The translations under genes were made by a program, and so were the position numbers. Of a DNA stretch of 60,349 bases, positions 1 through 60,349 are shown piece by piece. The notes below the pieces were generated by a model. That model did no database searches, was not told the DNA's origin, and saw nothing but the letters and a program-made list of their open reading frames with translations. Position 1 is the first letter of the stretch, and every line of letters begins with the position of its first letter. Source of the stretch: Gemmataceae bacterium (GTDB taxonomy: Bacteria > Planctomycetota > Planctomycetia > Gemmatales > Gemmataceae); assembly GCA_009692005.1 (NCBI GenBank), contig SHZZ01000017.1, positions 1 to 60,349 on the forward strand, given 5' to 3'.

Positions 1-1
1 G

Positions 2-271
2 GAAGAGCGCGTGGTGCAAAGTGATTGGACGGCGGTGTGTGGGAACCGGTGGTTCCAGTTGGATTCGGTGGAGCAGAAGCGGCGGCTGGTGAAGAAAAAG
101 GTAATGGTGTGTCGGCTGTTAAATGGCACGATGCAATTGCAGTATCAGGGCCATGACCTAAAGTGGAAGGAGTTGCCGGAGCGTCCGGTGCGAATGAGGG
201 CGGTGGAACCGGAGAAGGCGGCGAAGTCGAAGCCAGCGTGGAGGCCAAAGGCAGACCACCCCTGGCGTTAG
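2..271 (+). CDS. ISNCY-like transposase, C-terminal fragment (cut by the left edge)
   Basis: The reading frame is open to the left edge of the window and ends at the TAG at 269-271, so only the last 89 or so codons are present. The fragment reads like the C-terminal tail of DDE integrase-type transposases of the ISNCY group: a basic stretch (KKKVMVCRLLNG), a strand with LQYQGHDLKWKELP, and a terminal KADHPWR. The GTG at 11 is only the first possible start codon inside the fragment and should not be taken as the true start. What follows (a hairpin and two near-identical direct repeats up to about 399) looks like the end of the insertion sequence. The family call rests on the tail alone; the catalytic residues lie outside the window. 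Confidence 0.7.
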   Translation, partial: EERVVQSDWTAVCGNRWFQLDSVEQKRRLVKKKVMVCRLLNGTMQLQYQGHDLKWKELPERPVRMRAVEPEKAAKSKPAWRPKADHPWR

Positions 272-279
272 CGGCGCCC

Positions 280-342
280 GGTGGTGTAGTGGCTGCGCTG
301 CGGCCTCGCTACGCTCGGCCTCCGCTTCACCCCTACACCACC
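280..342. repeat. Inverted repeat (hairpin) downstream of the transposase
   Basis: A perfect 10-bp inverted repeat, ggtggtgtag at 280-289 and ctacaccacc at 333-342, lies just after the transposase stop codon. It is not followed by a T-run, so it is probably part of the IS end rather than a terminator. Confidence 0.6.
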
Positions 343-350
343 CCGGAAAA

Positions 351-399
351 GGGGCCATTTCTATCTGTGGAAGGATGGGGACATTTCTACCTGTGGAAG
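351..399. repeat. Two tandem 23-bp near-identical repeats at the IS end
   Basis: Copies at 351-373 and 377-399 share 21 of 23 bases (core catttcta, then ctgtggaag), separated by 3 bp. Repeated subterminal motifs of this kind are often transposase binding sites, so the element probably ends at about 400. From 400 to 491 I see no gene. Sixteen bases of this block (374-389) recur in inverse orientation at 57596-57611. Confidence 0.55.
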
Positions 400-491
400 A
401 CATGCCTTGTTTTCCAGGCTTGCCTGGATTGCTCCTTTCATGATAAAAGAACCTTTCTCTTTCCTTTTTGGCCAGGGATGGGTCGAGAGGC

Positions 492-2519
492 ATGGAAGCG
501 CATCGCGCCAAGACGATTGAAAATGCAACCCTTGGGTTAAAAGTCTTTCAACCGGAATCTAAAGACGGTCCGCAGGAAAAAACCGCCAGGGAATTCCTGT
601 TGGAAGCGATGCTTTTGCAGTCCGATTCAAGCCTATTGGAAACGCGAATACAACTAGGCGGTTTACAAAACGGGGTCGGCTGGAAGATCTTGAAACGGTT
701 GCACCCCCTTGGCAATTTCCTGTTTCCCGAAAACTCCTGGCAAAAACAATTGCTCCTTCGCTCGGGCCGCGGCTTGGGTAATCTCCTGCGGAGGTTCAAA
801 GAAAGGAAACCGGGCGGGGTAGAGCTTAATCGCGGATACCAGGAATGGATCCTGAACACTGAACCAACCCACGCGGAATTTGAGACACAAAGAAAAACCT
901 CTTTTGCATACTCGCCTGTCCTTAGTATTATCACGCCGGTGTGGAACACCCCGCCCCAATTCCTCGACGCCATGATCCGTTCTGTAAGCGAGCAGACTTA
1001 TCCCAATTGGGAACTCTGCCTTGCGGACGGCAACAGCAGCCAGCCGACTACGCGGGAGAAGTTAAAAGAGTGGGCTGCGCGAGAAAAACGGGTCCGGGTG
1101 CGGTTTCTTGAAGAAAACCAGGGCATTGCCGGCAATTCCAACGCCGCTTTGAACATGGCCAGTGGGGAGTTTATCGCGCTTCTCGACCATGACGATTTGC
1201 TTTCACCCTTCGCGCTTTTTGAAATTGTGAAATCCCTGCAAGACCAAAAGAAAAACCTGGATTTACTTTACTCGGATGAGGACATGGTCAACTCCGCGGG
1301 AACGCGCCGTTTTAGCCCAGTGTTTAAACCCGCCTTCAGCTTGGAGACTCTGCGAAGCCATAACTACATTTGCCACCTGACCGTCATTCGCGAGTCGCTG
1401 GTGAAGGAAATCGGCGGATTTCGCACGGGGTTCGATGGGTCGCAAGATTACGATTTGATCCTGCGGGCTTGTGAAAAAGCCCGCGCCATCCGCCATATTC
1501 CCAAAATCCTTTACCATTGGCGTGTTCACGCGGGTTCCACGGCGGGCAACCCTGCGGCGAAATCCTACGCCCACGAGGCTGGGCGCAAGGCCCTGCAAGA
1601 TCATCTGGCCCGCGTTGGGGGAAACGGTCAGGCTTGCCATGGACAAGGCACGGGAATTTACCAGGTGGTTTATCATCACCCCCGCTGGCCCAAGGTCAGC
1701 GTGATCATACCCAATCGGGACCAGGCGGAAACCTTAAGAAAATGCCTGGAATCGCTGGATAAAGAAACTTACCCCCATTGGGAATTCCTGATTTTGGAAA
1801 ATGGCAGTACTGACCATGAGACTTTCGCGCTTTATGAACAACTTAAAAAAGATACTCGGTTTCGCCTATTGCCATGGGACCAGCCTTTTAGTTACGCGGC
1901 GATTAATAATTTTGGGGCGGCCCAGGCCACGGGCGAGATCCTCCTTTTTCTGAACAATGATGTGGAATCCCTACAGCCGAACAACATGCGCCGCATGGTG
2001 GAACACGCTCTTCGAGATGAAGTGGGCATCGTGGGCGCCGCCCTTTATTATCCGGATCGGACCTTCCAGCACGCCGGGGTCATCCTCGGCATGACTGGCA
2101 TCGCGGGGCATTATCACCGCCACGCCCCAGAGGGAAGTTTGGGATACGGTTTCCGACTGGCAACGACCAGGGAACTCTCCTGCGTGACGGGAGCATGCCT
2201 GGCCATGCGGAAAACCATTTTTCAAGATCTTGGCGGGTTCGATGAAAACCTGGCCATCGCCTTCAATGACATCGACCTCTGCATGCAGGCTGGGAAAAAA
2301 GGGTTGGCGGTAATTTGGACACCTCACGCAAAGTATTTGCATCACGAATCAAAAACCCGCGGGCAGGAGGATACGCCGGAAAAACAAGCGCGGTTCCAAA
2401 GCGAAATTCACTATTTCAAAAACAAATGGGGGAAGGAACTAGCGCAAGGGGATCCCTTCTACTCCCCCAACCTTTCCCCAGATTGTGAAACCCCCAAGAT
2501 CCGGACGGTCAAGGAATGA
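492..2519 (+). CDS. Glycosyltransferase with two family-2 domains
   Basis: A 675-residue protein with two tandem GT-A folds. The first (about residues 145-370) starts with LSIITPVWNTP and has the DHDD metal-binding motif. The second (about 400-640) starts with VSVIIPNRDQ, has ENGSTD, and has LFLNNDVE in the same place. Such double-GT2 proteins extend O-antigen or other surface polysaccharide chains in the cytoplasm using nucleotide-sugar donors. The first ~140 residues are not recognisable. The ATG at 492 is preferred over the TTG at 468 because it follows gagagg and is a normal start. It overlaps the next glycosyltransferase by four bases (ATGA), so the two are translationally coupled. Sugar specificity cannot be read from the sequence. 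Confidence 0.88.
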   Translation: MEAHRAKTIENATLGLKVFQPESKDGPQEKTAREFLLEAMLLQSDSSLLETRIQLGGLQNGVGWKILKRLHPLGNFLFPENSWQKQLLLRSGRGLGNLLRRFKERKPGGVELNRGYQEWILNTEPTHAEFETQRKTSFAYSPVLSIITPVWNTPPQFLDAMIRSVSEQTYPNWELCLADGNSSQPTTREKLKEWAAREKRVRVRFLEENQGIAGNSNAALNMASGEFIALLDHDDLLSPFALFEIVKSLQDQKKNLDLLYSDEDMVNSAGTRRFSPVFKPAFSLETLRSHNYICHLTVIRESLVKEIGGFRTGFDGSQDYDLILRACEKARAIRHIPKILYHWRVHAGSTAGNPAAKSYAHEAGRKALQDHLARVGGNGQACHGQGTGIYQVVYHHPRWPKVSVIIPNRDQAETLRKCLESLDKETYPHWEFLILENGSTDHETFALYEQLKKDTRFRLLPWDQPFSYAAINNFGAAQATGEILLFLNNDVESLQPNNMRRMVEHALRDEVGIVGAALYYPDRTFQHAGVILGMTGIAGHYHRHAPEGSLGYGFRLATTRELSCVTGACLAMRKTIFQDLGGFDENLAIAFNDIDLCMQAGKKGLAVIWTPHAKYLHHESKTRGQEDTPEKQARFQSEIHYFKNKWGKELAQGDPFYSPNLSPDCETPKIRTVKE

Positions 2520-3547
2520 GCGGCAAGTCTCAATCTGGTTCAACGCCACCGTTCATCTCGGTCATTGTTGTCAATTTCAACGGAAAAAAATTCCTGCAGG
2601 CGTGCCTGAGTTCTTTAGAAAACCAGGATTACCCCAAGGAACGCCTGGAGTGCATCCTGGTGGACAATGGATCAACGGATGGTTCAGTGGAATTGGTTGA
2701 AAGTTCTTTTCCCTGGGTCCACCTGGTAGAGGCGGGGAAAAACCTGGGTTTTGCCGGGGGAAATAACCTGGGTATGCGCGTGGCCCGGGGGGATTTTTTC
2801 GCCTTGCTCAACAACGATACGGAAACACCGCCAGATTGGGTTTCCTCACTAGTTCAAGCCATTCAGCATAGTCCCAGCTTCGGCATGGGTGCTTCCAAGA
2901 TCTTACTCCATCACGATCACGGAATAATCAACAGCACCGGGTTAATTCTTTTGCCCGATGGCCGGGGCAAGGACCGCGGCTTTCATGAGCGCGACCTCGG
3001 GCAGTTTGAAAAAACCGATGAGGTGTTCGGAGCGTGCGGCGCTGGTGTTTTGCTGCGCAGGGAAATGCTCGAGGAGATCGGGTTATTCGACGAACGGCTT
3101 TTCATGTATTACGAGGATTTGGATTTGGCTTGGCGGGCCAAGCGGGCAGGATGGAAATGTGTTTACGCTCCCAAGGCTCGGGTTTACCACATTCATTGCG
3201 GCAGCTCGGGCTCGTGGTCGCCTTTTTTCACTTTTCATGTGGAGCGGAACCGGGCTTTGGTCAGCGCCAAGAACGCTGGGCTGATTCAGGCCGTGCGCTC
3301 CGTTGGCACAGTTTTCGCCAAAACCACGATGAGAATTATTCAAGGGGTCGTCCCCGGGGAGCGTTTCCGCCTGGCAGGGGTCTACTGCAAAGTTGCCTTA
3401 TCCCTTTTCCGCCATCTTCCTGCGGTGCTTTTCAACCGCTGGTTTTGCCCCCGGGCCAATTCCTCCTGGTTAAGCAAAAACCAACCAAAGTGTAAGGATC
3501 AAAGGGGGAAAACTCCCCCGGATGGCGCCTGGCGGGCATCCGCGTGA
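2516..3547 (+). CDS. Family-2 glycosyltransferase (rhamnosyltransferase-like)
   Basis: A 343-residue GT2 protein of the COG1216 type. ISVIVVNFNGKKF opens the nucleotide-binding fold, DNGSTD follows, LLNNDTE carries the metal-binding Asp, and the C-terminal acceptor half has the conserved MYYEDLDLAWRAK block followed by VYHIHCGSS. Family members add deoxyhexoses such as rhamnose to surface glycans. No membrane helix is evident, although the C-terminal ~80 residues are basic and may contact the membrane. Its start overlaps the stop of the preceding double glycosyltransferase, so the two genes form one unit. Donor and acceptor are unknown. Confidence 0.88.
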   Translation: MSGKSQSGSTPPFISVIVVNFNGKKFLQACLSSLENQDYPKERLECILVDNGSTDGSVELVESSFPWVHLVEAGKNLGFAGGNNLGMRVARGDFFALLNNDTETPPDWVSSLVQAIQHSPSFGMGASKILLHHDHGIINSTGLILLPDGRGKDRGFHERDLGQFEKTDEVFGACGAGVLLRREMLEEIGLFDERLFMYYEDLDLAWRAKRAGWKCVYAPKARVYHIHCGSSGSWSPFFTFHVERNRALVSAKNAGLIQAVRSVGTVFAKTTMRIIQGVVPGERFRLAGVYCKVALSLFRHLPAVLFNRWFCPRANSSWLSKNQPKCKDQRGKTPPDGAWRASA

Positions 3548-3613
3548 TTTATTGCTGGTAAAGAGGAAACCAAATAGGATGAGAGCAGAGGCAATTCCTA
3601 ATTGGGGAAAACC

Positions 3614-4021
3614 ATGGCGGGCGTTAATCCTTACATTCAACCTGCGAAAACCGAAAAAGCCGCCAGCAAATTCCTGGTCACTTTTCTCCCATCGGGTAAG
3701 AGCTTGGAAGTGGACCCGGCCAAGATCCCCTTCAACCGCACCGGCCTGCCGGGCAGTATTCTCGATATTGCCTACGCGGCCGGCGTTGAACTCGATCATG
3801 CCTGTGGCGGGGTTTGCGCTTGTTCCACCTGCCATGTCATCATCAAAAAAGGCTTGGAATCGTGCAACACCCCAACCGATGACGAAATGGACATGCTGGA
3901 TGAAGCCCGCGGGGTGACGACGGAATCTCGCCTGGGATGCCAATGTGTTCCCAACGGGACGCAAGAGGTTTTGGTGGAAATACCCAACTGGTCGCGCAAC
4001 CTGGTGCGGGAACCGCATTAA
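3614..4021 (+). CDS. 2Fe-2S ferredoxin, adrenodoxin/Isc type
   Basis: A 135-residue ferredoxin whose cluster motif is CGGVCACSTC (C-x5-C-x2-C, with an additional Cys at the fifth position), followed by the fourth ligand in LGCQC. This is the pattern of vertebrate-type ferredoxins such as Fdx of Fe-S cluster assembly, small soluble electron carriers. The MDMLDEA segment before the last Cys is also typical of Fdx. About 25 residues precede the ferredoxin fold, somewhat more than in E. coli Fdx. ATG at 3614 is preferred to the in-frame TTG at 3602. No isc or suf genes are adjacent, so the partner is unknown. Its stop overlaps that of the convergent gene on the minus strand. Confidence 0.9.
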   Translation: MAGVNPYIQPAKTEKAASKFLVTFLPSGKSLEVDPAKIPFNRTGLPGSILDIAYAAGVELDHACGGVCACSTCHVIIKKGLESCNTPTDDEMDMLDEARGVTTESRLGCQCVPNGTQEVLVEIPNWSRNLVREPH

Positions 4022-4485
4022 TGGGCGTGGGGTTTTTCCCCGTGGTGGGTGTGGCAATCTTCGTCGCAATGATTGGATAAATGGTGCTTTTCGGTTTGCC
4101 CGGGGCCAATGTGCCAGCCGCAATCATGGCAGCTCGGGGAAATTTCATAACAGGTGTTGCAATACAATGGCCCGCCGAGCAGGAATTGCTCCAATCGGAC
4201 CCGGCTTTCCGGATCGAGGTCGCTGGCTTCCATGGGCATATTCATTTCGTTGCCGCAGGAATCGCAACTGGCGTGTTGAAATTGTTCGAGGATGGGAGAA
4301 AAGCGGTCATTGACGCCGCGTGAGACCACGCCGGCACCCTTGCACAAAGGACAGGCAACCCCAAGCTGCGAGGCAATGGCTTTACGAATAAAGGCGCTTT
4401 TGTTGGGCAAGCCATTGAGTAAATCAGCAAGTTCTTTTTCCACTTTGAAGGCAACCACGGCGGTTTTTGGCGATCGCTTTGCCAT
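4018..4485 (-). CDS. Ribbon-helix-helix protein with a Cys/His-rich metal-binding tail
   Basis: A 155-residue protein. Residues 9-41 look like a ribbon-helix-helix DNA-binding domain (VVAFKVEKELADLLN, then KSAFIRKAI). The rest carries four CxxC pairs (CPLC 45-48, CDSC 74-77, CNTC 109-112, CHDC 119-122) and ends in a Cys/His-rich tail (HC, DEDCHTHH, PHAH). That tail could bind zinc, nickel or another soft metal, which suggests a metal-responsive repressor, but this is inference. NikR also begins with this fold but has an ACT-like domain, which is absent here. The ATG at 4485 follows a good gggagg ribosome-binding site. It is convergent with the ferredoxin, with four bases of overlap. I do not recognise the full architecture. 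Confidence 0.72.
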   Translation of the reverse strand: MAKRSPKTAVVAFKVEKELADLLNGLPNKSAFIRKAIASQLGVACPLCKGAGVVSRGVNDRFSPILEQFQHASCDSCGNEMNMPMEASDLDPESRVRLEQFLLGGPLYCNTCYEISPSCHDCGWHIGPGQTEKHHLSNHCDEDCHTHHGEKPHAH

Positions 4486-4627
4486 CACTTCCCTCCCTGA
4501 GACTATTTATTTTCTAACACTTGTGGCAATTCATGCAAGCCGGGATTTGGGATTGGTTTAAGATTCTGTGGCGTAAAGGCCAAGGATTAACCAAAATGAA
4601 GGGGAAGCCCGGCGAGGATTTAAGTGC

Positions 4628-7159
4628 ATGTGGATGGCACGAACAAAAGCGGCCTTGATCGTATGGTTTGCCCTGGCGGCAGTATTTCTGTTTTTCTTAC
4701 CGCCAGCATCGCCGCAACAGCCTATTCCCAAGGAAATCGAGGAACCCTCAAAGCCGAAAATCAACCTCGATTATTGGCAGAAGTTTGAAAACACTTTCAG
4801 CGCTGAAGGAAGTCCAGGGCTGCAAACCCACCCCTTGGCCTTGGCCATGCTGCAAGCTGCCGACATCCCCTATGACACCATTGTCATCCAGCACCCGGTG
4901 AGGCCTTTGGCCACTTACCAGGTGGAACCGCTTACAAACCCTATTACCCTGCCCGCTTCAGATCTCCCGTTTCTGAAACTGCGAGTGCTTTCGGACAAAT
5001 TTCTCTTTCGAGAAATAGTCAAGGCCGGAGGGATAACGGTAAAGTCTCTGGAATTTTTTGAAAACCGCATGATCCGGCAAGTGCAACAGTTTATCGAGGG
5101 CAAGGATCCACTGAAAACTGGCGCGCCTCGACAAGGGATTTCTCCCCTGGATGCCTTGATTATTGGGGAGCAAACGCTGGAAAAAGTCCTTCGGTTCCAT
5201 GAATCTGCGCGCAGGACGGGAATCCGTGCCGGGAAGGGATGGGAGTGGTTGGAGAAATCCCTTCTGAAGCAGTTGCAGGAAATCCGCCTGGGAAAAATCA
5301 GGGTGTTTGTCCGGGAGAGACAATGGGACAAAGCCACGGGGGAACTGGGGATTTTGTTCGCCAATGACCCTGGAAAGGAAAGTCTGGAAAACTTGGGTGG
5401 TTTACTCAGCGACTTGGTTGATGGGGCCAATGTGGCGGGGCATAACCATGCCCGGGTAAGGGAAATTCAGGGGTTGGTGTTAGCCTGGGAACGGCGGTTG
5501 TACTCCACAGCGGCCCAGGGCCCCGTTTCTTCCACCCTTCATTCTCGCGCCGATAAATTACTTTTGGAAGCCGAGAAATCCTTGACGGATGGGAATTCCA
5601 TTCAAGCCAAAGAATTCCTCCTTCGGGCATTGGAACTTAACCCAGGGAATGAACATGCCCAAAACCTAAACAACCGTTTGGTTCCCAGGCAATCACTTTT
5701 GAAAGTTGGGGTGAGGAAACTGCCTTCCCGCTGGGATCCATTCCCCATGGCAACAGAAAGTGAACTCGCAGCCATTGATTTGGCTTATGAGAGTCTTTTC
5801 ATGAATCGGTTGGAAAACTTAGATTCCATGGCGGCCACGCCGGTCTTGGCCAACTCCACTCACGAGGGCGCTCGGCATTGCCGGATCACTCTTGGCCGGG
5901 GCTGTTTTTTCTCCAACGGTTTGCCGGCCGCATCGGCGGATATTTTGCAATCCTGGCAGGAGTCCTGGGGAGTAAACGGACCGCCTGACCAAATGGACAT
6001 GTCCCCAGGGCGCGACCCTTTGGCCGTTTTCGTCCGTTTTCCTCACAACGGGAACAACCCCTATGCTTTTTTGAAATTCAAAATCCTGCAAGAACCTGCG
6101 GAGAACGGAAAGGCGGATCGCACCCGTCGAACGGGAACCGGGCCGTATCAATTTTCCGGCCATGGGATGGAACTGGGCAGGCCATACATGGCCTTTCTAG
6201 CCCAACCCTATTTCTCTTTCCGGGAAGGCAAAACAGGCAAACCGTGGATAAAGGAGGTGCGTTTTTTTCAAACGGCCACGCCAGAGGAAGATTTACGGGC
6301 AGGAAAATTGGATTTCGCCCTGAACCTTTCGCCTCAAGCTACTGGGGCAAAAAATGCCGCGAATTCCTCCCTGGTTTTTGGGAGTACGGCCAAAACCGGG
6401 CAAAACCGCAGGGTCTTTTTCCTGGCCGTGAATCCGGGGAAAGGCTTGCTCGCCAAGGCGGAAACCCGTAAAGCCCTGGCCCACGCCATCCGCAGGGAGG
6501 ATATTCTTAATTCGGTTTGGCCAGGATCCGCACAAGAAATTTTCACCCGACCACTTCGAGATATTCTTCCTCTTATTTCACCGAAACCACTATCGCCGAC
6601 CGATCTCTGGGAACCCGATCTGGCAGCGGCGTTTCTTCGGCAAGCCATCGATCAATCCGAGGAAGGCAAGCCCCTGGCCTTCAGTTTGAAATACCCGGGC
6701 GGCGACGACCGCCTTGCCAAAGCAATCAAAATGCTTTGCGAGCAAATTCATTCCACACTGGGAATCACCCTGAACCCTGAAGAAATTCCCCATAAGGACT
6801 ATTGGGAAAAAGCCGTGCAGGCGCGGGATTTTGAGCTGGCGTTTGGCTGGCATGATTTTGACGATAACCAGTTTATGCCCATGCGTTTATTGCGGCATTG
6901 GCTTCCAGGCAGGCTGGCTTCGGCAAATGTGGGCTGGCAGGAACTGGAAGATCAGGCCCGAGCCATGCTGGAGCAACCGGATAACAGTGGATTCAAGAAA
7001 GCCCGGCAGGGGTTTTTGGATTCAGCCAGAAAATTGCAGCCCCTGATTCCTCTTTGGCAAATCGACCGACATTGGGCCTGGCGTAAAGGAGTCCACCCGG
7101 AAATAACTGACCCAAACCACCTTTTCCTGCAGGCCGCCGACTGGCGGATCGACCCTTAA
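4628..7159 (+). CDS. Exported family-5 solute-binding protein with N-terminal helical region
   Basis: An 843-residue protein with a signal or anchor segment near the start (ALIVWFALAAVFLFFLPPA). The first ~350 residues are helical, with one TPR-like unit (SIQAKEFLLRALELNPGN). The C-terminal ~480 residues resemble oligopeptide/dipeptide-binding proteins (SBP_bac_5): RRTGTGPYQFSGHG, ETRKALAHAIRRED, the final-lobe ELAFGWHDFDDNQ, and LQPLIPLWQIDRHWAWR. Ordinary members are about 500-600 residues and bind peptides for an ABC importer, but no permease or ATPase gene is nearby. It may therefore be an envelope protein that reuses the fold. A GAGG lies about 9 bases before the ATG. The ligand is unknown. 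Confidence 0.72.
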   Translation: MWMARTKAALIVWFALAAVFLFFLPPASPQQPIPKEIEEPSKPKINLDYWQKFENTFSAEGSPGLQTHPLALAMLQAADIPYDTIVIQHPVRPLATYQVEPLTNPITLPASDLPFLKLRVLSDKFLFREIVKAGGITVKSLEFFENRMIRQVQQFIEGKDPLKTGAPRQGISPLDALIIGEQTLEKVLRFHESARRTGIRAGKGWEWLEKSLLKQLQEIRLGKIRVFVRERQWDKATGELGILFANDPGKESLENLGGLLSDLVDGANVAGHNHARVREIQGLVLAWERRLYSTAAQGPVSSTLHSRADKLLLEAEKSLTDGNSIQAKEFLLRALELNPGNEHAQNLNNRLVPRQSLLKVGVRKLPSRWDPFPMATESELAAIDLAYESLFMNRLENLDSMAATPVLANSTHEGARHCRITLGRGCFFSNGLPAASADILQSWQESWGVNGPPDQMDMSPGRDPLAVFVRFPHNGNNPYAFLKFKILQEPAENGKADRTRRTGTGPYQFSGHGMELGRPYMAFLAQPYFSFREGKTGKPWIKEVRFFQTATPEEDLRAGKLDFALNLSPQATGAKNAANSSLVFGSTAKTGQNRRVFFLAVNPGKGLLAKAETRKALAHAIRREDILNSVWPGSAQEIFTRPLRDILPLISPKPLSPTDLWEPDLAAAFLRQAIDQSEEGKPLAFSLKYPGGDDRLAKAIKMLCEQIHSTLGITLNPEEIPHKDYWEKAVQARDFELAFGWHDFDDNQFMPMRLLRHWLPGRLASANVGWQELEDQARAMLEQPDNSGFKKARQGFLDSARKLQPLIPLWQIDRHWAWRKGVHPEITDPNHLFLQAADWRIDP

Positions 7160-7275
7160 CTCCATGAACGGACCGTCCCTAAAGGCAAAACCCTTTCAGA
7201 AATGGTGTCCAGTCCCAGGATTATCTCCTGGAAGAACTTGCCTTTATTTCCCGTGGAATTAAGATTTCTACATAC

Positions 7276-7350
7276 GGTGGGTGTAGCTCAGCCGGTTAGA
7301 GCGTCAGATTGTGGATCTGAAGGTCGGGGGTTCGAGCCCCCTCATCCACC
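7276..7350 (+). tRNA. tRNA-His (anticodon GTG)
   Basis: A full cloverleaf can be drawn. Acceptor arm is 7277-7283 with 7343-7349 (one G-T pair), D arm GCTC/GAGC, anticodon arm TCAGA/TCTGA with GTG at 7311-7313, and T arm GGGGG/CCCCC around TTCGAGC. The extra G at position -1 (7276) facing C73 (7350), the hallmark of tRNA-His, is encoded. CCA is not encoded. A strong terminator follows nine bases later, so this is a single-gene unit. Confidence 0.96.
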
Positions 7351-7358
7351 CTTCAAAG

Positions 7359-7390
7359 CCGGTTGGTCGTTAACACCAACCGGTTTTTTT
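7359..7390 (+). terminator. Intrinsic terminator after tRNA-His
   Basis: A perfect 9-bp stem (ccggttggt 7359-7367 with accaaccgg 7375-7383), a 7-base loop, then seven T residues (7384-7390). Confidence 0.93.
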
Positions 7391-7464
7391 CTGCCTGATT
7401 TTCCTTTCCTGGCCCCATTTCTTACGACACAATCCCAGCGAAACATTTGCCGGAGACTTTCGTT

Positions 7465-8799
7465 ATGCGAGCTAAACCCTGGTGGATTTTTTTCCTTCCC
7501 CTCTTTTCCCTGATTCACACTCCACTGGGTTTGGGCCAGGAGAATTGGCCGCAGTGGCGCGGGCCGTTGGGGAACTCACAAGTTGACGGAGAGGCCCTGC
7601 CGCTCAAATGGTCCAAAACGGAAAATTTGATTTGGAAGAAATCCCTGCCAGAAGGCTCAAGCACTCCCTGCGTTTGGAAGGGAAAAATCTTCGTGACAGG
7701 CCAGGATCAGGATAACCTGAAGGCCCAATGCCTTGACCTGGCGGATGGGAAGACCTTGTGGTCAGTCACCCTGGGCCAGGGGGCCGCGATTCGCGATCCG
7801 CTCAAGGGCAAACCCGGTGATCAAAGGCGCAGACAAAAATTTCACAAGCTACACAACCTAGCCAGCCCTTCTCCCGTCACGGATGGGAAGCATGTGATTT
7901 TCCTTTTTGGTAACGGTCTCGCAGTATGCGCCAATTTGGAAGGCAAAGTGGTTTGGGAAAAAAACCTGCAAGAGGAGTATGGCGTCTTCACCATTTGGTG
8001 GGGTTTTGCCAACAGCCCGGTGTTGTTTAACGACTTGGTTATCCTCACGGTCATGCAAGATTCCTTGGATGACTTGGAAGGGGCGAAGGCCGAAAGTTAC
8101 CTGGTTGCATATGGAATTCAGGATGGGAAACTGCGCTGGAAAACACCAAGAAACACCGGAGCCAAGGCCGAGTCGTGCGATTCTTACACCACACCCCTGC
8201 TGAGGAAAAACCAAGAGGGCATGGAATTAATCGTCATGGGCGGAAATCAATTGGATGCCTACGATCCCCAGACCGGGAAACAACTTTGGAAGCGCGAGGG
8301 ACTTGCCGGTGGAAGGACAATCACAGGACCAGCCCTGGAGGGACAATTCATTTATGCAACCCAGGGCATGCGCGGGCCTCTGGTAGCCTTTCAATTAAAT
8401 TCCAAAGGGATTCCACAGACCAATCAACCGGCCTGGCAGCACACGAAAAACACGCCCGACTCACCTTGCCCAGTGGGGTACCGCGGCCTTTTGTTCATGG
8501 TTAGTGACAATGGCTTTGCCCAATGCCTCGATGCGGCAACGGGGCAGGTGCATTGGTCCGAGCGCATTGGGGGAGATTATAAGGCCAGCCCTGTTGCAGG
8601 TGATGGGAAAGTTTATTTTTTGAATGTGGATGGGGTTTGCACGGTAGTGGGCGCGACCAAGGAGTTCACCCTGCTTGGGAAAAACTCATTGGACCCCGGC
8701 ACGCTGGCCTCGATGGGGGCTTGCCAAGGTCGTTTCCTCATTCGCAGCCGGGAAAGCCTGGCTTTAGTTGGGAAGGCCTTTTCGTCCGTTAAACCCTAG
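7465..8799 (+). CDS. Exported PQQ-like beta-propeller protein
   Basis: A 444-residue protein with a clear signal peptide (WWIFFLPLFSLIHTPLGLGQ), then WPQWRGP, the usual opening of planctomycetal PQQ-like propellers. Blade repeats of the form GKxxWxxxL recur: DGKTLWSVTL, GKVVWEKNL, GKLRWKTP, GKQLWKREG, GQVHWSERI. These proteins adopt an eight-bladed fold in the periplasm. Most lack the catalytic residues of true PQQ dehydrogenases and have no known substrate. ATG 7465 follows GGAG and is preferred to the TTG at 7447. It stands alone between the tRNA terminator and a small membrane protein. Confidence 0.85.
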   Translation: MRAKPWWIFFLPLFSLIHTPLGLGQENWPQWRGPLGNSQVDGEALPLKWSKTENLIWKKSLPEGSSTPCVWKGKIFVTGQDQDNLKAQCLDLADGKTLWSVTLGQGAAIRDPLKGKPGDQRRRQKFHKLHNLASPSPVTDGKHVIFLFGNGLAVCANLEGKVVWEKNLQEEYGVFTIWWGFANSPVLFNDLVILTVMQDSLDDLEGAKAESYLVAYGIQDGKLRWKTPRNTGAKAESCDSYTTPLLRKNQEGMELIVMGGNQLDAYDPQTGKQLWKREGLAGGRTITGPALEGQFIYATQGMRGPLVAFQLNSKGIPQTNQPAWQHTKNTPDSPCPVGYRGLLFMVSDNGFAQCLDAATGQVHWSERIGGDYKASPVAGDGKVYFLNVDGVCTVVGATKEFTLLGKNSLDPGTLASMGACQGRFLIRSRESLALVGKAFSSVKP

Positions 8800-8961
8800 A
8801 GGTTTTTCCTTGCATCCCATTTGCGAGGATTGCACCACTCTTGCCGTCAGAATCTTCTGCCCTGGCCAAATTGGATTTCTATTCTTGGTGATTTTCCCCG
8901 ACAAGCCAAATTACCTTTTATAATTGAGAGGGTTGCCTTTTTAATTGGGGGAAGTCATTCC

Positions 8962-9168
8962 ATGGGCAGGGCATCACTTTTTGGATTGATCGCCGGGGTT
9001 GGGCTCATCCTCTTTTTCGCGGTTCAATTACGCGATCCAGCAAAACAAGCTGCAACCCCGGAGGGGCCAATCGCCGGAAAAACCAAGGAAGAGGGAAAGG
9101 GGGCGGGCAATGGATCCCCTTTTCAAACGACCTCACGGGGCCCCAAGGACGGGCCAAAACTGAAATAA
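8962..9168 (+). CDS. Small single-pass membrane protein, unknown function
   Basis: A 68-residue protein: one N-terminal hydrophobic helix (LFGLIAGVGLILFFAV) followed by a polar tail rich in Lys, Gly and Pro. GGGGGAAG lies just upstream of ATG 8962, which is the reason for choosing this start within a longer open frame. The tail probably faces the periplasm or cytoplasm as a disordered segment. It ends 10 bases before the convergent ettA stop. No family recognised. Confidence 0.55.
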   Translation: MGRASLFGLIAGVGLILFFAVQLRDPAKQAATPEGPIAGKTKEEGKGAGNGSPFQTTSRGPKDGPKLK

Positions 9169-9178
9169 TTTTAGAGCA

Positions 9179-10852
9179 TTAACCCTGCAGCTTGCGGTAT
9201 TTGAACCGTTCCGGTTTGTCCGCAGCCTCGCCTAACCTTTGCTTTCTCTGCGATTCGTAGGTTTGGTAATTCCCTTCACACCAGACAACCTTGGCATCGC
9301 CTTCAAATGCCAGGATATGTGTGGCGATGCGATCCAGGAACCAGCGATCGTGGCTGATAATGACAGCACAGCCGCCGAAATTCAACAACCCGTCTTCCAG
9401 AGCCCGCAAAGTATCTACATCCAAATCGTTGGTCGGCTCATCCAGGAGCAATAGGTTTCCCCCGCGCCTAAGAAGCTTGGCCAGGTGCACGCGGTTTCTT
9501 TCCCCGCCGGATAGTTCTCCGACTTTACGCTGCTGATCTTGGCCTTTGAAATTGAAGCGGCTGACATAACCGCGCGAAGCGACCTGTTTTTTCCCCAGGA
9601 TTAAAAAGTCGACACCACCGGTGATTTCTTCAAAAACGCTGTTGGTGCTGACCAAGGTATCGCGGCCCTGGTCGATATAAGCGGGGACCACGGTTTCGCC
9701 CACTCTTAAGACACCGGCATCGGGTTTTTCCTGCCCGACAATCATGCGGAATAGGGTGGTTTTCCCGGCGCCATTGGGCCCGATCACGCCAACAATGCCG
9801 CCCCGGGGCAAGTTGAATTCCATCCCTTCCATGAGTACGGTTTCGCCAAAACCCTTCTTCACCCCTTCGGCGCGGACAACGAGATCGCCCAAATGCGGCC
9901 CCGGAGGAATCTGCAGAACCAGTTCATCCTCGCGCTCCTCGTATTCTTGGCTGGCCATTTTCTCATAGGCATTTAGGCGGGCTTTATTTTTGGCAACGCG
10001 AGCCCGGGGCGCCATTTGCGCCCATTCCAATTCCCTGGCCAATGCTTTACGACGAGCGTTGTCCTGTTTTTCCTCCTGGGCCAACTTTTTTCCCTTCTGC
10101 TCCAGCCAGGAGGAATAATTCCCCTTCCAGGGAATCCCCTGCCCGCGATCCAGCTCCAAGATCCATTGCGCCACATTATCGAGAAAATAGCGATCATGCG
10201 TGACTGACACCACCGTGCCGTGATATTCCTTCAAAGTTTTTTCCAACCAGGCAACCGATTCGGCATCCAGGTGGTTTGTTGGTTCATCAAGGAGGAGCAA
10301 GTCGGGGTTTTCCAAAAGCAATTTGCAAAGGGCCACCCGGCGCTTTTCACCCCCCGACAGGGTTCTGGTTGGGGCATCCGGCGGAGGCAAGCGCATGGCC
10401 ATCATGGCGATTTCCAGCTTGCGATCGAGATCCCATCCATCCACGGCGTTAATGGAATCCTGCACACGGTCAAACTCGCTTTGCACCTTTTCCATTTTTT
10501 CCGGGGACAGATCCTCCCCAAATTTCATTCCCAGTTCCTCGCTGCGGCGCAGCAAATTGCGGATCGGCTGAACCGCCTCTTCCAGGTTTCCCAAAACATC
10601 CTTTTCCTCATTGAGCCTTGGCTCCTGAGGAACGAATCCAATGGAAATATTGGGAGCCGAGCGGACGGAACCGAGAAAGTCCTTATCTTGCAGCGCCATG
10701 ATGCGCAGGAGTGAGCTTTTCCCGGCGCCATTGCTGCCAATGACTCCAATCTTGGCGCCTGGATAAAAGGCCAGCCAGATATTTTTCAAAACCTCTTTTT
10801 TTCCATAAGCCTTGATCAGGTTTTCAATCGTGAAGATGTACTGTTCAGCCAT
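9179..10852 (-). CDS. ettA: Energy-dependent translational throttle protein EttA (ABC-F)
   Basis: A 557-residue soluble protein with two ABC ATPase domains and no membrane part. Walker A motifs are GSNGAGKSS and GPNGAGKTT; signature motifs are LSGGEKRR and LSGGERNR; the Walker B strands read LLLLDEPTNHLD and LLLLDEPTNDLD. Length (E. coli EttA is 555), the linker between the domains and the C-terminal KPERFKYRKL match EttA rather than Uup or YheS. EttA binds the ribosomal E site and gates the first elongation step according to the ATP/ADP ratio. ATG 10852 (MAEQYIFTIE) is chosen over an upstream start because it gives the family's usual N-terminus. Confidence 0.95.
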   Translation of the reverse strand: MAEQYIFTIENLIKAYGKKEVLKNIWLAFYPGAKIGVIGSNGAGKSSLLRIMALQDKDFLGSVRSAPNISIGFVPQEPRLNEEKDVLGNLEEAVQPIRNLLRRSEELGMKFGEDLSPEKMEKVQSEFDRVQDSINAVDGWDLDRKLEIAMMAMRLPPPDAPTRTLSGGEKRRVALCKLLLENPDLLLLDEPTNHLDAESVAWLEKTLKEYHGTVVSVTHDRYFLDNVAQWILELDRGQGIPWKGNYSSWLEQKGKKLAQEEKQDNARRKALARELEWAQMAPRARVAKNKARLNAYEKMASQEYEEREDELVLQIPPGPHLGDLVVRAEGVKKGFGETVLMEGMEFNLPRGGIVGVIGPNGAGKTTLFRMIVGQEKPDAGVLRVGETVVPAYIDQGRDTLVSTNSVFEEITGGVDFLILGKKQVASRGYVSRFNFKGQDQQRKVGELSGGERNRVHLAKLLRRGGNLLLLDEPTNDLDVDTLRALEDGLLNFGGCAVIISHDRWFLDRIATHILAFEGDAKVVWCEGNYQTYESQRKQRLGEAADKPERFKYRKLQG

Positions 10853-10957
10853 GCATCCAATCCTGAAGTAATGCCTGCAAATATTCCATTTTCCCATTAG
10901 GGAACAGGAATTAGCTTATGACTTGAGAAAGAATTGAGCTTGGGTTCTTGAAAGGGA

Positions 10958-11644
10958 TTAGTCGGTGCCCGGTGTGCGCCTTTTCTGTCGATCGGGGGAA
11001 TCCCATAACCTTGCCCCGCCGATAAAGGCAAAACTATTATCGCCTTTTTGGGTTCCAGGGGGCAGGCGATCGAGTTTTTTCACATTGCCTCCTCCCAGCA
11101 CCACATAGTCAGCAACCAAAGCGTTCTTGAGAATTTTCACGACATCAAAAACGGCGGTTTCCCAGCGCTTTTTCCCCAGCCTCTTCATGCCACTGTTGCC
11201 TACATATTGCTCGAAACTTTTCCCTTTCTTATAAGGGAGGTGGGCCAATTCCATGGCTGCCACCACATTATCAATAATCAGGGTAGCCCCCAGGCCGGTG
11301 CCAAGGCCTAAAAACAACATCCTGCCCCCTTCGTAACACCCCAGAGCTTGCATGGCGGCATCGTTGAGGATTTTCACCGGTTTGCCAAAGAGTTTTTCAA
11401 AATCGTATCCCACCCAACCACTTCCCAAGTTGACCGGTTCATCCCTGATTTTTCCATGCACCACCGGCCCGGGAAAACCAATGGTCACGGCGTCAAAGGT
11501 CCAATCTTTGGCGCTTTCCAAAACCTGGTCCGCCATTTGCTTTCCGGTCATGGTGCTGCCGGAGGGGAATTTCCTGATTTCCTCACGAGTAGAAACTTTT
11601 ACCTTGATGTTGGTTCCGCCGACATCGATAACCAGGATTTTCAT
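10958..11644 (-). CDS. ROK-family sugar kinase, polyphosphate-glucokinase-like
   Basis: A 228-residue kinase. The phosphate-1 motif is ILVIDVGGTNIKVKV, the adenosine-side motif is FLGLGTGLGATLI, the catalytic Asp lies in ILNDAAMQALG, and DYVVLGGGNVKKL is near the end. The size and the GFPGPVVHGKI region are closest to polyphosphate/ATP glucokinases (PPGK), which make glucose-6-phosphate. It is divergent from fbp across a 130-bp gap that holds three alternating copies of CCTAATTT, so the kinase and the gluconeogenic phosphatase may share control. ATG 11644 begins MKILVIDVGG, the typical start. Phosphate donor cannot be decided here. Confidence 0.82.
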   Translation of the reverse strand: MKILVIDVGGTNIKVKVSTREEIRKFPSGSTMTGKQMADQVLESAKDWTFDAVTIGFPGPVVHGKIRDEPVNLGSGWVGYDFEKLFGKPVKILNDAAMQALGCYEGGRMLFLGLGTGLGATLIIDNVVAAMELAHLPYKKGKSFEQYVGNSGMKRLGKKRWETAVFDVVKILKNALVADYVVLGGGNVKKLDRLPPGTQKGDNSFAFIGGARLWDSPDRQKRRTPGTD

Positions 11645-11717
11645 GGAAACCTCAAGGGGAAAAGACAAAATGGCCTCGACCAAGGATTTTCGATAATACC
11701 AGAATTTCCCCTTTCAA

Positions 11718-11763
11718 CCTAATTTTCCAAGGGTAAATTAGGTGCATTAGTACTTCCTAATTT
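11718..11763. promoter_or_regulatory. Three alternating copies of CCTAATTT in a divergent promoter region
   Basis: cctaattt at 11718-11725, its reverse complement aaattagg at 11735-11742, and cctaattt again at 11756-11763, all exact. The middle copy could pair with either neighbour, or the set could be operator half-sites. The block lies between the divergently read sugar kinase and fbp. No factor can be named. Confidence 0.45.
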
Positions 11764-11774
11764 CGGATCTCCTC

Positions 11775-13733
11775 ATGATGGCTAAAACTTGCGAGGTTCC
11801 CTTTTCACCCGAGGAAATCACCTCTCTTCGACCCTGGGGGCAACTGCACCCAACTGTGGATGGCACTTTGGCGGAAATAGCACGCCTGCAAGCCTTGCTT
11901 ACCTTGCCCAAGGGAACCATTCACATCATCAGCGATATTCATGGCGAGGATAAGAAACTGCGGCATGTTATCAACAACGCTTCCGGAAAGCTTCGGCCCC
12001 TGGTAGAGGAACTGTTTGGCAAAACACTGCCAGCCAAAGATCTGCAGGAATTCTTGACACTGATTTTTTACCCGCGGGAGAAACTGGCATCCCTGGCGGA
12101 GCGATTTAATAATCCCGACATCCTGCGTGAATTTTGCCATGCCAACCTGAAAAACTTATTCATCCTCTTGCGCGTTCTCGCCAAACGCTATGGACTGGAG
12201 AAAATCTACGGCATCTTCCCGGTTGACTACCGCTACCTTTTCACCGAAATGCTATTCGAGCCCTCTGCGGACCGTGGTAATGAATATTATTCAGTCCTCA
12301 TTGATTCCATATTGGAAAACGGCAATGGTCCGGAATTAATCCACCTCACGGTGCGAGCGGTGCGCAATCTGGCCATTGATGAACTCATCATCGCGGGGGA
12401 TTGCTGGGACCGCGGGGCCCGTGGCGACAAGGTCGTCGATTACATGATGAAGCAGCCGAATATTTCATTCACCTGGGGCAATCACGATGCCGCATGGCTG
12501 GGCGCCTGCTTGGGAAACGAAGCCCTCATTGCCCATGTGTTAAGGATTTCCCTTCGCTACCGAAATCTCACGCAACTGGAAGAAGGGTATGGAATTCCCC
12601 TGCAGCCTCTGGAATTTCTCACCCGCATGGTTTACGCCAATGATAAAGCCGAGTGTTACCGCCCTAAAGGTGAAGGGTTGCGCGATCCCGTGGTCATGGC
12701 CCGGATGCAAAAAGCCGCCGCTGTCATGCAATACAAGCTGGAAGGCCAGATGCTGGCCCGTCGGCCAGAATGGAATTTGGCCCACAGGAGGCTGCTCCAC
12801 CAAATCGATTTCAAAAACGGGACGGTCACCATTGAGGGGAAAACATTTCCTCTCAAAGACACCAATTTCCCCACCATGTCACCCGCGGACCCCTACAGCC
12901 TTTCCAAGGAGGAAAGGGAATGCCTGGACCGGTTAAAAACTTCTTTCCTTTCCAGCGACAAGCTCTACCAGCACATGCGTTATTTACGCGACCGGGGTTC
13001 CCTTTACCTGGTTCGTGATGACCATGTAATCATTCATGGCTGTTTGCCGGTGGATGCCGCGGGTGAATTCCTGGCTTTCCCAATTAGCGGGGTTGAACGA
13101 AAAGGGAAAGCTCTTTTTGACGCACTCAATGACTTAATTGCCAAGGCAATTGAAAAACCCTCACTCTACGATTTGGACATGATGTGGTATTTGTGGTGTG
13201 GTCCCACCTCTCCCCTTTTTGGCAAAGACCGCATTGCCACCTTTGAAATTGACCTGGTGGAAGATCCCGCCACCCATGTGGAAAATAAAAACGCCTTTTT
13301 CCAACTCATTCACGAAGTGCCTTTTTGTGACAAAATCTTGCGCGAGTTTGGCGCTTCCACCGAACGAGGCCTGATCGTGAACGGCCACATTCCCGTGAAG
13401 ATCTCCCAAGGTGAATCGCCGCTTAAAAGGAGCGGCAAAGCCATCACCATCGACGGAGCCTTCTCAAGGGTTTATGGCGACCATGGCTACACCTTGATTC
13501 TTGAACCGGAAGGAACCTACCTGGCCAAGCATTACCATTTTGAATCGGTAGAAGCCGCGGTCCGTGAAGGGGTCGACATCATCCCCTCGGTGACCGAGAT
13601 CAGAAAATGGCCCGAGCCAAGGAAGGTCGCAGAAACCGAAACAGGTTCGGAAATCCAAAGAAAGATAACTATTTTGAAAAGGCTAGCGCTGGCCTACCGA
13701 AAAAACCTCTTAAGGCAGCCACACCGGGAGTGA
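11775..13733 (+). CDS. fbp: Fructose-1,6-bisphosphatase, class III
   Basis: A 652-residue FBPase of the class III (Bacillus subtilis) type, which converts fructose-1,6-bisphosphate to fructose-6-phosphate in gluconeogenesis. It carries the metallophosphatase signature in order: ISDIHGE, GDCWDRGARGD, WGNHDAAW, VIIHGCLP and IVNGHIPV. The length agrees with the family (about 640-670). The stop is followed after two bases by the GH13 gene, so the two are coupled. The gene faces the divergent sugar kinase across an inverted-repeat cluster that may control both. Confidence 0.95.
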   Translation: MMAKTCEVPFSPEEITSLRPWGQLHPTVDGTLAEIARLQALLTLPKGTIHIISDIHGEDKKLRHVINNASGKLRPLVEELFGKTLPAKDLQEFLTLIFYPREKLASLAERFNNPDILREFCHANLKNLFILLRVLAKRYGLEKIYGIFPVDYRYLFTEMLFEPSADRGNEYYSVLIDSILENGNGPELIHLTVRAVRNLAIDELIIAGDCWDRGARGDKVVDYMMKQPNISFTWGNHDAAWLGACLGNEALIAHVLRISLRYRNLTQLEEGYGIPLQPLEFLTRMVYANDKAECYRPKGEGLRDPVVMARMQKAAAVMQYKLEGQMLARRPEWNLAHRRLLHQIDFKNGTVTIEGKTFPLKDTNFPTMSPADPYSLSKEERECLDRLKTSFLSSDKLYQHMRYLRDRGSLYLVRDDHVIIHGCLPVDAAGEFLAFPISGVERKGKALFDALNDLIAKAIEKPSLYDLDMMWYLWCGPTSPLFGKDRIATFEIDLVEDPATHVENKNAFFQLIHEVPFCDKILREFGASTERGLIVNGHIPVKISQGESPLKRSGKAITIDGAFSRVYGDHGYTLILEPEGTYLAKHYHFESVEAAVREGVDIIPSVTEIRKWPEPRKVAETETGSEIQRKITILKRLALAYRKNLLRQPHRE

Positions 13734-13735
13734 CT

Positions 13736-15247
13736 ATGGGAATGGAAAAGCACCGCCCCGCGTTATTTGAACTCAACACCAGGGTTTTCCTGCAAGAAAA
13801 AAACACGCGGGAGAAAGCCAAGAAGGGGTTCGATGCTATTGAGGATAGTTTCCTCAAGGACCTGCAGAAAAAAGGCATCGATTTCTTGTGGCTGCTTGGT
13901 GTGTGGAAAACCGGCCCGGCGGGAAGGCAGGTGTCGCAATCCAACCCGGCCTGGCAGGACTCCTTCAAAAAAGCGCTTCCCGATGTGGATCAGGAAGATA
14001 TTACCGGATCGCCCTTTGCCATCCGCTCCTATCAGGTTGACCCGGTTCTAGGCGGGGCCAGGAGCCTGGCGCGCCTGCGCCAGCGTGCCAAGGCTTTAGG
14101 CCTGGGCATCTGCCTCGACTTTGTCCCGAATCACACGGCCATGGACCATCCCTGGGTTAAAGAAAAACCGCATTTCTATATCCAGGGAACCCAGGCCGAT
14201 CTCGATTCCAGCCCGGAAAACTTCATCAGTTTGAAAACCAAGGAAGGGCCAAAGATTTTCGCGCATGGGAAAGACCCTTATTTCCCAGGTTGGGCAGACA
14301 CGCTCCAATTGAATTATCACAACAAGGAATTCCGCCAGGCAATGAAGGGGGAACTGGTCAGGATTGCGAAATCGTGCGATGCCTTGCGTTGCGACATGGC
14401 CATGCTGGTTCTCCCCGAAGTTTTCGATAAAACTTGGAGCAAGCCTGCAGGGGCCAAGAACTCTCAGGTTGTTTCGGGCGATTTTTGGCCCGAGGCCATA
14501 CGCCTTGCCAAAAAAGCCAACCCACCAATTCTTTTTATCGCCGAAGCTTACTGGAATATGGAATGGAAACTCCTTTCCCAGGGTTTTGACTTTGCCTACG
14601 ACAAAAAACTTTACGACCGGCTTGTTCACGGGGATGGCAACGGAGTTCGCCTCCATTTGGGAGCCGACTGGGATTACAACTGCAAGATGGTTCGTTTTCT
14701 GGAAAACCACGATGAGCCGAGGGCGCTGGAAGCTTTTGGCTTCGACAAGGAAAAAGCCGCCGCGATTATTTCCTATTTCTCCCCTGGCCTGCTTTTCTTC
14801 CACGAAGGCCAATGGGACGGGCGCAAGGTGCAAACTTCCATCCACTTGAACCGCAGGCAAAAAGAAAAGCCTGTCAAGGAAGTGCAAGCTTTTTATTTGA
14901 AACTGCTAAAAGCGCTGGCCTTGCCGAACTTGCGCGCTGGCATGTGGCAGCTTGGCGCCCCCGCGCCGGTTTGGGAGGGCAACGCCACCTGGGGCCAGAT
15001 TACCGCCATGTTCCGCCAGGGAACGGAAGGCGAAATCTACCTGGCGGCGGTAAATTACGGGGCAAGCCAGGGACAATGCCGGTTGACCTGTCCGTTTCCA
15101 ACCTTGGAAGGGAAAAACTGGAACCTGCGTGACTTATTGGGCGGGCCAAGTTTTGTCCGCGGCGGAGACGAAATGGCCAGTCAGGGGTTGTTCATTGACC
15201 TTCCCCCTTGGGGTTGCCATCTTTTTGCTTTTGAACCCCAAACATAA
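13736..15247 (+). CDS. GH13 alpha-amylase-family enzyme, probably cytoplasmic
   Basis: A 503-residue TIM-barrel enzyme without a signal peptide. All four conserved GH13 regions are present: region I LDFVPNHTA, region II LRCDMAML (nucleophile Asp), region III FIAEAYW (acid/base Glu) and region IV FLENHDEPRA. A C-terminal beta domain ends in PPWGCHLFAFEP. It acts on alpha-glucans or alpha-glucosides; hydrolase and transferase cannot be told apart from the sequence. ATG 13736 follows cgggag and lies two bases after the fbp stop; an open frame upstream overlaps fbp and is a shadow. The neighbourhood suggests glycogen or trehalose turnover feeding hexose phosphates. Confidence 0.87.
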   Translation: MGMEKHRPALFELNTRVFLQEKNTREKAKKGFDAIEDSFLKDLQKKGIDFLWLLGVWKTGPAGRQVSQSNPAWQDSFKKALPDVDQEDITGSPFAIRSYQVDPVLGGARSLARLRQRAKALGLGICLDFVPNHTAMDHPWVKEKPHFYIQGTQADLDSSPENFISLKTKEGPKIFAHGKDPYFPGWADTLQLNYHNKEFRQAMKGELVRIAKSCDALRCDMAMLVLPEVFDKTWSKPAGAKNSQVVSGDFWPEAIRLAKKANPPILFIAEAYWNMEWKLLSQGFDFAYDKKLYDRLVHGDGNGVRLHLGADWDYNCKMVRFLENHDEPRALEAFGFDKEKAAAIISYFSPGLLFFHEGQWDGRKVQTSIHLNRRQKEKPVKEVQAFYLKLLKALALPNLRAGMWQLGAPAPVWEGNATWGQITAMFRQGTEGEIYLAAVNYGASQGQCRLTCPFPTLEGKNWNLRDLLGGPSFVRGGDEMASQGLFIDLPPWGCHLFAFEPQT

Positions 15248-15259
15248 CCTCGGTAACTC

Positions 15260-16267
15260 ATGAAAACTTATCACTTGCGCGATGGGGTTGGACTCAATCA
15301 ATTGTTCCAGGTGGAGGCGCCTGAACCCGCGCCCGGACCAGGGCAAGTCCTGATCCAAATGAAAGCCTGGTCATTGAACTACCGTGATCTTTTGGTCATG
15401 GGCGGGAAATACAGCAACCGACTTCCCAACCCCTTGGTCCCGCTTTCCGACGGGGTCGGGGAAATCGCAGACTGTAACGGCGATGTCCATGGTTTAAAAA
15501 AGGGTCAGCGGGTCGCTTGTTTGTTCTTTCCTGATTGGCATGAGGGCAACCTAACCGGGGAAAAAACTAAGCGAGCCCTGGGCGCAAACGACCAAGGCGT
15601 GCTGGCGGAAAGAGTAGTCGCCAATGCCAGCGCCGTGATTCCTGTGCCCGAGCATCTTTCCCATGAAGAGGCGGCGTGTCTGCCCTGCGCGGGGCTGACC
15701 GCCTGGAATGCACTTTTTCATTCACACTCCCAGGTTCAGAGTAAAACGGTTTTGATCATGGGCAGCGGGGGGGTTTCCCTTTTTGGATTGCAATTCGCCA
15801 AGTCGGCCGGATGGAAAGTGGCCGCGGTGTCCCGCAGAGAGGAAAGCCTGGATCGGATGAAGACAATGGGCCTGGACTATGGTGTTTGCTCCCGAAAAAC
15901 TCCTTCGTGGGGCGAAGCCATCCGGTCCTGGTCGCAAGGTGGGGTGGACCAAGTTTTGGAACTGGGGGGTGGCGCGACTTTGCCTCAATCCCTTAGGGCC
16001 GTTCGGGTCGGAGGGGAAATCAGTTTGATTGGCATTCTTGGGGGCGCCGACCAGGAATTCAACCCGCTTCCCGTTATTATGAAAGGCCTGGCCCTCCGTG
16101 GGATTTTCGTTGGATCAAAAGATATGTTTCAGCAGATGAACACAGCTATATCAGGCCAAGGGATCAAGCCTGTGATAGACCGGGTCTTCCCTTTCAGCGA
16201 GGTCAAGGAAGCCCTGGCTTTCCTGGAAAAAGGAAATCACTTCGGGAAAATTTGCATCGCGCACTGA
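15260..16267 (+). CDS. MDR-superfamily NAD(P)-dependent alcohol dehydrogenase / quinone oxidoreductase
   Basis: A 335-residue medium-chain dehydrogenase. The GroES-like domain has SLNYRDLLVMGG and the LVPLSDGVGEI loop, and the nucleotide fold has VLIMGSGGVSLFGLQFAKSAG. The structural-zinc Cys set is missing and the usual catalytic-zinc GHE is replaced by SDGVGE, so this is more like the zinc-independent quinone oxidoreductase branch. It follows the GH13 gene after 12 bases and is probably co-transcribed. It ends 6 bases before the convergent broken response regulator. Substrate unknown. Confidence 0.85.
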   Translation: MKTYHLRDGVGLNQLFQVEAPEPAPGPGQVLIQMKAWSLNYRDLLVMGGKYSNRLPNPLVPLSDGVGEIADCNGDVHGLKKGQRVACLFFPDWHEGNLTGEKTKRALGANDQGVLAERVVANASAVIPVPEHLSHEEAACLPCAGLTAWNALFHSHSQVQSKTVLIMGSGGVSLFGLQFAKSAGWKVAAVSRREESLDRMKTMGLDYGVCSRKTPSWGEAIRSWSQGGVDQVLELGGGATLPQSLRAVRVGGEISLIGILGGADQEFNPLPVIMKGLALRGIFVGSKDMFQQMNTAISGQGIKPVIDRVFPFSEVKEALAFLEKGNHFGKICIAH

Positions 16268-16273
16268 GCGTGA

Positions 16274-17679
16274 TCAGAAATTCAATGCCGGTTCGCCATC
16301 CCGCGGCAGTTCCAATCGGAATTTCTCAATTAACCGGTAAAGGGCCCGGCAGGATACGCCCAAGACTTTGGCCGCCTGCACCTTATTCCACTTTTCCCGG
16401 GTCAACACCAATTCAATGTGATGCCTTTCCACATCCCGAAGTAGGAGAGAGTCGGCCGGCGCCAGTCCAGGCGCGGTCGCCAGTTCCGCTTCGATGATGG
16501 ATTCGGGAAGGTCATCGAGGGTTAGGGTATTTTCTTCAGCAAGGATTTGGGCTCTTTCCAAAACATTGGCCAGTTCCCTGACATTACCGGGCCAGGAATA
16601 TTTTTCCAACGCGGCAAGCGCCTCGGGTTGAATTCCAAACTTCTTCCCGGCCACTTGTCTGGTTGTCAAGAAATGCTCCACCAATTGCGGAATATCCCCC
16701 TTCCTTTCCCGAAGCAATGGCAGAAACACCGTGACCACATTTAAGCGGTAGAACAAATCATCGCGAAAGCGGCCGTTCTTTTGTTCTTCTTCCAGATTCT
16801 TGTTGGTTGCGGCAATGAGACGGACATTTACTTTTAATTCCTGAGTCCCTCCCACTCGGCGAAAACAATCATTGTCCAAGACACGCAGCAATTTCGCCTG
16901 CAAGCCCGGCGCCATCTCGGCGACTTCGTCAATAAACAAGGAACCGCCTTCAGCCACTTCAAAAAGACCAACCTTGGAAGTTTGCGCCCCTGTGAAAGCG
17001 CCTTTTTCATATCCAAACAGTTCGCTTTCCAACAAACTCTCTTGTAAAGAAGCGCAATTGACGCTGACCAAAGGGTTATCCCGCCTGGGGCTATTGTAAT
17101 GAAGCGCCCGAGCCACCAATTCCTTCCCAGTTCCGCTCAGGCCCCGGACCAGAACCGTGGCATCCGCGGGGGCCACCTTTTCGATCATTTGCCTGACCTT
17201 GGCCATGGCCTGGCTCGAACCTAACAGTTGGTAACGCGGGGATTCAAAACGGATGTGTTCCACCCAAAGCCTTTGCCTGCGGGCCAGGTGAACTTTTTCC
17301 AAGGCCTTTTGCACATGGATTTCCAGTTCAGGCAAGTGAAAAGGCTTGGTCAAATAATCGTAGGCCCCGAGTTTCATGGCCAGGATGGCCGTATCAATGC
17401 TTCCATGGGCGGTTAGCAATAACACCTCCAAGTCTGGCTGGGCATTTTTGATCTTGACCAACAAGTCCATGCCAGACATTCCAGGCAAATTGAGGTCAAG
17501 CAAGACCACATCAAACCGGTTTTTTTCCAAAAAGGGAATTGTCTCCTCGGCGGAATTCTTTTCAATTACGGCGAACCGGTTTTGGAAAACCGCCTGGCTA
17601 TGGCCTGCCGCAATTGCACATCGTCCTCGACGATTAAAAGCGTGGCCTGGTCAGCGGGTAAATTCTTTTTCTTTTCCAT
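16274..17679 (-). pseudogene. NtrC-family sigma-54 response regulator, frameshifted in the receiver domain
   Basis: From ATG 17679 the frame encodes a receiver start (TLLIVEDDVQLRQAIARRF) but runs into a TAA after SKTGSP. The rest continues in another frame as FAVIEKNSAEE, then DVVLLDLNLPGMSG with the phospho-acceptor Asp. One missing base near 17575 (ggttc where ggtttc is expected) explains the break; restoring it gives a 468-residue protein, the usual NtrC length. After the break all parts are intact: AAA+ domain with Walker A GLSGTGKELV, sigma-54-contacting GAFTGA and FIDEV, and a Fis-type helix-turn-helix (VQAAKVLGVSCRALYRLI). A TTG at 17530 could start a shortened, receiver-damaged protein. 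The kinase gene upstream is also broken. Confidence 0.85.
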
Positions 17680-17709
17680 GGTAATGGCCAACCTGACATT
17701 TCTGGTATT

Positions 17710-18974
17710 TTAAGGAACCCTTGACAAGGTGATTGAAAAACAGGTCCCCAAACCGGGATTGGTTACGGCCCTGATGGTGCCGCCGCAGCCTTCAATCAAA
17801 GTTTTGCAAAAAAACAACCCCAGACCGGTTCCCGCGGGCCTGCCAGGTGTTGTCGGACCTTTGACAAAAGGCTCAAACAAACGCGAAAGCACATCTGGGG
17901 GTATCCCCGGACCGTTGTCCTCCACCTCTATGCACACTTCCTTCCCCTCGTGACTCTTATAATTATCTTTTTCATCTCCTGGGGTTCCCCCGGGACCGCA
18001 GCGGACTGTGACGACCCCCTCTTTCTTATCCGACCAGCGCAAGGCATTTGCGATCAGATTGGCGAGAGCCTCCCGAAGCTGAACCGGTTCGCCCAAAACT
18101 CGAGCTGTCCAAGATGGAAATTCAAGGCGTATTTTGCGCACTTGCGCCTGATGAAAAAATCGCGACCGTAATTCTTCAAAAATAGCGCTCAGGTCAGTCT
18201 GCCCAGGTCCAACGACTTCTTCACCGGCCAGCATATCCCGCAATATCCCCGTCATGGTCCAGCAACGCCGAACCAAGCCTTCCACTTGCTCAATGCCACC
18301 TGGACTCAAGCTACTGCCCTCTTCCTCCAATAACACTTCCAGGGAAGTAATGGTGGCGGCAATGCCCCCCGAATTTCATGGCTCAAGAGCTGCCGGTATT
18401 GCTCTTCGCGCCTTTGGGATTGCAGATACATTCCCAAAGCCCTTTGCAATTCTTCATTCCTTTTTCTCAAGGCAAAAGTGTTGGTTTTGAAATAAGTGTC
18501 CAGGGCCAGGGCAATGTCAAAGAAGATCACTTTCACCAAGGACAGTAACGAGGAAAACCCTTCTTGATTCTTTTCGCTGAAAGCTTCGGCAAATTTCGGA
18601 AAGGTAATCTGCACATATTGATTGTAAGCCGCTAGATAGTAGATCGGTTCGAGGCCAACCATTTGATGAACTTGGCCCACGCGCAACCTTTTCTCAATGT
18701 AATCTTTGTCGTACTTCCCCTGGATTAATTCGGAGAAATAATCCTCTTGGGATTTTTTCAAGCGCTCCAGGCGTCCCTCCCCTTGGAGCAGAGCGCGGGT
18801 ATAGGGGTTGGATTTCAAGTGGTCGTAAAACCTTTAGGTAAAGTATTCCCTGAAGGACGCAAAGGAATCGGCCAACGCCCTGACATGGGCGCAATCCTTC
18901 GGAGTAATCTCCAGGAAGTCGAGTTGCTCCTTGAGCTTTTTTTCGTCATATCCAAAATCATCTGCTAGCGTCAT
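17710..18974 (-). pseudogene. Globin-coupled sensor histidine kinase, broken by a stop codon and a frameshift
   Basis: Read from ATG 18974, this is a protoglobin-domain kinase of about 421 residues. It starts MTLADDFGYDEKK, reaches FREYFT, then hits an in-frame TAA at 18834-18836, and continues RFYDHLKSNPYTRALL in the same frame. The globin part has a candidate proximal His in RVGQVHQMVGLEP. The H-box is LLSHEIRG; directly after it the frame is lost in a run of six C (18365-18370), where seven are expected. The second frame then gives IAATITSLEVLLEEE, the N-box (LREALANLIANALRW), EVEDNGPGIPP and GTGLGLFFCK. Family members bind heme and sense oxygen. The kinase ends 30 bases before the regulator. 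Homopolymer sequencing error could explain the frameshift but not the stop codon. Confidence 0.85.
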
Positions 18975-19320
18975 AATTTTCTCAAAAGCTAATTATCCAA
19001 TTCCCGCTGGAGACCAAGAAAAGTGGAATTCCAGCCAGGGCGGGTGCAGGTTACACCTTGGACCAGTTCTAATTTTAATTGCAAAAAGGGGGCCAATACA
19101 AACAAATCCCGCCAGGCGAAACCCGGGGGCTTTTGGGCTTCGCCCTGGGATTGGATCCACAATCATCCTGTGCGAACTTGTCAACCCGGTGTGCTTATTC
19201 GCACAGAGGAAGGCTGCCTCCTCCCTTCCCAACCCCTGGATCCTCGCAAATCCCAGGGGAATACTTGCTGGCATTAATTTTGCTCCCGTGAGGAATGAAA
19301 CACCTCAATGGGAGATTATC
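18975..19320. other. Intergenic region, 346 bp, no gene seen
   Basis: I find no convincing coding sequence. A 9-bp inverted repeat (ctgtgcgaa 19168-19176 with ttcgcacag 19198-19206, 21-base loop) lies about 115 bases before the small gene at 19321; its role is unknown. The region must hold the divergent promoters. Confidence 0.5.
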
Positions 19321-19530
19321 ATGACTACGCTTTTTGTTTCCGAAACGACCCAGGTGGAGATTTTCCCTGAAAGAGAGGAATTATTAAAAAAGGAAACGAT
19401 TTCTGAAGAACAGCGTTTTCAACAGGATACTGCCCGGGGATTTTGGATTTGGGCCGGGTGCGCTCTAACACTGGTTGCCTGGCACCTTGTTCAGGATTTG
19501 CCTCGGTTATTTCGCTTCCTGACCGGGTGA
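19321..19530 (+). CDS. Small membrane-anchored protein, unknown function
   Basis: A 69-residue protein with a charged N-terminal half (about residues 14-40, rich in Glu and Lys) and one hydrophobic helix near the C-terminus (FWIWAGCALTLVAWHLV), so probably tail-anchored with the bulk in the cytoplasm. GGGAG seven bases before ATG 19321 fixes the start within a longer open frame. It ends 7 bases before the convergent PLP-enzyme gene. No family recognised. Confidence 0.55.
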   Translation: MTTLFVSETTQVEIFPEREELLKKETISEEQRFQQDTARGFWIWAGCALTLVAWHLVQDLPRLFRFLTG

Positions 19531-19537
19531 CTCCCTT

Positions 19538-20611
19538 TTAATCATACCTTCCCGAAGCTTCCACCGGCCATTTGCCAACTATTGCCTGGTTGCGAATGGC
19601 AACCACTTCACGGTGAAGGTTCATCGTTCCACAACAATGCCCTGTAATAACCTCCCGGGTCTCGCCAATTTCCGGCAAGGGTCCCGTGCATTCCACTCGA
19701 GTGTGCTCTTCCGAAAGTTTGATAACTTTCTCGTCTGGTTTTCCTTTGATGGTTGGCAAGCAAAAATCCTTGGAAATGGCCTTCGTTCCGGCATCGAGAA
19801 TATACAACCCCGGGCGGCGGCTAATGACCGTGGCCAGCACCGTCAAGCTTGGTTCAAACTCGGGCCGGATAGTGGAATAAATCGCGTCCATGAGGAGGAA
19901 TGAACCCGGTTGAATCTCGTCGACGCCCTCGGTGGCCAACGCATATTCAAAAGTTCCCGTGCCCCCGCCCGTTACCAATGGGACTGCAATACCCAGTTTT
20001 TCAAGTTCTCGCCGAGTATCACTAAAAAGTTTCATCCCGGCCAGAGCGCGCTGACGCTGCTCATCCTTATCCGGGCACAACTGCAAATGCCCGTCGTACC
20101 CCTGCAAGCCGACAAATTGCAGGCCTGGCGTTTGAACAATTTTCTGAACCAAGTTAATTACGGGTTCGCCCGGGAATGCCCCGCAACGGTTCATCCCAAT
20201 TTCCACTTCCACCAAAACGCTCAGCCGGACGCCATGCTCCCGAGCAGCCTCTGCAAGGGCATTAATATGCTCGTCGCAGTCAACCAGCACGGCAGTTTGG
20301 GCCTTTTTGGTCAAAGCGGCCAGCCGGGCCAGTTTTTTCTTTCCCACCAATTGGTTGGCGATAAATATGTCCTTCACGCCGGCGGCGGCCAAAACCTCGG
20401 CCTCGTTCAATTTGGCGCACAAAAAGGAATGAATCCCCTGGCCCATTAGGTAGGAAGCCAATTGCCCGCATTTCAAACTTTTGAAATGAACACGCAACTT
20501 TTTCCCGTTCAAACGGCGGGAAAGCGTTTGCAGGTTTTTGTCCAAAACATCCAGATTTAACAACAAGGATGGGGAATCCAGGGAAGCCAAGGATAAAGGG
20601 GGAAGGCTCAA
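19538..20611 (-). CDS. DSD1-family PLP-dependent enzyme (D-threonine aldolase / D-serine dehydratase-like)
   Basis: A 357-residue fold-type III PLP enzyme. The alanine-racemase-like barrel begins with SPSLLLNLDVLDKNL, the Schiff-base Lys is expected in VHFKSLK (Lys44), and the PLP-phosphate loop is VTGGGTGTF. The C-terminal metal site reads GHCCG: His-x-Cys as in eukaryotic-type zinc D-serine dehydratases, whereas D-threonine aldolases have His-x-Asp. That makes a dehydratase-like reaction on D-serine or D-threonine somewhat more likely, but the substrate is not established. No amino-acid genes are directly linked. Confidence 0.8.
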   Translation of the reverse strand: MSLPPLSLASLDSPSLLLNLDVLDKNLQTLSRRLNGKKLRVHFKSLKCGQLASYLMGQGIHSFLCAKLNEAEVLAAAGVKDIFIANQLVGKKKLARLAALTKKAQTAVLVDCDEHINALAEAAREHGVRLSVLVEVEIGMNRCGAFPGEPVINLVQKIVQTPGLQFVGLQGYDGHLQLCPDKDEQRQRALAGMKLFSDTRRELEKLGIAVPLVTGGGTGTFEYALATEGVDEIQPGSFLLMDAIYSTIRPEFEPSLTVLATVISRRPGLYILDAGTKAISKDFCLPTIKGKPDEKVIKLSEEHTRVECTGPLPEIGETREVITGHCCGTMNLHREVVAIRNQAIVGKWPVEASGRYD

Positions 20612-20764
20612 AGGGTATCTCCTATTTTTCCAAGTCGGCGTGATTCCCTCCGTTTTACCAGCATCCAGTTAACCTGACAACCTGACCTTGACTCTCTTGC
20701 CGATAATGTCAAAAAGCGTTTTTGGTAGGCATGGACCGCCAAAATTCTCAACGGTTTATAGGGA

Positions 20765-23095
20765 ATGGATTCACCAGCCAGTCACAATCCGATCACCTTC
20801 GATTCCAAACCACGCAGGTGGAAGGATTCCTGGCAAGTACCTTTATTCATTCTTGGTTTTTTTCTCCTGGCACTTTCCGCTGGCTACCGCATTGCTTTAA
20901 AATATTCACCTGCAAAGAAAATAGAACAAAGCCAAGACAAGGCTCTGGCCCTGGTGGCCACGGGAGATTTTGACGCCGCCATTTCCCTCGCCCGCACTCT
21001 GGCCAACCAACCCGGGAATTCCACAGAACAGGCCAATAAGGCAAAACTATTCCTGGCGCAAATCCTGATCAAACAGACCGAGGAAAAAAGTCAGAAATCT
21101 CCGGGGGATTATCAAGAGGCCGAATCCTTGATTCAATCACTTTCCAAGGAACCCTTGGAACGAGGTGATTTGGAAAAGAAGGAATTCCTACATGCGAAAA
21201 TTCAAATCCAATCCGGAAAGGGCCTCCCCCAGGGGTTGGAAACCCTAGAGAAATTACCCCCGGATGCTATCGAACCCGGGGAAATCCTCCCCTTGATCGT
21301 GCAGGCGTGCTTGCATCTTCCCAAGCCAAATTATTCTCGGGCCTTGGCCGCCAATGAGGAGTACCGAAATATCCCTCGGTTGTCCGAGGAGAAACGAATC
21401 CCGGCCCAGTTGCTGGCGGGGGAAATTCTCATGCAACTGCAACGAACGGAGGAAGCCCGGAAAATCCTCGAGAAAATTCCGGAAACCTCGCCGACGAGGC
21501 TAGTGGTTAAAGCCAAGTCACTGTTGGCGCAAACTTTCATGGAAGATTCCCTATGGCAAGAAGCCGCCGGCCTGTGGAAAAAACTGCTGGAGTTCCCGGG
21601 TAATTCCTCGGAATCCCCCGGGAGGATCCTCTACCAGTTGGGCATTTGCATGAACAATTTGGAATCCCATTCTCAGGCGGAAAAATACTGGCGCTCCTGT
21701 GAGGAGAAGGGCGATCAACCCGAGCGGGTGGCAGCCTCTTTGCGGTTGGCACGCTTGTATTTGGAGATGAAGTCGAGGCAACAGGCCGCGGCCTCTTTGG
21801 CCCAAGCAGTCCGGGGTTCCAAAGGACTCGAAGATTGGAAAAATCCTTACTTCCCATTGGCAGAAACCCAGAAACTTTTCAATGAAGTATTTCAATCCAC
21901 CAAGGAGAGCCATGAGTATGAAACGGCGTTGCGCTTGAATGACTCCATGCAGAAAATTATCGAGCCCTCACGGGGCCTGGAACTTCGTGGAGACATCCTG
22001 GCAGACTGGGGAGAAACCAAGCTGGAGGCCGCCGCCGCCCTTCCGGAAGGCGCGCAAGCGAGGGAACAAACCTCCTCGGCCCTGGGCTTGTTTCGCGAAG
22101 CCGCGAATTTCAATACCCAAGCTGCTTCACTTGCCAACACTCCGGAGGAATCTTCCAAGCAATCCTGGATCGCTGCTTCAAGGTATCGCAAAGCCAAGGA
22201 ACCCGCCAAAGCTCAAGAGGCCCTGACGGGATTCCTCAGCAAAACGCCCCAGGACCCCAAGAGCAGCCAGGCCTGGTATTACCTGGGCGAGGTGCAGAAA
22301 GAACTGGGCAACCCCGATGCAAAAAACTCATTCCAACAAGCGATTAAATACCGCGGGCCTTTCGCTTACCGGGCCAGGTATCAATTAGCCCTGATATTCA
22401 TGGAACGGAATGAACTCGATCAAGCAGCAGACGCCCTCGAGCAAAACCTGCAATTGCTACGCTTCGATCCGGATGCGGAAGCTCAGGAAAAATCACTCTT
22501 TGCCTTGGGTTCGCTTTCCTTTCTCAGGAAAAATTACCGCATGGTAGCGCGGCGCTATGAGGAAGCCCTGGAACGGTTTCCCAGGAATAGCCAAACGGTT
22601 CGGGCCCGGTTGCAATTGGCCGAATCCTACCGCCAATTGGCCAATCAGGAGCAGCAGAACATCATCCTGAGCGAGAAAACCACGCCGGAAACTCGCAGCC
22701 ATTACCAGAAAGAGCACCAGAAATGGCTGGAGAAGGCGGCGGAAAACTACCAGGATTTGGAACTGGTGTCGGCCACTCCACTGGGGATCAGCCAACTCAC
22801 CCCCGAGGAGCGCGCCTTAATTCCTCTTCTTTCAGCCGAGTGCCAGTTCAATCTGGGAAAATATGAAGAAGCCTTGGGAACCTATGCCCGTCAAGCGGCC
22901 CGGCTCAAAGGGAAGCAAGAAGGCCTGCATGCCTTGGGCGGGTTGATCCGCTGCCATTCCGCCTTGGGTCAAGCCGATTTGGTGCAACAGCGCCTGGCTG
23001 ATTTGAAGGAACTCCTGGCCAGCATGGATGACTCCGTTCGCAAAGATTGGGAACCCTGGATTGCCATCGCGGGAAAACCACTGGCAAAACCTTGA
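20765..23095 (+). CDS. Membrane-anchored TPR-repeat protein
   Basis: A 776-residue protein with a single N-terminal transmembrane helix (VPLFILGFFLLALSAGYRIAL) and then a long array of helix-turn-helix repeats of TPR type over the rest, for example LALVATGDFDAAISLARTL, ALIFMERNELDQAADALEQ and EAQEKSLFALGSLSFL. Such proteins act as periplasmic scaffolds in envelope assembly. No enzymatic motif is seen. It stands alone, 128 bases before ilvD. Start ATG 20765 is the first Met before the membrane helix. Confidence 0.75.
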   Translation: MDSPASHNPITFDSKPRRWKDSWQVPLFILGFFLLALSAGYRIALKYSPAKKIEQSQDKALALVATGDFDAAISLARTLANQPGNSTEQANKAKLFLAQILIKQTEEKSQKSPGDYQEAESLIQSLSKEPLERGDLEKKEFLHAKIQIQSGKGLPQGLETLEKLPPDAIEPGEILPLIVQACLHLPKPNYSRALAANEEYRNIPRLSEEKRIPAQLLAGEILMQLQRTEEARKILEKIPETSPTRLVVKAKSLLAQTFMEDSLWQEAAGLWKKLLEFPGNSSESPGRILYQLGICMNNLESHSQAEKYWRSCEEKGDQPERVAASLRLARLYLEMKSRQQAAASLAQAVRGSKGLEDWKNPYFPLAETQKLFNEVFQSTKESHEYETALRLNDSMQKIIEPSRGLELRGDILADWGETKLEAAAALPEGAQAREQTSSALGLFREAANFNTQAASLANTPEESSKQSWIAASRYRKAKEPAKAQEALTGFLSKTPQDPKSSQAWYYLGEVQKELGNPDAKNSFQQAIKYRGPFAYRARYQLALIFMERNELDQAADALEQNLQLLRFDPDAEAQEKSLFALGSLSFLRKNYRMVARRYEEALERFPRNSQTVRARLQLAESYRQLANQEQQNIILSEKTTPETRSHYQKEHQKWLEKAAENYQDLELVSATPLGISQLTPEERALIPLLSAECQFNLGKYEEALGTYARQAARLKGKQEGLHALGGLIRCHSALGQADLVQQRLADLKELLASMDDSVRKDWEPWIAIAGKPLAKP

Positions 23096-23223
23096 TTCCT
23101 TTCGGTCACTTTCAGATCCTTTCGCCAAGTTCGTAATATAATAAACACCAGTCCAATGACTGCCTTTTGGGGTTAACCCACGCTCCGTTTGGCGGTCTTA
23201 CCTTAGTGATCCTGGAAATATTC

Positions 23224-24909
23224 ATGGCCAGCAGGGACACCCGGAAAAGTTTGACCACCACCGGCGGCATGGGACGGGCCCCCAACCGCGCCATGCTACG
23301 CGCTGTTGGCTTTCATGATGACGATTTCGAAAAACCGATGGTCGGCGTCGCATCCTTGTTCAGCGACATCACCCCATGCAACTCACACTTGGACCGACTG
23401 GCGAGAAAGGCCTGCGAGGGCGTGCGCGCTGGCGACGGCGTGCCCCAAATTTTTGGCGCCCCAACAGCATCCGATGGCATCATGATGGGGCACCAGGGGA
23501 TGCGCTACAGCCTGGTTTCCCGCGAGGTAATTGCGGATTCAATTGAAGTGGTTTGCGGCGGCATGAATCACGACGGGATGGTGGCCCTCGGCGGCTGCGA
23601 CAAAAATATGCCGGGCTGCCTTATGGGCATGGCCCGCTTGAATATTCCTTCTATTTTCGTTTACGGTGGCAGCATCCTCCCTGGCACCGGACCCGACGGC
23701 AGCGACATTGATATCGTTTCCATCTTTGAAGCAGTCGGGAAAAACCAGGCCGGAAAACTTGATGCCGCCGGCGTTCACAAAATCGAGTGCGAAGCCTGCC
23801 CGGGAGCCGGATCCTGTGGCGGCATGTACACAGCCAACACCATGAGCTCCGCCATTGAAGCCATGGGGATGTCGCTTCCTTATGACGCCAGCAATCCGGC
23901 GGTCAGCGCCGCCAAGGAGCGCGAGACTTTCCTCGCGGGAAAGCAACTTGTGCAACTGGTGAAATCCAACCTTTGCCCCCGCGATATCATCACTCGCAAA
24001 TCCCTGGAGAACGCCTACACCTTCGTGCTGGCTCTTGGAGGGTCCACCAACGCACTCCTTCACCTCATGGCCATTGCCAAGGAAGCACAACTCGAGTGGA
24101 CCCTGGCCGACTTTGATCGTGTTGGCGGGAAGATCCCTCACTTGGCGGATTTGAAACCGGGCGGCAAGTATGTCATGAACGACTTGCACCGCGCCGGGGG
24201 CACCCCCGCTGTTTTGAAAGCACTATTAGAAGCAGGCTTTTTACATGGCGATTGTATAACCGTCACCGGAAAAACCCTGGCAGAAAATCTCAGCCAGGTG
24301 GCCAGCATTTACAAAAACACCAAGCAGGATGTAGTGCGGCCCTTGAGTAATCCGATGCACGCCTCAGGCCACCTGGTGGTAATGCATGGCAACCTGGCGC
24401 CGGACGGCGCTGTGGCCAAGGTCGCGGGGCTAAAAGTCAGAAAAATCACCGGGCCGGCAAAAGTTTTCGATGGCGAGGAAAGCTGCTTCCATGCCATTCA
24501 AGAAAGAAAAATTCAACCAGGCGACATCATTGTTATTCGCGGTGAAGGTCCCGTGGGGGGGCCCGGCATGAGGGAAATGCTTTCCGTGACCGCCGCCCTG
24601 GTTGGCCAGGGCCTGGGGGATTCAATCGGATTGATCACCGATGGGCGGTTTTCTGGCGGCACCCACGGACTCGTGGTTGGCCATGTCTCACCCGAGGCTT
24701 GGGTCGGCGGAGCCATTGCTTTGCTTAAAAATGGAGACAAAGTTACCATTGATGCGGATGCCAAGAAACTCGATGTCCATCTCGATGAAACCGAGTTGAA
24801 TAAAAGGAGGTCGGCCTGGACCGTTCCACCGCCAAGGGAAAAAACCGGCGTGTTGGCCAAGTATGCTCGCTGCGTCAAGTCAGCATCCGAAGGCGCCGTC
24901 ACCTGCTAG
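23224..24909 (+). CDS. ilvD: Dihydroxy-acid dehydratase
   Basis: A 561-residue IlvD/Edd-family enzyme that dehydrates 2,3-dihydroxy-isovalerate and 2,3-dihydroxy-3-methylvalerate in valine and isoleucine synthesis. The three cluster Cys lie in ITPCNSHL (Cys52), GGCDKNMPG (Cys125) and [12 protein letters not shown] (Cys198). [19 protein letters not shown] near the C-terminus is the family signature. The short second group of residues matches DHAD rather than 6-phosphogluconate dehydratase, but sugar-acid dehydratases of the same family are similar. ATG 23224 (MASRDTRKS) is chosen over an upstream start. A hairpin terminator follows at 24943. Confidence 0.92.
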
Positions 24910-24942
24910 TAACGGCTCTTTCCTGACGATTGTAAGGGTTAC

Positions 24943-24990
24943 ATGGCGCTCCCCCACAGGGGTAATCACTCGGGGGGCGCCATTTTCGTT
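24943..24990 (+). terminator. Probable intrinsic terminator after ilvD
   Basis: Stem of about 12 bp (atggcgc at 24943-24949 with gcgccat at 24977-24983, extended through c/g runs with one G-T pair), 17-base loop, then ttttcgttt. Confidence 0.65.
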
Positions 24991-25040
24991 TACAACTCGA
25001 GCTAATCCCGAGAACATGGGGTTGATAAATGGAGGTCCCC

Positions 25041-25415
25041 ATGAGAGCAATGATCTTTCCCTGCCTTTTTCTTTCCTTCCTCGGAACCAAGGCTTTTGCC
25101 TTTGAGGAAAAACCAAAACAACCGCGTACGCCAGCCAGCCTGTACCCGGATGCCCCGGCTCCTGAATCCATGGCCTTTTATCCCAAGGAAAGCGCATACC
25201 GGCATTGGCAAAACCTGGCCATGGATCGCGGCGGGTTTTTCAAACCTCGTGTCGCTTATTCCCTCAATGGCCTCTATTACATGTACAACGGCATGGAATA
25301 TCCCTTCATGAACTCCCGCCGGGGAGATTTCATGCCAAACAACTTGGGTTTTCAATCGTTTTACCCAACGCCCCATGAATCTCCAGAACCGCCCCGGGCA
25401 AAGGAAAACAAATAA
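25041..25415 (+). CDS. Small exported protein rich in Tyr, Phe and Pro, unknown function
   Basis: A 124-residue protein with a signal peptide (MRAMIFPCLFLSFLGTKAFA) and a mature part rich in aromatic residues and Pro, including LNGLYYMYNGMEYPFMN. No Cys in the mature protein and no known domain. GGAGG lies directly before ATG 25041, preferred to the ATG at 25029. It stands alone between the ilvD terminator and the convergent bamA terminator. Confidence 0.65.
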   Translation: MRAMIFPCLFLSFLGTKAFAFEEKPKQPRTPASLYPDAPAPESMAFYPKESAYRHWQNLAMDRGGFFKPRVAYSLNGLYYMYNGMEYPFMNSRRGDFMPNNLGFQSFYPTPHESPEPPRAKENK

Positions 25416-25588
25416 GGATTGTGTCCGCTGTTTTTATCTGGACTGGAAGAGAGAATAAAGAAGGGGCAAAGTTCAAAGGCCAGAGCCGTACTCCATACGA
25501 AGTAATTGAATCCCCGCGCACTAGTCACTTTCGCAACTATCAAAACCCCGAAAATTCCCCTGGCGGGTGGGCAATTCACCAGGGCTCT

Positions 25589-25633
25589 AAAAAATGAATC
25601 CCCGTCGAGAAGGTGAACCTCCTGCCGGGGATT
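25589..25633 (-). terminator. Intrinsic terminator for bamA (minus strand)
   Basis: On the minus strand an 8-bp stem (aatccccg with cggggatt, 25626-25633 and 25597-25604) encloses a smaller aggt/acct hairpin and is followed by cat and six T residues (25594-25589). It lies 15 bases after the bamA stop. Confidence 0.75.
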
Positions 25634-25648
25634 TATGCGTTTAAGGGC

Positions 25649-27997
25649 TTAGCGGAAGAAGCCCATCCAGAAGCTGAACAACTGCTCGCGGTCGGTGTCG
25701 GCTTTAACAATGGGGAAACCAAAGTCCAAGGCGATGGGCACGGGCCCCAGCATGGGAACGACGAAACGAAGGCCAGCGCCTGCCGAAACCCGGTAGGAGG
25801 AAATTTTGTCGATGCTTGTATCGACGGTGCCGGAATCCAAAAAGCCTACCATGAAAATCTGATCGTTGGCCTTGAGAGGAATCTGATACTCGAGTCCGTT
25901 GAGGAACATGAAATCGCCGCCGGTCATGAACCCATTAACATTGGGGCTGACCCCGCGGAACTGGAATCCGCGCATGGAGCGGAAACCACCGGCAAAATAG
26001 CGTTCATAAACCGGTGTATCTTCCCCGGCCCAGGAAAATTGCGAGCGCATGGCCAGCACATGGCGGCCGCTGCCATCGGCCCGCTGGTAAGTGGTGACAT
26101 ACTTGTTGAACTCGGCGGAGAAGAGCGGAAAGGCGAATTCCCCCCAGGCTTGTTCAAAGGAAACATCAAAGATGCTCCCTTCGGTAGCCCGCAAGAAGGA
26201 ATCGCGACTGTCGCGAGTAGCATTGGCGCGCAAACCAACGAGGAAGTTTTGCCCTGCCACGGAGGTATAGTCCACCGGGGCGCCTGCGGCAATCTGGTAA
26301 ACGCCAATGTCTTCCACCCGCAAGCTGGCGTTGGCTGTCCAATACTGGTTGAGTTTTCTTCCCAGGGTAAAACGGCCGCCGGCACGGGTCTCATCGTATT
26401 CGTCAAATCGCCTGGTATAGTAGTAGCCGCTGGCTCCAAAGCTAAACAGCGAGTCAAACAAAAAGGGTTCGCGAAAGCTGGCGGTATAGCGCTGCAACTG
26501 CGTGCCGGGAATGGCTTCCAACCTGAATTCCTGCCCCGCTCCTCGAAATGCGTTGCCGCTTATCAGGTCATCCAAGCTGGTAGGGATGCGAGTAATATCG
26601 AAATTTCGCTCATTGAGGACGATATTGCCGTTCATTCCAGCGTCGGAGTTAACACCAACGCCAAAAAGAATACTGCCTGTGCTGGCTTCCTGAACCGTGA
26701 CCAGGAGGTCTTTAAATTCCGACTCCAGGTCGGGGTCGAGCACGGTTACAGTGGGCCGGGTATTTTCATCGGCGGTAAAGATCTGTAAACGCGCCAGATT
26801 TTTTTCTGCCAATCTTAGATCGGGGTAAGAAAGGACCTGGCCGGGGAATAGAGGAACCTGGCGGAGTACGACATTCTGCCGGGTGCGCTCGTTTCCCACG
26901 ACAAAAATCTGGCCAACCCGCGCGGGGGGTCTTTCAAACACCTCGTACTGCAGCCGGCATAACCCGGGTGTGTCGGGAGAAAACACGGGAACGGGGTTCA
27001 AGCGCATTTCCTTTCCCATGTACCCGACATAATCTTCCATGATTCTCTTGTCTTCATTAATCTTGATTTCGCTGAAGAAATCGCCGCCCCTGATATGGCT
27101 TAATTGCTCTAATTGCTCGGCGGGCATTGATTTGATCCCCACCACCTGCGGCTTGCCCTGCACCTGGTAACGCAAGCCCTCGCGGACATGGAAAACCAGG
27201 TCCACTTCCTTGCCATCGCCAGCCCAGGCCAGTTCCCTGGAAATCTGAACATCCAGATAACCATGCGATTTGTAATACTCTTCCAGTTTGACCACATCCG
27301 CGTCGGAGACGGCGCTGTTATATACCCCGCCGAATAACCCCATGAATTTTTTCGATGATTGAATGTGGGTTTGCAGCACACCCCCGCTGACAAATTGTTG
27401 GCCCTTGAATTGGATCGAGCGGACTTTAACCAGCGGCCCTTCGGTAATATTGAAGACCACTTCGGTGTCGGCCGGTTCGCCACCCTTGAGAAGGTCGCAA
27501 CTGGCAAAGGGTCGCCCCTGTTCGTTGTAACGGCGGACGATGGCCTGGCAGGCCAGCTTGTTGGTCACCGGACTGAGGGGTTTCCCCTTGGAAACCAGTG
27601 TGAGCTGATTCAGTTCTTCTTCACCAAGATGCTTGGCTCCCAGGTAGGTCACTTTTTGCACCACCTGGGGAAACTCGCGCACCAGGAAGAAAACATTCAC
27701 CCGACCATCGGGCAAGGGTTCAATGCGCGGGTCCACATGCGAAAATTGCTTACTGGACATTAATTTGCGGACATCATCCTGGACCTGGCTGGGTTTATAG
27801 TCCATTCCAGGTCGAATGGAAATTTGCCCGGTGATCGACTGCGTAGGAATGGCGCGATTGCCCTGAACGATGACATCGGCGACCTTGCTTTTGGGGGCGC
27901 CAGCCTGTGGCTGGGCCTGACCAGTTGAAGCCATAAAGGCCAACCAGGCAGCCAGTACCCAAACCGGAAATCTCATCAGGTAATCTCGTTCCGGCAT
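25649..27997 (-). CDS. bamA: Outer-membrane protein assembly factor BamA
   Basis: A 782-residue Omp85 protein: signal peptide (VWVLAAWLAFMASTGQA), about five POTRA domains (residues ~40-420; for example VADVIVQGNRAIPTQSI and VGQIFVVGNERTRQNV), then a 16-strand beta-barrel. FRSMRGFQFRGVSP is the conserved VRGF/Y-type loop-6 motif that plugs the barrel. It inserts beta-barrel proteins into the outer membrane, as expected for a planctomycete. The last residues are FSFWMGFFR, close to the usual terminal aromatic beta-signal but ending in Arg. GGAAGG precedes ATG 27997; a second in-frame ATG at 27976 gives a shorter and more typical signal peptide. No bamD, skp or lpxD is adjacent. Confidence 0.93.
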   Translation of the reverse strand: MPERDYLMRFPVWVLAAWLAFMASTGQAQPQAGAPKSKVADVIVQGNRAIPTQSITGQISIRPGMDYKPSQVQDDVRKLMSSKQFSHVDPRIEPLPDGRVNVFFLVREFPQVVQKVTYLGAKHLGEEELNQLTLVSKGKPLSPVTNKLACQAIVRRYNEQGRPFASCDLLKGGEPADTEVVFNITEGPLVKVRSIQFKGQQFVSGGVLQTHIQSSKKFMGLFGGVYNSAVSDADVVKLEEYYKSHGYLDVQISRELAWAGDGKEVDLVFHVREGLRYQVQGKPQVVGIKSMPAEQLEQLSHIRGGDFFSEIKINEDKRIMEDYVGYMGKEMRLNPVPVFSPDTPGLCRLQYEVFERPPARVGQIFVVGNERTRQNVVLRQVPLFPGQVLSYPDLRLAEKNLARLQIFTADENTRPTVTVLDPDLESEFKDLLVTVQEASTGSILFGVGVNSDAGMNGNIVLNERNFDITRIPTSLDDLISGNAFRGAGQEFRLEAIPGTQLQRYTASFREPFLFDSLFSFGASGYYYTRRFDEYDETRAGGRFTLGRKLNQYWTANASLRVEDIGVYQIAAGAPVDYTSVAGQNFLVGLRANATRDSRDSFLRATEGSIFDVSFEQAWGEFAFPLFSAEFNKYVTTYQRADGSGRHVLAMRSQFSWAGEDTPVYERYFAGGFRSMRGFQFRGVSPNVNGFMTGGDFMFLNGLEYQIPLKANDQIFMVGFLDSGTVDTSIDKISSYRVSAGAGLRFVVPMLGPVPIALDFGFPIVKADTDREQLFSFWMGFFR

Positions 27998-28264
27998 GGA
28001 CCGCACCTTCCGCCAAAGGGGAATCTCGCAAGGCGGGGATCAATAAGGGAAGGGTTGGGGGGTGTCAAGGTGAGTTGAAGGCTTAAGTTCGGAAATCTCC
28101 CCCAAAAACTTTAAGGAAAAAGCCCAGGTCTCACAGGAAAGAGATTTCAGAAAAAATGGGCAAGCTCCGTGGGATGCCGTCAGTGAACTAATACAAAAGG
28201 AGGTAGGTACCTTGCCCTTCCCATCGGTTTTTCAGCTTTTTCATTCTCCAGGATTTGCAGTGCC

Positions 28265-29260
28265 ATGGCCTACCATTCTTGCTTAATAACCGGAGCAGGC
28301 GGCTTGGTAGGCAGCCACTTGGCCGAGGAAGCGATCAAGCGAGGACACCAGGTCCGGGGATTGATCCGCCCTGGGTCCGATGGCAGTTTTTTGGAAAAGA
28401 TCGGGGCGGAAATTGTTCGGTGCGATCTCCAAGACCCTACTTTACCTAAACGAGCAACCGAAGGCGTTTCCGTAGTTTTCCATTGCGCGGCTAAAGTGGG
28501 CGACTGGGGCCCCATGGAGGACTACCGTTCAGTCAATGTCCAGGGCCTGAGAAAATTACTCGATTCCATTGAACCCAATTCCCTCCACCGCTTTGTCCAC
28601 TTCAGCAGCCTTGGCGTATACGAGGCCAGGCACCATTATCAAACCAACGAGTCCGTTTTACCACCCGATCAACACATGGACGGCTATACCCAATCCAAGG
28701 TAGAATCGGAAAAGCTGGCCCTGCAATATCACAAAGAAAAAAGCTTCCCGGTCACAGTCCTGAGGCCGGGATTTATTTATGGGCCGCGCGACCGGACTGT
28801 CCTTCCCCGCCTGGCCGACCGGCTTGGGAAAAGAGAAGTCCGCTTTATTGGCAGCAGCGGATTCGCCATGAACACCATTTTCGTGGGCAACCTGGTGCAA
28901 GCAGCCTTCCTGGCAGTTGAGAACCCCAAGGCTGTTGGGGAAATCTTTAACTTGACCGATGGCGAACGGGTGAGCAAAAAGCAATTCATCAGCGCCATAG
29001 CCCGGCGCTTGGGTTTGCCGATGCCATTTTTCATCCCGGTGCCCTTATGGCTGGCCCGCTGGGTAGCCGGGGCCCAAGAAAAAAAAGCACTGGCCCGAGG
29101 GGCCAAGGAAGCGCCCAAGGTAACCCGCGCCGGCATCAAATTCATGGGATTGAATCTCGATTTCAGCATCGAGAAGGCCAAGTCGATCCTGGGCTACCAG
29201 CCCAAACAGGGATTCGAAGAAAACATGGAACAGACCATGGCTTGGTTCAAAAATCAGTAA
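28265..29260 (+). CDS. NAD-dependent epimerase/dehydratase (extended SDR; sterol-dehydrogenase-like)
   Basis: A 331-residue extended SDR. The Rossmann glycine motif is LITGAGGLVGSHLAEE, the catalytic Ser lies in HFSSLGVYE, and the Tyr and Lys in GYTQSKVESEK. FVGNLVQAAFLAVE and GEIFNLTDGERVS are as in 3-beta-hydroxysteroid dehydrogenase/isomerase-like and NAD-epimerase proteins. Substrate may be a sugar nucleotide, sterol or polyketide-type alcohol. It leads a co-directional gene run that reaches the GT4 gene at 33295; the spacing to the next gene is 47 bases. Confidence 0.82.
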   Translation: MAYHSCLITGAGGLVGSHLAEEAIKRGHQVRGLIRPGSDGSFLEKIGAEIVRCDLQDPTLPKRATEGVSVVFHCAAKVGDWGPMEDYRSVNVQGLRKLLDSIEPNSLHRFVHFSSLGVYEARHHYQTNESVLPPDQHMDGYTQSKVESEKLALQYHKEKSFPVTVLRPGFIYGPRDRTVLPRLADRLGKREVRFIGSSGFAMNTIFVGNLVQAAFLAVENPKAVGEIFNLTDGERVSKKQFISAIARRLGLPMPFFIPVPLWLARWVAGAQEKKALARGAKEAPKVTRAGIKFMGLNLDFSIEKAKSILGYQPKQGFEENMEQTMAWFKNQ

Positions 29261-29307
29261 CGAAGGACCCGCTGCCGTTTCCATTGCCATGGTGAAGGAG
29301 AAAGATA

Positions 29308-29823
29308 ATGCTCAAAGAAAAAAAAGCTCTGGTTCTGGTGGAGCAGCAATACCAGGAAATGGAAGTTTGGTATCCCTACTACCGCTTGAAAGAAGAAGGG
29401 TGCCAGGTATTCCTGGTTGGCCCGGAGGCCGGCCATACTTATCCCAGCAAACTGGGTTACCCTGCGAAAAGCGAATTAGCAGCCCGGGACATTAACCCCA
29501 ATGATTACGATGCCCTGATTATTCCAGGTGGATTTGCCCCGGATTTCATTCGGCGATCGGAAGCCATGGTCAACTTGGTGGCCCGCATGGCAGCCACAGG
29601 AAAAGTGATCGGCGCCATTTGCCATGGACCCTGGGTATTGTGCTCCACCCCTGCGCTCAAGGGTAAGAAGGCGACTTGCTTTTTCGCCATCAAGGATGAT
29701 GTCATCAATGCCGGCGCCAATTACTCCGACGCTGAAGTTATTCGAGACGGAAACCTGGTCACCAGCCGAAAACCGGACGACTTGCCCGCCTTCATGAAAA
29801 CTCTATTCCAAGCCATGGCATAA
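29308..29823 (+). CDS. DJ-1/PfpI-family protein
   Basis: A 171-residue class I glutamine-amidotransferase-like protein. The nucleophilic elbow is GAICHGPWVL (Cys about 107), and ALIIPGGFAPDFIR precedes it, with the SRKPDDLPAFM tail of PfpI-type proteins. Members are stress-linked deglycases, chaperones or peptidases; activity cannot be predicted. GGAG precedes the ATG by about 13 bases. Confidence 0.85.
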   Translation: MLKEKKALVLVEQQYQEMEVWYPYYRLKEEGCQVFLVGPEAGHTYPSKLGYPAKSELAARDINPNDYDALIIPGGFAPDFIRRSEAMVNLVARMAATGKVIGAICHGPWVLCSTPALKGKKATCFFAIKDDVINAGANYSDAEVIRDGNLVTSRKPDDLPAFMKTLFQAMA

Positions 29824-29881
29824 GCCAACCCATCTGTTTACAATAGCGCCTTGGATAAAATCCGGGCAAAAGGAAAATTGC

Positions 29882-31048
29882 ATGTTGGCATCACGATTCG
29901 CGCCGAAAAGGGAAGACAAGTTCGCTTTTGGCATTTGGGGTTTGCAAAATCGGGGCCGCGACCCTTTTGGCGATCAGACACGCCAGGAAACCCCCGCCTT
30001 GAAATGCATCCAGGGATTGGCCGAAAGAAACGCCTTCGGGTTCGAATTCCACGACAACGACATTATCCCCTTTGGCTCATCCGCGGCGCAACGAGACGCC
30101 ATTCTAACCGACCTCAAGAAGTGCATGGGCGACTGGGGCATCAAGGCCACCATGGCCACCACCAATACTTTTTACCACCCAGTTTTCAAAGACGGAGCTT
30201 TCACCAGCACCGACCCGGCAATCCGCCTTTATGCCACGCAAAAAGTTCTCAACTGCCTCGATATCGCGGCGGAACTTGGGACAGGCGTTTTTGTTTTTTG
30301 GGGCGGACGCGAAGGGGTGGAAGTCGATGCCAGCAAATGCCCCATTGAGGCCAGCAAGTGGTTTCGTGAATCCTTGAATTTCCTTTGCGAGTTCGTCCGG
30401 GCGAAAAAATACGCCATCAAGTTCAGCATCGAACCAAAGCCCAACGAACCGCGCGGCGACCTCTTTTTGCCTACCGTCGGCAGCGTGCTGGCGTTTATTG
30501 AAACCCTGCAGTACCCGGAAATGTGCGGCATCAATCCGGAAACTGCTCACATCAAAATTGCCGGGCTCAATCCCTATCATGAATTCGCCCAGGCGCTCGA
30601 CGCCGGCAAATTGCTCGATGTCCACCTGAATGGGCAGAAACCCCTGCGTTTTGACCAGGATCTCACCTTTGGCAGCGACGATTTAAAAGAAGCTTTTTTC
30701 ACCACCAAACTGCTGCAAGATCACAAATACCAGGGCACTATCGGCTTCGATTGCCATCCCTACCGGACCGAATCCGACCCTTGGGACTTCGTCGACCGGA
30801 ATATGCGTAATTACAACATCATGAAGGAAAAGGTGGCGCAGTTTAACACGAACAAGGAAATCCAGGGCCTACTTGGAGAGATCCATGGAGCGAACAAGGA
30901 CCTTGTCGGACTGATTGCGCAATACTCCCCGCAAACCTTGGATAAACTGCGCAATATGCAATTTAACCTTGAGGCCCTGGCCGGGAGGAAATTGCGCTAC
31001 GAATATCTCGACCAGCTTTTGACGGAATTGCTGTTGGGAGTTTTATAG
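29882..31048 (+). CDS. xylA: Xylose isomerase, class I
   Basis: A 388-residue TIM-barrel isomerase, D-xylose to D-xylulose (also D-glucose to D-fructose). The active-site His lies in FEFHDND, WGGREGVE follows, the metal-binding Glu is in SIEPKPNEPRGD, GINPETAH carries a metal ligand and IGFDCHPYRTESDP the last strand. The short length without the N-terminal extension of class II enzymes places it in class I (Streptomyces type). No xylulokinase is nearby. Confidence 0.93.
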   Translation: MLASRFAPKREDKFAFGIWGLQNRGRDPFGDQTRQETPALKCIQGLAERNAFGFEFHDNDIIPFGSSAAQRDAILTDLKKCMGDWGIKATMATTNTFYHPVFKDGAFTSTDPAIRLYATQKVLNCLDIAAELGTGVFVFWGGREGVEVDASKCPIEASKWFRESLNFLCEFVRAKKYAIKFSIEPKPNEPRGDLFLPTVGSVLAFIETLQYPEMCGINPETAHIKIAGLNPYHEFAQALDAGKLLDVHLNGQKPLRFDQDLTFGSDDLKEAFFTTKLLQDHKYQGTIGFDCHPYRTESDPWDFVDRNMRNYNIMKEKVAQFNTNKEIQGLLGEIHGANKDLVGLIAQYSPQTLDKLRNMQFNLEALAGRKLRYEYLDQLLTELLLGVL

Positions 31049-31075
31049 GTCCAGGATAATTCAGAGAGATTTGCC

Positions 31076-31453
31076 ATGGCGCCTCAACACACTCCCAAAT
31101 TCATGGCCATCGTCAATGAGGCCAAGAAGAAGGTCCGGGAATGCACCGTGGAGGATGTCAAGCGGCGCATGGACGCGGGAGAAAAACTCCTGATCGCTGA
31201 TGTCCGAGAGGAAAGTGAATATGCCGCCAGCCATCTGCCCGGGGCGATTCACATTGGCAAAGGGGTTATGGAGCGGGACATAGAAACCAAAGTTCCCGAT
31301 TCTGGGCAAGAAATCATTCTTTACTGTGGCGGCGGATATCGTTCTGCACTGGCCGCCGAAAATTTGGGCAGAATGGGTTACACCCGTGTTGTTTCCATGG
31401 ATGGAGGGGTCCGCATATGGAGGGAAAAGGGGTTCCCCCTGACACAGGGTTAA
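31076..31453 (+). CDS. Rhodanese-domain protein (single domain)
   Basis: A 125-residue protein, one rhodanese fold: LLIADVREESEYAASHLPGA, the active-site loop LYCGGGYRSALAAENL with the persulfide Cys, and MDGGVRIWREKGFPL. It moves sulfane sulfur in the cytoplasm. The last 37 bases overlap the start of the acyltransferase gene, so the two are co-translated. Confidence 0.9.
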   Translation: MAPQHTPKFMAIVNEAKKKVRECTVEDVKRRMDAGEKLLIADVREESEYAASHLPGAIHIGKGVMERDIETKVPDSGQEIILYCGGGYRSALAAENLGRMGYTRVVSMDGGVRIWREKGFPLTQG

Positions 31454-33261
31454 TTCCCGTCGCAAGCTGGAAAATCCTCGTGGCTGGAATCGCCGGGATT
31501 TTACAGGATCTTGCCGATTCACTACCTCTTGCTTTTCTCCTTCTGGCATCTGCAAAACACTTTAACGGCCTGCCTGCCCTGCAAGACACGGCCCTGCATT
31601 TGGCACTGGGCTTTTTATTTTCGGGCCTGGTGCCCTTGGGCCGCGCCCAGGGAAAAACTTTAGCATTAGCCCCGGCCGCATCCTTCCTGACTTGCGTTTG
31701 GATCCTATCCGCCTGGGCGACAGGATTTTTCCTGGACCCTTTATTCCTGGGATTCACCCTGGGGCTTGGCCGGAAAACAGGCGGCACAACCTTGGCTGCC
31801 CTCCCTACGGGGAATTTTGGCCTGGGAAGGAAATTAGACCACTGGGGCAGTCTGGCCAGGGTGGCCGCTTTCCTGGCAGGGGGTTCCCTGGCGTGGAAAT
31901 TGATCCCCTCTTCCAAGGATTCAATTTTTGACCCATTACTTTATGTGGCCCTGGCCCCTGCAATTGCCGGACTCGCGTCCGCGCTTTTTTTCCTCCTTGC
32001 CAAATCACCCACAAGGGATATTTCCCCTGGAGACGGGTGCTCCTTTGCCAGGCCCACACGCAACCTCGACTACTTGCCCGCGCTTGGCCGTGGCTATTTG
32101 AACGGAATATTCTTGGCCGCCTGGTTCACTCTTTTTTGCGGATTCCCTTGGCTGGGGACATGGAATGGAGACCAGCTTGCTGGAGATTTTTCCTGGATTC
32201 TTTTGGGCGCCTTGATCGGCGGCTTATTCTCCTTCCTTTCCTCGCATCCCTTTCGAAGCCTTGGCGGCACACCGTGGGCTTTCCTTTTTTCCGGTCTGGC
32301 CCTGGTCCTTCAAGGGCACGGATTTATTCCCCAACAGTGGGCCCTGGCAGCTTGGACCGCCTTTTCCCTCAACGGCTTTTTTTGCGCCCGGCGTTCCTCC
32401 CGCCCGGAGGCGCCAGCCATGGGGAGCCTTTGGCAATTTTTATTTCACGTAAGCCCGTGGCTGTTTGCCATCTCCTTGGGATTCCTACTGCCAGCTTTTC
32501 GCCTGACAGTTTCGCAAATTGGGTGGGTTCTGATCGCTTCCGGAATCTTGTTCGCGCTGGCATTCTTCCGTGCCTTTCTGGAAGGATTTTTGGCCATTTT
32601 TTTTCAGACCCTTTACCGGGTAAATCCGCAAGGGCCGGGCTTGAACTTTTTCCCTCCCCGGGGCCCCCTCCTGGTCGTTGCCAATCATACTGCCTACCTC
32701 GACCCTTTTTGGCTGGGAAAGGCGGTCTCACGCCCGATTACTCCCATGATGACCAGTTCCTTCTACGATTTACCGGGCATTTCCTTCCTGGTGCGCCGAG
32801 TGGTTCGCGCCATTCGTGTGGAGGATTCCACATTCCGGCGAACCGCGCCTGAATTGGAACAGGCCAAAGAAGCGTTGAAGCGAGGCGAATGCCTGGTGAT
32901 ATTTCCAGAAGGGCGTTTGCGCAGGCGGGAAGAACAAATACTGGGTTCATTCGGCCAAGGGATTTGGCACATCCTCAAGGAGTTGCCTGACACGCCGGTT
33001 GTTCCTGTCTGGATTGAAGGGGGATGGGGTTCCTATACCTCGAGGTTTCATGGCCCCCCAATGGTCAACAAAAGCATGGATTGGTTCCGTAAGATTGATG
33101 TGGTTGTTGGTGAACCGCGAATCTTGCCCCCGGAAATTCTTGACGACCACCGGAGTACCAGGATTTATTTGCAAAAGGCCTGCTTGAATTACCGCAGTTT
33201 CTTGGGCCTTCCCGCCACTCTTTCACCGGAAGGCTTGGATTCGGAAGGGAAAGAAATTTAA
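31417..33261 (+). CDS. Multi-pass membrane protein fused to a PlsC acyltransferase
   Basis: A 614-residue fusion. Residues ~15-400 hold about ten hydrophobic segments resembling a degenerate MFS transporter (for example AWFTLFCGFPWLGTW and FLFSGLALVLQG). The C-terminal ~200 residues are a glycerolipid acyltransferase: NHTAYLD is the NHx4D catalytic motif, FPEGRL binds the phosphate, and VPVWIEGGW closes the site. LplT-PlsC/Aas arrangements are known, where a flippase brings lysophospholipid to the acyltransferase; a similar role here is inference. ATG 31417 has GAGGGG upstream and overlaps the rhodanese by 37 bases. No acyl-ACP synthetase domain follows, unlike full Aas fusions. Confidence 0.82.
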   Translation: MEGKGVPPDTGLIPVASWKILVAGIAGILQDLADSLPLAFLLLASAKHFNGLPALQDTALHLALGFLFSGLVPLGRAQGKTLALAPAASFLTCVWILSAWATGFFLDPLFLGFTLGLGRKTGGTTLAALPTGNFGLGRKLDHWGSLARVAAFLAGGSLAWKLIPSSKDSIFDPLLYVALAPAIAGLASALFFLLAKSPTRDISPGDGCSFARPTRNLDYLPALGRGYLNGIFLAAWFTLFCGFPWLGTWNGDQLAGDFSWILLGALIGGLFSFLSSHPFRSLGGTPWAFLFSGLALVLQGHGFIPQQWALAAWTAFSLNGFFCARRSSRPEAPAMGSLWQFLFHVSPWLFAISLGFLLPAFRLTVSQIGWVLIASGILFALAFFRAFLEGFLAIFFQTLYRVNPQGPGLNFFPPRGPLLVVANHTAYLDPFWLGKAVSRPITPMMTSSFYDLPGISFLVRRVVRAIRVEDSTFRRTAPELEQAKEALKRGECLVIFPEGRLRRREEQILGSFGQGIWHILKELPDTPVVPVWIEGGWGSYTSRFHGPPMVNKSMDWFRKIDVVVGEPRILPPEILDDHRSTRIYLQKACLNYRSFLGLPATLSPEGLDSEGKEI

Positions 33262-33294
33262 GGCAGTCCTAGGAAGTGGATCCCTGCACCTTCC

Positions 33295-34464
33295 ATGGAA
33301 CCAAGGGGCCAAGTAGCGTTGGAAGCAAAATCCAGATTGCTGCTGATCACCGAGACTTTTCCCCCGGAAGTCAACGGGGTTTCCCTGACCCTTGGTCACC
33401 TGGCCAACGGGATTAGTGATTTCGGCTGGGAACTTGAGGTCCTCAGGCCCAGGCAGCAAAGCGAACCAAGCGCGCCCTGCCTGACTTTAGGTTTGCCCAT
33501 TCCTTTTTACCCAACCTTGCGTTTTGGCATCGCCAGCCCGTTTCGCCTTCTGAAAAGAATCCGCAAGGTAAATCCGGACCTTATCCATGTGGCTACCGAG
33601 GGGCCGCTGGGGCTAATAGGTCTGTTCGCCGCCAGGTATTTGAATATTCCGATACTCAGTTCCTTTCATACCAATTTCGATCTTTACGCCGAGCATTACC
33701 AAATTGGCTTCTTGAAATGGCTAGTAAGCCATTACCTCAAATGGTTTCACAACCGAACCGCCCTCACCTTGGCACCAAGCTTTCACACCATCGGTCGTTT
33801 AGAACAAATGGGTATTCGCGATGTGAAACTCTGGTCCCGGGGGGTGGACACTCAGCTTTTTCATCCCAAGAAACGGGATGAGGCATTGCGGAAATCCCTG
33901 GACTTGGGCGAGGAAGATGTCCTGGTCCTTTATGTGGGCCGATTGGCGCAGGAGAAAAATCTCCAGTCCTTGATTCGTGCTTTTGAAAAAACTATCGCCT
34001 CCCAGAAGCCAGGGCAAACGGTAAAGCTGGCGCTGGTGGGTGACGGGCCAGAGAAAGAATCTCTCGAGGCGCTGATTAACCCGCAGATCCTGTTAACCGG
34101 CCAGCAGAAAGGGGAAGACCTGGCCAGATGGTATGCTTCCTCCGATATTTTCGCCTTTCCTTCCCTTTCAGAAACTTTCGGAAATGTGGTTCAGGAGGCG
34201 CAAGCCTCGGGATTACCCGTAGTGGCCTTTCAATCCCCGGTCATGGGCGAAAGGATTGAAAATGACAAAAACGGTTTTTTGGCCCAATCACCTGATGAGT
34301 TCCAGGAAAAGCTCCAGCACCTTGCCTACAATCCCGGCGACAGGGTCCGCCTTGGACAGGCCGCCTGGAAATCGGTACAGGAGCAAAGCTGGATCAACAA
34401 CATTTCTCAATTGAACCAGACCTATAGAATAGTCTTGGCCAGCCACCAGAAGGTCAAATCGTAA
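33295..34464 (+). CDS. GT4-family glycosyltransferase
   Basis: A 389-residue GT-B enzyme. The first domain has LLLITETFPPEVNGVSLTLG and SFHTNFDLYAEHY, as in GDP-mannose-dependent mannosyltransferases; the second has VLYVGRLAQEKNLQSLI, the donor-binding PSLSETFGNVVQEAQASGLP (E-x7-E type), and FLAQSPDEFQEKL. Family members mannosylate phosphatidylinositol or diacylglycerol lipids; here the PlsC fusion directly upstream makes glycolipid synthesis an attractive but unproven role. It ends the gene run from 28265. Confidence 0.87.
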   Translation: MEPRGQVALEAKSRLLLITETFPPEVNGVSLTLGHLANGISDFGWELEVLRPRQQSEPSAPCLTLGLPIPFYPTLRFGIASPFRLLKRIRKVNPDLIHVATEGPLGLIGLFAARYLNIPILSSFHTNFDLYAEHYQIGFLKWLVSHYLKWFHNRTALTLAPSFHTIGRLEQMGIRDVKLWSRGVDTQLFHPKKRDEALRKSLDLGEEDVLVLYVGRLAQEKNLQSLIRAFEKTIASQKPGQTVKLALVGDGPEKESLEALINPQILLTGQQKGEDLARWYASSDIFAFPSLSETFGNVVQEAQASGLPVVAFQSPVMGERIENDKNGFLAQSPDEFQEKLQHLAYNPGDRVRLGQAAWKSVQEQSWINNISQLNQTYRIVLASHQKVKS

Positions 34465-34595
34465 CGAAGGGAAAAGCATTTTTCCAGGTCGTCTTTCACC
34501 CGTGCCCAGGGTGATGCGGCTAACGCTGTCGGCAAGAAAGGCGCGTCAACGCCCTGTTTTAGGCCTTCAACCAGGGCTATTAGCAGGTGCGAAAG

Positions 34596-37500
34596 TTATT
34601 TCCCCTCGTGAATTTTCAACGGTTCTTTTGACATCAGGGTGAAGTACAAGCCATGGGGCCCGCTTCCATTGTTGATCTTTACCAAAATCGAGTTGGCGCC
34701 TTTTTTAAAAAGCACCTTGACCGAATGCTTGCCCGGTTCCGCCGCCAAGTGCTCCTTCGACGCGAATACTTCCTTACCATTCACCCAGACCTTGCAACAA
34801 TCATCCGGGCCGATAAGCAATGTCCCCTCTTGGGCTTCAGACGATTCAATGGATTGGTAAAGGAAAGAGATGATTTCACTACTGGCCCCGGAGAAATGAG
34901 CGGCCAGGTCAAAATAGCCGTTGGCTCCCGAGCGGATTTTCGTCCAGGATACCTTGCCATTTTTCCCCGGCAGCGCTTCCTTCAAATTCACCTCGGTTTC
35001 CGGAGAAAGCGGTTTGTCAAAAAGCGAATCGGCAGACCCGTTGTCAAACGGTCCAAGGATATGCCACCAATCGGGTGAAAAGGCAGCGGTCTGCAAGGTA
35101 ACCAGGTATTCCACCATGTCGAGAAGTTCCTGTTCCGTCATGAACCCCGCCAGGTCGGCGGGCATGAGGGAATTCGGCCCCTTGGCCCGGGACTCAATGT
35201 CTTTAGTCTCCACGCGGTAATCCTTGCCGTTGCCATCCCGCAGGATCAGGAATTGCGGAGTTTCGGCGACCAACAGGCCCGTCAACACCTGGCCATTTTT
35301 GTTTTCAACAATCCAGGTCAGGTACTGATCCGCGATCGCTTTACCCGGAAGCAGCAAGGAATCCAGCAAGTTTTCTCGTGTGGCTTTTTTCCCAATGAGG
35401 GAAAGATCTGGGCCAATAGCGCCGCCGGCGCCCTGAATCCCATGGCATTTGAGACATTGCATGGGATTGTTGGCGCTGGCCCTGACCAACTCTTTACCCC
35501 GGGAGGCATCGCCTTTTTTTTGTGCCAGGATTTGCGAAGAAGGCAGTTTTTTCAGATCCATTTTTCCAGGAGCAGGGAATGCCAACAGAGCCTTATTACG
35601 CAAATCCTGGAACGGACTGTTCCTCAATAACCGCCCGACCTCGGATTTCAATTCCTCGGGCAGGGAGGACTTTTCTTTGAAGAGAAGTTCCGACCCAACG
35701 CGAGTGCCAACCAACACCCCCGCCAGAGCCATGCGGGATTTCAGATTGCGCTTGCCATCCTCAAAACCCTTGGCCAAAGCTTCAATGGCGCCTGGGAATG
35801 GTTTTTGGTTTCCTCGAGAAGAGCCCAAATTCCCCAAAGCCTGAGCCGCATCGGCGAACAACTCGGGAGAGTTCAAATGCATGGCAAGTGTTAACAAGCC
35901 TTCCTGCGAAGGCAAATTCCCCAGGGTTTCCAAAGCTTTTTTTCGCGTTTCGAGGCTGTTTTTCACTTCGGTCAAGGAAATCACTTGTTGCAGGAAGCTG
36001 GCAGATTTTCCCGCCGTGACCAAGAGCAACCCAAATTCTTGATCCTTGGAACCGCCTTGTAAAAGCTGCCCCACGGCTTGATCAAAGGCCGTGGATTTGG
36101 CCAGGCTGTTCCACTTTCCAGGCAGGAATAACTTCAAGGCGTCCGCAGCCTGAGTTCGGATCTCGGGCGCAGGACTTTTGACCAGCAAATCGAGAAGGAT
36201 TTCGCCGTCTTGCACCTTATCGGATGCAGCAATCACCCCCACCAGGCGAGCTTTCTGCCCCGCCGGGATCATCGGATTGGCGATCAGGGATTTCACTTGC
36301 GCGATTACCGCAGGCGGCCGGAGCTCAAAAATCAAGTCGCCCACAGCGGGGGTCCAGGAAGAAAACTTACTGGAAAAATCCGCCAGCAACTCCTCGCGAC
36401 TTGCCTGCTCTGAGCCGGCGGCAATGTCAATCGCCTTGAGAAAAAAGACATCCTTGCCATCGTACTGCGCGGCCAGGTCATAAAACCACTTCTTGAGTTC
36501 GGGAATTTTTGAATCCCGAAGTTGCAGGAGAATTTCCCGCTTGGTCCCTGGGGTTCCCGACTTGACGAGGTTTTCCACCCACGCTTTTTCCTTTTGACTG
36601 AGGCCATCAAATCCAGGGCGGCGGACGGCCAACTTGCGAATTTCCTGCCAGGTGAACTCTTCCCGGTTCAGTTTTTCAATCTCCGCGGGTAGTTCGTCTA
36701 AAAACCAATTGATCCTGGCAGCAACCCAGGGTTTTTCATTTATCCCGGGATCCGACAGAATCTGCTTGGCCAGTTGGACCCTTTTCTCCATTGGCATCGA
36801 CTGGACTATTTGCACCGCGATGTAGCGCGTGGTCATGCAACCCGAGGACAAGCCCTGGATCAGGCCTTCTGAAGTTTCCCAATTCACCGTTGGAACCGAA
36901 GGACGATTTCCTTTGGGGGCGATGCGGTATACCCTGCCGCGGGTGTGGTCGCCCATGCCGTGCCCGCCGACGCCTGGGTCGTACCAATCAGCGACAAAAA
37001 CCGCGCCATCAGGGGCCACCCGGACATCGCTGGGGCGGAACCAGCCATCGGTGGAGGAAACCATGTTCTCCTGGTCGACTGAAAAACCAGCGCCTTGCAC
37101 CTTGGTGTGGTAGCAACGGAGATTCCTTGGCCCTGCTTCGGTATGCAAGGGTTGGCCGCGATAAGGCTTGGGCAGCAACCCGGCTTCATAGACGCACATG
37201 CCAGTGGGGCTGCCGAAAAAAGTCCGCAGAATTTTTGGCACCACGCCAGGCTGTTCTTCGTGCCAATGGGTTTGCCCCGGGCCGCGGGGATGGTAGCCGT
37301 AGTTCCCCCCCTTCATGACATAACAAATCCGCGTTTGCTGGTTGCCATCGTCATCGTTGTCACTGATAAAGACAGACCCGAAGCTGTCAACAGCGGGCAT
37401 ATAGTCGTTGCGGAAATTGTGAGCGATTAACTCCAGGTTATTTCCATTTATGTCACAGCGCCAAACGGTGCCAGCCCTGCAATCGGTGGAATTCGAAGAC

Positions 37501-38123
37501 CACTTTTTCCCTTTCCCATCCGCGGATTGCAAATTCCTCACCCCGGTGTCACCTACGGAAAAATACAACTTGCCATCGGGCCCGATGTTGATTCCATGCA
37601 CACCGTGGTCGTGATCGATCCCCTGGAAGCCCGTGAGGAACTTCTTGGGCGGTCCATCGGCGCGGTCATCACCATTGGCATCCTCGAGCATATTGATGTC
37701 AGGCGACTGGCAATAAAAAACCTTGCGGCCAGGCCCCGTGGGGTCCTTCACGATGGCAATTCCCAGAGGAGAAAACATCTCCGGCGCCTGGTAAAAAGTG
37801 CTGGCCTTGTCGGCCTTGCCATCGCCATCGGTGTCGTCGAGGATGACAATGCGGTCGCCTTCCTTGCGAATCAGGGGCTGATTGCGCAGGTGCCTGCGGT
37901 AGTTGACCCCTTCACAAATCCAAACCCGGCCCTTCTCGTCGATGTCCATGGTGGTGGGGTTGGCGAACAACGGCTCGGCAGCCCATAGTTTCAATTCCAA
38001 GCCGGAGGACACAGTGAAAGTGGATTCCATTTTTTCCGGGGGCAGTTGCGCTTGGGCCACTGCCATTGGGAAAAAACAGGAAACCAAAAGGGGCATGTAA
38101 AAAGCGGAAAGCAATCGCGGCAT
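34596..38123 (-). CDS. PVC-type membrane-bound dehydrogenase with HEAT repeats and C-terminal heme domain
   Basis: A 1175-residue exported protein (signal peptide near LLSAFYMPLLVSCFFPM). Residues ~25-430 form a propeller-like dehydrogenase domain (SSGLELKLWAAEPLFANPT, DGKLYFSVGDTGVRN, DGAVFVADWYDPGVGGHG). The middle (~440-860) is alpha-helical, HEAT-like. A mono-heme domain follows with CLKCHG at about residue 887 and the planctomycetal GAGGAIGPDLSLIGKK. The last ~120 residues are a carbohydrate-binding-like beta domain (LLIGPDDCCKVWVNGKEV). This architecture is abundant in planctomycetes and Verrucomicrobia and probably oxidises sugars in the periplasm. No catalytic assignment is possible. 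Confidence 0.9.
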   Translation of the reverse strand: MPRLLSAFYMPLLVSCFFPMAVAQAQLPPEKMESTFTVSSGLELKLWAAEPLFANPTTMDIDEKGRVWICEGVNYRRHLRNQPLIRKEGDRIVILDDTDGDGKADKASTFYQAPEMFSPLGIAIVKDPTGPGRKVFYCQSPDINMLEDANGDDRADGPPKKFLTGFQGIDHDHGVHGINIGPDGKLYFSVGDTGVRNLQSADGKGKKWSSNSTDCRAGTVWRCDINGNNLELIAHNFRNDYMPAVDSFGSVFISDNDDDGNQQTRICYVMKGGNYGYHPRGPGQTHWHEEQPGVVPKILRTFFGSPTGMCVYEAGLLPKPYRGQPLHTEAGPRNLRCYHTKVQGAGFSVDQENMVSSTDGWFRPSDVRVAPDGAVFVADWYDPGVGGHGMGDHTRGRVYRIAPKGNRPSVPTVNWETSEGLIQGLSSGCMTTRYIAVQIVQSMPMEKRVQLAKQILSDPGINEKPWVAARINWFLDELPAEIEKLNREEFTWQEIRKLAVRRPGFDGLSQKEKAWVENLVKSGTPGTKREILLQLRDSKIPELKKWFYDLAAQYDGKDVFFLKAIDIAAGSEQASREELLADFSSKFSSWTPAVGDLIFELRPPAVIAQVKSLIANPMIPAGQKARLVGVIAASDKVQDGEILLDLLVKSPAPEIRTQAADALKLFLPGKWNSLAKSTAFDQAVGQLLQGGSKDQEFGLLLVTAGKSASFLQQVISLTEVKNSLETRKKALETLGNLPSQEGLLTLAMHLNSPELFADAAQALGNLGSSRGNQKPFPGAIEALAKGFEDGKRNLKSRMALAGVLVGTRVGSELLFKEKSSLPEELKSEVGRLLRNSPFQDLRNKALLAFPAPGKMDLKKLPSSQILAQKKGDASRGKELVRASANNPMQCLKCHGIQGAGGAIGPDLSLIGKKATRENLLDSLLLPGKAIADQYLTWIVENKNGQVLTGLLVAETPQFLILRDGNGKDYRVETKDIESRAKGPNSLMPADLAGFMTEQELLDMVEYLVTLQTAAFSPDWWHILGPFDNGSADSLFDKPLSPETEVNLKEALPGKNGKVSWTKIRSGANGYFDLAAHFSGASSEIISFLYQSIESSEAQEGTLLIGPDDCCKVWVNGKEVFASKEHLAAEPGKHSVKVLFKKGANSILVKINNGSGPHGLYFTLMSKEPLKIHEGK

Positions 38124-38238
38124 GGTAATGGCAACCTCAATTAGGAAATGCAGGCTGGCGGGAACCGACCATTAAACCCTATGGTAATGAACTGAAAATA
38201 AGTGGCCAAGGCAAATCAGGGATTTCCGCGCCTGCTTT

Positions 38239-40413
38239 TTACCCTGTTTTTTCCCCTGTTTTTTCCCTCAGGCGTTCTACCAGGGCCGTGTAACGGTTTC
38301 CCTGTTCCTGCTTGCGGACTGCAATACCCAACGCCTTCCTGGTGCCAACTAGGATCACCAAATTCTTCCCCCGCGTTACACCCGTATAAAGCAGGTTCCT
38401 TTGCAGCATGATAAAATGCTGGGTGTGAATTGGCATGACCACCGCGGGGTATTCCGAACCCTGCGACTTGTGAATCGTCAGAGCGTAAGCCAAAGAGATT
38501 TCATCCAGTTCCCCAAACTCGTAAACCACTTTCCGCCCATCGAAGTCCACCTCGAGCTCACCGTCCACATGGTCAATTTGTGAAATGAACCCCACATCGC
38601 CGTTGAAAACCTCTTTTTGATAATTGTTTTGTAATTGAATCACTTTGTCTTGCCAGCGAAAGGTGACGCCGAACCGGACTACTTCCGCCTTTTTCCCAGG
38701 GGGGTTTAAGCGAGCCTGGAGCAACTGGTTGAGTTCCATGGCCCCCAGCGGCGTGCGGTTCATGGGCGTGAGGACCTGAATGTCCTTCCGCGGGTCAAAA
38801 GAAAATTTGTTGGGAATTCTCTCGGCAACCAGGGCGAGGATTTTTTCCGTCACTTGCTCCGGCTGTTCCGCTTCCACAAAGAAAAAGTCCCCCTGGGGTG
38901 AATCGGCGGGGGTGGGAGTCTCTCCATGGAGGATGGAATGGGCGGCGCGGACAATCAGGCTTTTACCCGCCTGGCGGAATATCCGCGACAGCCGGATCAC
39001 CGAGAAAATCTCGGAAGCGATCAAATCTGAGAGCACTCTTCCCGGACCAACCGAAGGCAATTGATCCACATCCCCGACCAAAACCAGGCAAGCGTGAAGT
39101 GGAATGGCGCGGACCAAGTTGGACATTAACGATGTGTCCACCATGGAAACCTCATCCACCACCACCAGGTCGCACTCAAGCGTGTGTAAGGAATCATGGC
39201 GGAATCCCCCGGAAACGGGGTCGTATTCCAAGGTGCGGTGAATTGTTTTTGCTTCCCGGCCCGTGCTATCGCTCAATCGCCTCGATGCCCTTCCAGTGGG
39301 CGCGCACAGGATGGGAGTTTTGCCAAAGGAAGCGAAAAGGTCGAGGATCAAGCGGATGATTGTGGTCTTGCCGACTCCTGGCCCGCCGGTCAGGATCAGG
39401 ATTTTCTTCGTTGCCGCCATTTGCACGGCCTTGGTCTGTTGCTCATCGAGTTCCAAACCGCTTTTCAGCATCATTTTCCTGATGGTTTCGTCGAGAATTT
39501 TCCCTTCCAAAGGATGAAGTCCTTGGGCCAGCCTTCGCATCCGGGCGGCCAGGTGCTTTTCCGCCAGGAAAAGGGCCTTGAGAAAAATCCATTGCCCGCC
39601 ACGCACTTCATCGCGAACCACGACCCCGTTATCCAACTCGACCTTCAGAGCTTCTTGGATGATCGGCTGAGGAATGTCGGTCAGGTTGATGGCTTGCTCA
39701 ACAAGTTCGTTTTCGGGAACTCCAACATGGCCATTGCTGGCCAAGGTGTCGAGGGCATAGGAAATGGCGGCCCGGGCACGGAAAGGGCTGTTGCGATCGA
39801 TGCCCATCCTCCCGGCCAGTTCATCGGCAGTCTGAAACCCGATGCCTCGAATGTCCTTCGCTAAGCGGTAAGGATTTTCCCGGATGAGAGCAACGGCTTC
39901 ATTCCCGTAGGTTTTGTAAATGCGCACCGCTCGCGCCGGACCCATGCCATGCGATTGCAAAAACACCATGATGTCGCGAATGGACTTTTGATCTTTCCAA
40001 CTTTCCCGAATTCGCTCAATCCGCTTGGCGCCGATCCCCTTGACTTCCCTGAGAAAGCTCGGGGTTTCATCAATCACTTTCAAAGTATTCGCGCCGAACA
40101 CCTCAACAATTTTCTTTGCGTATTGCGGCCCGATCCCTTTGATCAACCCTGATCCAAGATATTTTTCGATCCCGGCCAAAGTATGCGGAGGCGAACATTT
40201 TAACTGGCTGGCCTTGAATTGCGGGCCATGTTCGCGGTCTTGAACCCAATCCCCTTCGGCGTCGATAAACTCCCCAGCGGTCACCGAAGCCAATGCCCCC
40301 ACGACGGTGACAAGGCCCAAACGGCCGCGAAGGTTCACTCGCAAAACGCAAAACCCGTTTTCAGGGTTGTGAAAGGTGACTCGCTCAATAAATCCCGATA
40401 GGGTCTCAGGCAT
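38239..40413 (-). CDS. recD2: RecD2-type helicase
   Basis: A 724-residue superfamily 1B DNA helicase. The N-terminal part has a short oligonucleotide-binding domain and helix-hairpin-helix motifs (GLIKGIGPQYAKKIVEVFG, FLREVKGIGAKRIERI), the ATPase has Walker A LTGGPGVGKTTIIRL, Walker B VVDEVSMVDTSLM, and the late motif YALTIHKSQGSEYPAVVMP. It lacks RecB/RecC partners, as usual for RecD2, and unwinds 5' to 3' in repair. ATG 40413 gives MPETLSGFIERV, the usual family start. Confidence 0.94.
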   Translation of the reverse strand: MPETLSGFIERVTFHNPENGFCVLRVNLRGRLGLVTVVGALASVTAGEFIDAEGDWVQDREHGPQFKASQLKCSPPHTLAGIEKYLGSGLIKGIGPQYAKKIVEVFGANTLKVIDETPSFLREVKGIGAKRIERIRESWKDQKSIRDIMVFLQSHGMGPARAVRIYKTYGNEAVALIRENPYRLAKDIRGIGFQTADELAGRMGIDRNSPFRARAAISYALDTLASNGHVGVPENELVEQAINLTDIPQPIIQEALKVELDNGVVVRDEVRGGQWIFLKALFLAEKHLAARMRRLAQGLHPLEGKILDETIRKMMLKSGLELDEQQTKAVQMAATKKILILTGGPGVGKTTIIRLILDLFASFGKTPILCAPTGRASRRLSDSTGREAKTIHRTLEYDPVSGGFRHDSLHTLECDLVVVDEVSMVDTSLMSNLVRAIPLHACLVLVGDVDQLPSVGPGRVLSDLIASEIFSVIRLSRIFRQAGKSLIVRAAHSILHGETPTPADSPQGDFFFVEAEQPEQVTEKILALVAERIPNKFSFDPRKDIQVLTPMNRTPLGAMELNQLLQARLNPPGKKAEVVRFGVTFRWQDKVIQLQNNYQKEVFNGDVGFISQIDHVDGELEVDFDGRKVVYEFGELDEISLAYALTIHKSQGSEYPAVVMPIHTQHFIMLQRNLLYTGVTRGKNLVILVGTRKALGIAVRKQEQGNRYTALVERLREKTGEKTG

Positions 40414-40454
40414 GGTCCACTTTGGCACCCGTGAATAAGCAACGCAAAGAAAGG

Positions 40455-41225
40455 TTATGGCTTTTTGGCCCAGGGAGGATCCTGCTTGGAAAAGAAGGCC
40501 CGCAGCCCTTGCAGGCTTTCCTGGGTTAGAACAGGGGCATGGCTTCCCCCGAATTCCCCGCCCGGATTGCTCCGGATTTCACGCAACAATTCCTTGGTCT
40601 TTGCCAAAGCTCTGGGGCCTCCTTGCATCAGGCTGGCCGCCAGCCGGTTACCTGTCTCAACTAACTCCTCTTCCTTCACCACGGCGTTTATCAAGCCAAT
40701 TCGCCAAGCTTCCTCGGCGGTTAGCAACTCCCCGGTGAGTAGTAAAAACCGCGCCTGGCGCTCGCCCACCAGGCGAAGCAAATGGGGCAAAACCAGCGCC
40801 GCCACCAGCCCCCGGCGGACTTCCGGATAGCCAAACCTGGCAGCGGGTACGGCCAAGGCAAGGTCGCATAGTGACACCAATCCCGCTCCGCCCGCCACGG
40901 CTGGGCCATTAACCAGGGCCACCGTTGGTTGGGGAAGCGTGAACAAAATTCCGAATACTTTTTCCAAGGCGATGGTGTCTTGCCAGGGAACTTCCATTCC
41001 CTGGGCGCTTTCCACCACCTGTTGCACTCGCTCGAGGTCCATTCCCGCGCAAAAAGTTTTGCCCATGCCGGTCAAAAATATAACCCGGACAGAAGAGTCC
41101 TCGCGGATACTTTCAAGATGGCCTTGCAAGGATTGGATCATGGCTGGGGAGATGGCGTTGCGCTTTTCCGGACGGTTGAGGGTCAAGGTGGCAATTCCGT
41201 CACGATCTGAACGAATGACTTCCAT
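40455..41225 (-). CDS. Enoyl-CoA hydratase/isomerase family protein
   Basis: A 256-residue crotonase-fold protein. LTLNRPEKRNAIS, the first oxyanion loop FCAGMDLERV, and the second GPAVAGGAGLVSLCDLALA are conserved; FGYPEVRRGLVAALV has the Glu/Arg pattern of the catalytic loop. ATG 41225 (MEVIRSDRDGIATLTL) is preferred to a far upstream start that would overlap the next gene. It forms an operon with the two AtuA-like proteins upstream (8-base gap), so it may hydrate an unsaturated acyl-CoA in acyclic terpenoid or leucine-type branched-chain catabolism. Confidence 0.87.
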   Translation of the reverse strand: MEVIRSDRDGIATLTLNRPEKRNAISPAMIQSLQGHLESIREDSSVRVIFLTGMGKTFCAGMDLERVQQVVESAQGMEVPWQDTIALEKVFGILFTLPQPTVALVNGPAVAGGAGLVSLCDLALAVPAARFGYPEVRRGLVAALVLPHLLRLVGERQARFLLLTGELLTAEEAWRIGLINAVVKEEELVETGNRLAASLMQGGPRALAKTKELLREIRSNPGGEFGGSHAPVLTQESLQGLRAFFSKQDPPWAKKP

Positions 41226-41233
41226 GACTTTCT

Positions 41234-41590
41234 TCACCCCTTGAAAAACAAACGAGCGGGACAATCGGGCGGCAGTGGCATTAACAAGAGAGCAGCGGCC
41301 AAGGTCTTTCCCTGGGAATCGCTGCGCAAGGAGGCGCTGGACCCACCGGCTAGAACATCCTTTAGGACAAAATTCAAACCGCGCACATTGGGCGCCAGGT
41401 ACCTTTCCACTTGCGTCACACCCAAAGGCTTGAAATAGTCTTCCACCTTTTCCTTGGAAAGGAACCCTATCAGCCAATCAAAGGCGTCCTGGGAATAGCC
41501 CAGGATGGCGACATTGGCATGGTTGCCTTTGTCGCCGCTGCGCCCGTGGGCAATGCTGGCCAGCGTTTTTCGGGTGCTGCCCTGGCTCAT
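41234..41590 (-). CDS. AtuA C-terminal-domain protein (separate subunit)
   Basis: A 118-residue protein corresponding to the AtuA-like ferredoxin-fold domain that is normally the C-terminal part of DUF1446/AtuA proteins: LASIAHGRSGDKGNHANVAI, then DWLIGFLSKEKVEDYF and LNFVLKDVLAGG. The start ATG 41590 overlaps the stop of the N-terminal partner (ATGA), so the two form a split AtuA. Biochemical role unknown. Confidence 0.82.
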   Translation of the reverse strand: MSQGSTRKTLASIAHGRSGDKGNHANVAILGYSQDAFDWLIGFLSKEKVEDYFKPLGVTQVERYLAPNVRGLNFVLKDVLAGGSSASLRSDSQGKTLAAALLLMPLPPDCPARLFFKG

Positions 41591-42933
41591 AGGAACCCCA
41601 GTTGAAATGGAACTAAGTCGCGGGGAATGGTGGTGGGCCAATAGCGAAAGACCTCGCGTACTTGCGGACGGCCGCTGGTGTATCCGGTGATTCCCTGGGG
41701 GCCTGAAGTGACCAAAGGGGCAAATTCACGGGTAAAGCGTTCGATTATTCCCTTGCTGGGGTCCCGCGCCGCCAACCGCAGCACTGCCTCCGGCGGATCG
41801 TTTCGCTGATAAATGCCAGGCAGGGAATCACCCGCGCCCAGAATTTCCACAAGAAACTCTTGGGGCAGGGCATTCGCCTGGCGCAACTTTTCGCGAATGA
41901 TCTGGCCACAGCATTCTGCCTTTTCCCTGGCCTTGCCCCCGCCCGCCACCAGCGTTCCAGAGGCCATAAATCCGTCCCGGTATGCGAGGGAGACTTTCAG
42001 CAAGGGGGGTTTTGGCCTTCCCTTGGCTTTGCCAACTTGCACTCGGTCTGAACCGATGTCCTGGATTTCCACGCTGGTGAAATCAGCGCTGACATCGGGA
42101 GTTAAATACGCGGAAGGGTCGCCGACCTCGTATAAGAGTTGCTCGGCCACGGTTTCGAAGTTGACTAATCCCCCGGTCCCTTGCGGCTTGGTCAGGAGAA
42201 AACTGCCGTCGGAGGAGATTTCCGCAATCGGGTAGCCAACACTTTCATATCGAGGGACTTCTTGCCAGCGGGTGAAATTACCCCCAGTCACCTGCGCGCC
42301 GCACTCGATCAAATGCCCGGCCACGCTAAAACCGGCCAGGGTGTTCCAATCTTCAAGGGGTGTTTGAAAATGCCAGGCGGCTGGGCCAACCGTCAGGCAA
42401 GCGTCAGCCACGCGTCCTGTAATAACAATTTCCGCGCCTTGCTCCAAGAGCTGGACGATTCCCTCGCTGCCGAGATAGGCATTGGCGCTAACCACGCGAG
42501 AAAGAAATGGTTCCAAGGGCCGGCCATCATCCAGGTTTTCAAGCGCAATTCCCTGGCGGATAAAATCGGGAAGTCGATCCAGCAAATCGTCCCCTGTGAG
42601 GTAACCGATCCGCCTAACAATTCCGGCCTGGTCCAAAACCTCCTTGGCTTTCTTGGCGCAAGCCAGCGGGTTCATGCCGCCTGCGTTGGTGACCATTTTG
42701 AGCCTGGGCTGGGCTTTCAAAGATAGGATCAAAGACTGGAGAACGGTGATAAAATCACCAGCATACCCTGCCTGCGGATTCTTGGCTTTTTGATGGGCCA
42801 AGATCGACATGGTTAATTCGGCCAGGTATTCCAAGGTGAGGAAATCGAGGTTCCCCCCCGTGGCTAAATGAGCAGGGGCCTGGGGATCATCGCCCCAAAA
42901 CCCGCAGGCATTTCCAATCCGAACCTTATCCAT
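41587..42933 (-). CDS. AtuA-family protein (DUF1446 domain)
   Basis: A 448-residue DUF1446 protein. KVRIGNACGFWGDDPQAP opens the fold, LDFLTLEYLAELTMSIL follows, then VTNAGGMNPLACAKKA and VITGRVADACLTVGP. AtuA belongs to the acyclic terpene utilisation cluster of Pseudomonas, but its reaction is not established and relatives occur without the pathway. No acyl-CoA carboxylase (AtuC/AtuF) is in the window. It starts the three-gene operon with the AtuA C-domain and enoyl-CoA hydratase. Confidence 0.85.
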   Translation of the reverse strand: MDKVRIGNACGFWGDDPQAPAHLATGGNLDFLTLEYLAELTMSILAHQKAKNPQAGYAGDFITVLQSLILSLKAQPRLKMVTNAGGMNPLACAKKAKEVLDQAGIVRRIGYLTGDDLLDRLPDFIRQGIALENLDDGRPLEPFLSRVVSANAYLGSEGIVQLLEQGAEIVITGRVADACLTVGPAAWHFQTPLEDWNTLAGFSVAGHLIECGAQVTGGNFTRWQEVPRYESVGYPIAEISSDGSFLLTKPQGTGGLVNFETVAEQLLYEVGDPSAYLTPDVSADFTSVEIQDIGSDRVQVGKAKGRPKPPLLKVSLAYRDGFMASGTLVAGGGKAREKAECCGQIIREKLRQANALPQEFLVEILGAGDSLPGIYQRNDPPEAVLRLAARDPSKGIIERFTREFAPLVTSGPQGITGYTSGRPQVREVFRYWPTTIPRDLVPFQLGFL

Positions 42934-43216
42934 GCAATCTGGCTCACCTCTCCATGGTTAAATCGCCTGAACAGCGGTTTTTACCATCTGCCACTCCCTT
43001 TCCCAGACTTTCCCCCATTCTACCTCTGCCGGTTTTCCCGATAAGGAAAAACAGGAAAGATTTGGGGATTTTGTGGAAAGTGATGCCCGGTTTTTGCCGA
43101 TGATTTTGTGGGAGAATATTCCACTTGGAATCCGCCGGTGGGAGACCATTTCACCTTGTAAACAGGGAAGTTCCATGGTTAAGGCAAAGCTGTTGGAGAC
43201 GCTCAGGGGTTTGGGA

Positions 43217-44731
43217 ATGAAAAAATTCCACGCAGCCATGCTCGGCCTGGCGGCCTTGAGCGGGTGCGTTTCTACCGAAGGCGGTTCAGGAAAGTTCATG
43301 CGCGGCCACCAACAGGGGGATAACTTCTCCGCCCAAGATGGCGTCCACCAGGGGCATCACTCGGCCATGTCGGTTCCCGGGGTGCAAGGCCCTTGGGGAT
43401 CCCCGGTTGCGGTTGCTTCCCCCTATCAATCCATAGCGCCCTCGGGCGAGGCAGCGGCAAAGGCCATGATCGCCAACAGCGTTCCGCTGCAATTCGTGCA
43501 ACAGGGTGGAAACCCGTTTGCTCGCGCGGCGGGTATGCAAGGCGCCATGGCGGGACTTCCCGCTGGCATGGTCACCCCAAACGGAATGATCTCCCCTCCT
43601 GGCGTGCCAGCTCTTCCTGGAATGCCTGGCGGGGCGCCGAATGAAATTCTCTTGGCCAGTCACAGGAATCTCTGCGGGCCGAACGGTTGCCCGATGCCCG
43701 GCCCCGCCGGCGCCGTCCCGGCCATGGGAGCCATAACCTCGCCGCAAATGGCGCCGATGCCCGCCCAGCGCACCGAAGTCCGCTTTGCCGAACCCGCGGG
43801 ACTGAAAATTTCCTGGTACGCCCCAGGGCCCGATGGCAAGCCGGGATTTAACGCTCAGTACTTGGAAGCCCCGGGCCGTTACAATTTCCTCCAGGGCGCC
43901 ATCTACCGTTTAAAAATCAGCACCATCCCCAGCCGACCGGGCGTAGACCTCTACCCCACCCTGGAAGTGATCCCTAGCACCGGCAAAACCAACACCTTCC
44001 TGGCCCACAGCGCCGTTCCGGTCAGCTTCACCGAAGAAGACCTGCAGCAAGTGACGGCGGGGAACTTTGTCGTCAAGGTAATCTACTTGCCTGATCCGCA
44101 ATTCCAGGATCTGGCAACCGCCGGTGGTTTGGATGAAGTAGTATCCTCGCGCTTGGAACCAGGCGTTGACCCGATCGCTGAAGCCCAACGGCGCGGCAGC
44201 ATCCTATTGATTGTGCGCATGGGTAACATCGACTTGGAAGCCCCGAACACTCCAGCGATGGATGCCCCTCCTGGCGGCGGCATGCGTCCCCCGGTTCCTC
44301 CTCCTGGCATGATGGGCAACCCTGGAATGGGCAGAATGGTTCCCTACGGTATCATGGGGCCTGGCGCAATGCCTGGGATCCCCGGAGCATCGATGGGGAT
44401 GCCAGGTCGCCCTGGAATCCAAGGATTCCCAGGGAACCCGGGTTTGCAACCGACTCTTCCAGGCGCCCCGGCACAATTGCCCGGAGTGCTTCCTCCCGCC
44501 GCCCCACAGGGAGCGCCCAAGCCGCCCCAGTCTTCCCTGCCGCAACCAGGGGACTCCACTGAAATCACCATCCCAGTAGGAAAAGCGACGCTGATTCCTT
44601 CTCCAGGTTTGGATGTGGTTCCTGTTAACATTGGCATTGCAGTCAAGGATAAACAGGGGGAAACCAAGCCGGTGAGCCAGGGAAATAAAACCGAGGTCCT
44701 TCCGGTATTGATCCCGCCCTTCACCAAATAA
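43217..44731 (+). CDS. Lipoprotein with Gly-Pro-Met-rich low-complexity segments
   Basis: A 504-residue lipoprotein: MKKFHAAMLGLAALSGC gives a classical lipobox with Cys17. The Gly/Pro/Met-rich N-terminal region (residues ~60-190) and a second segment (~355-460; PGMMGNPGMGRMVPYGIMGP, then PGRPGIQGFPGNPG) are collagen-like with irregular G-x-P spacing. Between them lies a structured domain of about 150 residues (GLKISWYAPGP, YRLKISTIPSRPGVDLYPTL, FTEEDLQQVTAGNFVVKVIY, ILLIVRMGN). The same domain recurs in the next gene. ATG 43175 with AGGGAAG is an alternative start. Function unknown; probably a structural envelope component. Confidence 0.72.
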   Translation: MKKFHAAMLGLAALSGCVSTEGGSGKFMRGHQQGDNFSAQDGVHQGHHSAMSVPGVQGPWGSPVAVASPYQSIAPSGEAAAKAMIANSVPLQFVQQGGNPFARAAGMQGAMAGLPAGMVTPNGMISPPGVPALPGMPGGAPNEILLASHRNLCGPNGCPMPGPAGAVPAMGAITSPQMAPMPAQRTEVRFAEPAGLKISWYAPGPDGKPGFNAQYLEAPGRYNFLQGAIYRLKISTIPSRPGVDLYPTLEVIPSTGKTNTFLAHSAVPVSFTEEDLQQVTAGNFVVKVIYLPDPQFQDLATAGGLDEVVSSRLEPGVDPIAEAQRRGSILLIVRMGNIDLEAPNTPAMDAPPGGGMRPPVPPPGMMGNPGMGRMVPYGIMGPGAMPGIPGASMGMPGRPGIQGFPGNPGLQPTLPGAPAQLPGVLPPAAPQGAPKPPQSSLPQPGDSTEITIPVGKATLIPSPGLDVVPVNIGIAVKDKQGETKPVSQGNKTEVLPVLIPPFTK

Positions 44732-44743
44732 AAGGATGACAAC

Positions 44744-44790
44744 AGGCCGGCGTTTCAACTTGCTTGAGCGCCGGCCTTTTCTTTCTTTGC
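44744..44790 (+). terminator. Intrinsic terminator between the paralogous pair
   Basis: A perfect 9-bp stem (aggccggcg 44744-44752 with cgccggcct 44769-44777), 16-base loop, then ttttctttctttgctttt. It lies in the 84-base gap, so some or all transcripts of the lipoprotein stop before the second gene. Confidence 0.85.
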
Positions 44791-44815
44791 TTTTGTTCCG
44801 CGGAAACCGACAACC

Positions 44816-46456
44816 ATGACCCGGAAAATGTTCCTGCTGGCTGGTTTCCTCGCTTTGTGCGCCACTTCTTTTTTGCCCGCGCAAACCCCGAACACATTCC
44901 CCAACCAGGGCGCCTCACCCTTGCTGTGGCTTCGTTTTCAATTCCCCGACGGAATGAAAACCATGGTATACCCCAATCAGCAAATGGGCATATTGCTTGG
45001 GGAAGCGCCGGTTGCCGCTTTCCGCCCCGGGTACCTGTACCGCATCAAGCTCACCAACCTTTCCACGCATCAGGAACTATTCCCGACTTTGGAAATCCGC
45101 GGCAGCTTGAAAATGCCCAAGGTTGCCGACCCGGCAAAATTCCATGCACCCATCGCCTTTAGTCAGATGGAAATAGATTCCGCCTTGCAGGGTAACCTTC
45201 TGACCAAGGTGATTTATCTGGAAGACCCTGAAAAAGCCGAGCCCGTCGCCACCACCACAGAACTTCCAATTGAATCACGGGTTCCCCAGGGTGACGATAT
45301 CCTCGCCGAGGCGAGAAAATCGGGCCGCATCATGGTAATCCTGCGCGTGGGTGGCCGGTCGGTGGATGAGAAAGAACTGCTTTCCATTGCCATCCCCGGA
45401 ACTCTTTTGCCCGCGGGAGAAAGGTATCTCGGGCCACCCAGGTTCCCGCCCAACATTCCCATTCATACCTTCACCATGGCCGACCCGCGCCTTGGCCCAA
45501 AGCCTCCCATGGAGGAACTAGTCTACGAGGGCGGGGACCATTATCCATTGGCAGGCTTCGACAACCAAGGACTTCTCAAGGGAGTAAACCCCGAGGACAC
45601 CGTTGCGGAGTACAAGGATGCCGCGGGTAACCGAAAACTGGTCCGCTCCAACCGGCTTTTGCTTTGTGTCCCCAGGTTCGCAGTCCTTTCACAAGAACAG
45701 GGGTATGGCAACCTGAACTCCAGCCTGCGAAGCGGTGAGAGAACGGGAACTTTGGCCGACGGCCAGCTTCGCCTCAACACTCCCAGTAAAAACACCCAAG
45801 GCATGGAGCACTTGAACAGTTACCGCCAAGGAACAAAGGCCAAGGGAACGGAAAACCGCACTTTCGTCGGCAAGCTGGAAAAGCTGGAAGTGCTGCAGGC
45901 CAGGGTCTTGGATTTGCTCCCTGCCCAATCCGCAGGGCTTTCGGGAACGGTTGTTTCCCGCGAAGCGGCCAAATCGATCGTGGCGCGCCAGCGCGAAAAC
46001 ATGAAATTGTTTTCCTCCGCAATGGGTCTTAATTCCACATTGAATTTGCAAGGCACCAGCGTGGTGGCCCGCCTGGAGTCTTCACCCCAAGTGATTTACT
46101 CCACCGCAGACACCCGCGAAGCCGTTATGACGGAAGAGGAAGTGCGAGTCGAAGGAATCCACAAGCCGCTTAGGCTTTTGAAACTTTCTGATAAAGCCGC
46201 CGGTCAACCGGGCGACATCATCACTTTCACTCTGCATTACCAGAACCTGGGAGTCCAACCGATCGTCGATCTGGCCGTGGTGGACAGCCTGGCCGGGCGG
46301 CTGGAGTATGTGGCCAATACCTCGCAATCGGACCGCGATTCAGTATTCACTATTCAAAAAAATGAAGCCGGGTCGCAGACACTGCGCTGGGAAATTACCG
46401 GTAAGCTGATGCCCAAGGAATCAGGCATCATCCGCTTCCAGGTGAAAGTCCGTTAA
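44816..46456 (+). CDS. Exported protein sharing a domain with the lipoprotein upstream, plus C-terminal DUF11 domain
   Basis: A 546-residue protein with a signal peptide (MFLLAGFLALCATSFLPAQ). Residues ~30-190 resemble the structured domain of the preceding lipoprotein: YRIKLTNLSTHQELFPTLEI, FSQMEIDSALQGNLLTKVIY, then RIMVILRVGG. The last ~100 residues are a DUF11-like Ig-fold (AGQPGDIITFTLHYQNLGVQ, then GIIRFQVKV) found in bacterial surface proteins. Both genes read the same way and are separated by an intrinsic terminator. A planctomycetal cell-envelope role is inference; no catalytic residues are visible. Confidence 0.75.
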   Translation: MTRKMFLLAGFLALCATSFLPAQTPNTFPNQGASPLLWLRFQFPDGMKTMVYPNQQMGILLGEAPVAAFRPGYLYRIKLTNLSTHQELFPTLEIRGSLKMPKVADPAKFHAPIAFSQMEIDSALQGNLLTKVIYLEDPEKAEPVATTTELPIESRVPQGDDILAEARKSGRIMVILRVGGRSVDEKELLSIAIPGTLLPAGERYLGPPRFPPNIPIHTFTMADPRLGPKPPMEELVYEGGDHYPLAGFDNQGLLKGVNPEDTVAEYKDAAGNRKLVRSNRLLLCVPRFAVLSQEQGYGNLNSSLRSGERTGTLADGQLRLNTPSKNTQGMEHLNSYRQGTKAKGTENRTFVGKLEKLEVLQARVLDLLPAQSAGLSGTVVSREAAKSIVARQRENMKLFSSAMGLNSTLNLQGTSVVARLESSPQVIYSTADTREAVMTEEEVRVEGIHKPLRLLKLSDKAAGQPGDIITFTLHYQNLGVQPIVDLAVVDSLAGRLEYVANTSQSDRDSVFTIQKNEAGSQTLRWEITGKLMPKESGIIRFQVKVR

Positions 46457-46612
46457 AATATTTTAAACCACGCACGGGAATTTAAACCTGCCTGGGCCTG
46501 GCTGGTGATGAGTTGAGAATAATTTAATCAGAGCTCGGCGGGCCTGGGACAGGCCAATTCACACCTCGGGGCGCTTGACCTCTTAAATTGTCACAAGCCT
46601 TGCACTACTCAA

Positions 46613-47422
46613 TTAACGACTCGATGGTTTTTGCTTTTGGGTTAATTTCAAAAAAGCATTAGCGTAACGGTTGCCCAACGCTCGGTACCCCGCCGAATCG
46701 AAATGCACCCCATCCCCTTTATGCTTGAGTCCAGTGGAATCCGCAAACGCGGTCCCTTTCACCTTCCCAGGCAGGTCTTTAAGAACTTTCCCCACCACGG
46801 TTTTCTCTTTGTCCCAGGGCTTGTCTGAAAATTGCCCTAATTGTCCGACGATAAACGGAACTTCTTCACCGAGTTCATTCCGCAAACGCGCGATCAAATC
46901 GTGCAACTTTTCCTCATATTTCCCGGCTAGCATGGGGGTAGAGTCCGATTCGCCCTGATGCCAAAGGATCCCTTTGAACTCGCCTGCCTGCGCCGCGATC
47001 TTTACTCGCTTCACAGCATCGTCCCAGGGGTGCGACTTGGTAGGGGCATAAAACACGCCTGGCTTCCAGGCATCGATAGGGGACCCTCCCACCGCGCAGG
47101 GGACCAGGCCAACCATGATTCCTGGATTGGCCTCACCGATTTTTTCCGCAAACCGTTTTCCCAAACCCACCCCCGCCGCAGGTTTATCAAAATGAAGTGG
47201 GTCAACCGCCGGTTTCCATTCATTGCCCTTGGTTAAAAAAACCACCCGGGGGTGAGGCTGTTTATCCTCTTTTTCAACCACTCCACGACCTGCCATATTC
47301 GATTGGCCCACGAGAAGAAAAAGGTGCACTTTTTCTTTGGGATAAAGCTGCAGCGGTTCCCCTGCTTCCCCGAAAAAGGGGATCAAGAAAAGAAACGCCA
47401 AGGCAAAGAGATTAGTTTTCAA
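46613..47422 (-). CDS. Exported sialate O-acetylesterase-like SGNH esterase
   Basis: A 269-residue SASA-domain (DUF303) protein. Block I is HLFLLVGQSNMAGRG with the nucleophilic Ser, WHQGESDS is the middle block and GDGVHFDSAGYRALG the catalytic Asp/His block. A signal peptide (LFALAFLFLIPFFGEAG) targets it to the periplasm. TTG 47422 is preferred to the TTG at 47452 because a strong AGGGGGG lies five bases before it and the resulting peptide is a clean signal. Such enzymes remove acetyl esters from sugars; the substrate is unknown. Confidence 0.85.
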   Translation of the reverse strand: MKTNLFALAFLFLIPFFGEAGEPLQLYPKEKVHLFLLVGQSNMAGRGVVEKEDKQPHPRVVFLTKGNEWKPAVDPLHFDKPAAGVGLGKRFAEKIGEANPGIMVGLVPCAVGGSPIDAWKPGVFYAPTKSHPWDDAVKRVKIAAQAGEFKGILWHQGESDSTPMLAGKYEEKLHDLIARLRNELGEEVPFIVGQLGQFSDKPWDKEKTVVGKVLKDLPGKVKGTAFADSTGLKHKGDGVHFDSAGYRALGNRYANAFLKLTQKQKPSSR

Positions 47423-47505
47423 GGGAACCCCCCTCCAAAGAAAAAAATGCAAATTGGTCTACTCTGGAAATAAAGGTTAATGAACAGCAGGAGAAGGTTC
47501 AACCC

Positions 47506-47913
47506 TTACTTTTTGAATTTCTCAATGGTCAGCTTCAGGACATTTTTTTCAGGCTTGATGGTCACTTTCAATCCGGATTGATTCGGATCGGAATATTTTG
47601 GATCGAGAACCCGGACCACGGGCTTATCCACTTCCGTTTCAGGTGGAACAATGGAAACGAGATAGTCGCCCGGCAGGGCGCCGTCGGCGCTTTGGCGGGT
47701 GCTCATCACGAATTTACCATTGGCCAGGATTGAAGCTCTGGCGCTAACGCTGTTTCCCACCGGAGTGAATTCCAAGGAGCCATCCTTCAAATTATCGGCG
47801 TGTTCGCCATTGGAATAAACGACCTGACCCTCGACAGGATAGGACTTTGGCCCGGAGTCACATCCCAGGCAAAACAAGAAAAAAACCAAAAGCCAAAAAA
47901 ACCGATGCGCCAT
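47506..47913 (-). CDS. Transthyretin-like lipoprotein
   Basis: A 135-residue lipoprotein (FFLFCLGC lipobox, Cys18) with a beta-rich fold: SYPVEGQVVYSNGEHAD, then a domain ending LKLTIEKFKK. This Ig/transthyretin-type small lipoprotein is commonly found next to DUF1559 genes in planctomycetes, and here a DUF1559 fragment lies just upstream (31 bases). Function unknown. Confidence 0.8.
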   Translation of the reverse strand: MAHRFFWLLVFFLFCLGCDSGPKSYPVEGQVVYSNGEHADNLKDGSLEFTPVGNSVSARASILANGKFVMSTRQSADGALPGDYLVSIVPPETEVDKPVVRVLDPKYSDPNQSGLKVTIKPEKNVLKLTIEKFKK

Positions 47914-47944
47914 GGCTTCTCCAATTAAAACCTGTTTGCCAATT

Positions 47945-48214
47945 TCAATAGTCCGGAATCACCTGACCATCCTGGCGGTTGATCAAAAGTTGCAAGGTGT
48001 TTAAAGGAATGGTGTTGTTGATGGCAGCAACCCGGCCATCGCCAAAAACGAATTGGCAAATACCGGAATGATAACTGCCAAACCCTGAAGTATTGGTGTC
48101 GGTTGGAACCCGGGCCAAGGTGACATGCCCGGCGCGGAAAGCACCCGCCCGGTTGCCATTGTAAATGGCGCCATCTCCACCCGTGCCCCTTCCCACGCCA
48201 AATTCGCTGACCAA
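47945..48214 (-). pseudogene. DUF1559 (H-X9-DG) protein, C-terminal fragment only
   Basis: Only about 89 codons survive. YHSGICQFVFGDGRVA has the H-x9-D-G motif that defines the C-terminus of this prepilin-like family (usually about 300 residues, with an N-terminal GFTLIE pilin motif). The pilin start and middle are missing: an in-frame TGA lies just upstream, and the next gene ends at 48240. GAAAGGGG before the TTG at 48214 could by chance allow translation. A deletion has removed the front of the gene. Confidence 0.85.
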
Positions 48215-48239
48215 CCCCTTTCAGGGAAAAGAAAGAAGC

Positions 48240-49901
48240 CTAGGGCTGAATCGTCAGCATTTGCCCTGCTTTGACACCCCGTTTTTGCAATTGGCCTTTG
48301 CCATGCGGCAAAATCACCTCCACATCCACGGATTTTTCCTGACCCAGGCCAAAATGCGCCCGCGCTTCCTGCCCGGAGCAATAGCCAAAGCCGATGGCAA
48401 TTTCCCGTGAACCCAGAAGCGCTGCCGCCTCTCCCATTTTCCCGACTTGATAAAGGTTGATACGGGTTCCAATCCCCATCCGGTTCACACCCTCTTTCCC
48501 TTCCACGCGGATATCCAGCCAATTGCCTCCAGCGGTTTCATTCTGAAGCAAAAGAGACCGGGATTCGATCCACCAATTGGCCAGAAAAATATCTAATTTG
48601 CCATCGCGGTTGAAATCACCGGCTGGGGCTGCCGCCATGTAGATAATCTTCTTTTCCCGCAACATTTTTTCAAAAAAAGGCCCCGATCTTTTGGTCGCCA
48701 AGTCATCGGCCATGGGAAAGTCATTGACTCCCCAGGCATCGTCACGAAACCGGGGTACTCCCTTTTCCACGCCAAGGCCTTTAAAAATTACGGGGCACGG
48801 CTTGCCTTCCTTAAACTTGACAATGCTGACATAAATATCGGGCCAACCGTCGTTGTCGAAATCCTGAATTTCCACATGCGGGGCCTTCATGGCCAGGGGT
48901 TTCAACCCGGCGGCCAAGGTAATCTCCTCAAAACTTGGCGCCCCATCTTTGACTCCCCGGTTCAAATACACCCGCACCGGGGCAGGAGTGGTCCACGGGC
49001 TTTTGAAATGTTGACCGATGACAATGTCTGGCAGAAAATCACGGTTGAGGTCCGCCATGCAGACTCCCGCGGGCGCATCTTCTTTCCCCAACCCCTTCCA
49101 CTGAAACACTTCCCTGGCGCCGGGCGCCTCCTTGAATTTCCCTTTTCCATCGTTGAGCAGCAACCGGTGATCGCCGACACCGCTGGTCAAAAAGATATCA
49201 GGCCAGCCATCCAGGTTGACATCGGCCGCTGCAACGCTCAAACCTCCAAGGCCAGGGGGCAAGCCGACCTGTGCCGCCACATTGACAAAGCGGTGGTTTC
49301 CCAAGTTGCGGTACAAGGCCGCGCCGGTCTTCACTTTTGAAGAATAATACTGTTCGCAAGCGAGCAGGTCGAGAAGGCCATCGCCATCGAAGTCCAGTGC
49401 GGCCAGCCCCCGACCGGAATACGCTGGCGGGCAGGCGCCGCTCTGAGGGGAAACATCGGTGAATTTTCCTTGGCCGTCGTTGCGAAAAAGCAGGCTCGGC
49501 GCTGCCGCCACCCCCTCGCTGGCATGGGCGCAATTTGAAACATAAAGGTCCAACCGGCCAGAATTGTTCAGGTCGAGGAACAAAGCGCCGCTTCCAATTC
49601 CAGAAGTTTGCAAATTCGCCTGGGGGCTGGGAGTGAATTTCCCCCGGTGGTTCAGCAGGAAAACGCTCGGTTTCGACCCAGCATTGTGAAAAGTCCCGAT
49701 GAAAAGATCGGGCCAGCCATCGTTGTCGGCATCGCCCCAGGCGGCGGCGTGGCCGCGCATTCCCCCCGCATGAGGAAAAATCCCGGCCTCGTTGCCAACA
49801 TCCTTGAAGGAGAAAGGGTAATCACCCGCCCTGCTTGAGGGACAATTCAAACTCAGGCCAAGCACAACCCATGCCGCCATGTGGCCAGGGGAAATCGACA
49901 T
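48240..49901 (-). CDS. CRTAC1-family FG-GAP/VCBS repeat protein
   Basis: A 553-residue exported protein (signal peptide near AAWVVLGLSLNCPSSRAG). It carries several calcium-binding FG-GAP repeats: AAWGDADNDGWPDLFIG, FLDLNNSGRLDLYVSN, ALDFDGDGLLDLLACE, AADVNLDGWPDIFLT, DFDNDGWPDIYVS and DFNRDGKLDIFLAN. The C-terminal ~90 residues are an ASPIC/UnbV domain. This arrangement is frequent in planctomycetes; it probably forms a propeller and acts outside the cytoplasm. AGGAG lies nine bases before the ATG. Eleven bases separate it from the propeller gene upstream. Confidence 0.85.
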   Translation of the reverse strand: MSISPGHMAAWVVLGLSLNCPSSRAGDYPFSFKDVGNEAGIFPHAGGMRGHAAAWGDADNDGWPDLFIGTFHNAGSKPSVFLLNHRGKFTPSPQANLQTSGIGSGALFLDLNNSGRLDLYVSNCAHASEGVAAAPSLLFRNDGQGKFTDVSPQSGACPPAYSGRGLAALDFDGDGLLDLLACEQYYSSKVKTGAALYRNLGNHRFVNVAAQVGLPPGLGGLSVAAADVNLDGWPDIFLTSGVGDHRLLLNDGKGKFKEAPGAREVFQWKGLGKEDAPAGVCMADLNRDFLPDIVIGQHFKSPWTTPAPVRVYLNRGVKDGAPSFEEITLAAGLKPLAMKAPHVEIQDFDNDGWPDIYVSIVKFKEGKPCPVIFKGLGVEKGVPRFRDDAWGVNDFPMADDLATKRSGPFFEKMLREKKIIYMAAAPAGDFNRDGKLDIFLANWWIESRSLLLQNETAGGNWLDIRVEGKEGVNRMGIGTRINLYQVGKMGEAAALLGSREIAIGFGYCSGQEARAHFGLGQEKSVDVEVILPHGKGQLQKRGVKAGQMLTIQP

Positions 49902-49912
49902 CAGCAGCGCTC

Positions 49913-51313
49913 CTAGGGGCGTTCACTCTCGGGAATATGGATCACAGTTAAGGCGCAACAATCCCAGGAACGGCCCCCGCGGTTGACATTCCAGGTGATG
50001 TAAAGTTTGTCCCCCTTGGGATCGACGGCAGAGCTGAAAGTGCCTGACAGGGAGGCCCCATACTTGCTCTTGTAAAAGGCATCGAGAAAGGCAATGACTT
50101 TTCTTTTGCGAGTTTGCGTGTCGAATTGCACCACGGGGGAACCGTCCTTAACGCTATCGCCATGCGCCCCAGGAATGTAGTACAGGTACCGGCCGTCTGG
50201 GCTGGCATCGAGCGAGGTGATGTAAGTCGCCGACCCCACAGCCGCCGACCCCAGGTTTTCCACTTGCTCGCTCTTCGTATTGAAGGAAAACAGCTCAGAC
50301 GCCTCTCCCTTGGCCCCTTTGGAAACCGTGTACACGAAGCCTTGCTTGGTTTCCTGAGTGGCAGCGCGCAAGCCAAGTGAAGCGGCAATTTTCACAGGCG
50401 CCGTGTCTTTCTCCGGATCGAATCGCATCAGCGGCCCAACCATGTCCTCCTTGCCCGGGACAAAATAAACCCTTCCCGTGGATTGAGAGAAAATCATGTA
50501 ACGCGACGGGCCATTGGGGCCAGCATAAAGTAGTTTGCGATTCTTCATATCGTAAGCGAAGAAATTAACGACGGTAGAATCGTCCGCCCCGGCGCCAGGC
50601 GCGGTCCCTCCATAAAAAATCAGCCGGTCTGGGTCGAGAACACTGGTGGGAATGCAATGCTTCGGCACCGGACCTTGAACCACCACTTCACTTTTTCCAG
50701 TACGCGGGTCGCAGCGAAGTATCCAATCACCCTTGTAATGGAATTGATCAATCGTCACGCGGGTTGAGCCGCGGTGGGTGGAGCAGTACAGCCAGCCATC
50801 CTTGCCCAAATCCAATCGGCTATGGATCTTGCCAGGCGTGTAATGACCGGTGGGAAGGTTGAGCAATTGGCTGGTTTGCAGTAATTGCCGAAACGATTTC
50901 CTTTCCGGATCGTATTCAAAGACAACTCCTGTGCCAGTGCCATGCGGAAATTCTCCCTTCACGCCTATGGCCAGATGGTCGCCGATGGAGGCATAGTATT
51001 TTCCATTAACCGCCAAGCTATCACCCCAGTTGGACCACGGTTTCCCCTCGTAGTTCTGGCCGGGCAAGTAAAGAAAATCCACGGTTGGCGGCGTCTTGGC
51101 CACGGCAACTTCTTTTCGCAGCGTCGCTGGGGGCGCCAGGAAAGCTTCCGACTTATCTGTCGCATGGGCCTTTCCCCCGGGCAGGCGCGGAGGGAATTCC
51201 AAGGCGGACTTTTTTCCAGACTGGGCAACCGCCAGGCCAACAGAAAAGTGTAAAGCCATGCCAGCCAGGATCAGACACCCGGTCAATCTGTTTGCCACAT
51301 GGAAAAATTGCAT
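49913..51313 (-). CDS. Exported beta-propeller protein, unknown function
   Basis: A 466-residue protein with a hydrophobic export signal (LTGCLILAGMALHFSVGLAVA) and repeated beta-strand units, such as KIHSRLDLGKDGWLYCSTH, YDMKNRKLLYAGPNGPS and TSLDASPDGRYLYYIPG. It resembles a seven-bladed propeller of SMP-30 or lactonase type but lacks clear metal ligands. ATG 51313 is chosen because it starts the signal; 51343 and 51394 are in-frame alternatives. It lies between the redox operon and the CRTAC1 gene, 255 bases downstream of the molybdoenzyme. Confidence 0.68.
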   Translation of the reverse strand: MQFFHVANRLTGCLILAGMALHFSVGLAVAQSGKKSALEFPPRLPGGKAHATDKSEAFLAPPATLRKEVAVAKTPPTVDFLYLPGQNYEGKPWSNWGDSLAVNGKYYASIGDHLAIGVKGEFPHGTGTGVVFEYDPERKSFRQLLQTSQLLNLPTGHYTPGKIHSRLDLGKDGWLYCSTHRGSTRVTIDQFHYKGDWILRCDPRTGKSEVVVQGPVPKHCIPTSVLDPDRLIFYGGTAPGAGADDSTVVNFFAYDMKNRKLLYAGPNGPSRYMIFSQSTGRVYFVPGKEDMVGPLMRFDPEKDTAPVKIAASLGLRAATQETKQGFVYTVSKGAKGEASELFSFNTKSEQVENLGSAAVGSATYITSLDASPDGRYLYYIPGAHGDSVKDGSPVVQFDTQTRKRKVIAFLDAFYKSKYGASLSGTFSSAVDPKGDKLYITWNVNRGGRSWDCCALTVIHIPESERP

Positions 51314-51568
51314 TTTGAGTATCCAAAAAACTCCCTCGGGCATCTCCCTTGGGGTGGGTAAAGTAAATTGGCCAGCACGAAGAATGAAACCCATGGATTT
51401 CAGGGAGGTTTCGTTCCTTGGAAATTGAATACCCGGTCCTCACCTCTTTTGACAATGAAAAATAGCAACAGGAAAGCAAAGAAATATCCAATGCGGGTGT
51501 AAAGAATTTTGAAACAGTGGGCTGTGGCAGGCATTTCGCCCAGTATTGCCGGGCAAACCACATTGAAG

Positions 51569-54223
51569 TTAACCAGAAAAATCCCGCCGCTGGAAAGTCA
51601 TGAACCGCCGGTCTTTCTTGTAAGGAGACTCGCCAATCCGGATCATTTTGGCCTTGGCCAGCTTATAGCGGTAGTTGTTGGTTATTGGATCGACCACCCG
51701 GTGAGCCAGCGCGTTGAACGGATTATCCGGATAAAGGAAATAGGTGAACAACACGCCCGGGGGCACGGCAGCAGTAACCATGGCCACCCCTTCGATCTGC
51801 CCTTTGCCAATGCGGATGTGCCCTTCCCTCTCCAACCAGGAGAATTTGATCTCGTCCGCTTCCACGCGATTGAATCCCCCGGTTTGAATGAGAACATCGT
51901 CGTTAGTCAATCGGACCATGTCCCCGCTCTCCACCCCGCGGGCCTTGGCATCGTCTGGGTGAATCTCAACGAAGTTCCCGGGCCACCGGGCAGCCATGTA
52001 CGGCTTTCTTAGGTCGTCAAACCCGGATTGCCAGGCTTCATTAATTCGACCGCAAGTCACCCACAACTCGCCCTTCAGAGCATCCGGCTTGATGCGGGCG
52101 TAGAAATCGGCAAACAGTTCCCAGGGACTCTTGATCAGGAGCGCCTTCCCCGAATGGGTATTGAACGCCGTCAGCCACTTGGCATGAGTAGTTGGCCCTT
52201 CCAAGTCGGCGGGTTTGAGCGTGCTGTCGTGCAGGCGGACAGTGCCAACCAATTTCCCCTCCTCGATTCGGACGGGGCACTGGATGCCGGTGGTTCCCAT
52301 GGCGCGCAAAGATTCGTGGCCCTTTTTCCCATCCCGATTAGCCTTCCAAACCAGAGGGTAATAGTCGAGAACATCGCCACGGCTAAACCGGGCCGCTTCC
52401 TCAAACACCGCGTTGCCATCGGCCCAATGGTACCCAGAGAACCCCATGGCCTGGGCAAAACGGGCGATGGCACGCCAATCCGGTTCCGCCTCGCCGGGAG
52501 CGTCGTAGAACTTCGGGTAAAGCCGCAAGCGCCTTTCTCCATTGCAACGCGACCCGTCATGTTCTCCCCAGGCGGCGGCGGGAAGGACAATGTCGGCAAG
52601 TTCGGTGTTCAACGGATTGACCGGGTACAAGTCGGAATCCACCAGCACCATGCCACCCGATTCCACCCGCTTGATGAGCGCTGCTACGATGTCATCTTTG
52701 TTTACGCTGGTGGGTTGATGGGGATTTTCCACCGTCAGCTTTCGCACCGTGCGGGCCAATTCCTGGCTGGCAGTCATGGCGCCAGTCCAAGTTGTGCCGA
52801 TCACCCACAGGAAGCGAACCTGGCCCTTTTCCACCCAGCGGTCGAGGTCGAGTTCCACTTTCCTTCGCCCGGGCAGCCGTTCCGGGGATTTTTCCCGTGG
52901 GTACGGGGCAGCGCCCATCCAGCCGCGCTGATGCCCTCCAAGGCGGCTGACCATTCTGCCGGGCCGGTTCCCCGAGCCGCAAAGCAATGCCAGAGATGCC
53001 AGGCTCGCCGTGTTGAGGTAGTTATTGCTCCAGTAATTGCCTTTTTCAAAGAGAAAGGTGGCCTTGGGCTTGGCCTTGCCGGCGCCAGAAAGCAGTTTTG
53101 CCGCCTTCAGGATCTTCTCTTTCGGGATGCCGGTTTCCTTCGCAGCGAAAGCGAGTGAGGCCGGTTCGTGGGCCAGCAGCCACTTTTTGTAGGAGGCGAA
53201 ATCGGCCGCCCCGATATCTCCCCAGGTGGTTCGCCATTGCCAGGGCGTATTGCGGGTGCCGCGCCCGAAGCCGCTGTCGATCTCCCAGGCATTGGCCACC
53301 CATTGCTGGAGGAATTCCTTGTCCTCCCAACCGTTTTCCAAAATGATCCGGCCAAGTGCCATGTGCAACAGGGCATCGGTGCCGGGAATGATTTGCAGGA
53401 AAAGTCCCCCATTGGCCTCGGCGTAAGCCACCCCCATGGTTCGCCGGGGGACGACAAAGACCATCGTGGCCTTCGAGCGCATCATCCATTCCGTAAAGAC
53501 CACGGTTTTTGATTCATAGGGGTCGGTGCCGGAGAGGAATAACACCTCAGCGCTTTTAAAGTCTTCATAGGCGGCGCTGAAGGTGAGAATGCCAGCATCA
53601 TCCATTCCCGCAGTGTCGTTGGACATGGAAGGTTTGTCATGGACGGCAAAGGCCGGCGTCTTGATGGATTCAAATGCCAGCTTGCTGATGGCATAGGTGT
53701 TTTCGAAAAACTCGTAGGAGTAGGTTTTCATGCCCCAGGCTGCTTCGCCGTGTTTCGCAAGCACATGCTTGCTGACCGCAGCCATCACCTCGATGGCGGT
53801 ATCCCAACTGATGCGGGCCAAACGGCCGCCAATCCTCGCCTGGGGGAAGCGCAGCCTGTCTTGTGTGGGGCCGTTGGGGTTGTGGCATTTCAACGCCAGC
53901 GTTCCGCCGCGGATGGAATGGTTCCCACCCGGGTTGACAACTTGGGCCTCAATGTCCGCCACAATAACGCAGTGATGGGGCTTCCCGCCGGACAAAACCG
54001 TGGTGTGCTGATTGGGGCTGACCCATGCGCCTTCAAAGCCGGTGGGAAAATCGGCGCCAAAGGCGTTGTCCTTTGCCCCCGGCCCACCTTCACGGCCCAC
54101 CGGCCAGGTATAAACCTTGAACCCGCAGCCCACTATGCAGTAAGCGCAAACCGTCGCTTGCACTTTCGCGTCTGCCGGGGGCAGGGGCGCGCGGTCATTC
54201 CTTACATAAACCGGCAGTTCCAT
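51569..54223 (-). CDS. Molybdopterin oxidoreductase of the arsenite oxidase / iodate reductase family, large subunit
   Basis: An 884-residue DMSO-reductase-superfamily enzyme. The N-terminal cluster site is CAYCIVGC (Cys26, Cys29, Cys33) with Ser103 (NHSIRGG) where most relatives have a fourth Cys; this 3Fe-4S pattern marks the AioA branch. Arsenite-site positions of AioA compare as follows: His195 kept, Glu203 is Asp203 here (HDKPSMSND), Arg427 and His431 in RLGGHQRG kept. No signal peptide, so it is probably carried out by the Tat signal of the Rieske subunit 97 bases upstream. The family holds arsenite oxidase (AioA), iodate reductase (IdrA) and uncharacterised relatives. The pentaheme partner favours IdrA. 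Classical AioA is about 825 residues, so this one is longer. Confidence 0.88.
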   Translation of the reverse strand: MELPVYVRNDRAPLPPADAKVQATVCAYCIVGCGFKVYTWPVGREGGPGAKDNAFGADFPTGFEGAWVSPNQHTTVLSGGKPHHCVIVADIEAQVVNPGGNHSIRGGTLALKCHNPNGPTQDRLRFPQARIGGRLARISWDTAIEVMAAVSKHVLAKHGEAAWGMKTYSYEFFENTYAISKLAFESIKTPAFAVHDKPSMSNDTAGMDDAGILTFSAAYEDFKSAEVLFLSGTDPYESKTVVFTEWMMRSKATMVFVVPRRTMGVAYAEANGGLFLQIIPGTDALLHMALGRIILENGWEDKEFLQQWVANAWEIDSGFGRGTRNTPWQWRTTWGDIGAADFASYKKWLLAHEPASLAFAAKETGIPKEKILKAAKLLSGAGKAKPKATFLFEKGNYWSNNYLNTASLASLALLCGSGNRPGRMVSRLGGHQRGWMGAAPYPREKSPERLPGRRKVELDLDRWVEKGQVRFLWVIGTTWTGAMTASQELARTVRKLTVENPHQPTSVNKDDIVAALIKRVESGGMVLVDSDLYPVNPLNTELADIVLPAAAWGEHDGSRCNGERRLRLYPKFYDAPGEAEPDWRAIARFAQAMGFSGYHWADGNAVFEEAARFSRGDVLDYYPLVWKANRDGKKGHESLRAMGTTGIQCPVRIEEGKLVGTVRLHDSTLKPADLEGPTTHAKWLTAFNTHSGKALLIKSPWELFADFYARIKPDALKGELWVTCGRINEAWQSGFDDLRKPYMAARWPGNFVEIHPDDAKARGVESGDMVRLTNDDVLIQTGGFNRVEADEIKFSWLEREGHIRIGKGQIEGVAMVTAAVPPGVLFTYFLYPDNPFNALAHRVVDPITNNYRYKLAKAKMIRIGESPYKKDRRFMTFQRRDFSG

Positions 54224-54320
54224 TCTTGGCTTCCTTTCAACCGCCCAGGGCGAGCGAATTGGCCCTTATTTCCCCTGTTATTTGGGTAAACAACAGAGTT
54301 TTTCCCTGCAAGCGCCAGCA

Positions 54321-54884
54321 TCATCCGGGCTTGGCCTTGTTGTCGCCAAACCCAAAAAGCAGCCCAAAAATTCCCACCGCCAAAATGTTCTCTCCTTCCA
54401 CTTCCAACACCACCTGGGGCAACCCTTGTGTGGCATGGCCGCTGACAACCATTCCATGGCGGGTCAGGTCAAAAGTGGTCAGGTGGCCAGGACACGGCCC
54501 GGCCATTCCCACCTCTGGATAAAACTTCTTTGACGGTATTTCCCACCCCATATGTGGACATAATGAACTAAAGGCCACGATGTCCTTCTTCGGCCCGACA
54601 CCACCTCCCCCTTCTTGGCCAAGCTTCACCAGAACCATGCGGCAATTGGAATGGTCCCAGGGATAGCGAAACTCCACCGCTTCCCCTGTTTTTACTTTGC
54701 CCAGTTCCGCTACTTTTTGCCGCGGATACTTCGCCAACTGCCCTTGCGCCCACCCCAGGCCGGGGAGAGTCACCGACATCATGGTGGCGCCGGAGGCAAA
54801 CAGGAAAGCACGGCGGTCAACAGGATTGCAGGGGCCAGGGCAGCCCGGCTCGGATTCCTCGAGTGGCACGCGAAAGGAACTCAT
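54321..54884 (-). CDS. Rieske iron-sulfur subunit of the AioB/IdrB type
   Basis: A 187-residue Rieske protein. DRRAFLFASGATMM with Arg24-Arg25 is a Tat signal. The cluster ligands are Cys109-Pro-His111 and Cys131-Pro-Gly-His134. The extra Cys pair that forms a disulfide in bc1-type Rieske proteins is replaced by Trp114 and Gly133, as in some AioB proteins. It passes electrons between the molybdenum subunit and a c-type cytochrome in the periplasm. Its ATG overlaps the stop of the pentaheme gene (54881-54884), and the molybdoenzyme follows. All three are therefore one operon. Confidence 0.92.
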   Translation of the reverse strand: MSSFRVPLEESEPGCPGPCNPVDRRAFLFASGATMMSVTLPGLGWAQGQLAKYPRQKVAELGKVKTGEAVEFRYPWDHSNCRMVLVKLGQEGGGGVGPKKDIVAFSSLCPHMGWEIPSKKFYPEVGMAGPCPGHLTTFDLTRHGMVVSGHATQGLPQVVLEVEGENILAVGIFGLLFGFGDNKAKPG

Positions 54885-57451
54885 GGCCCCACCTTCCCGC
54901 TATAGCGGCCGTAGGGTGGCAAGGGCGGCGGTTTATCTGCCAGCGGGTCGCCGCTCAAACTTTCTAAAAAAGCTTGCAAGTCCAGTTTCTCCTCTTTACT
55001 TAGCCCCATTCTCTTAAGAATGGGACTTTTGTTTTGATTCCTGCCTCCACCCTGGTCGTAAAATTCAATCACCTCAGACAGGGTTTTGAAAATGCCATTA
55101 TGCATGTAGGGCGGCGTGTGTTTCAATTCCCGCAGGCTGGCTGTGCGAAACTTTCCGGTGTCCTCGCTTCGCTTGGTTACATAATAAAGGCCAAAATCGT
55201 CGCGGGCCTGATCATAAACCGAGCGAGGAACTCCATTGGATGCCTGCTCGAAACGGAAGGTGATTTGTTTGTTCGGGCTGTTGAGGAAATCCGGGCTGGC
55301 AGGCACCCCGAGATTATGAAAACGGTCGTCGGAAAGCAACGCACCATCGTGGCATTGAATACAGTTGGCTTTGCCGGTAAAGATCCGGTACCCCCGCTTG
55401 GCCGACCCGCTAATGGCCTGGGCATCGCCCCGAAGGTAAGCATCGAAGGGAACATTTTTACTATTAAGCGTTCGCTGAAAAGCGGCAACGGCGCGGAGGG
55501 CGTTGGCCCAGGTGGGGAATTCTTCGCCAAAGACGGCTTTGAACCGAGCCCGGTATTCCGGCGCCTGGGCCAGCCTTTCTTCCGCCAGATCCGGGTCGAT
55601 GTTTCCCGCCACGGCGCCACTCCAGGCGCCATCATTTTGCTCCTCGATGCTTCCCCGGGAGCCATCCCAATTGTATTTCTCGAAATAAGCGACATTGAAA
55701 AGGGCGCTGGAATTGCGCCAATGACTGGCGCCGGCGCCTCCCATGGAGATGGCCGTCCGCGCCGTATATCCCGTGTGCGCCGGGTGGCAGGTATTGCAAC
55801 TCGTGCCCCCTTCCGCCGATAGCCGGGGCTCGAAAAACAACAGCCGCCCGAGTTCCACCTTTTCCTTACTCCAAGGGTTGTCCCTGGGCTCTGGCGGTGG
55901 AGGCAGAACGGTAATCGGACGGGGTTTTCTAAAAGCCAGGGCGGGGGAGTTATTAATTTCCTTCTGTTTCACTTCCGGGGCTGGAGGCAGCACAGAATAA
56001 TCCGGCAGCTCCGGTGTGGTGACTTGGATTGCTTCCGAAGCCAGCGACTTCAAGAAACCAAGCAACTGCTTTTTCTCGACAACCGTCAGGTTCAATCTTT
56101 TCAATCCGGCCCGTTGCCCCGGTCCTCCCCCCTGGTCGTAAAAGTCGATGACCTCGTCGAGAGTGTTGAAGCGTCCATCGTGCATGTAGGGCGCGGTGCG
56201 GGCTGCCTCCAGGAGGCTGGGGGTGCGGAAACTCCCGCGTTTAGTTTCCTGGAAGTTCACCACGAAGCGACCGGGATCGCTGGATAGGTTGCGATAGTTC
56301 GGGGTCCCCAGTCCGCGGAAAAACCGGCGAAAGGTCGTGTGCCGTTCCGGGTCCTCCAGCAACTCCGGCCTCGTGGTTAGGCCCAGGTCATGAAACTGGT
56401 GATCGCTAAAAAGCCCCGCAGGATGGCAACGCGCGCAATCCGCTTTGCCATCGAAGAGTTTCTTCCCCGCCTGCGCCTCGACGGACAGCGCCTTGCCATT
56501 CCCTTTTACGAATTGGTCGAAGGGAGAGGATCCCGAATGGAGGGATCCGCTGTAGGCCGCAAGGGATTTCAAAATCGTCCCAAAATCAGGTTCAGTTCCA
56601 AAGGCAGCCTGGAAGAGTTCCGCATATTCAGGCGCCTGTTTCATGCGTTCAATGAGCAACCGCCCGTCGGCAGCCATGAAGAAGGGCTCCGTGAGGTGAT
56701 CGCGGACAACGGTGGCCAGGTCCGCACTGGCCAGGCGCCCGTCCCAATACGCCGTCTTCAATTGCGAAATATTGAGCAATGTGGGTGTATTGCGGAATAG
56801 CGCCGTGCCGGGGTAGCCGATGCTTACAGCCATTCCATCGCTGAAAGCTTTTTCGGGCTGATGACAGGAAGAGCAACTGAGGGCGTTGCAGGCGGACAAC
56901 CGGTTATCGAAAAAAAGCGCTTTGCCCAGGGCAATCTGAAGGTCCGTCGGCGGCTTCAACAAAGGCGATAGGGGCGGAGCCATGGTCTCGGCCGGCCGGG
57001 TGCGGTTGATCTTTTCCCCGGGTTTATCCACACCCTTGGGGTTTTCGTTCCCTAGCTGGGCCAGATATTCCACCAGCAACTTTATGTCTTCACTTGAGAG
57101 CGTCTTGGCAAACCGTTTTGGCATGACGCCTTTCTCGAACCCGCCCGGCGCCACCATGGCGTCGGGGTCCAGAATCGATTCGCGAATGTATTCCTTGGCG
57201 GACATTTTGGGTTTACGCCCGGCAGCGGCCACCCCGAGTTTAGAAAGGTTGGGCCCGACTTCACCATCCGCGCCGGGCACGCCGGGAATGACATGGCAGT
57301 TCCCGCATCCGCCCCGGTTAAGGATGGCAACGACCGCGTTTGGCGCCGCGGGGGCTTGTCCACCATTCGCTTCTCCGCGAAGGCCGACAAGCGCCGCCAA
57401 TAGGAACAGGTCCAAGATGAGCCTGCCATGTATGTCCATGCCCTTTGGCAT
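54881..57451 (-). CDS. Pentaheme protein: cytochrome c domain fused to two MauG/CcP-type di-heme modules
   Basis: An 856-residue exported protein (hydrophobic segment LILDLFLLAALVGL). Residues ~38-140 are a mono-heme cytochrome c with CGNCH 49-53. Module A (~165-475) has CSSCH 193-197, CARCH 339-343 and PYMHDGRFNTLDEVIDFYDQ 421-440. Module B (~525-835) has CNTCH 552-556, CIQCH 697-701 and PYMHNGIFKTLSEVIEFYDQ 781-800. A and B are internal repeats of a bacterial di-heme peroxidase, joined by a Pro-rich linker (480-525). In iodate reducers two separate di-heme proteins (IdrP1, IdrP2) accompany IdrAB; here they may be one chain. Reaction is inference: electron transfer or peroxide removal. ATG 57451 follows gtgaggg; ATG 57439 is an alternative. 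Confidence 0.9.
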   Translation of the reverse strand: MPKGMDIHGRLILDLFLLAALVGLRGEANGGQAPAAPNAVVAILNRGGCGNCHVIPGVPGADGEVGPNLSKLGVAAAGRKPKMSAKEYIRESILDPDAMVAPGGFEKGVMPKRFAKTLSSEDIKLLVEYLAQLGNENPKGVDKPGEKINRTRPAETMAPPLSPLLKPPTDLQIALGKALFFDNRLSACNALSCSSCHQPEKAFSDGMAVSIGYPGTALFRNTPTLLNISQLKTAYWDGRLASADLATVVRDHLTEPFFMAADGRLLIERMKQAPEYAELFQAAFGTEPDFGTILKSLAAYSGSLHSGSSPFDQFVKGNGKALSVEAQAGKKLFDGKADCARCHPAGLFSDHQFHDLGLTTRPELLEDPERHTTFRRFFRGLGTPNYRNLSSDPGRFVVNFQETKRGSFRTPSLLEAARTAPYMHDGRFNTLDEVIDFYDQGGGPGQRAGLKRLNLTVVEKKQLLGFLKSLASEAIQVTTPELPDYSVLPPAPEVKQKEINNSPALAFRKPRPITVLPPPPEPRDNPWSKEKVELGRLLFFEPRLSAEGGTSCNTCHPAHTGYTARTAISMGGAGASHWRNSSALFNVAYFEKYNWDGSRGSIEEQNDGAWSGAVAGNIDPDLAEERLAQAPEYRARFKAVFGEEFPTWANALRAVAAFQRTLNSKNVPFDAYLRGDAQAISGSAKRGYRIFTGKANCIQCHDGALLSDDRFHNLGVPASPDFLNSPNKQITFRFEQASNGVPRSVYDQARDDFGLYYVTKRSEDTGKFRTASLRELKHTPPYMHNGIFKTLSEVIEFYDQGGGRNQNKSPILKRMGLSKEEKLDLQAFLESLSGDPLADKPPPLPPYGRYSGKVGP

Positions 57452-57595
57452 TCAGCCCTCACCGCTTTGCTTTTCTTTGGCGGCATTCTTTATTTCATGC
57501 AGCCCCAGGATTTTTGGCACCCAACCCCGGCCCTGATTTTACGGCTTTGGCTAACACACTGCGAATAAGAAAAAAGCGGCCCTGTTTCCAACCGA

Positions 57596-57611
57596 TAGAA
57601 ATGTCCCCATC
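57596..57611 (-). repeat. Inverse copy of the left IS end motif
   Basis: tagaaatgtccccatc is the exact reverse complement of 374-389, which lies in the repeats at the end of the left IS. The match does not extend far: flanking bases differ, so this may be a decayed end of a related element. It lies about 145 bases upstream of the pentaheme start. Confidence 0.4.
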
Positions 57612-57890
57612 AAGCTGCTTCCAAAGGATGCCTTCATTGGGGGACATCCAAGGGGGCCACCTTATCCTTTAGGGGCCATTCTAACTCCCCTCCGAAGGCT
57701 TTCCTCTCTCTTATCCACTGTGACACTTGGGTTGAAACATTACAGCCGGCAAGGCGGTGACAATGAAACTCTAGAAGGCAGCGAAAAGGCAGTTGCGATG
57801 GGAACCATCAAAGTTTCACTAAATTCGGACATCTTTCTGTCGAACTTAAGAGCGGGCTTTGGGCGGCGGGCGGTGCGCGCGTGAAACGCA

Positions 57891-57920
57891 AAACGCCGGG
57901 AGCGACTGCTCCCGGCGTTT
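57891..57920. terminator. Strong hairpin, possible terminator for the minus-strand cluster
   Basis: A perfect 13-bp stem, aaacgccgggagc with gctcccggcgttt, around a 4-base loop. On either strand only three T residues close the stem, and no further T-run follows, so termination strength is uncertain. It lies after the nanA fragment. Confidence 0.6.
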
Positions 57921-58033
57921 GCTAATAACCCTGGGCCGCGCATGTCCGCGGCAAAGTAAAAGCTCCCCGAGAGGAACACTCTTCGTAACAATACGCGCAT
58001 CACGTCCGAATCCAGGAAAAGAAACCGATGCTG

Positions 58034-58813
58034 TCAAGGCGCGCACGGAGTTGATGGTGTTGCACTTCCGTCACGATTCCCGTTCGGGAGCCGTGCGGGA
58101 CCGACCTCGACGCCCAGCAAGCCCATGACCGCTTTCGCCGCCGCCATGTAGCCGAAACCGGCGAGGAGTTCGATGAGTTGCACCGACCGGAACTGCTCGG
58201 CCCGCGCCGCCGCCAGCATGTACTCGTCCACGCCCCACGGGATGTCGAACCGGGCGTCCTGGGCGTGCAAGCAGTTCTGATAGGCCATCAGGTCGGCGTT
58301 CGTGAACTTGATGCTGGCCAGCGTGGGGATGCGATCCGCCGCTACCGCGAGGAACTCGGGCATCGGGAACTGCACGCCGGTCAGGACGGGAATGTCGTAG
58401 AAGTAGAACGGCACTGCCGGGGCCGTCCCCGCGATGTCGGCACAGCAGGCCACCAGCGCGTCGAGCGACTTCGGCTTGAAGTAGCTAGGGGCAAGTGCGG
58501 CGATGGCGTCGGCCCGAAGTTCCTGAGCCTGAGCCGCCAGCGTGCGGGCGTTGGCGAGGCAGTTCGAGCCGACGTGAACGACCAACCGCAACCCCGTGCC
58601 TCGGACGACTTCACTCCACCGGCGGGCCAGGGTGAGGCGCTCTTCAACGGTGAGGGAGTGGCTCTCACCCGTGCTACCGCCGATGAACACGGTCTTCACG
58701 CCGTTGCCGTGTAGGTGTTCGGCCTGCCGCTCGACGCCGGCAAGGTTCAGTTGGCCGTCGGGTTGGAAGGGTGTGTGGGTGGCGGCGACGAGGCCGTGCA
58801 GCTTGATCGTCAT
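58034..58813 (-). pseudogene. nanA: N-acetylneuraminate lyase-like (DapA/NanA family), C-terminally truncated
   Basis: From ATG 58813 the protein matches the class I aldolase family that cleaves sialic acid to pyruvate and N-acetylmannosamine: VFIGGSTGESHSLTVEER with the phosphate-binding loop, PFYFYDIPVLTG with the catalytic Tyr, and ASIKFTNADL with the Schiff-base Lys. It follows the family up to LGVEVGPARLPNGN (about 58090) and then diverges, ending after 259 residues, where relatives have about 300. The final helices are therefore lost. Its start overlaps the MFS gene (ATGA). G+C-rich codons contrast with the rest of the window. Active-site residues survive, but folding is doubtful. Confidence 0.75.
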
Positions 58814-59550
58814 CGAGGTTGCTCCTGGGAAGCGAGTTCGGGGCGAAGCCGGATGAGCAGCACCAACACGACCGAGAGGATGGCGAGTCCGGCGAAGCCG
58901 CCGAAGATCACGTTGAGCGGCACCTGCTTGCCTCGCAGCACGCCGAAGCCCCAATCGGCCAGCCCGCCGACGCTGATGCTGAAAAAGTTCATGATGCCGT
59001 AGCCGGTCGCCCGCAACTGCGGGAGCACGATCTGCGACAGGATGGGCATGTTGTTGCAGTCGAAGAAGCCCCAGCCGAGGCCGACCAAGAAGCCGATGGC
59101 GACGGCCAGCGTGCCGGCGTTGCCCACGCCGAAGATCGCCACCACGATCAGACTCATGCCAACAGCGCTGACGTAGATGCGGCCCCGGTTGTTCGTTCGC
59201 ACCCACCGATCCGCCAGCCAGCCGCCGGCGACGACCCCGAGGATGGCGGCGACCTGCCAGTAGAGCGTGGCCGCCACCCCTGCCTTGCCCTGACCGATGT
59301 TGAACTGCTTCTGGAGGATGGCCGGCATCCAGTCCCGCACCACCCACCCGGCCATCGCCGGCAGGGTGAAGTACAAGATCAGCAGGATGAAGGAAAAGCT
59401 GGTCAACAACTCACTGCCTGCACCGACAGGGGAAATCCGTGGAGCCGCCAGCCGCTCTTCCGATTTCGGTGCGTCCCGCAGGAAGATCACCAGCGGGACG
59501 GCGTACAGCATCCCCACGACGCCGCAGGCGGTGAAGGCGATCCGCCCGCC
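58810..59550 (-). pseudogene. MFS transporter, N-terminal part deleted
   Basis: The frame encodes the C-terminal portion of an MFS carrier: a helix with RIAFTACGVVGMLYAVPLVI, the linker RDAPKSEERL, and about six further helices (for example WVVRDWMPAILQKQFNIGQG and GFLVGLGWGFFDCNNMP). The first three to five helices are missing: the coding sequence joins directly to the kelch gene at about 59542-59550. In the sialic-acid clusters of planctomycetes this position holds a sialic-acid transporter. No intact start codon precedes it; translation would have to begin in the kelch frame. Confidence 0.78.
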
Positions 59551-60341
59551 GAGGAGGTAGAAGCCCGAGGCGTCGGACGGGGCGGGTGACGGCGCGGCCA
59601 CGATGGGATGGGGCAAGTCGGCGACCCGCTTCCGGCCCTTGTCGGAGTCGTAGCGGTAGGTGTCCTTGAGGTAACGGCGTTCCACCTTCTCCCCTTTGCC
59701 GACGACGAGATCGACGACGCCCACCAGCCATAATGCCCCGTCGAAGCCTGCCGCAACCGCCCGTCGCCGGGGCAATCGTCAATGCCCTCCCACTTCGGTT
59801 CTTTGGCCGACAGGTCGAGCCGCCATGCCGCCTTCGACATGTTCTCCGAGTCCGGCTTCTCGTGACCGCCGGCGACATACAGCATGTCACCGACCAGCGC
59901 CCCACAGCCGTTGGCGACCGGCTTCGGCAGAGGCGGGAGTTTCGTGGTCACGAGTTTGCCGTCTTTCCAGTCCAGCCGGAAGGCGTCGGCGTAGTGCCGC
60001 TCCGCATCGCTCCCGCCCACGCACACGACCCCGCCGCCGTGGGTGACGCTGACGCCGTGGGTGACGCTGACGCCGTACCCGAGCGGGCGGGGCAGCTTAC
60101 CGCCGACGGCCCATTTGCCGCCCGGCTTCTCCAACACGCATACCGCGTCGGACCACACCTTCTTGCCGCCGTCCCACGGCTTTTTGTCGGGGAAGTTGGC
60201 ACCGTCGGCCACGACCAACACGCCGGCGAACCCCTCCTTGTCGGGCAGCGGTGTCAGGCGCTCCCACTCACCGGCGATGGCGAACGGGGCACCAGGGAGG
60301 ATCAGGAAGCAGAACATCAACCGCCATCGAAACGTCCCCAT
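59551..60341 (-). pseudogene. Kelch-propeller protein (N-acetylneuraminate epimerase NanM-like), frameshifted and 3'-truncated
   Basis: From ATG 60341: signal peptide (MFCFLILPGAPFAIAG), then kelch strands such as LPDKEGFAGVLVVADG and GALVGDMLYVAGGHE. At about 59755-59775 the frame breaks after EGIDDCPGDG; the sense continues in another frame as RAVAAGFDGALWLVG, then RYLKDTYRYDSDKG and SDASGFYLLGG, where the gene is cut and joined to the MFS. NanM-type proteins interconvert sialic-acid anomers. It has an 18-bp tandem duplication (60039-60074). Frameshift plus deletion make it a clear pseudogene. Confidence 0.78.
60039..60074. repeat. 18-bp tandem duplication inside the kelch pseudogene
   Basis: gtgggtgacgctgacgcc occurs twice in a row (60039-60056, 60057-60074), adding six residues (GVSVTH repeated) in frame. 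It looks like a replication slippage event. Confidence 0.85.
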
Positions 60342-60349
60342 ACGCTGCC

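Follow-up and report, generated by a model that had tools for sequence, protein, structure and literature searches.

An iodate reductase-family operon with a fused cytochrome c-IdrP2-IdrP1 protein in a Gemmataceae genome

The window analyzed here, a 60,349-nucleotide stretch comprising contig SHZZ01000017.1 of the Gemmataceae bacterium assembly GCA_009692005.1, carries a three-gene operon on its minus strand, read from position 57451 to 51569. The genes encode, in order, a five-heme protein (54881-57451, 856 aa), a Rieske protein (54321-54884, 187 aa), and an AioA-family molybdoenzyme (51569-54223, 884 aa). The first two overlap by 4 bases (54881-54884), and a 97-base gap (54224-54320) separates the second from the third; the coordinates, overlap, and gap given in the original prediction were exact on re-check. 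Its description of an AioA-family molybdoenzyme beside a Tat-exported Rieske protein is likewise borne out. The molybdoenzyme scores 417.5 bits against TIGR02693 (cut-off 359), and the Rieske subunit, which carries the Tat motif DRRAFLF, scores 107.8 bits against TIGR02694 (cut-off 95.65); both profiles carry arsenite oxidase names. The molybdoenzyme, designated IdrA from its profile match, tree placement, and Mo-site residues, is the predicted catalytic molybdopterin (bis-MGD) subunit. Its N-terminal [3Fe-4S] site comprises C26-x2-C29-x3-C33 (54125-54148) with S103 downstream, a C-x2-C-x3-C-x69-S motif, and no signal peptide was seen in this subunit. In the Rieske [2Fe-2S] subunit, IdrB, the ligands C109-x-H111 and C131-x2-H134 (54483-54560) give C-x-H-x19-C-x2-H. 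The cluster pattern and the Rieske ligands are thus both present as first noted.

The large protein begins with a hydrophobic, Sec-type N-terminus and contains CxxCH motifs at residues 49, 193, 339, 552, and 697; profile search recovered one cytochrome c domain and two CCP_MauG domains. The monoheme cytochrome c domain (residues 48-133, 57053-57310; PF00034, 60.1 bits) is followed by an N-terminal di-heme domain (residues 156-480, 56012-56986) and a C-terminal di-heme domain (residues 506-850, 54902-55936). For phylogenetic analysis, each di-heme domain was treated as a sequence of its own, alongside P2 proteins (encoded by the first gene) and P1 proteins (encoded by the second) from loci in which the two are separate. 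The P1 and P2 groups were each recovered at 100/100, with the N-terminal domain of the window protein inside P2 and the C-terminal domain inside P1. Judged by its sequence, the large protein joins a monoheme cytochrome c, an IdrP2-type di-heme domain, and an IdrP1-type di-heme domain, in that order. The "multiheme di-heme peroxidase" first proposed was therefore right as to its five CxxCH motifs, but the protein is not a single peroxidase. Because P2 and P1 are fused behind a cytochrome c, three genes supply all four idr types in their usual order, and none is missing; a single peroxidase left after loss of one P gene is ruled out, both domains being present and typed.

The whole fused protein also scores 402 bits against TIGR04039 (MbnH family, cut-off 362.85), with the best stretch at residues 522-841, in the P1 part. 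With MbnH and MauG it shares CCP_MauG di-heme domains, two of them here; unlike those systems, no methanobactin or methylamine genes were recognized nearby, and its operon partner is IdrAB. Both di-heme domains, as well as nearly all typed homologs, contain a Tyr in the C-terminal motif PYMH(D/N)G...(F/Y)Y, as in 6e1c. The axial Tyr of MauG presumably occupies this position, which we take as a lead only.

IdrA is ~28-33% identical to AioA and 46-62% identical to homologs in P2-P1-B-A clusters from many phyla; identity to proteins of two other planctomycete MAGs reaches 82-86%. Relatives identified by genome scan at 47-86% belong to Planctomycetota, Hydrogenedentota, Chloroflexota, Methylomirabilota, Nitrospinota, Myxococcota, Verrucomicrobiota, and Pseudomonadota. 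Where contigs were long enough, nearly all of the homologous loci carry a pair of di-heme peroxidase genes followed by B and A, all in the same orientation. Among plasmid records, identities of 45.7-55.6% to Azonexus, Thiothrix, and Vibrio proteins are followed by ~28-31% for AioA-annotated records. The corresponding Idr-type loci (L104, L105, and L106) are each carried by a large plasmid, in Azonexus hydrophilus, Thiothrix subterranea, and Vibrio sp. THAF190c, respectively, and, where annotated, are labeled arsenate reductase (azurin) or a generic oxidoreductase.

The original prediction had called for placement of the 51569-54223 product in a tree. A maximum-likelihood tree was built from 36 proteins, comprising 27 Idr-type rows (window included) and nine AioA-side rows, one of the latter a long-branched Cytobacillus protein. 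The window IdrA and the other 26 Idr-type rows split from the AioA side at 100/100, and within them the window IdrA falls, together with the Azonexus and Thiothrix proteins, in a group of ten rows (100/99). The Azonexus plasmid locus stands in for the proven IdrA of SCT, IR-12, DN11, and R. azorensis, which the tree left out; gene order, motifs, and the cited papers link the window to those enzymes.

Residues at the Mo site were compared using the eight positions named for NT-26 AioA (PMC10448176). The window IdrA keeps H199, K413, R447, and H451 (NT-26 AioA numbering); at the other four positions it has S for D169, K for R201, D for E207, and R for E453. Ser at 169 and Arg at 453 each occur in 26 of 27 Idr rows, and all eight AioA rows compared have Asp and Glu at these positions. 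Loss of funnel-mouth acids and gain of a base fit an anionic substrate; we infer that the acidic funnel mouth serving neutral arsenious acid has turned neutral to basic, as would suit an anion such as iodate. The Rieske spacing of 19 agrees with the 18-21 found in Idr rows, as compared with 13 or 15 in AioB rows. Together, tree, gene neighborhood, Rieske spacing, and Mo-site residues support assignment of the operon to the iodate reductase (Idr) family, outside arsenite oxidase. The prediction of an Idr-like operon ordered P-B-A thus stands in its family assignment, though its single P is in fact P2-P1 fused behind a cytochrome c.

The idrABP1P2 clusters of Pseudomonas sp. SCT, Denitromonas sp. 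IR-12, and Azoarcus sp. DN11 have the same A, B, P1, and P2 types in the same P2-P1-B-A order as the window, as well as the [3Fe-4S] motif, a long Rieske spacing, a Tat signal on IdrB, and a Sec-like N-terminus on the P proteins. The operon described here differs in uniting P2 and P1 with a cytochrome c in one protein, in a spacing to Ser one residue shorter (x69 rather than x70), in its Rieske x19 as opposed to x18 (the value described for DN11; PMC10149662), and in having no regulator, Moco, or separate cytochrome gene adjacent to the operon. PMC10989891 ascribes the order ccp-ccp-B-A to Pseudomonas SCT, Denitromonas IR-12, and Ca. Methylomirabilis iodofontis. In the last of these the idrP2P1BA peroxidases are reported as two separate genes, whereas they are fused in the window, and its IdrA is reported as closest (65.4%) to a Planctomycetaceae protein (PMC10989891). 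In the Azonexus plasmid locus, genes for an ATP-binding protein and a sigma-54 regulator precede P2-P1-B-A-cyt c, much as the cluster of iodate-respiring Azoarcus DN11 is described with atoS/atoC (PMC10149662). The small c-type cytochrome gene lies after idrA in Azonexus, and the SCT cluster is reported to have one nearby. By analogy, these arrangements suggest that the fused cytochrome does the job of the separate small cytochrome, though similarity between the fused and Azonexus cytochromes is not significant.

The three genes probably make up a complete idr locus, encoding an IdrAB iodate reductase and a fused cytochrome c-P2-P1 protein that handles oxidants. IdrAB would be exported folded via the Tat signal of IdrB, and iodate would be reduced at its Mo center in the periplasm, with substrate and direction taken from characterized Idr enzymes. 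Electrons would pass from a quinol-oxidizing chain through a c-type cytochrome to the IdrB Rieske cluster and on to the IdrA [3Fe-4S] cluster. The product, again by reference to characterized Idr, would probably be hypoiodous acid, which would then disproportionate abiotically. The cytochrome c-P2-P1 protein, exported separately, would destroy the H2O2 expected from characterized Idr, or other oxidants made; its anatomy suggests that it may draw on the same electron source via its own cytochrome domain. Joining the three parts would fix both stoichiometry and electron path. In Denitromonas IR-12, idrA deletion is reported to abolish growth on iodate (PMC8692401), and iodate is reported to induce idr genes in R. 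azorensis and DN11 (PMC11445184, PMC10149662); H2O2 removal is the current hypothesis for P1 and P2. No chlorite-dismutase (Cld) family gene was found in the window's genome, which is rated 100% complete, and Denitromonas IR-12 is likewise reported to be without one. This argues against the Cld-based route of the SCT model here, which we dismiss, and for disproportionation of HIO. It is doubtful that the two Tyr-containing, MauG-like di-heme centers instead act in series on HIO, IO2-, or H2O2, fed by their own cytochrome, such that iodate would be converted to iodide enzymatically and not by abiotic disproportionation.

An Idr-family enzyme might also serve another oxyanion (e.g., bromate or chlorate), or might detoxify iodate or reactive iodine in an aerobe and have no part in respiration. 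The window's genome does contain two CtaD-type heme-copper oxidase subunit I genes, along with Nas-type molybdoenzyme genes, and no proven enzyme lies near the planctomycete branch of the tree. Additionally, aerobic marine idr carriers are described as reducing iodate under oxygen limitation but as neither growing nor reducing it in anaerobic culture (PMC11445184). However, the Mo-site residues and gene set are those found across the Idr clade, and characterized members tested so far act on iodate; on balance, a different substrate or a detoxifying role seems unlikely. Under the preferred reading, iodate reduction by IdrAB, the two CtaD-type oxidases indicate that iodate may be a side acceptor, and the host is likely an aerobe able to use iodate when oxygen is low. 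A NasC-like nitrate reductase gene of this genome (L133 2299-4553, G000:C16) is split over two overlapping frames, through either an assembly frameshift or decay.

Were the operon instead an AioBA with an atypical cytochrome partner, acting as an oxidase of arsenite or antimonite, As(III) would be oxidized at Mo and electrons would leave via the Rieske cluster to cytochrome c. The operon shares with AioBA of NT-26 and Alcaligenes faecalis the fold family, the [3Fe-4S] and Rieske subunits, and the expected lack of an amino-acid Mo ligand; solved AioA structures are the best PDB matches of the molybdoenzyme, four core Mo-site residues are kept, and NCBIfam calls both subunits "arsenate reductase (azurin)" above cut-off. 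This naming is weak evidence because NCBI gives the Azonexus Idr-type locus the same name. Low identity, a separate clade, changed funnel residues, Rieske spacing, and two peroxidase domains all set the operon apart from AioBA. Additionally, neither aioS/R, for which the original prediction had advised a check, nor arsenic-resistance genes adjoin the operon among the window genes scanned. On the strength of tree, Mo-site residues, and Rieske spacing we reject an arsenite oxidase and regard this reading as very improbable.

The Idr-type operon has a scattered distribution in planctomycetes. Matches at E 1e-60 occur in 6 of 392 sampled planctomycete genomes, a count that includes the window's own and a decayed copy (G090). 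Among 98 relatives, G019 has a full idrA gene and G031 only its last 67 residues. The G019 locus, from the same family as the window genome, encodes the same fusion (890 aa) in an operon 86% identical to that of the window. In a Gemmata MAG, one contig ends within the cytochrome c-P2 part, whose frame is still open there (498 aa, no stop), and P1 picks up at another contig end, which fits one gene split by assembly. A divergent gene upstream of this fused P gene (L137 1456-2361), Crp/Fnr-like by eye, is a candidate regulator of idr in this lineage. In the decayed G090 operon (L129 7079-9071), what is left of a P2-P1 fusion is joined, with stops, to the 3' portion of idrA; idrB was not found at this locus. 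The fragment in the closed planctomycete genome G031 (L130 8938-9141, 90% identity) is apparently a deletion or transfer scar. Elsewhere, a Myxococcota locus (L014) contains a P2-P1 fusion with no cytochrome domain, and P2 and P1 are separate in four other planctomycete loci (L125-L128), each with a third CxxCH near the N-terminus in L126. In a Verrucomicrobia MAG (L013 20-6358) and a Planctomycetaceae MAG (L032 44-7102), a P2-type domain forms the C-terminus of giant proteins of 2112 and 2352 aa, respectively, that include a multicopper oxidase domain, with P1, B, and A downstream. Multicopper oxidases are known iodide oxidases; these two loci may therefore couple iodide oxidation with iodate reduction and are worth a look. 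The surroundings of the operon differ between the window and the G019 locus, and this, together with the scattered presence, is in keeping with the mobile island reported in 2021.

A 2021 study (PMC8692401) counted Planctomycetaceae, Rokubacteria, and NC10 among the deep-branching holders of Idr, so the central point of the original prediction was already on record in kind, and the operon itself is not new to the group. The P2-P1 and cytochrome-P2-P1 fusions do appear new, none being described in the portions consulted of openly accessible Idr papers.

The contig end at 58034-60349 has a GC content of 66% and a tetranucleotide correlation of 0.27, as compared with 0.87-0.95 for the rest, and is a foreign insertion or a chimeric contig end. 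It contains broken sialic-acid genes, namely truncated, out-of-frame pieces of NanM, MFS, and NanA-like (DHDPS) genes. On its upstream side the operon runs into this foreign-looking DNA after ~580 bases, so what naturally lies there is uncertain. In tetranucleotide profile, the operon itself correlates with the contig at 0.89-0.91, which does not support MAG contamination. Against a relative, dN/dS is 0.058 for A and 0.075 for P; with dS close to saturation, these ratios are rough, yet clearly low, and the genes are under strong purifying selection. Though rarity in the phylum, the decayed G090 and G031 copies, and the foreign-looking contig end might point to a relic or contaminant with no role in the host, the intact frames, low dN/dS, matching composition, and recurrence of the fusion in a second genome of the family make this highly improbable. 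The operon observation is far beyond chance.

In the Idr system, the open question is what IdrP1 and IdrP2 do. A naturally occurring cytochrome c-P2-P1 fusion is independent evidence that both peroxidases cooperate and take electrons from cytochrome c, and it makes a single protein available for putting this to the test. For the iodine cycle, the locus represents a further carrier, both deep-branching and non-proteobacterial, and the patchy occurrence of such loci, some of them decayed, documents gain and loss within Planctomycetota.

Follow-up and report, generated by a model that had tools for sequence, protein, structure and literature searches.

The 60,349-nucleotide stretch of DNA analyzed here (the window; Gemmataceae bacterium, GCA_009692005.1 SHZZ01000017.1:1-60349) encodes a protein in which a cytochrome c appears to be joined to two di-heme modules of the cytochrome c peroxidase (CCP)/MauG type, next to genes for a Rieske and a molybdenum subunit. 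The locus raises the question of whether the two modules correspond to IdrP1 and IdrP2, the di-heme partners of IdrAB, and what such partners do when they are held in one chain with a cytochrome. The function of IdrP1 and IdrP2 has been stated to be unclear (PMC11445184), and removal of H2O2 is the usual assumption.

Architecture of the fusion gene and its operon

The fusion gene lies on the minus strand, which the first-pass annotation of the window had not given, and runs from an ATG at 57451 to a stop at 54881 as one stop-free frame of 856 amino acids. The translation contains five CxxCH motifs, at exactly the residues reported in that annotation (49, 193, 339, 552, and 697), as well as the repeated sequences it had listed for the two modules (PYMHDGRF and PYMHNGIF, and EVIxFYDQGGG). 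Pfam placed Cytochrom_C at residues 48-133 (E 5e-16) and CCP_MauG in two stretches (E 2e-85); with these E-values the domains are not chance matches, and a mono-heme head followed by two di-heme modules in a single chain was confirmed.

All parts of the chain are encoded on the minus strand. A signal-like hydrophobic N-terminal segment (residues 1-37; 57341..57451; LILDLFLLAALVGL) precedes the mono-heme, class-I cytochrome c head (residues 38-140; 57032..57340; CxxCH at 49; Cytochrom_C). Linker 1 (residues 141-170; 56942..57031) leads to module A, a di-heme CCP/MauG module of the IdrP2 type (residues 171-485; 55997..56941; CxxCH at 193 and 339), and the proline-rich linker 2 (residues 486-522; 55886..55996) leads to module B, of the IdrP1 type (residues 523-840; 54932..55885; CxxCH at 552 and 697). 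Neither a start codon nor a signal-like stretch was found in the linker between the modules, and the genome contains a single copy of the gene.

The head and both modules were 72-79% identical to those of an orthologue, with dN of 0.14-0.20 and dS near or beyond saturation (dN 0.20 and dS near saturation for the head alone), and all three are under purifying selection. The N-terminal segment evolves fast (32% identity), and linkers 1 and 2 were 37 and 38% identical, respectively. The earlier proposal that the five hemes are held in a fixed arrangement was not supported by these values, nor by the full-length AF2 model, whose pLDDT of 51.5 is too poor for the heme arrangement to be read. Because both linkers are poorly conserved while the domains are conserved, the linkers more likely act as a flexible tether than as part of a rigid array.

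The stop codon of the fusion gene overlaps by 4 bp (ATGA) the start of an idrB-type gene for a Rieske subunit (54321..54884, minus strand), whose product has a Tat motif (DRRAFLF) and the motif CXHX19CX2H and scored 107.8 against TIGR02694 (cutoff 95.65). An idrA-type gene for a molybdenum subunit follows (51569..54223, minus strand); its product has the 3Fe-4S motif CX2CX3CX69S and an N-terminus that is not signal-like. The order fusion gene, idrB, idrA bears out the operon with Rieske and molybdenum subunits that had been proposed. A fourth cysteine, as for a 4Fe-4S cluster, was considered for IdrA and dropped; the 3Fe-4S serine is conserved, and the nearby cysteine is not in an equivalent place. 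No separate c-type cytochrome gene was seen adjoining the operon, and promoter and terminator scans of the locus gave no excess over shuffled sequences.

The IdrABP1P2 clusters of Pseudomonas sp. SCT, Denitromonas sp. IR-12, and Azoarcus sp. DN11 (PMC8692401, PMC10149662) have the same subunits in the same order. The window shares with them an IdrA of the same clade, a Rieske subunit with a Tat motif, the 3Fe-4S motif and two di-heme partners, but differs in that IdrP2 and IdrP1 form one chain behind a mono-heme cytochrome. The spacing of the IdrA and IdrB motifs is shifted by one residue each, with CX69S instead of the CX70S and CXHX19 instead of the X18 of DN11. Judged by the conserved gene order, the IdrA clade and the presence of both di-heme partners, the locus is an idr (iodate-reductase type) operon in which the two partner genes are fused.

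The modules were assigned with IdrA-type loci taken from GTDB genomes, from the class, family, and phylum of the window and from plasmids. The order idrP2-idrP1-B-A occurred in more than 30 loci from many phyla, including nearly all intact loci, and in the sampled loci the first di-heme gene was usually the best match to module A and the second to module B. Since the published order in M. iodofontis is idrP2, P1, B, A (PMC10989891), module A is of the IdrP2 type and module B of the IdrP1 type.

The surroundings of the operon were also inspected. Downstream are genes for a 493-amino-acid protein that matched neither Pfam nor NCBIfam (49913-51394) and for an FG-GAP/ASPIC-UnbV protein (48240-49901), and a sialic-acid-type esterase (SASA) is encoded at 46613-47452. 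Positions 58034-60349, with NanM-kelch, MFS, and DHDPS-family genes, have a G+C content of 67% compared to 54% for positions 1-44000, and may be either acquired DNA or a join made in assembly where the contig ends.

Active sites of the IdrP2- and IdrP1-type modules

The AF2 model of module A (pLDDT 93) has the di-heme CCP fold by VIA structure comparison, aligning with 4aan and 2vhd over 293 residues (Z 33.4, rmsd 2.1-2.2). Mixed-valence or reduced (open) CCP forms scored best and the oxidised 1eb7 scored lower (Z 26.6). The classical bacterial di-heme CCPs (1nml, 2vhd, and MacA, 4aan) were thus the structures closest to module A (Z 33), but the window modules lack their E-heme Met ligand, distal His71, and Glu114. 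Module A also matched E. coli YhjA (9qdt, Z 30.6), a CCP with extra N-terminal sequence that carries heme; YhjA has one di-heme module and the window protein has two. A further match, the gamma subunit of hydrazine synthase (5c2v, Z 17.9), is a Planctomycetota CCP fold recruited to non-peroxidase chemistry, although its sequence is distant and it belongs to a different complex.

The residues on which peroxide cleavage depends differed from those of classical CCPs. Tyr438 of module A occupies the Met275/Tyr294 position, and the catalytic Glu, the Gln, and the distal Pro are replaced by Phe, Val, and His, respectively. Module B has Tyr798 at the ligand position and retains the Gln; both its Glu and its Pro are replaced by Ala. 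In all scorable IdrP1 and IdrP2 modules, Tyr replaces the Met ligand of the electron-transfer (E) heme, as in MbnH. In a first sample, the Glu114-equivalent was missing from all 69 modules (Ala, Ser, or Gly in IdrP1; Phe, Ile, Leu, Thr, or Met in IdrP2) and present in all 23 outgroup CCP, MauG, and MbnH proteins; the distal Pro was missing from the same 69 modules and present in 21 of the 23 outgroup proteins. A second sample of 20 loci, found by searching the family around a Rhodobacteraceae genome and the class around Marinobacter, had neither residue in any of its 40 modules, so that Glu and Pro were lost in 109/109 sampled modules, none of them assignable by name to the experimentally validated strains SCT, IR-12, and DN11. 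The Gln was kept in IdrP1 and lost in 29 of 32 IdrP2 modules of the first sample and in all 20 of the second. The conserved loss of the Glu across IdrP1 and IdrP2 was not reported in the open-access literature searched.

Other positions in and around these sites varied or were conserved in their own right. The inter-heme Trp, kept in both window modules, was His in 11 of the 32 IdrP2 modules of the first sample and in 14 of the 20 of the second, many of them proteobacterial (loci L056, L058-L060, L062, L063, L068, L069, L072, L073, L133, and most of L163-L182). At the loop position of CCP His71, most IdrP1 and IdrP2 modules have a conserved Tyr (SRGYPGT); this Tyr, found in nearly all other modules, is replaced by Gly in window module B and its close relatives. 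Conserved acids, mostly D or E, lie near the Glu position (at -3 and +4 in IdrP2 and at +4 in IdrP1) and might substitute for the lost Glu.

These residues bear on the published hypothesis that IdrP1 (module B here) and IdrP2 (module A) act as cytochrome c peroxidases and clear H2O2 arising from iodate reduction (PMC8692401, PMC10746228), for which the head would be the donor. The CCP_MauG fold, the inter-heme Trp of the window modules, and the Gln of IdrP1 are what such enzymes should have, and the first-pass annotation had implied the same role. However, Glu or Gln variants of bacterial CCP are inactive (PMC10094543) and the E277Q variant of BthA is impaired (PMC6405878), so that with the Glu, the Pro, and, in nearly all IdrP2, the Gln missing, reduction of H2O2 by the known mechanism is unlikely. 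The loss of Glu and Pro together with Tyr in place of the E-heme Met argues against the peroxidase hypothesis, which we consider improbable for the family and doubtful for the window protein, which has neither the catalytic Glu nor the distal Pro in either module.

The Tyr ligand is shared with MauG (3l4m) and MbnH (6e1c), as are the di-heme fold, to which the match was good, and the inter-heme Trp. All scorable modules have Tyr at the position of MauG Tyr294, and IdrP1 and IdrP2 could accordingly be maturases whose 6c heme is Tyr-ligated and which pass through a bis-Fe(IV)-type state to modify IdrA, IdrB, or a small substrate oxidatively. This appears a poor prospect. Each module scored below the curated cutoffs for MauG (TIGR03791, 443.85; module A 215.5, module B 206.5, whole protein 411 bits) and MbnH (TIGR04039, 362.85; module A 194.3 and module B 214.5 bits). 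The modules also lack the distal Pro and the equivalent of Glu113, which is reported to be required to stabilise the bis-Fe(IV) state in MauG, and no mau or mbn context or candidate for a modified residue was recognised. The whole protein reached 402 bits against TIGR04039, above the cutoff; this is the sum of two modules, and membership in MbnH was rejected.

Ancestry of the operon and of the fusion

The idrA-type and idrB-type proteins pass the cutoffs of the arsenite oxidase models TIGR02693 and TIGR02694, as would be expected if the operon encoded a variant of arsenite oxidase (AioAB) with the fused cytochrome as electron acceptor. The IdrA tree speaks against this: the window protein clustered with Idr-type proteins (42 besides itself), which a 100* branch separates from AioA, in a tree whose AioA outgroup is small (two rows) and in which no row is identifiable by name as an experimentally validated IdrA. 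Identity of the window IdrA was about 46-62% with homologues from beyond its family and about 29% with plasmid AioA. Reyes-Umana et al. argued that arsenite oxidases have no di-heme genes in their neighborhoods and noted deep-branching Planctomycetaceae (PMC8692401), and no arsenic gene was recognised among the neighboring genes examined at the window. An AioAB variant is therefore very improbable. Read as an Idr-type enzyme, the window IdrAB would have iodate as its substrate, by homology.

The correspondence of the modules to IdrP2 and IdrP1 was borne out in a tree of 92 modules. The IdrP2 set formed one clade (SH-aLRT 100) with module A inside it and the IdrP1 set another (SH-aLRT 81; 96 in a reduced tree) with module B inside it, and the two clades together were apart from 23 outgroup CCP/MauG proteins. 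Modules A and B were 39% identical to each other; the median identity was 45.7% between module A and IdrP2 and 49.9% between module B and IdrP1. An origin of A and B in a recent internal duplication, independent of the IdrP1/IdrP2 pair, to which the motifs PYMH[DN]G and EVIxFYDQGGG common to both modules and their identity might point, and under which A and B would be closest to each other, can be dismissed, since constraining them together cost 101 log units (AU test, p-AU 1e-8 under the model used) and the clades track gene position in the 30+ loci.

Two further genera of the family show the same domain order, one in full and the other up to the point where a contig ends. In the second genus (G019; loci L035/L043), an 890-amino-acid frame encodes a five-heme chain 72% identical to the window protein over residues 27-855; the fusion is thus not an assembly artefact, because an independent assembly contains it. 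In the third genus (G134; locus L130), the contig ends inside the fusion gene, the frame is open to the edge, and the residues before module B (ARKPRPLAPLPAPPHPKDNP) match the fused linker, with no start codon or signal peptide. Of 95 genomes of the family, 3 contain idrA, and all three are therefore consistent with the fusion. Among 294 genomes of the phylum, the head used by itself as the query had no strong match beyond the window.

A Myxococcota genome encodes a 733-amino-acid, four-heme fusion of IdrP2 and IdrP1 with no head (L052 7195-9393). The module tree places it away from the window clade, and it apparently arose independently. Two such fusions support the view that IdrP2 and IdrP1 act as a pair, as the first-pass annotation had argued from the window alone, and physical pairing is supported by the co-occurrence of IdrA, IdrP1, and IdrP2 in the same active iodate-reductase gel bands (PMC10149662). 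The Idr system is already known; neither an idr fusion nor the five-heme architecture is described in the open-access literature searched, and the architecture appears to be new to that extent.

Several loci departed from the usual arrangement in other ways. In another planctomycete family (G069), L042 6091-8182 is a decayed remnant in which module A is still joined to module B; the C-terminal half of A and most of B are followed by the C-terminal 243 residues of IdrA, and IdrB and the remainder of IdrA are gone. At L051 2-6355 and L070 2-7099, an IdrP2-type module forms the C-terminus of a giant multicopper-oxidase protein (Cu-oxidase_2/_3) of more than 2,100 amino acids, open at the locus edge, and the neighboring IdrP1 has long extensions. 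IdrA-type genes with no recognisable IdrP1 or IdrP2 in the fetched stretch were L037 5350-8109 (G302), where IdrB is missing too, L064 (a short stretch), and L071.

The cytochrome head and a proposed role for the fused partners

The head matched 7zs0-7zs2 and a c555 construct in the PDB and is a class-I cytochrome c, with Met110 the probable axial ligand of its heme. In Azonexus and Thiothrix plasmids the gene immediately following idrA encodes a free small c-type cytochrome, a c-type cytochrome gene lies near idr in Pseudomonas SCT (PMC10149662), and in one genome (G501; L128 7117-8778 and 8729-10300) IdrP2 and IdrP1 each have their own N-terminal mono-heme domain and three CxxCH motifs. This recurrence of a cytochrome near the idr genes or fused to their products suggests the role of the head, and lineages seem to differ in how a cytochrome is brought to the partners. 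No cytochrome gene lies near idr in DN11, so the linkage is not obligatory.

We propose, with a probability of about 0.6, that the fusion protein is a periplasmic redox partner of IdrAB, either a non-canonical electron relay or a reductase of an iodine intermediate. The head would stand in for the free c-type cytochrome that adjoins other idr clusters, accepting electrons on the quinol/bc1 side and passing them to the four MauG/CCP-like hemes. Canonical cleavage of H2O2 by modules A and B is unlikely; more probably they hand electrons on to IdrAB or, beside it, reduce a reactive iodine intermediate (HIO/IO2-). Fusion would secure stoichiometry and keep the donor tethered on flexible linkers, not as a rigid wire. 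At slightly less than even odds, the proposal may extend to IdrP1 and IdrP2 as a whole, which would then be a distinct CCP/MauG branch that has lost the peroxide-cleaving residues and serves in relay or in iodine-intermediate reduction beside IdrAB, the window protein being the same machine fused to its own donor.

The natural single chain fixes the partners and their stoichiometry, gives one expressible target, and names a class-I cytochrome c as the likely donor of IdrP1 and IdrP2. With Glu and Pro lost from all IdrP modules sampled, an assumption of iodine-cycle models becomes a testable question, that of H2O2 turnover.
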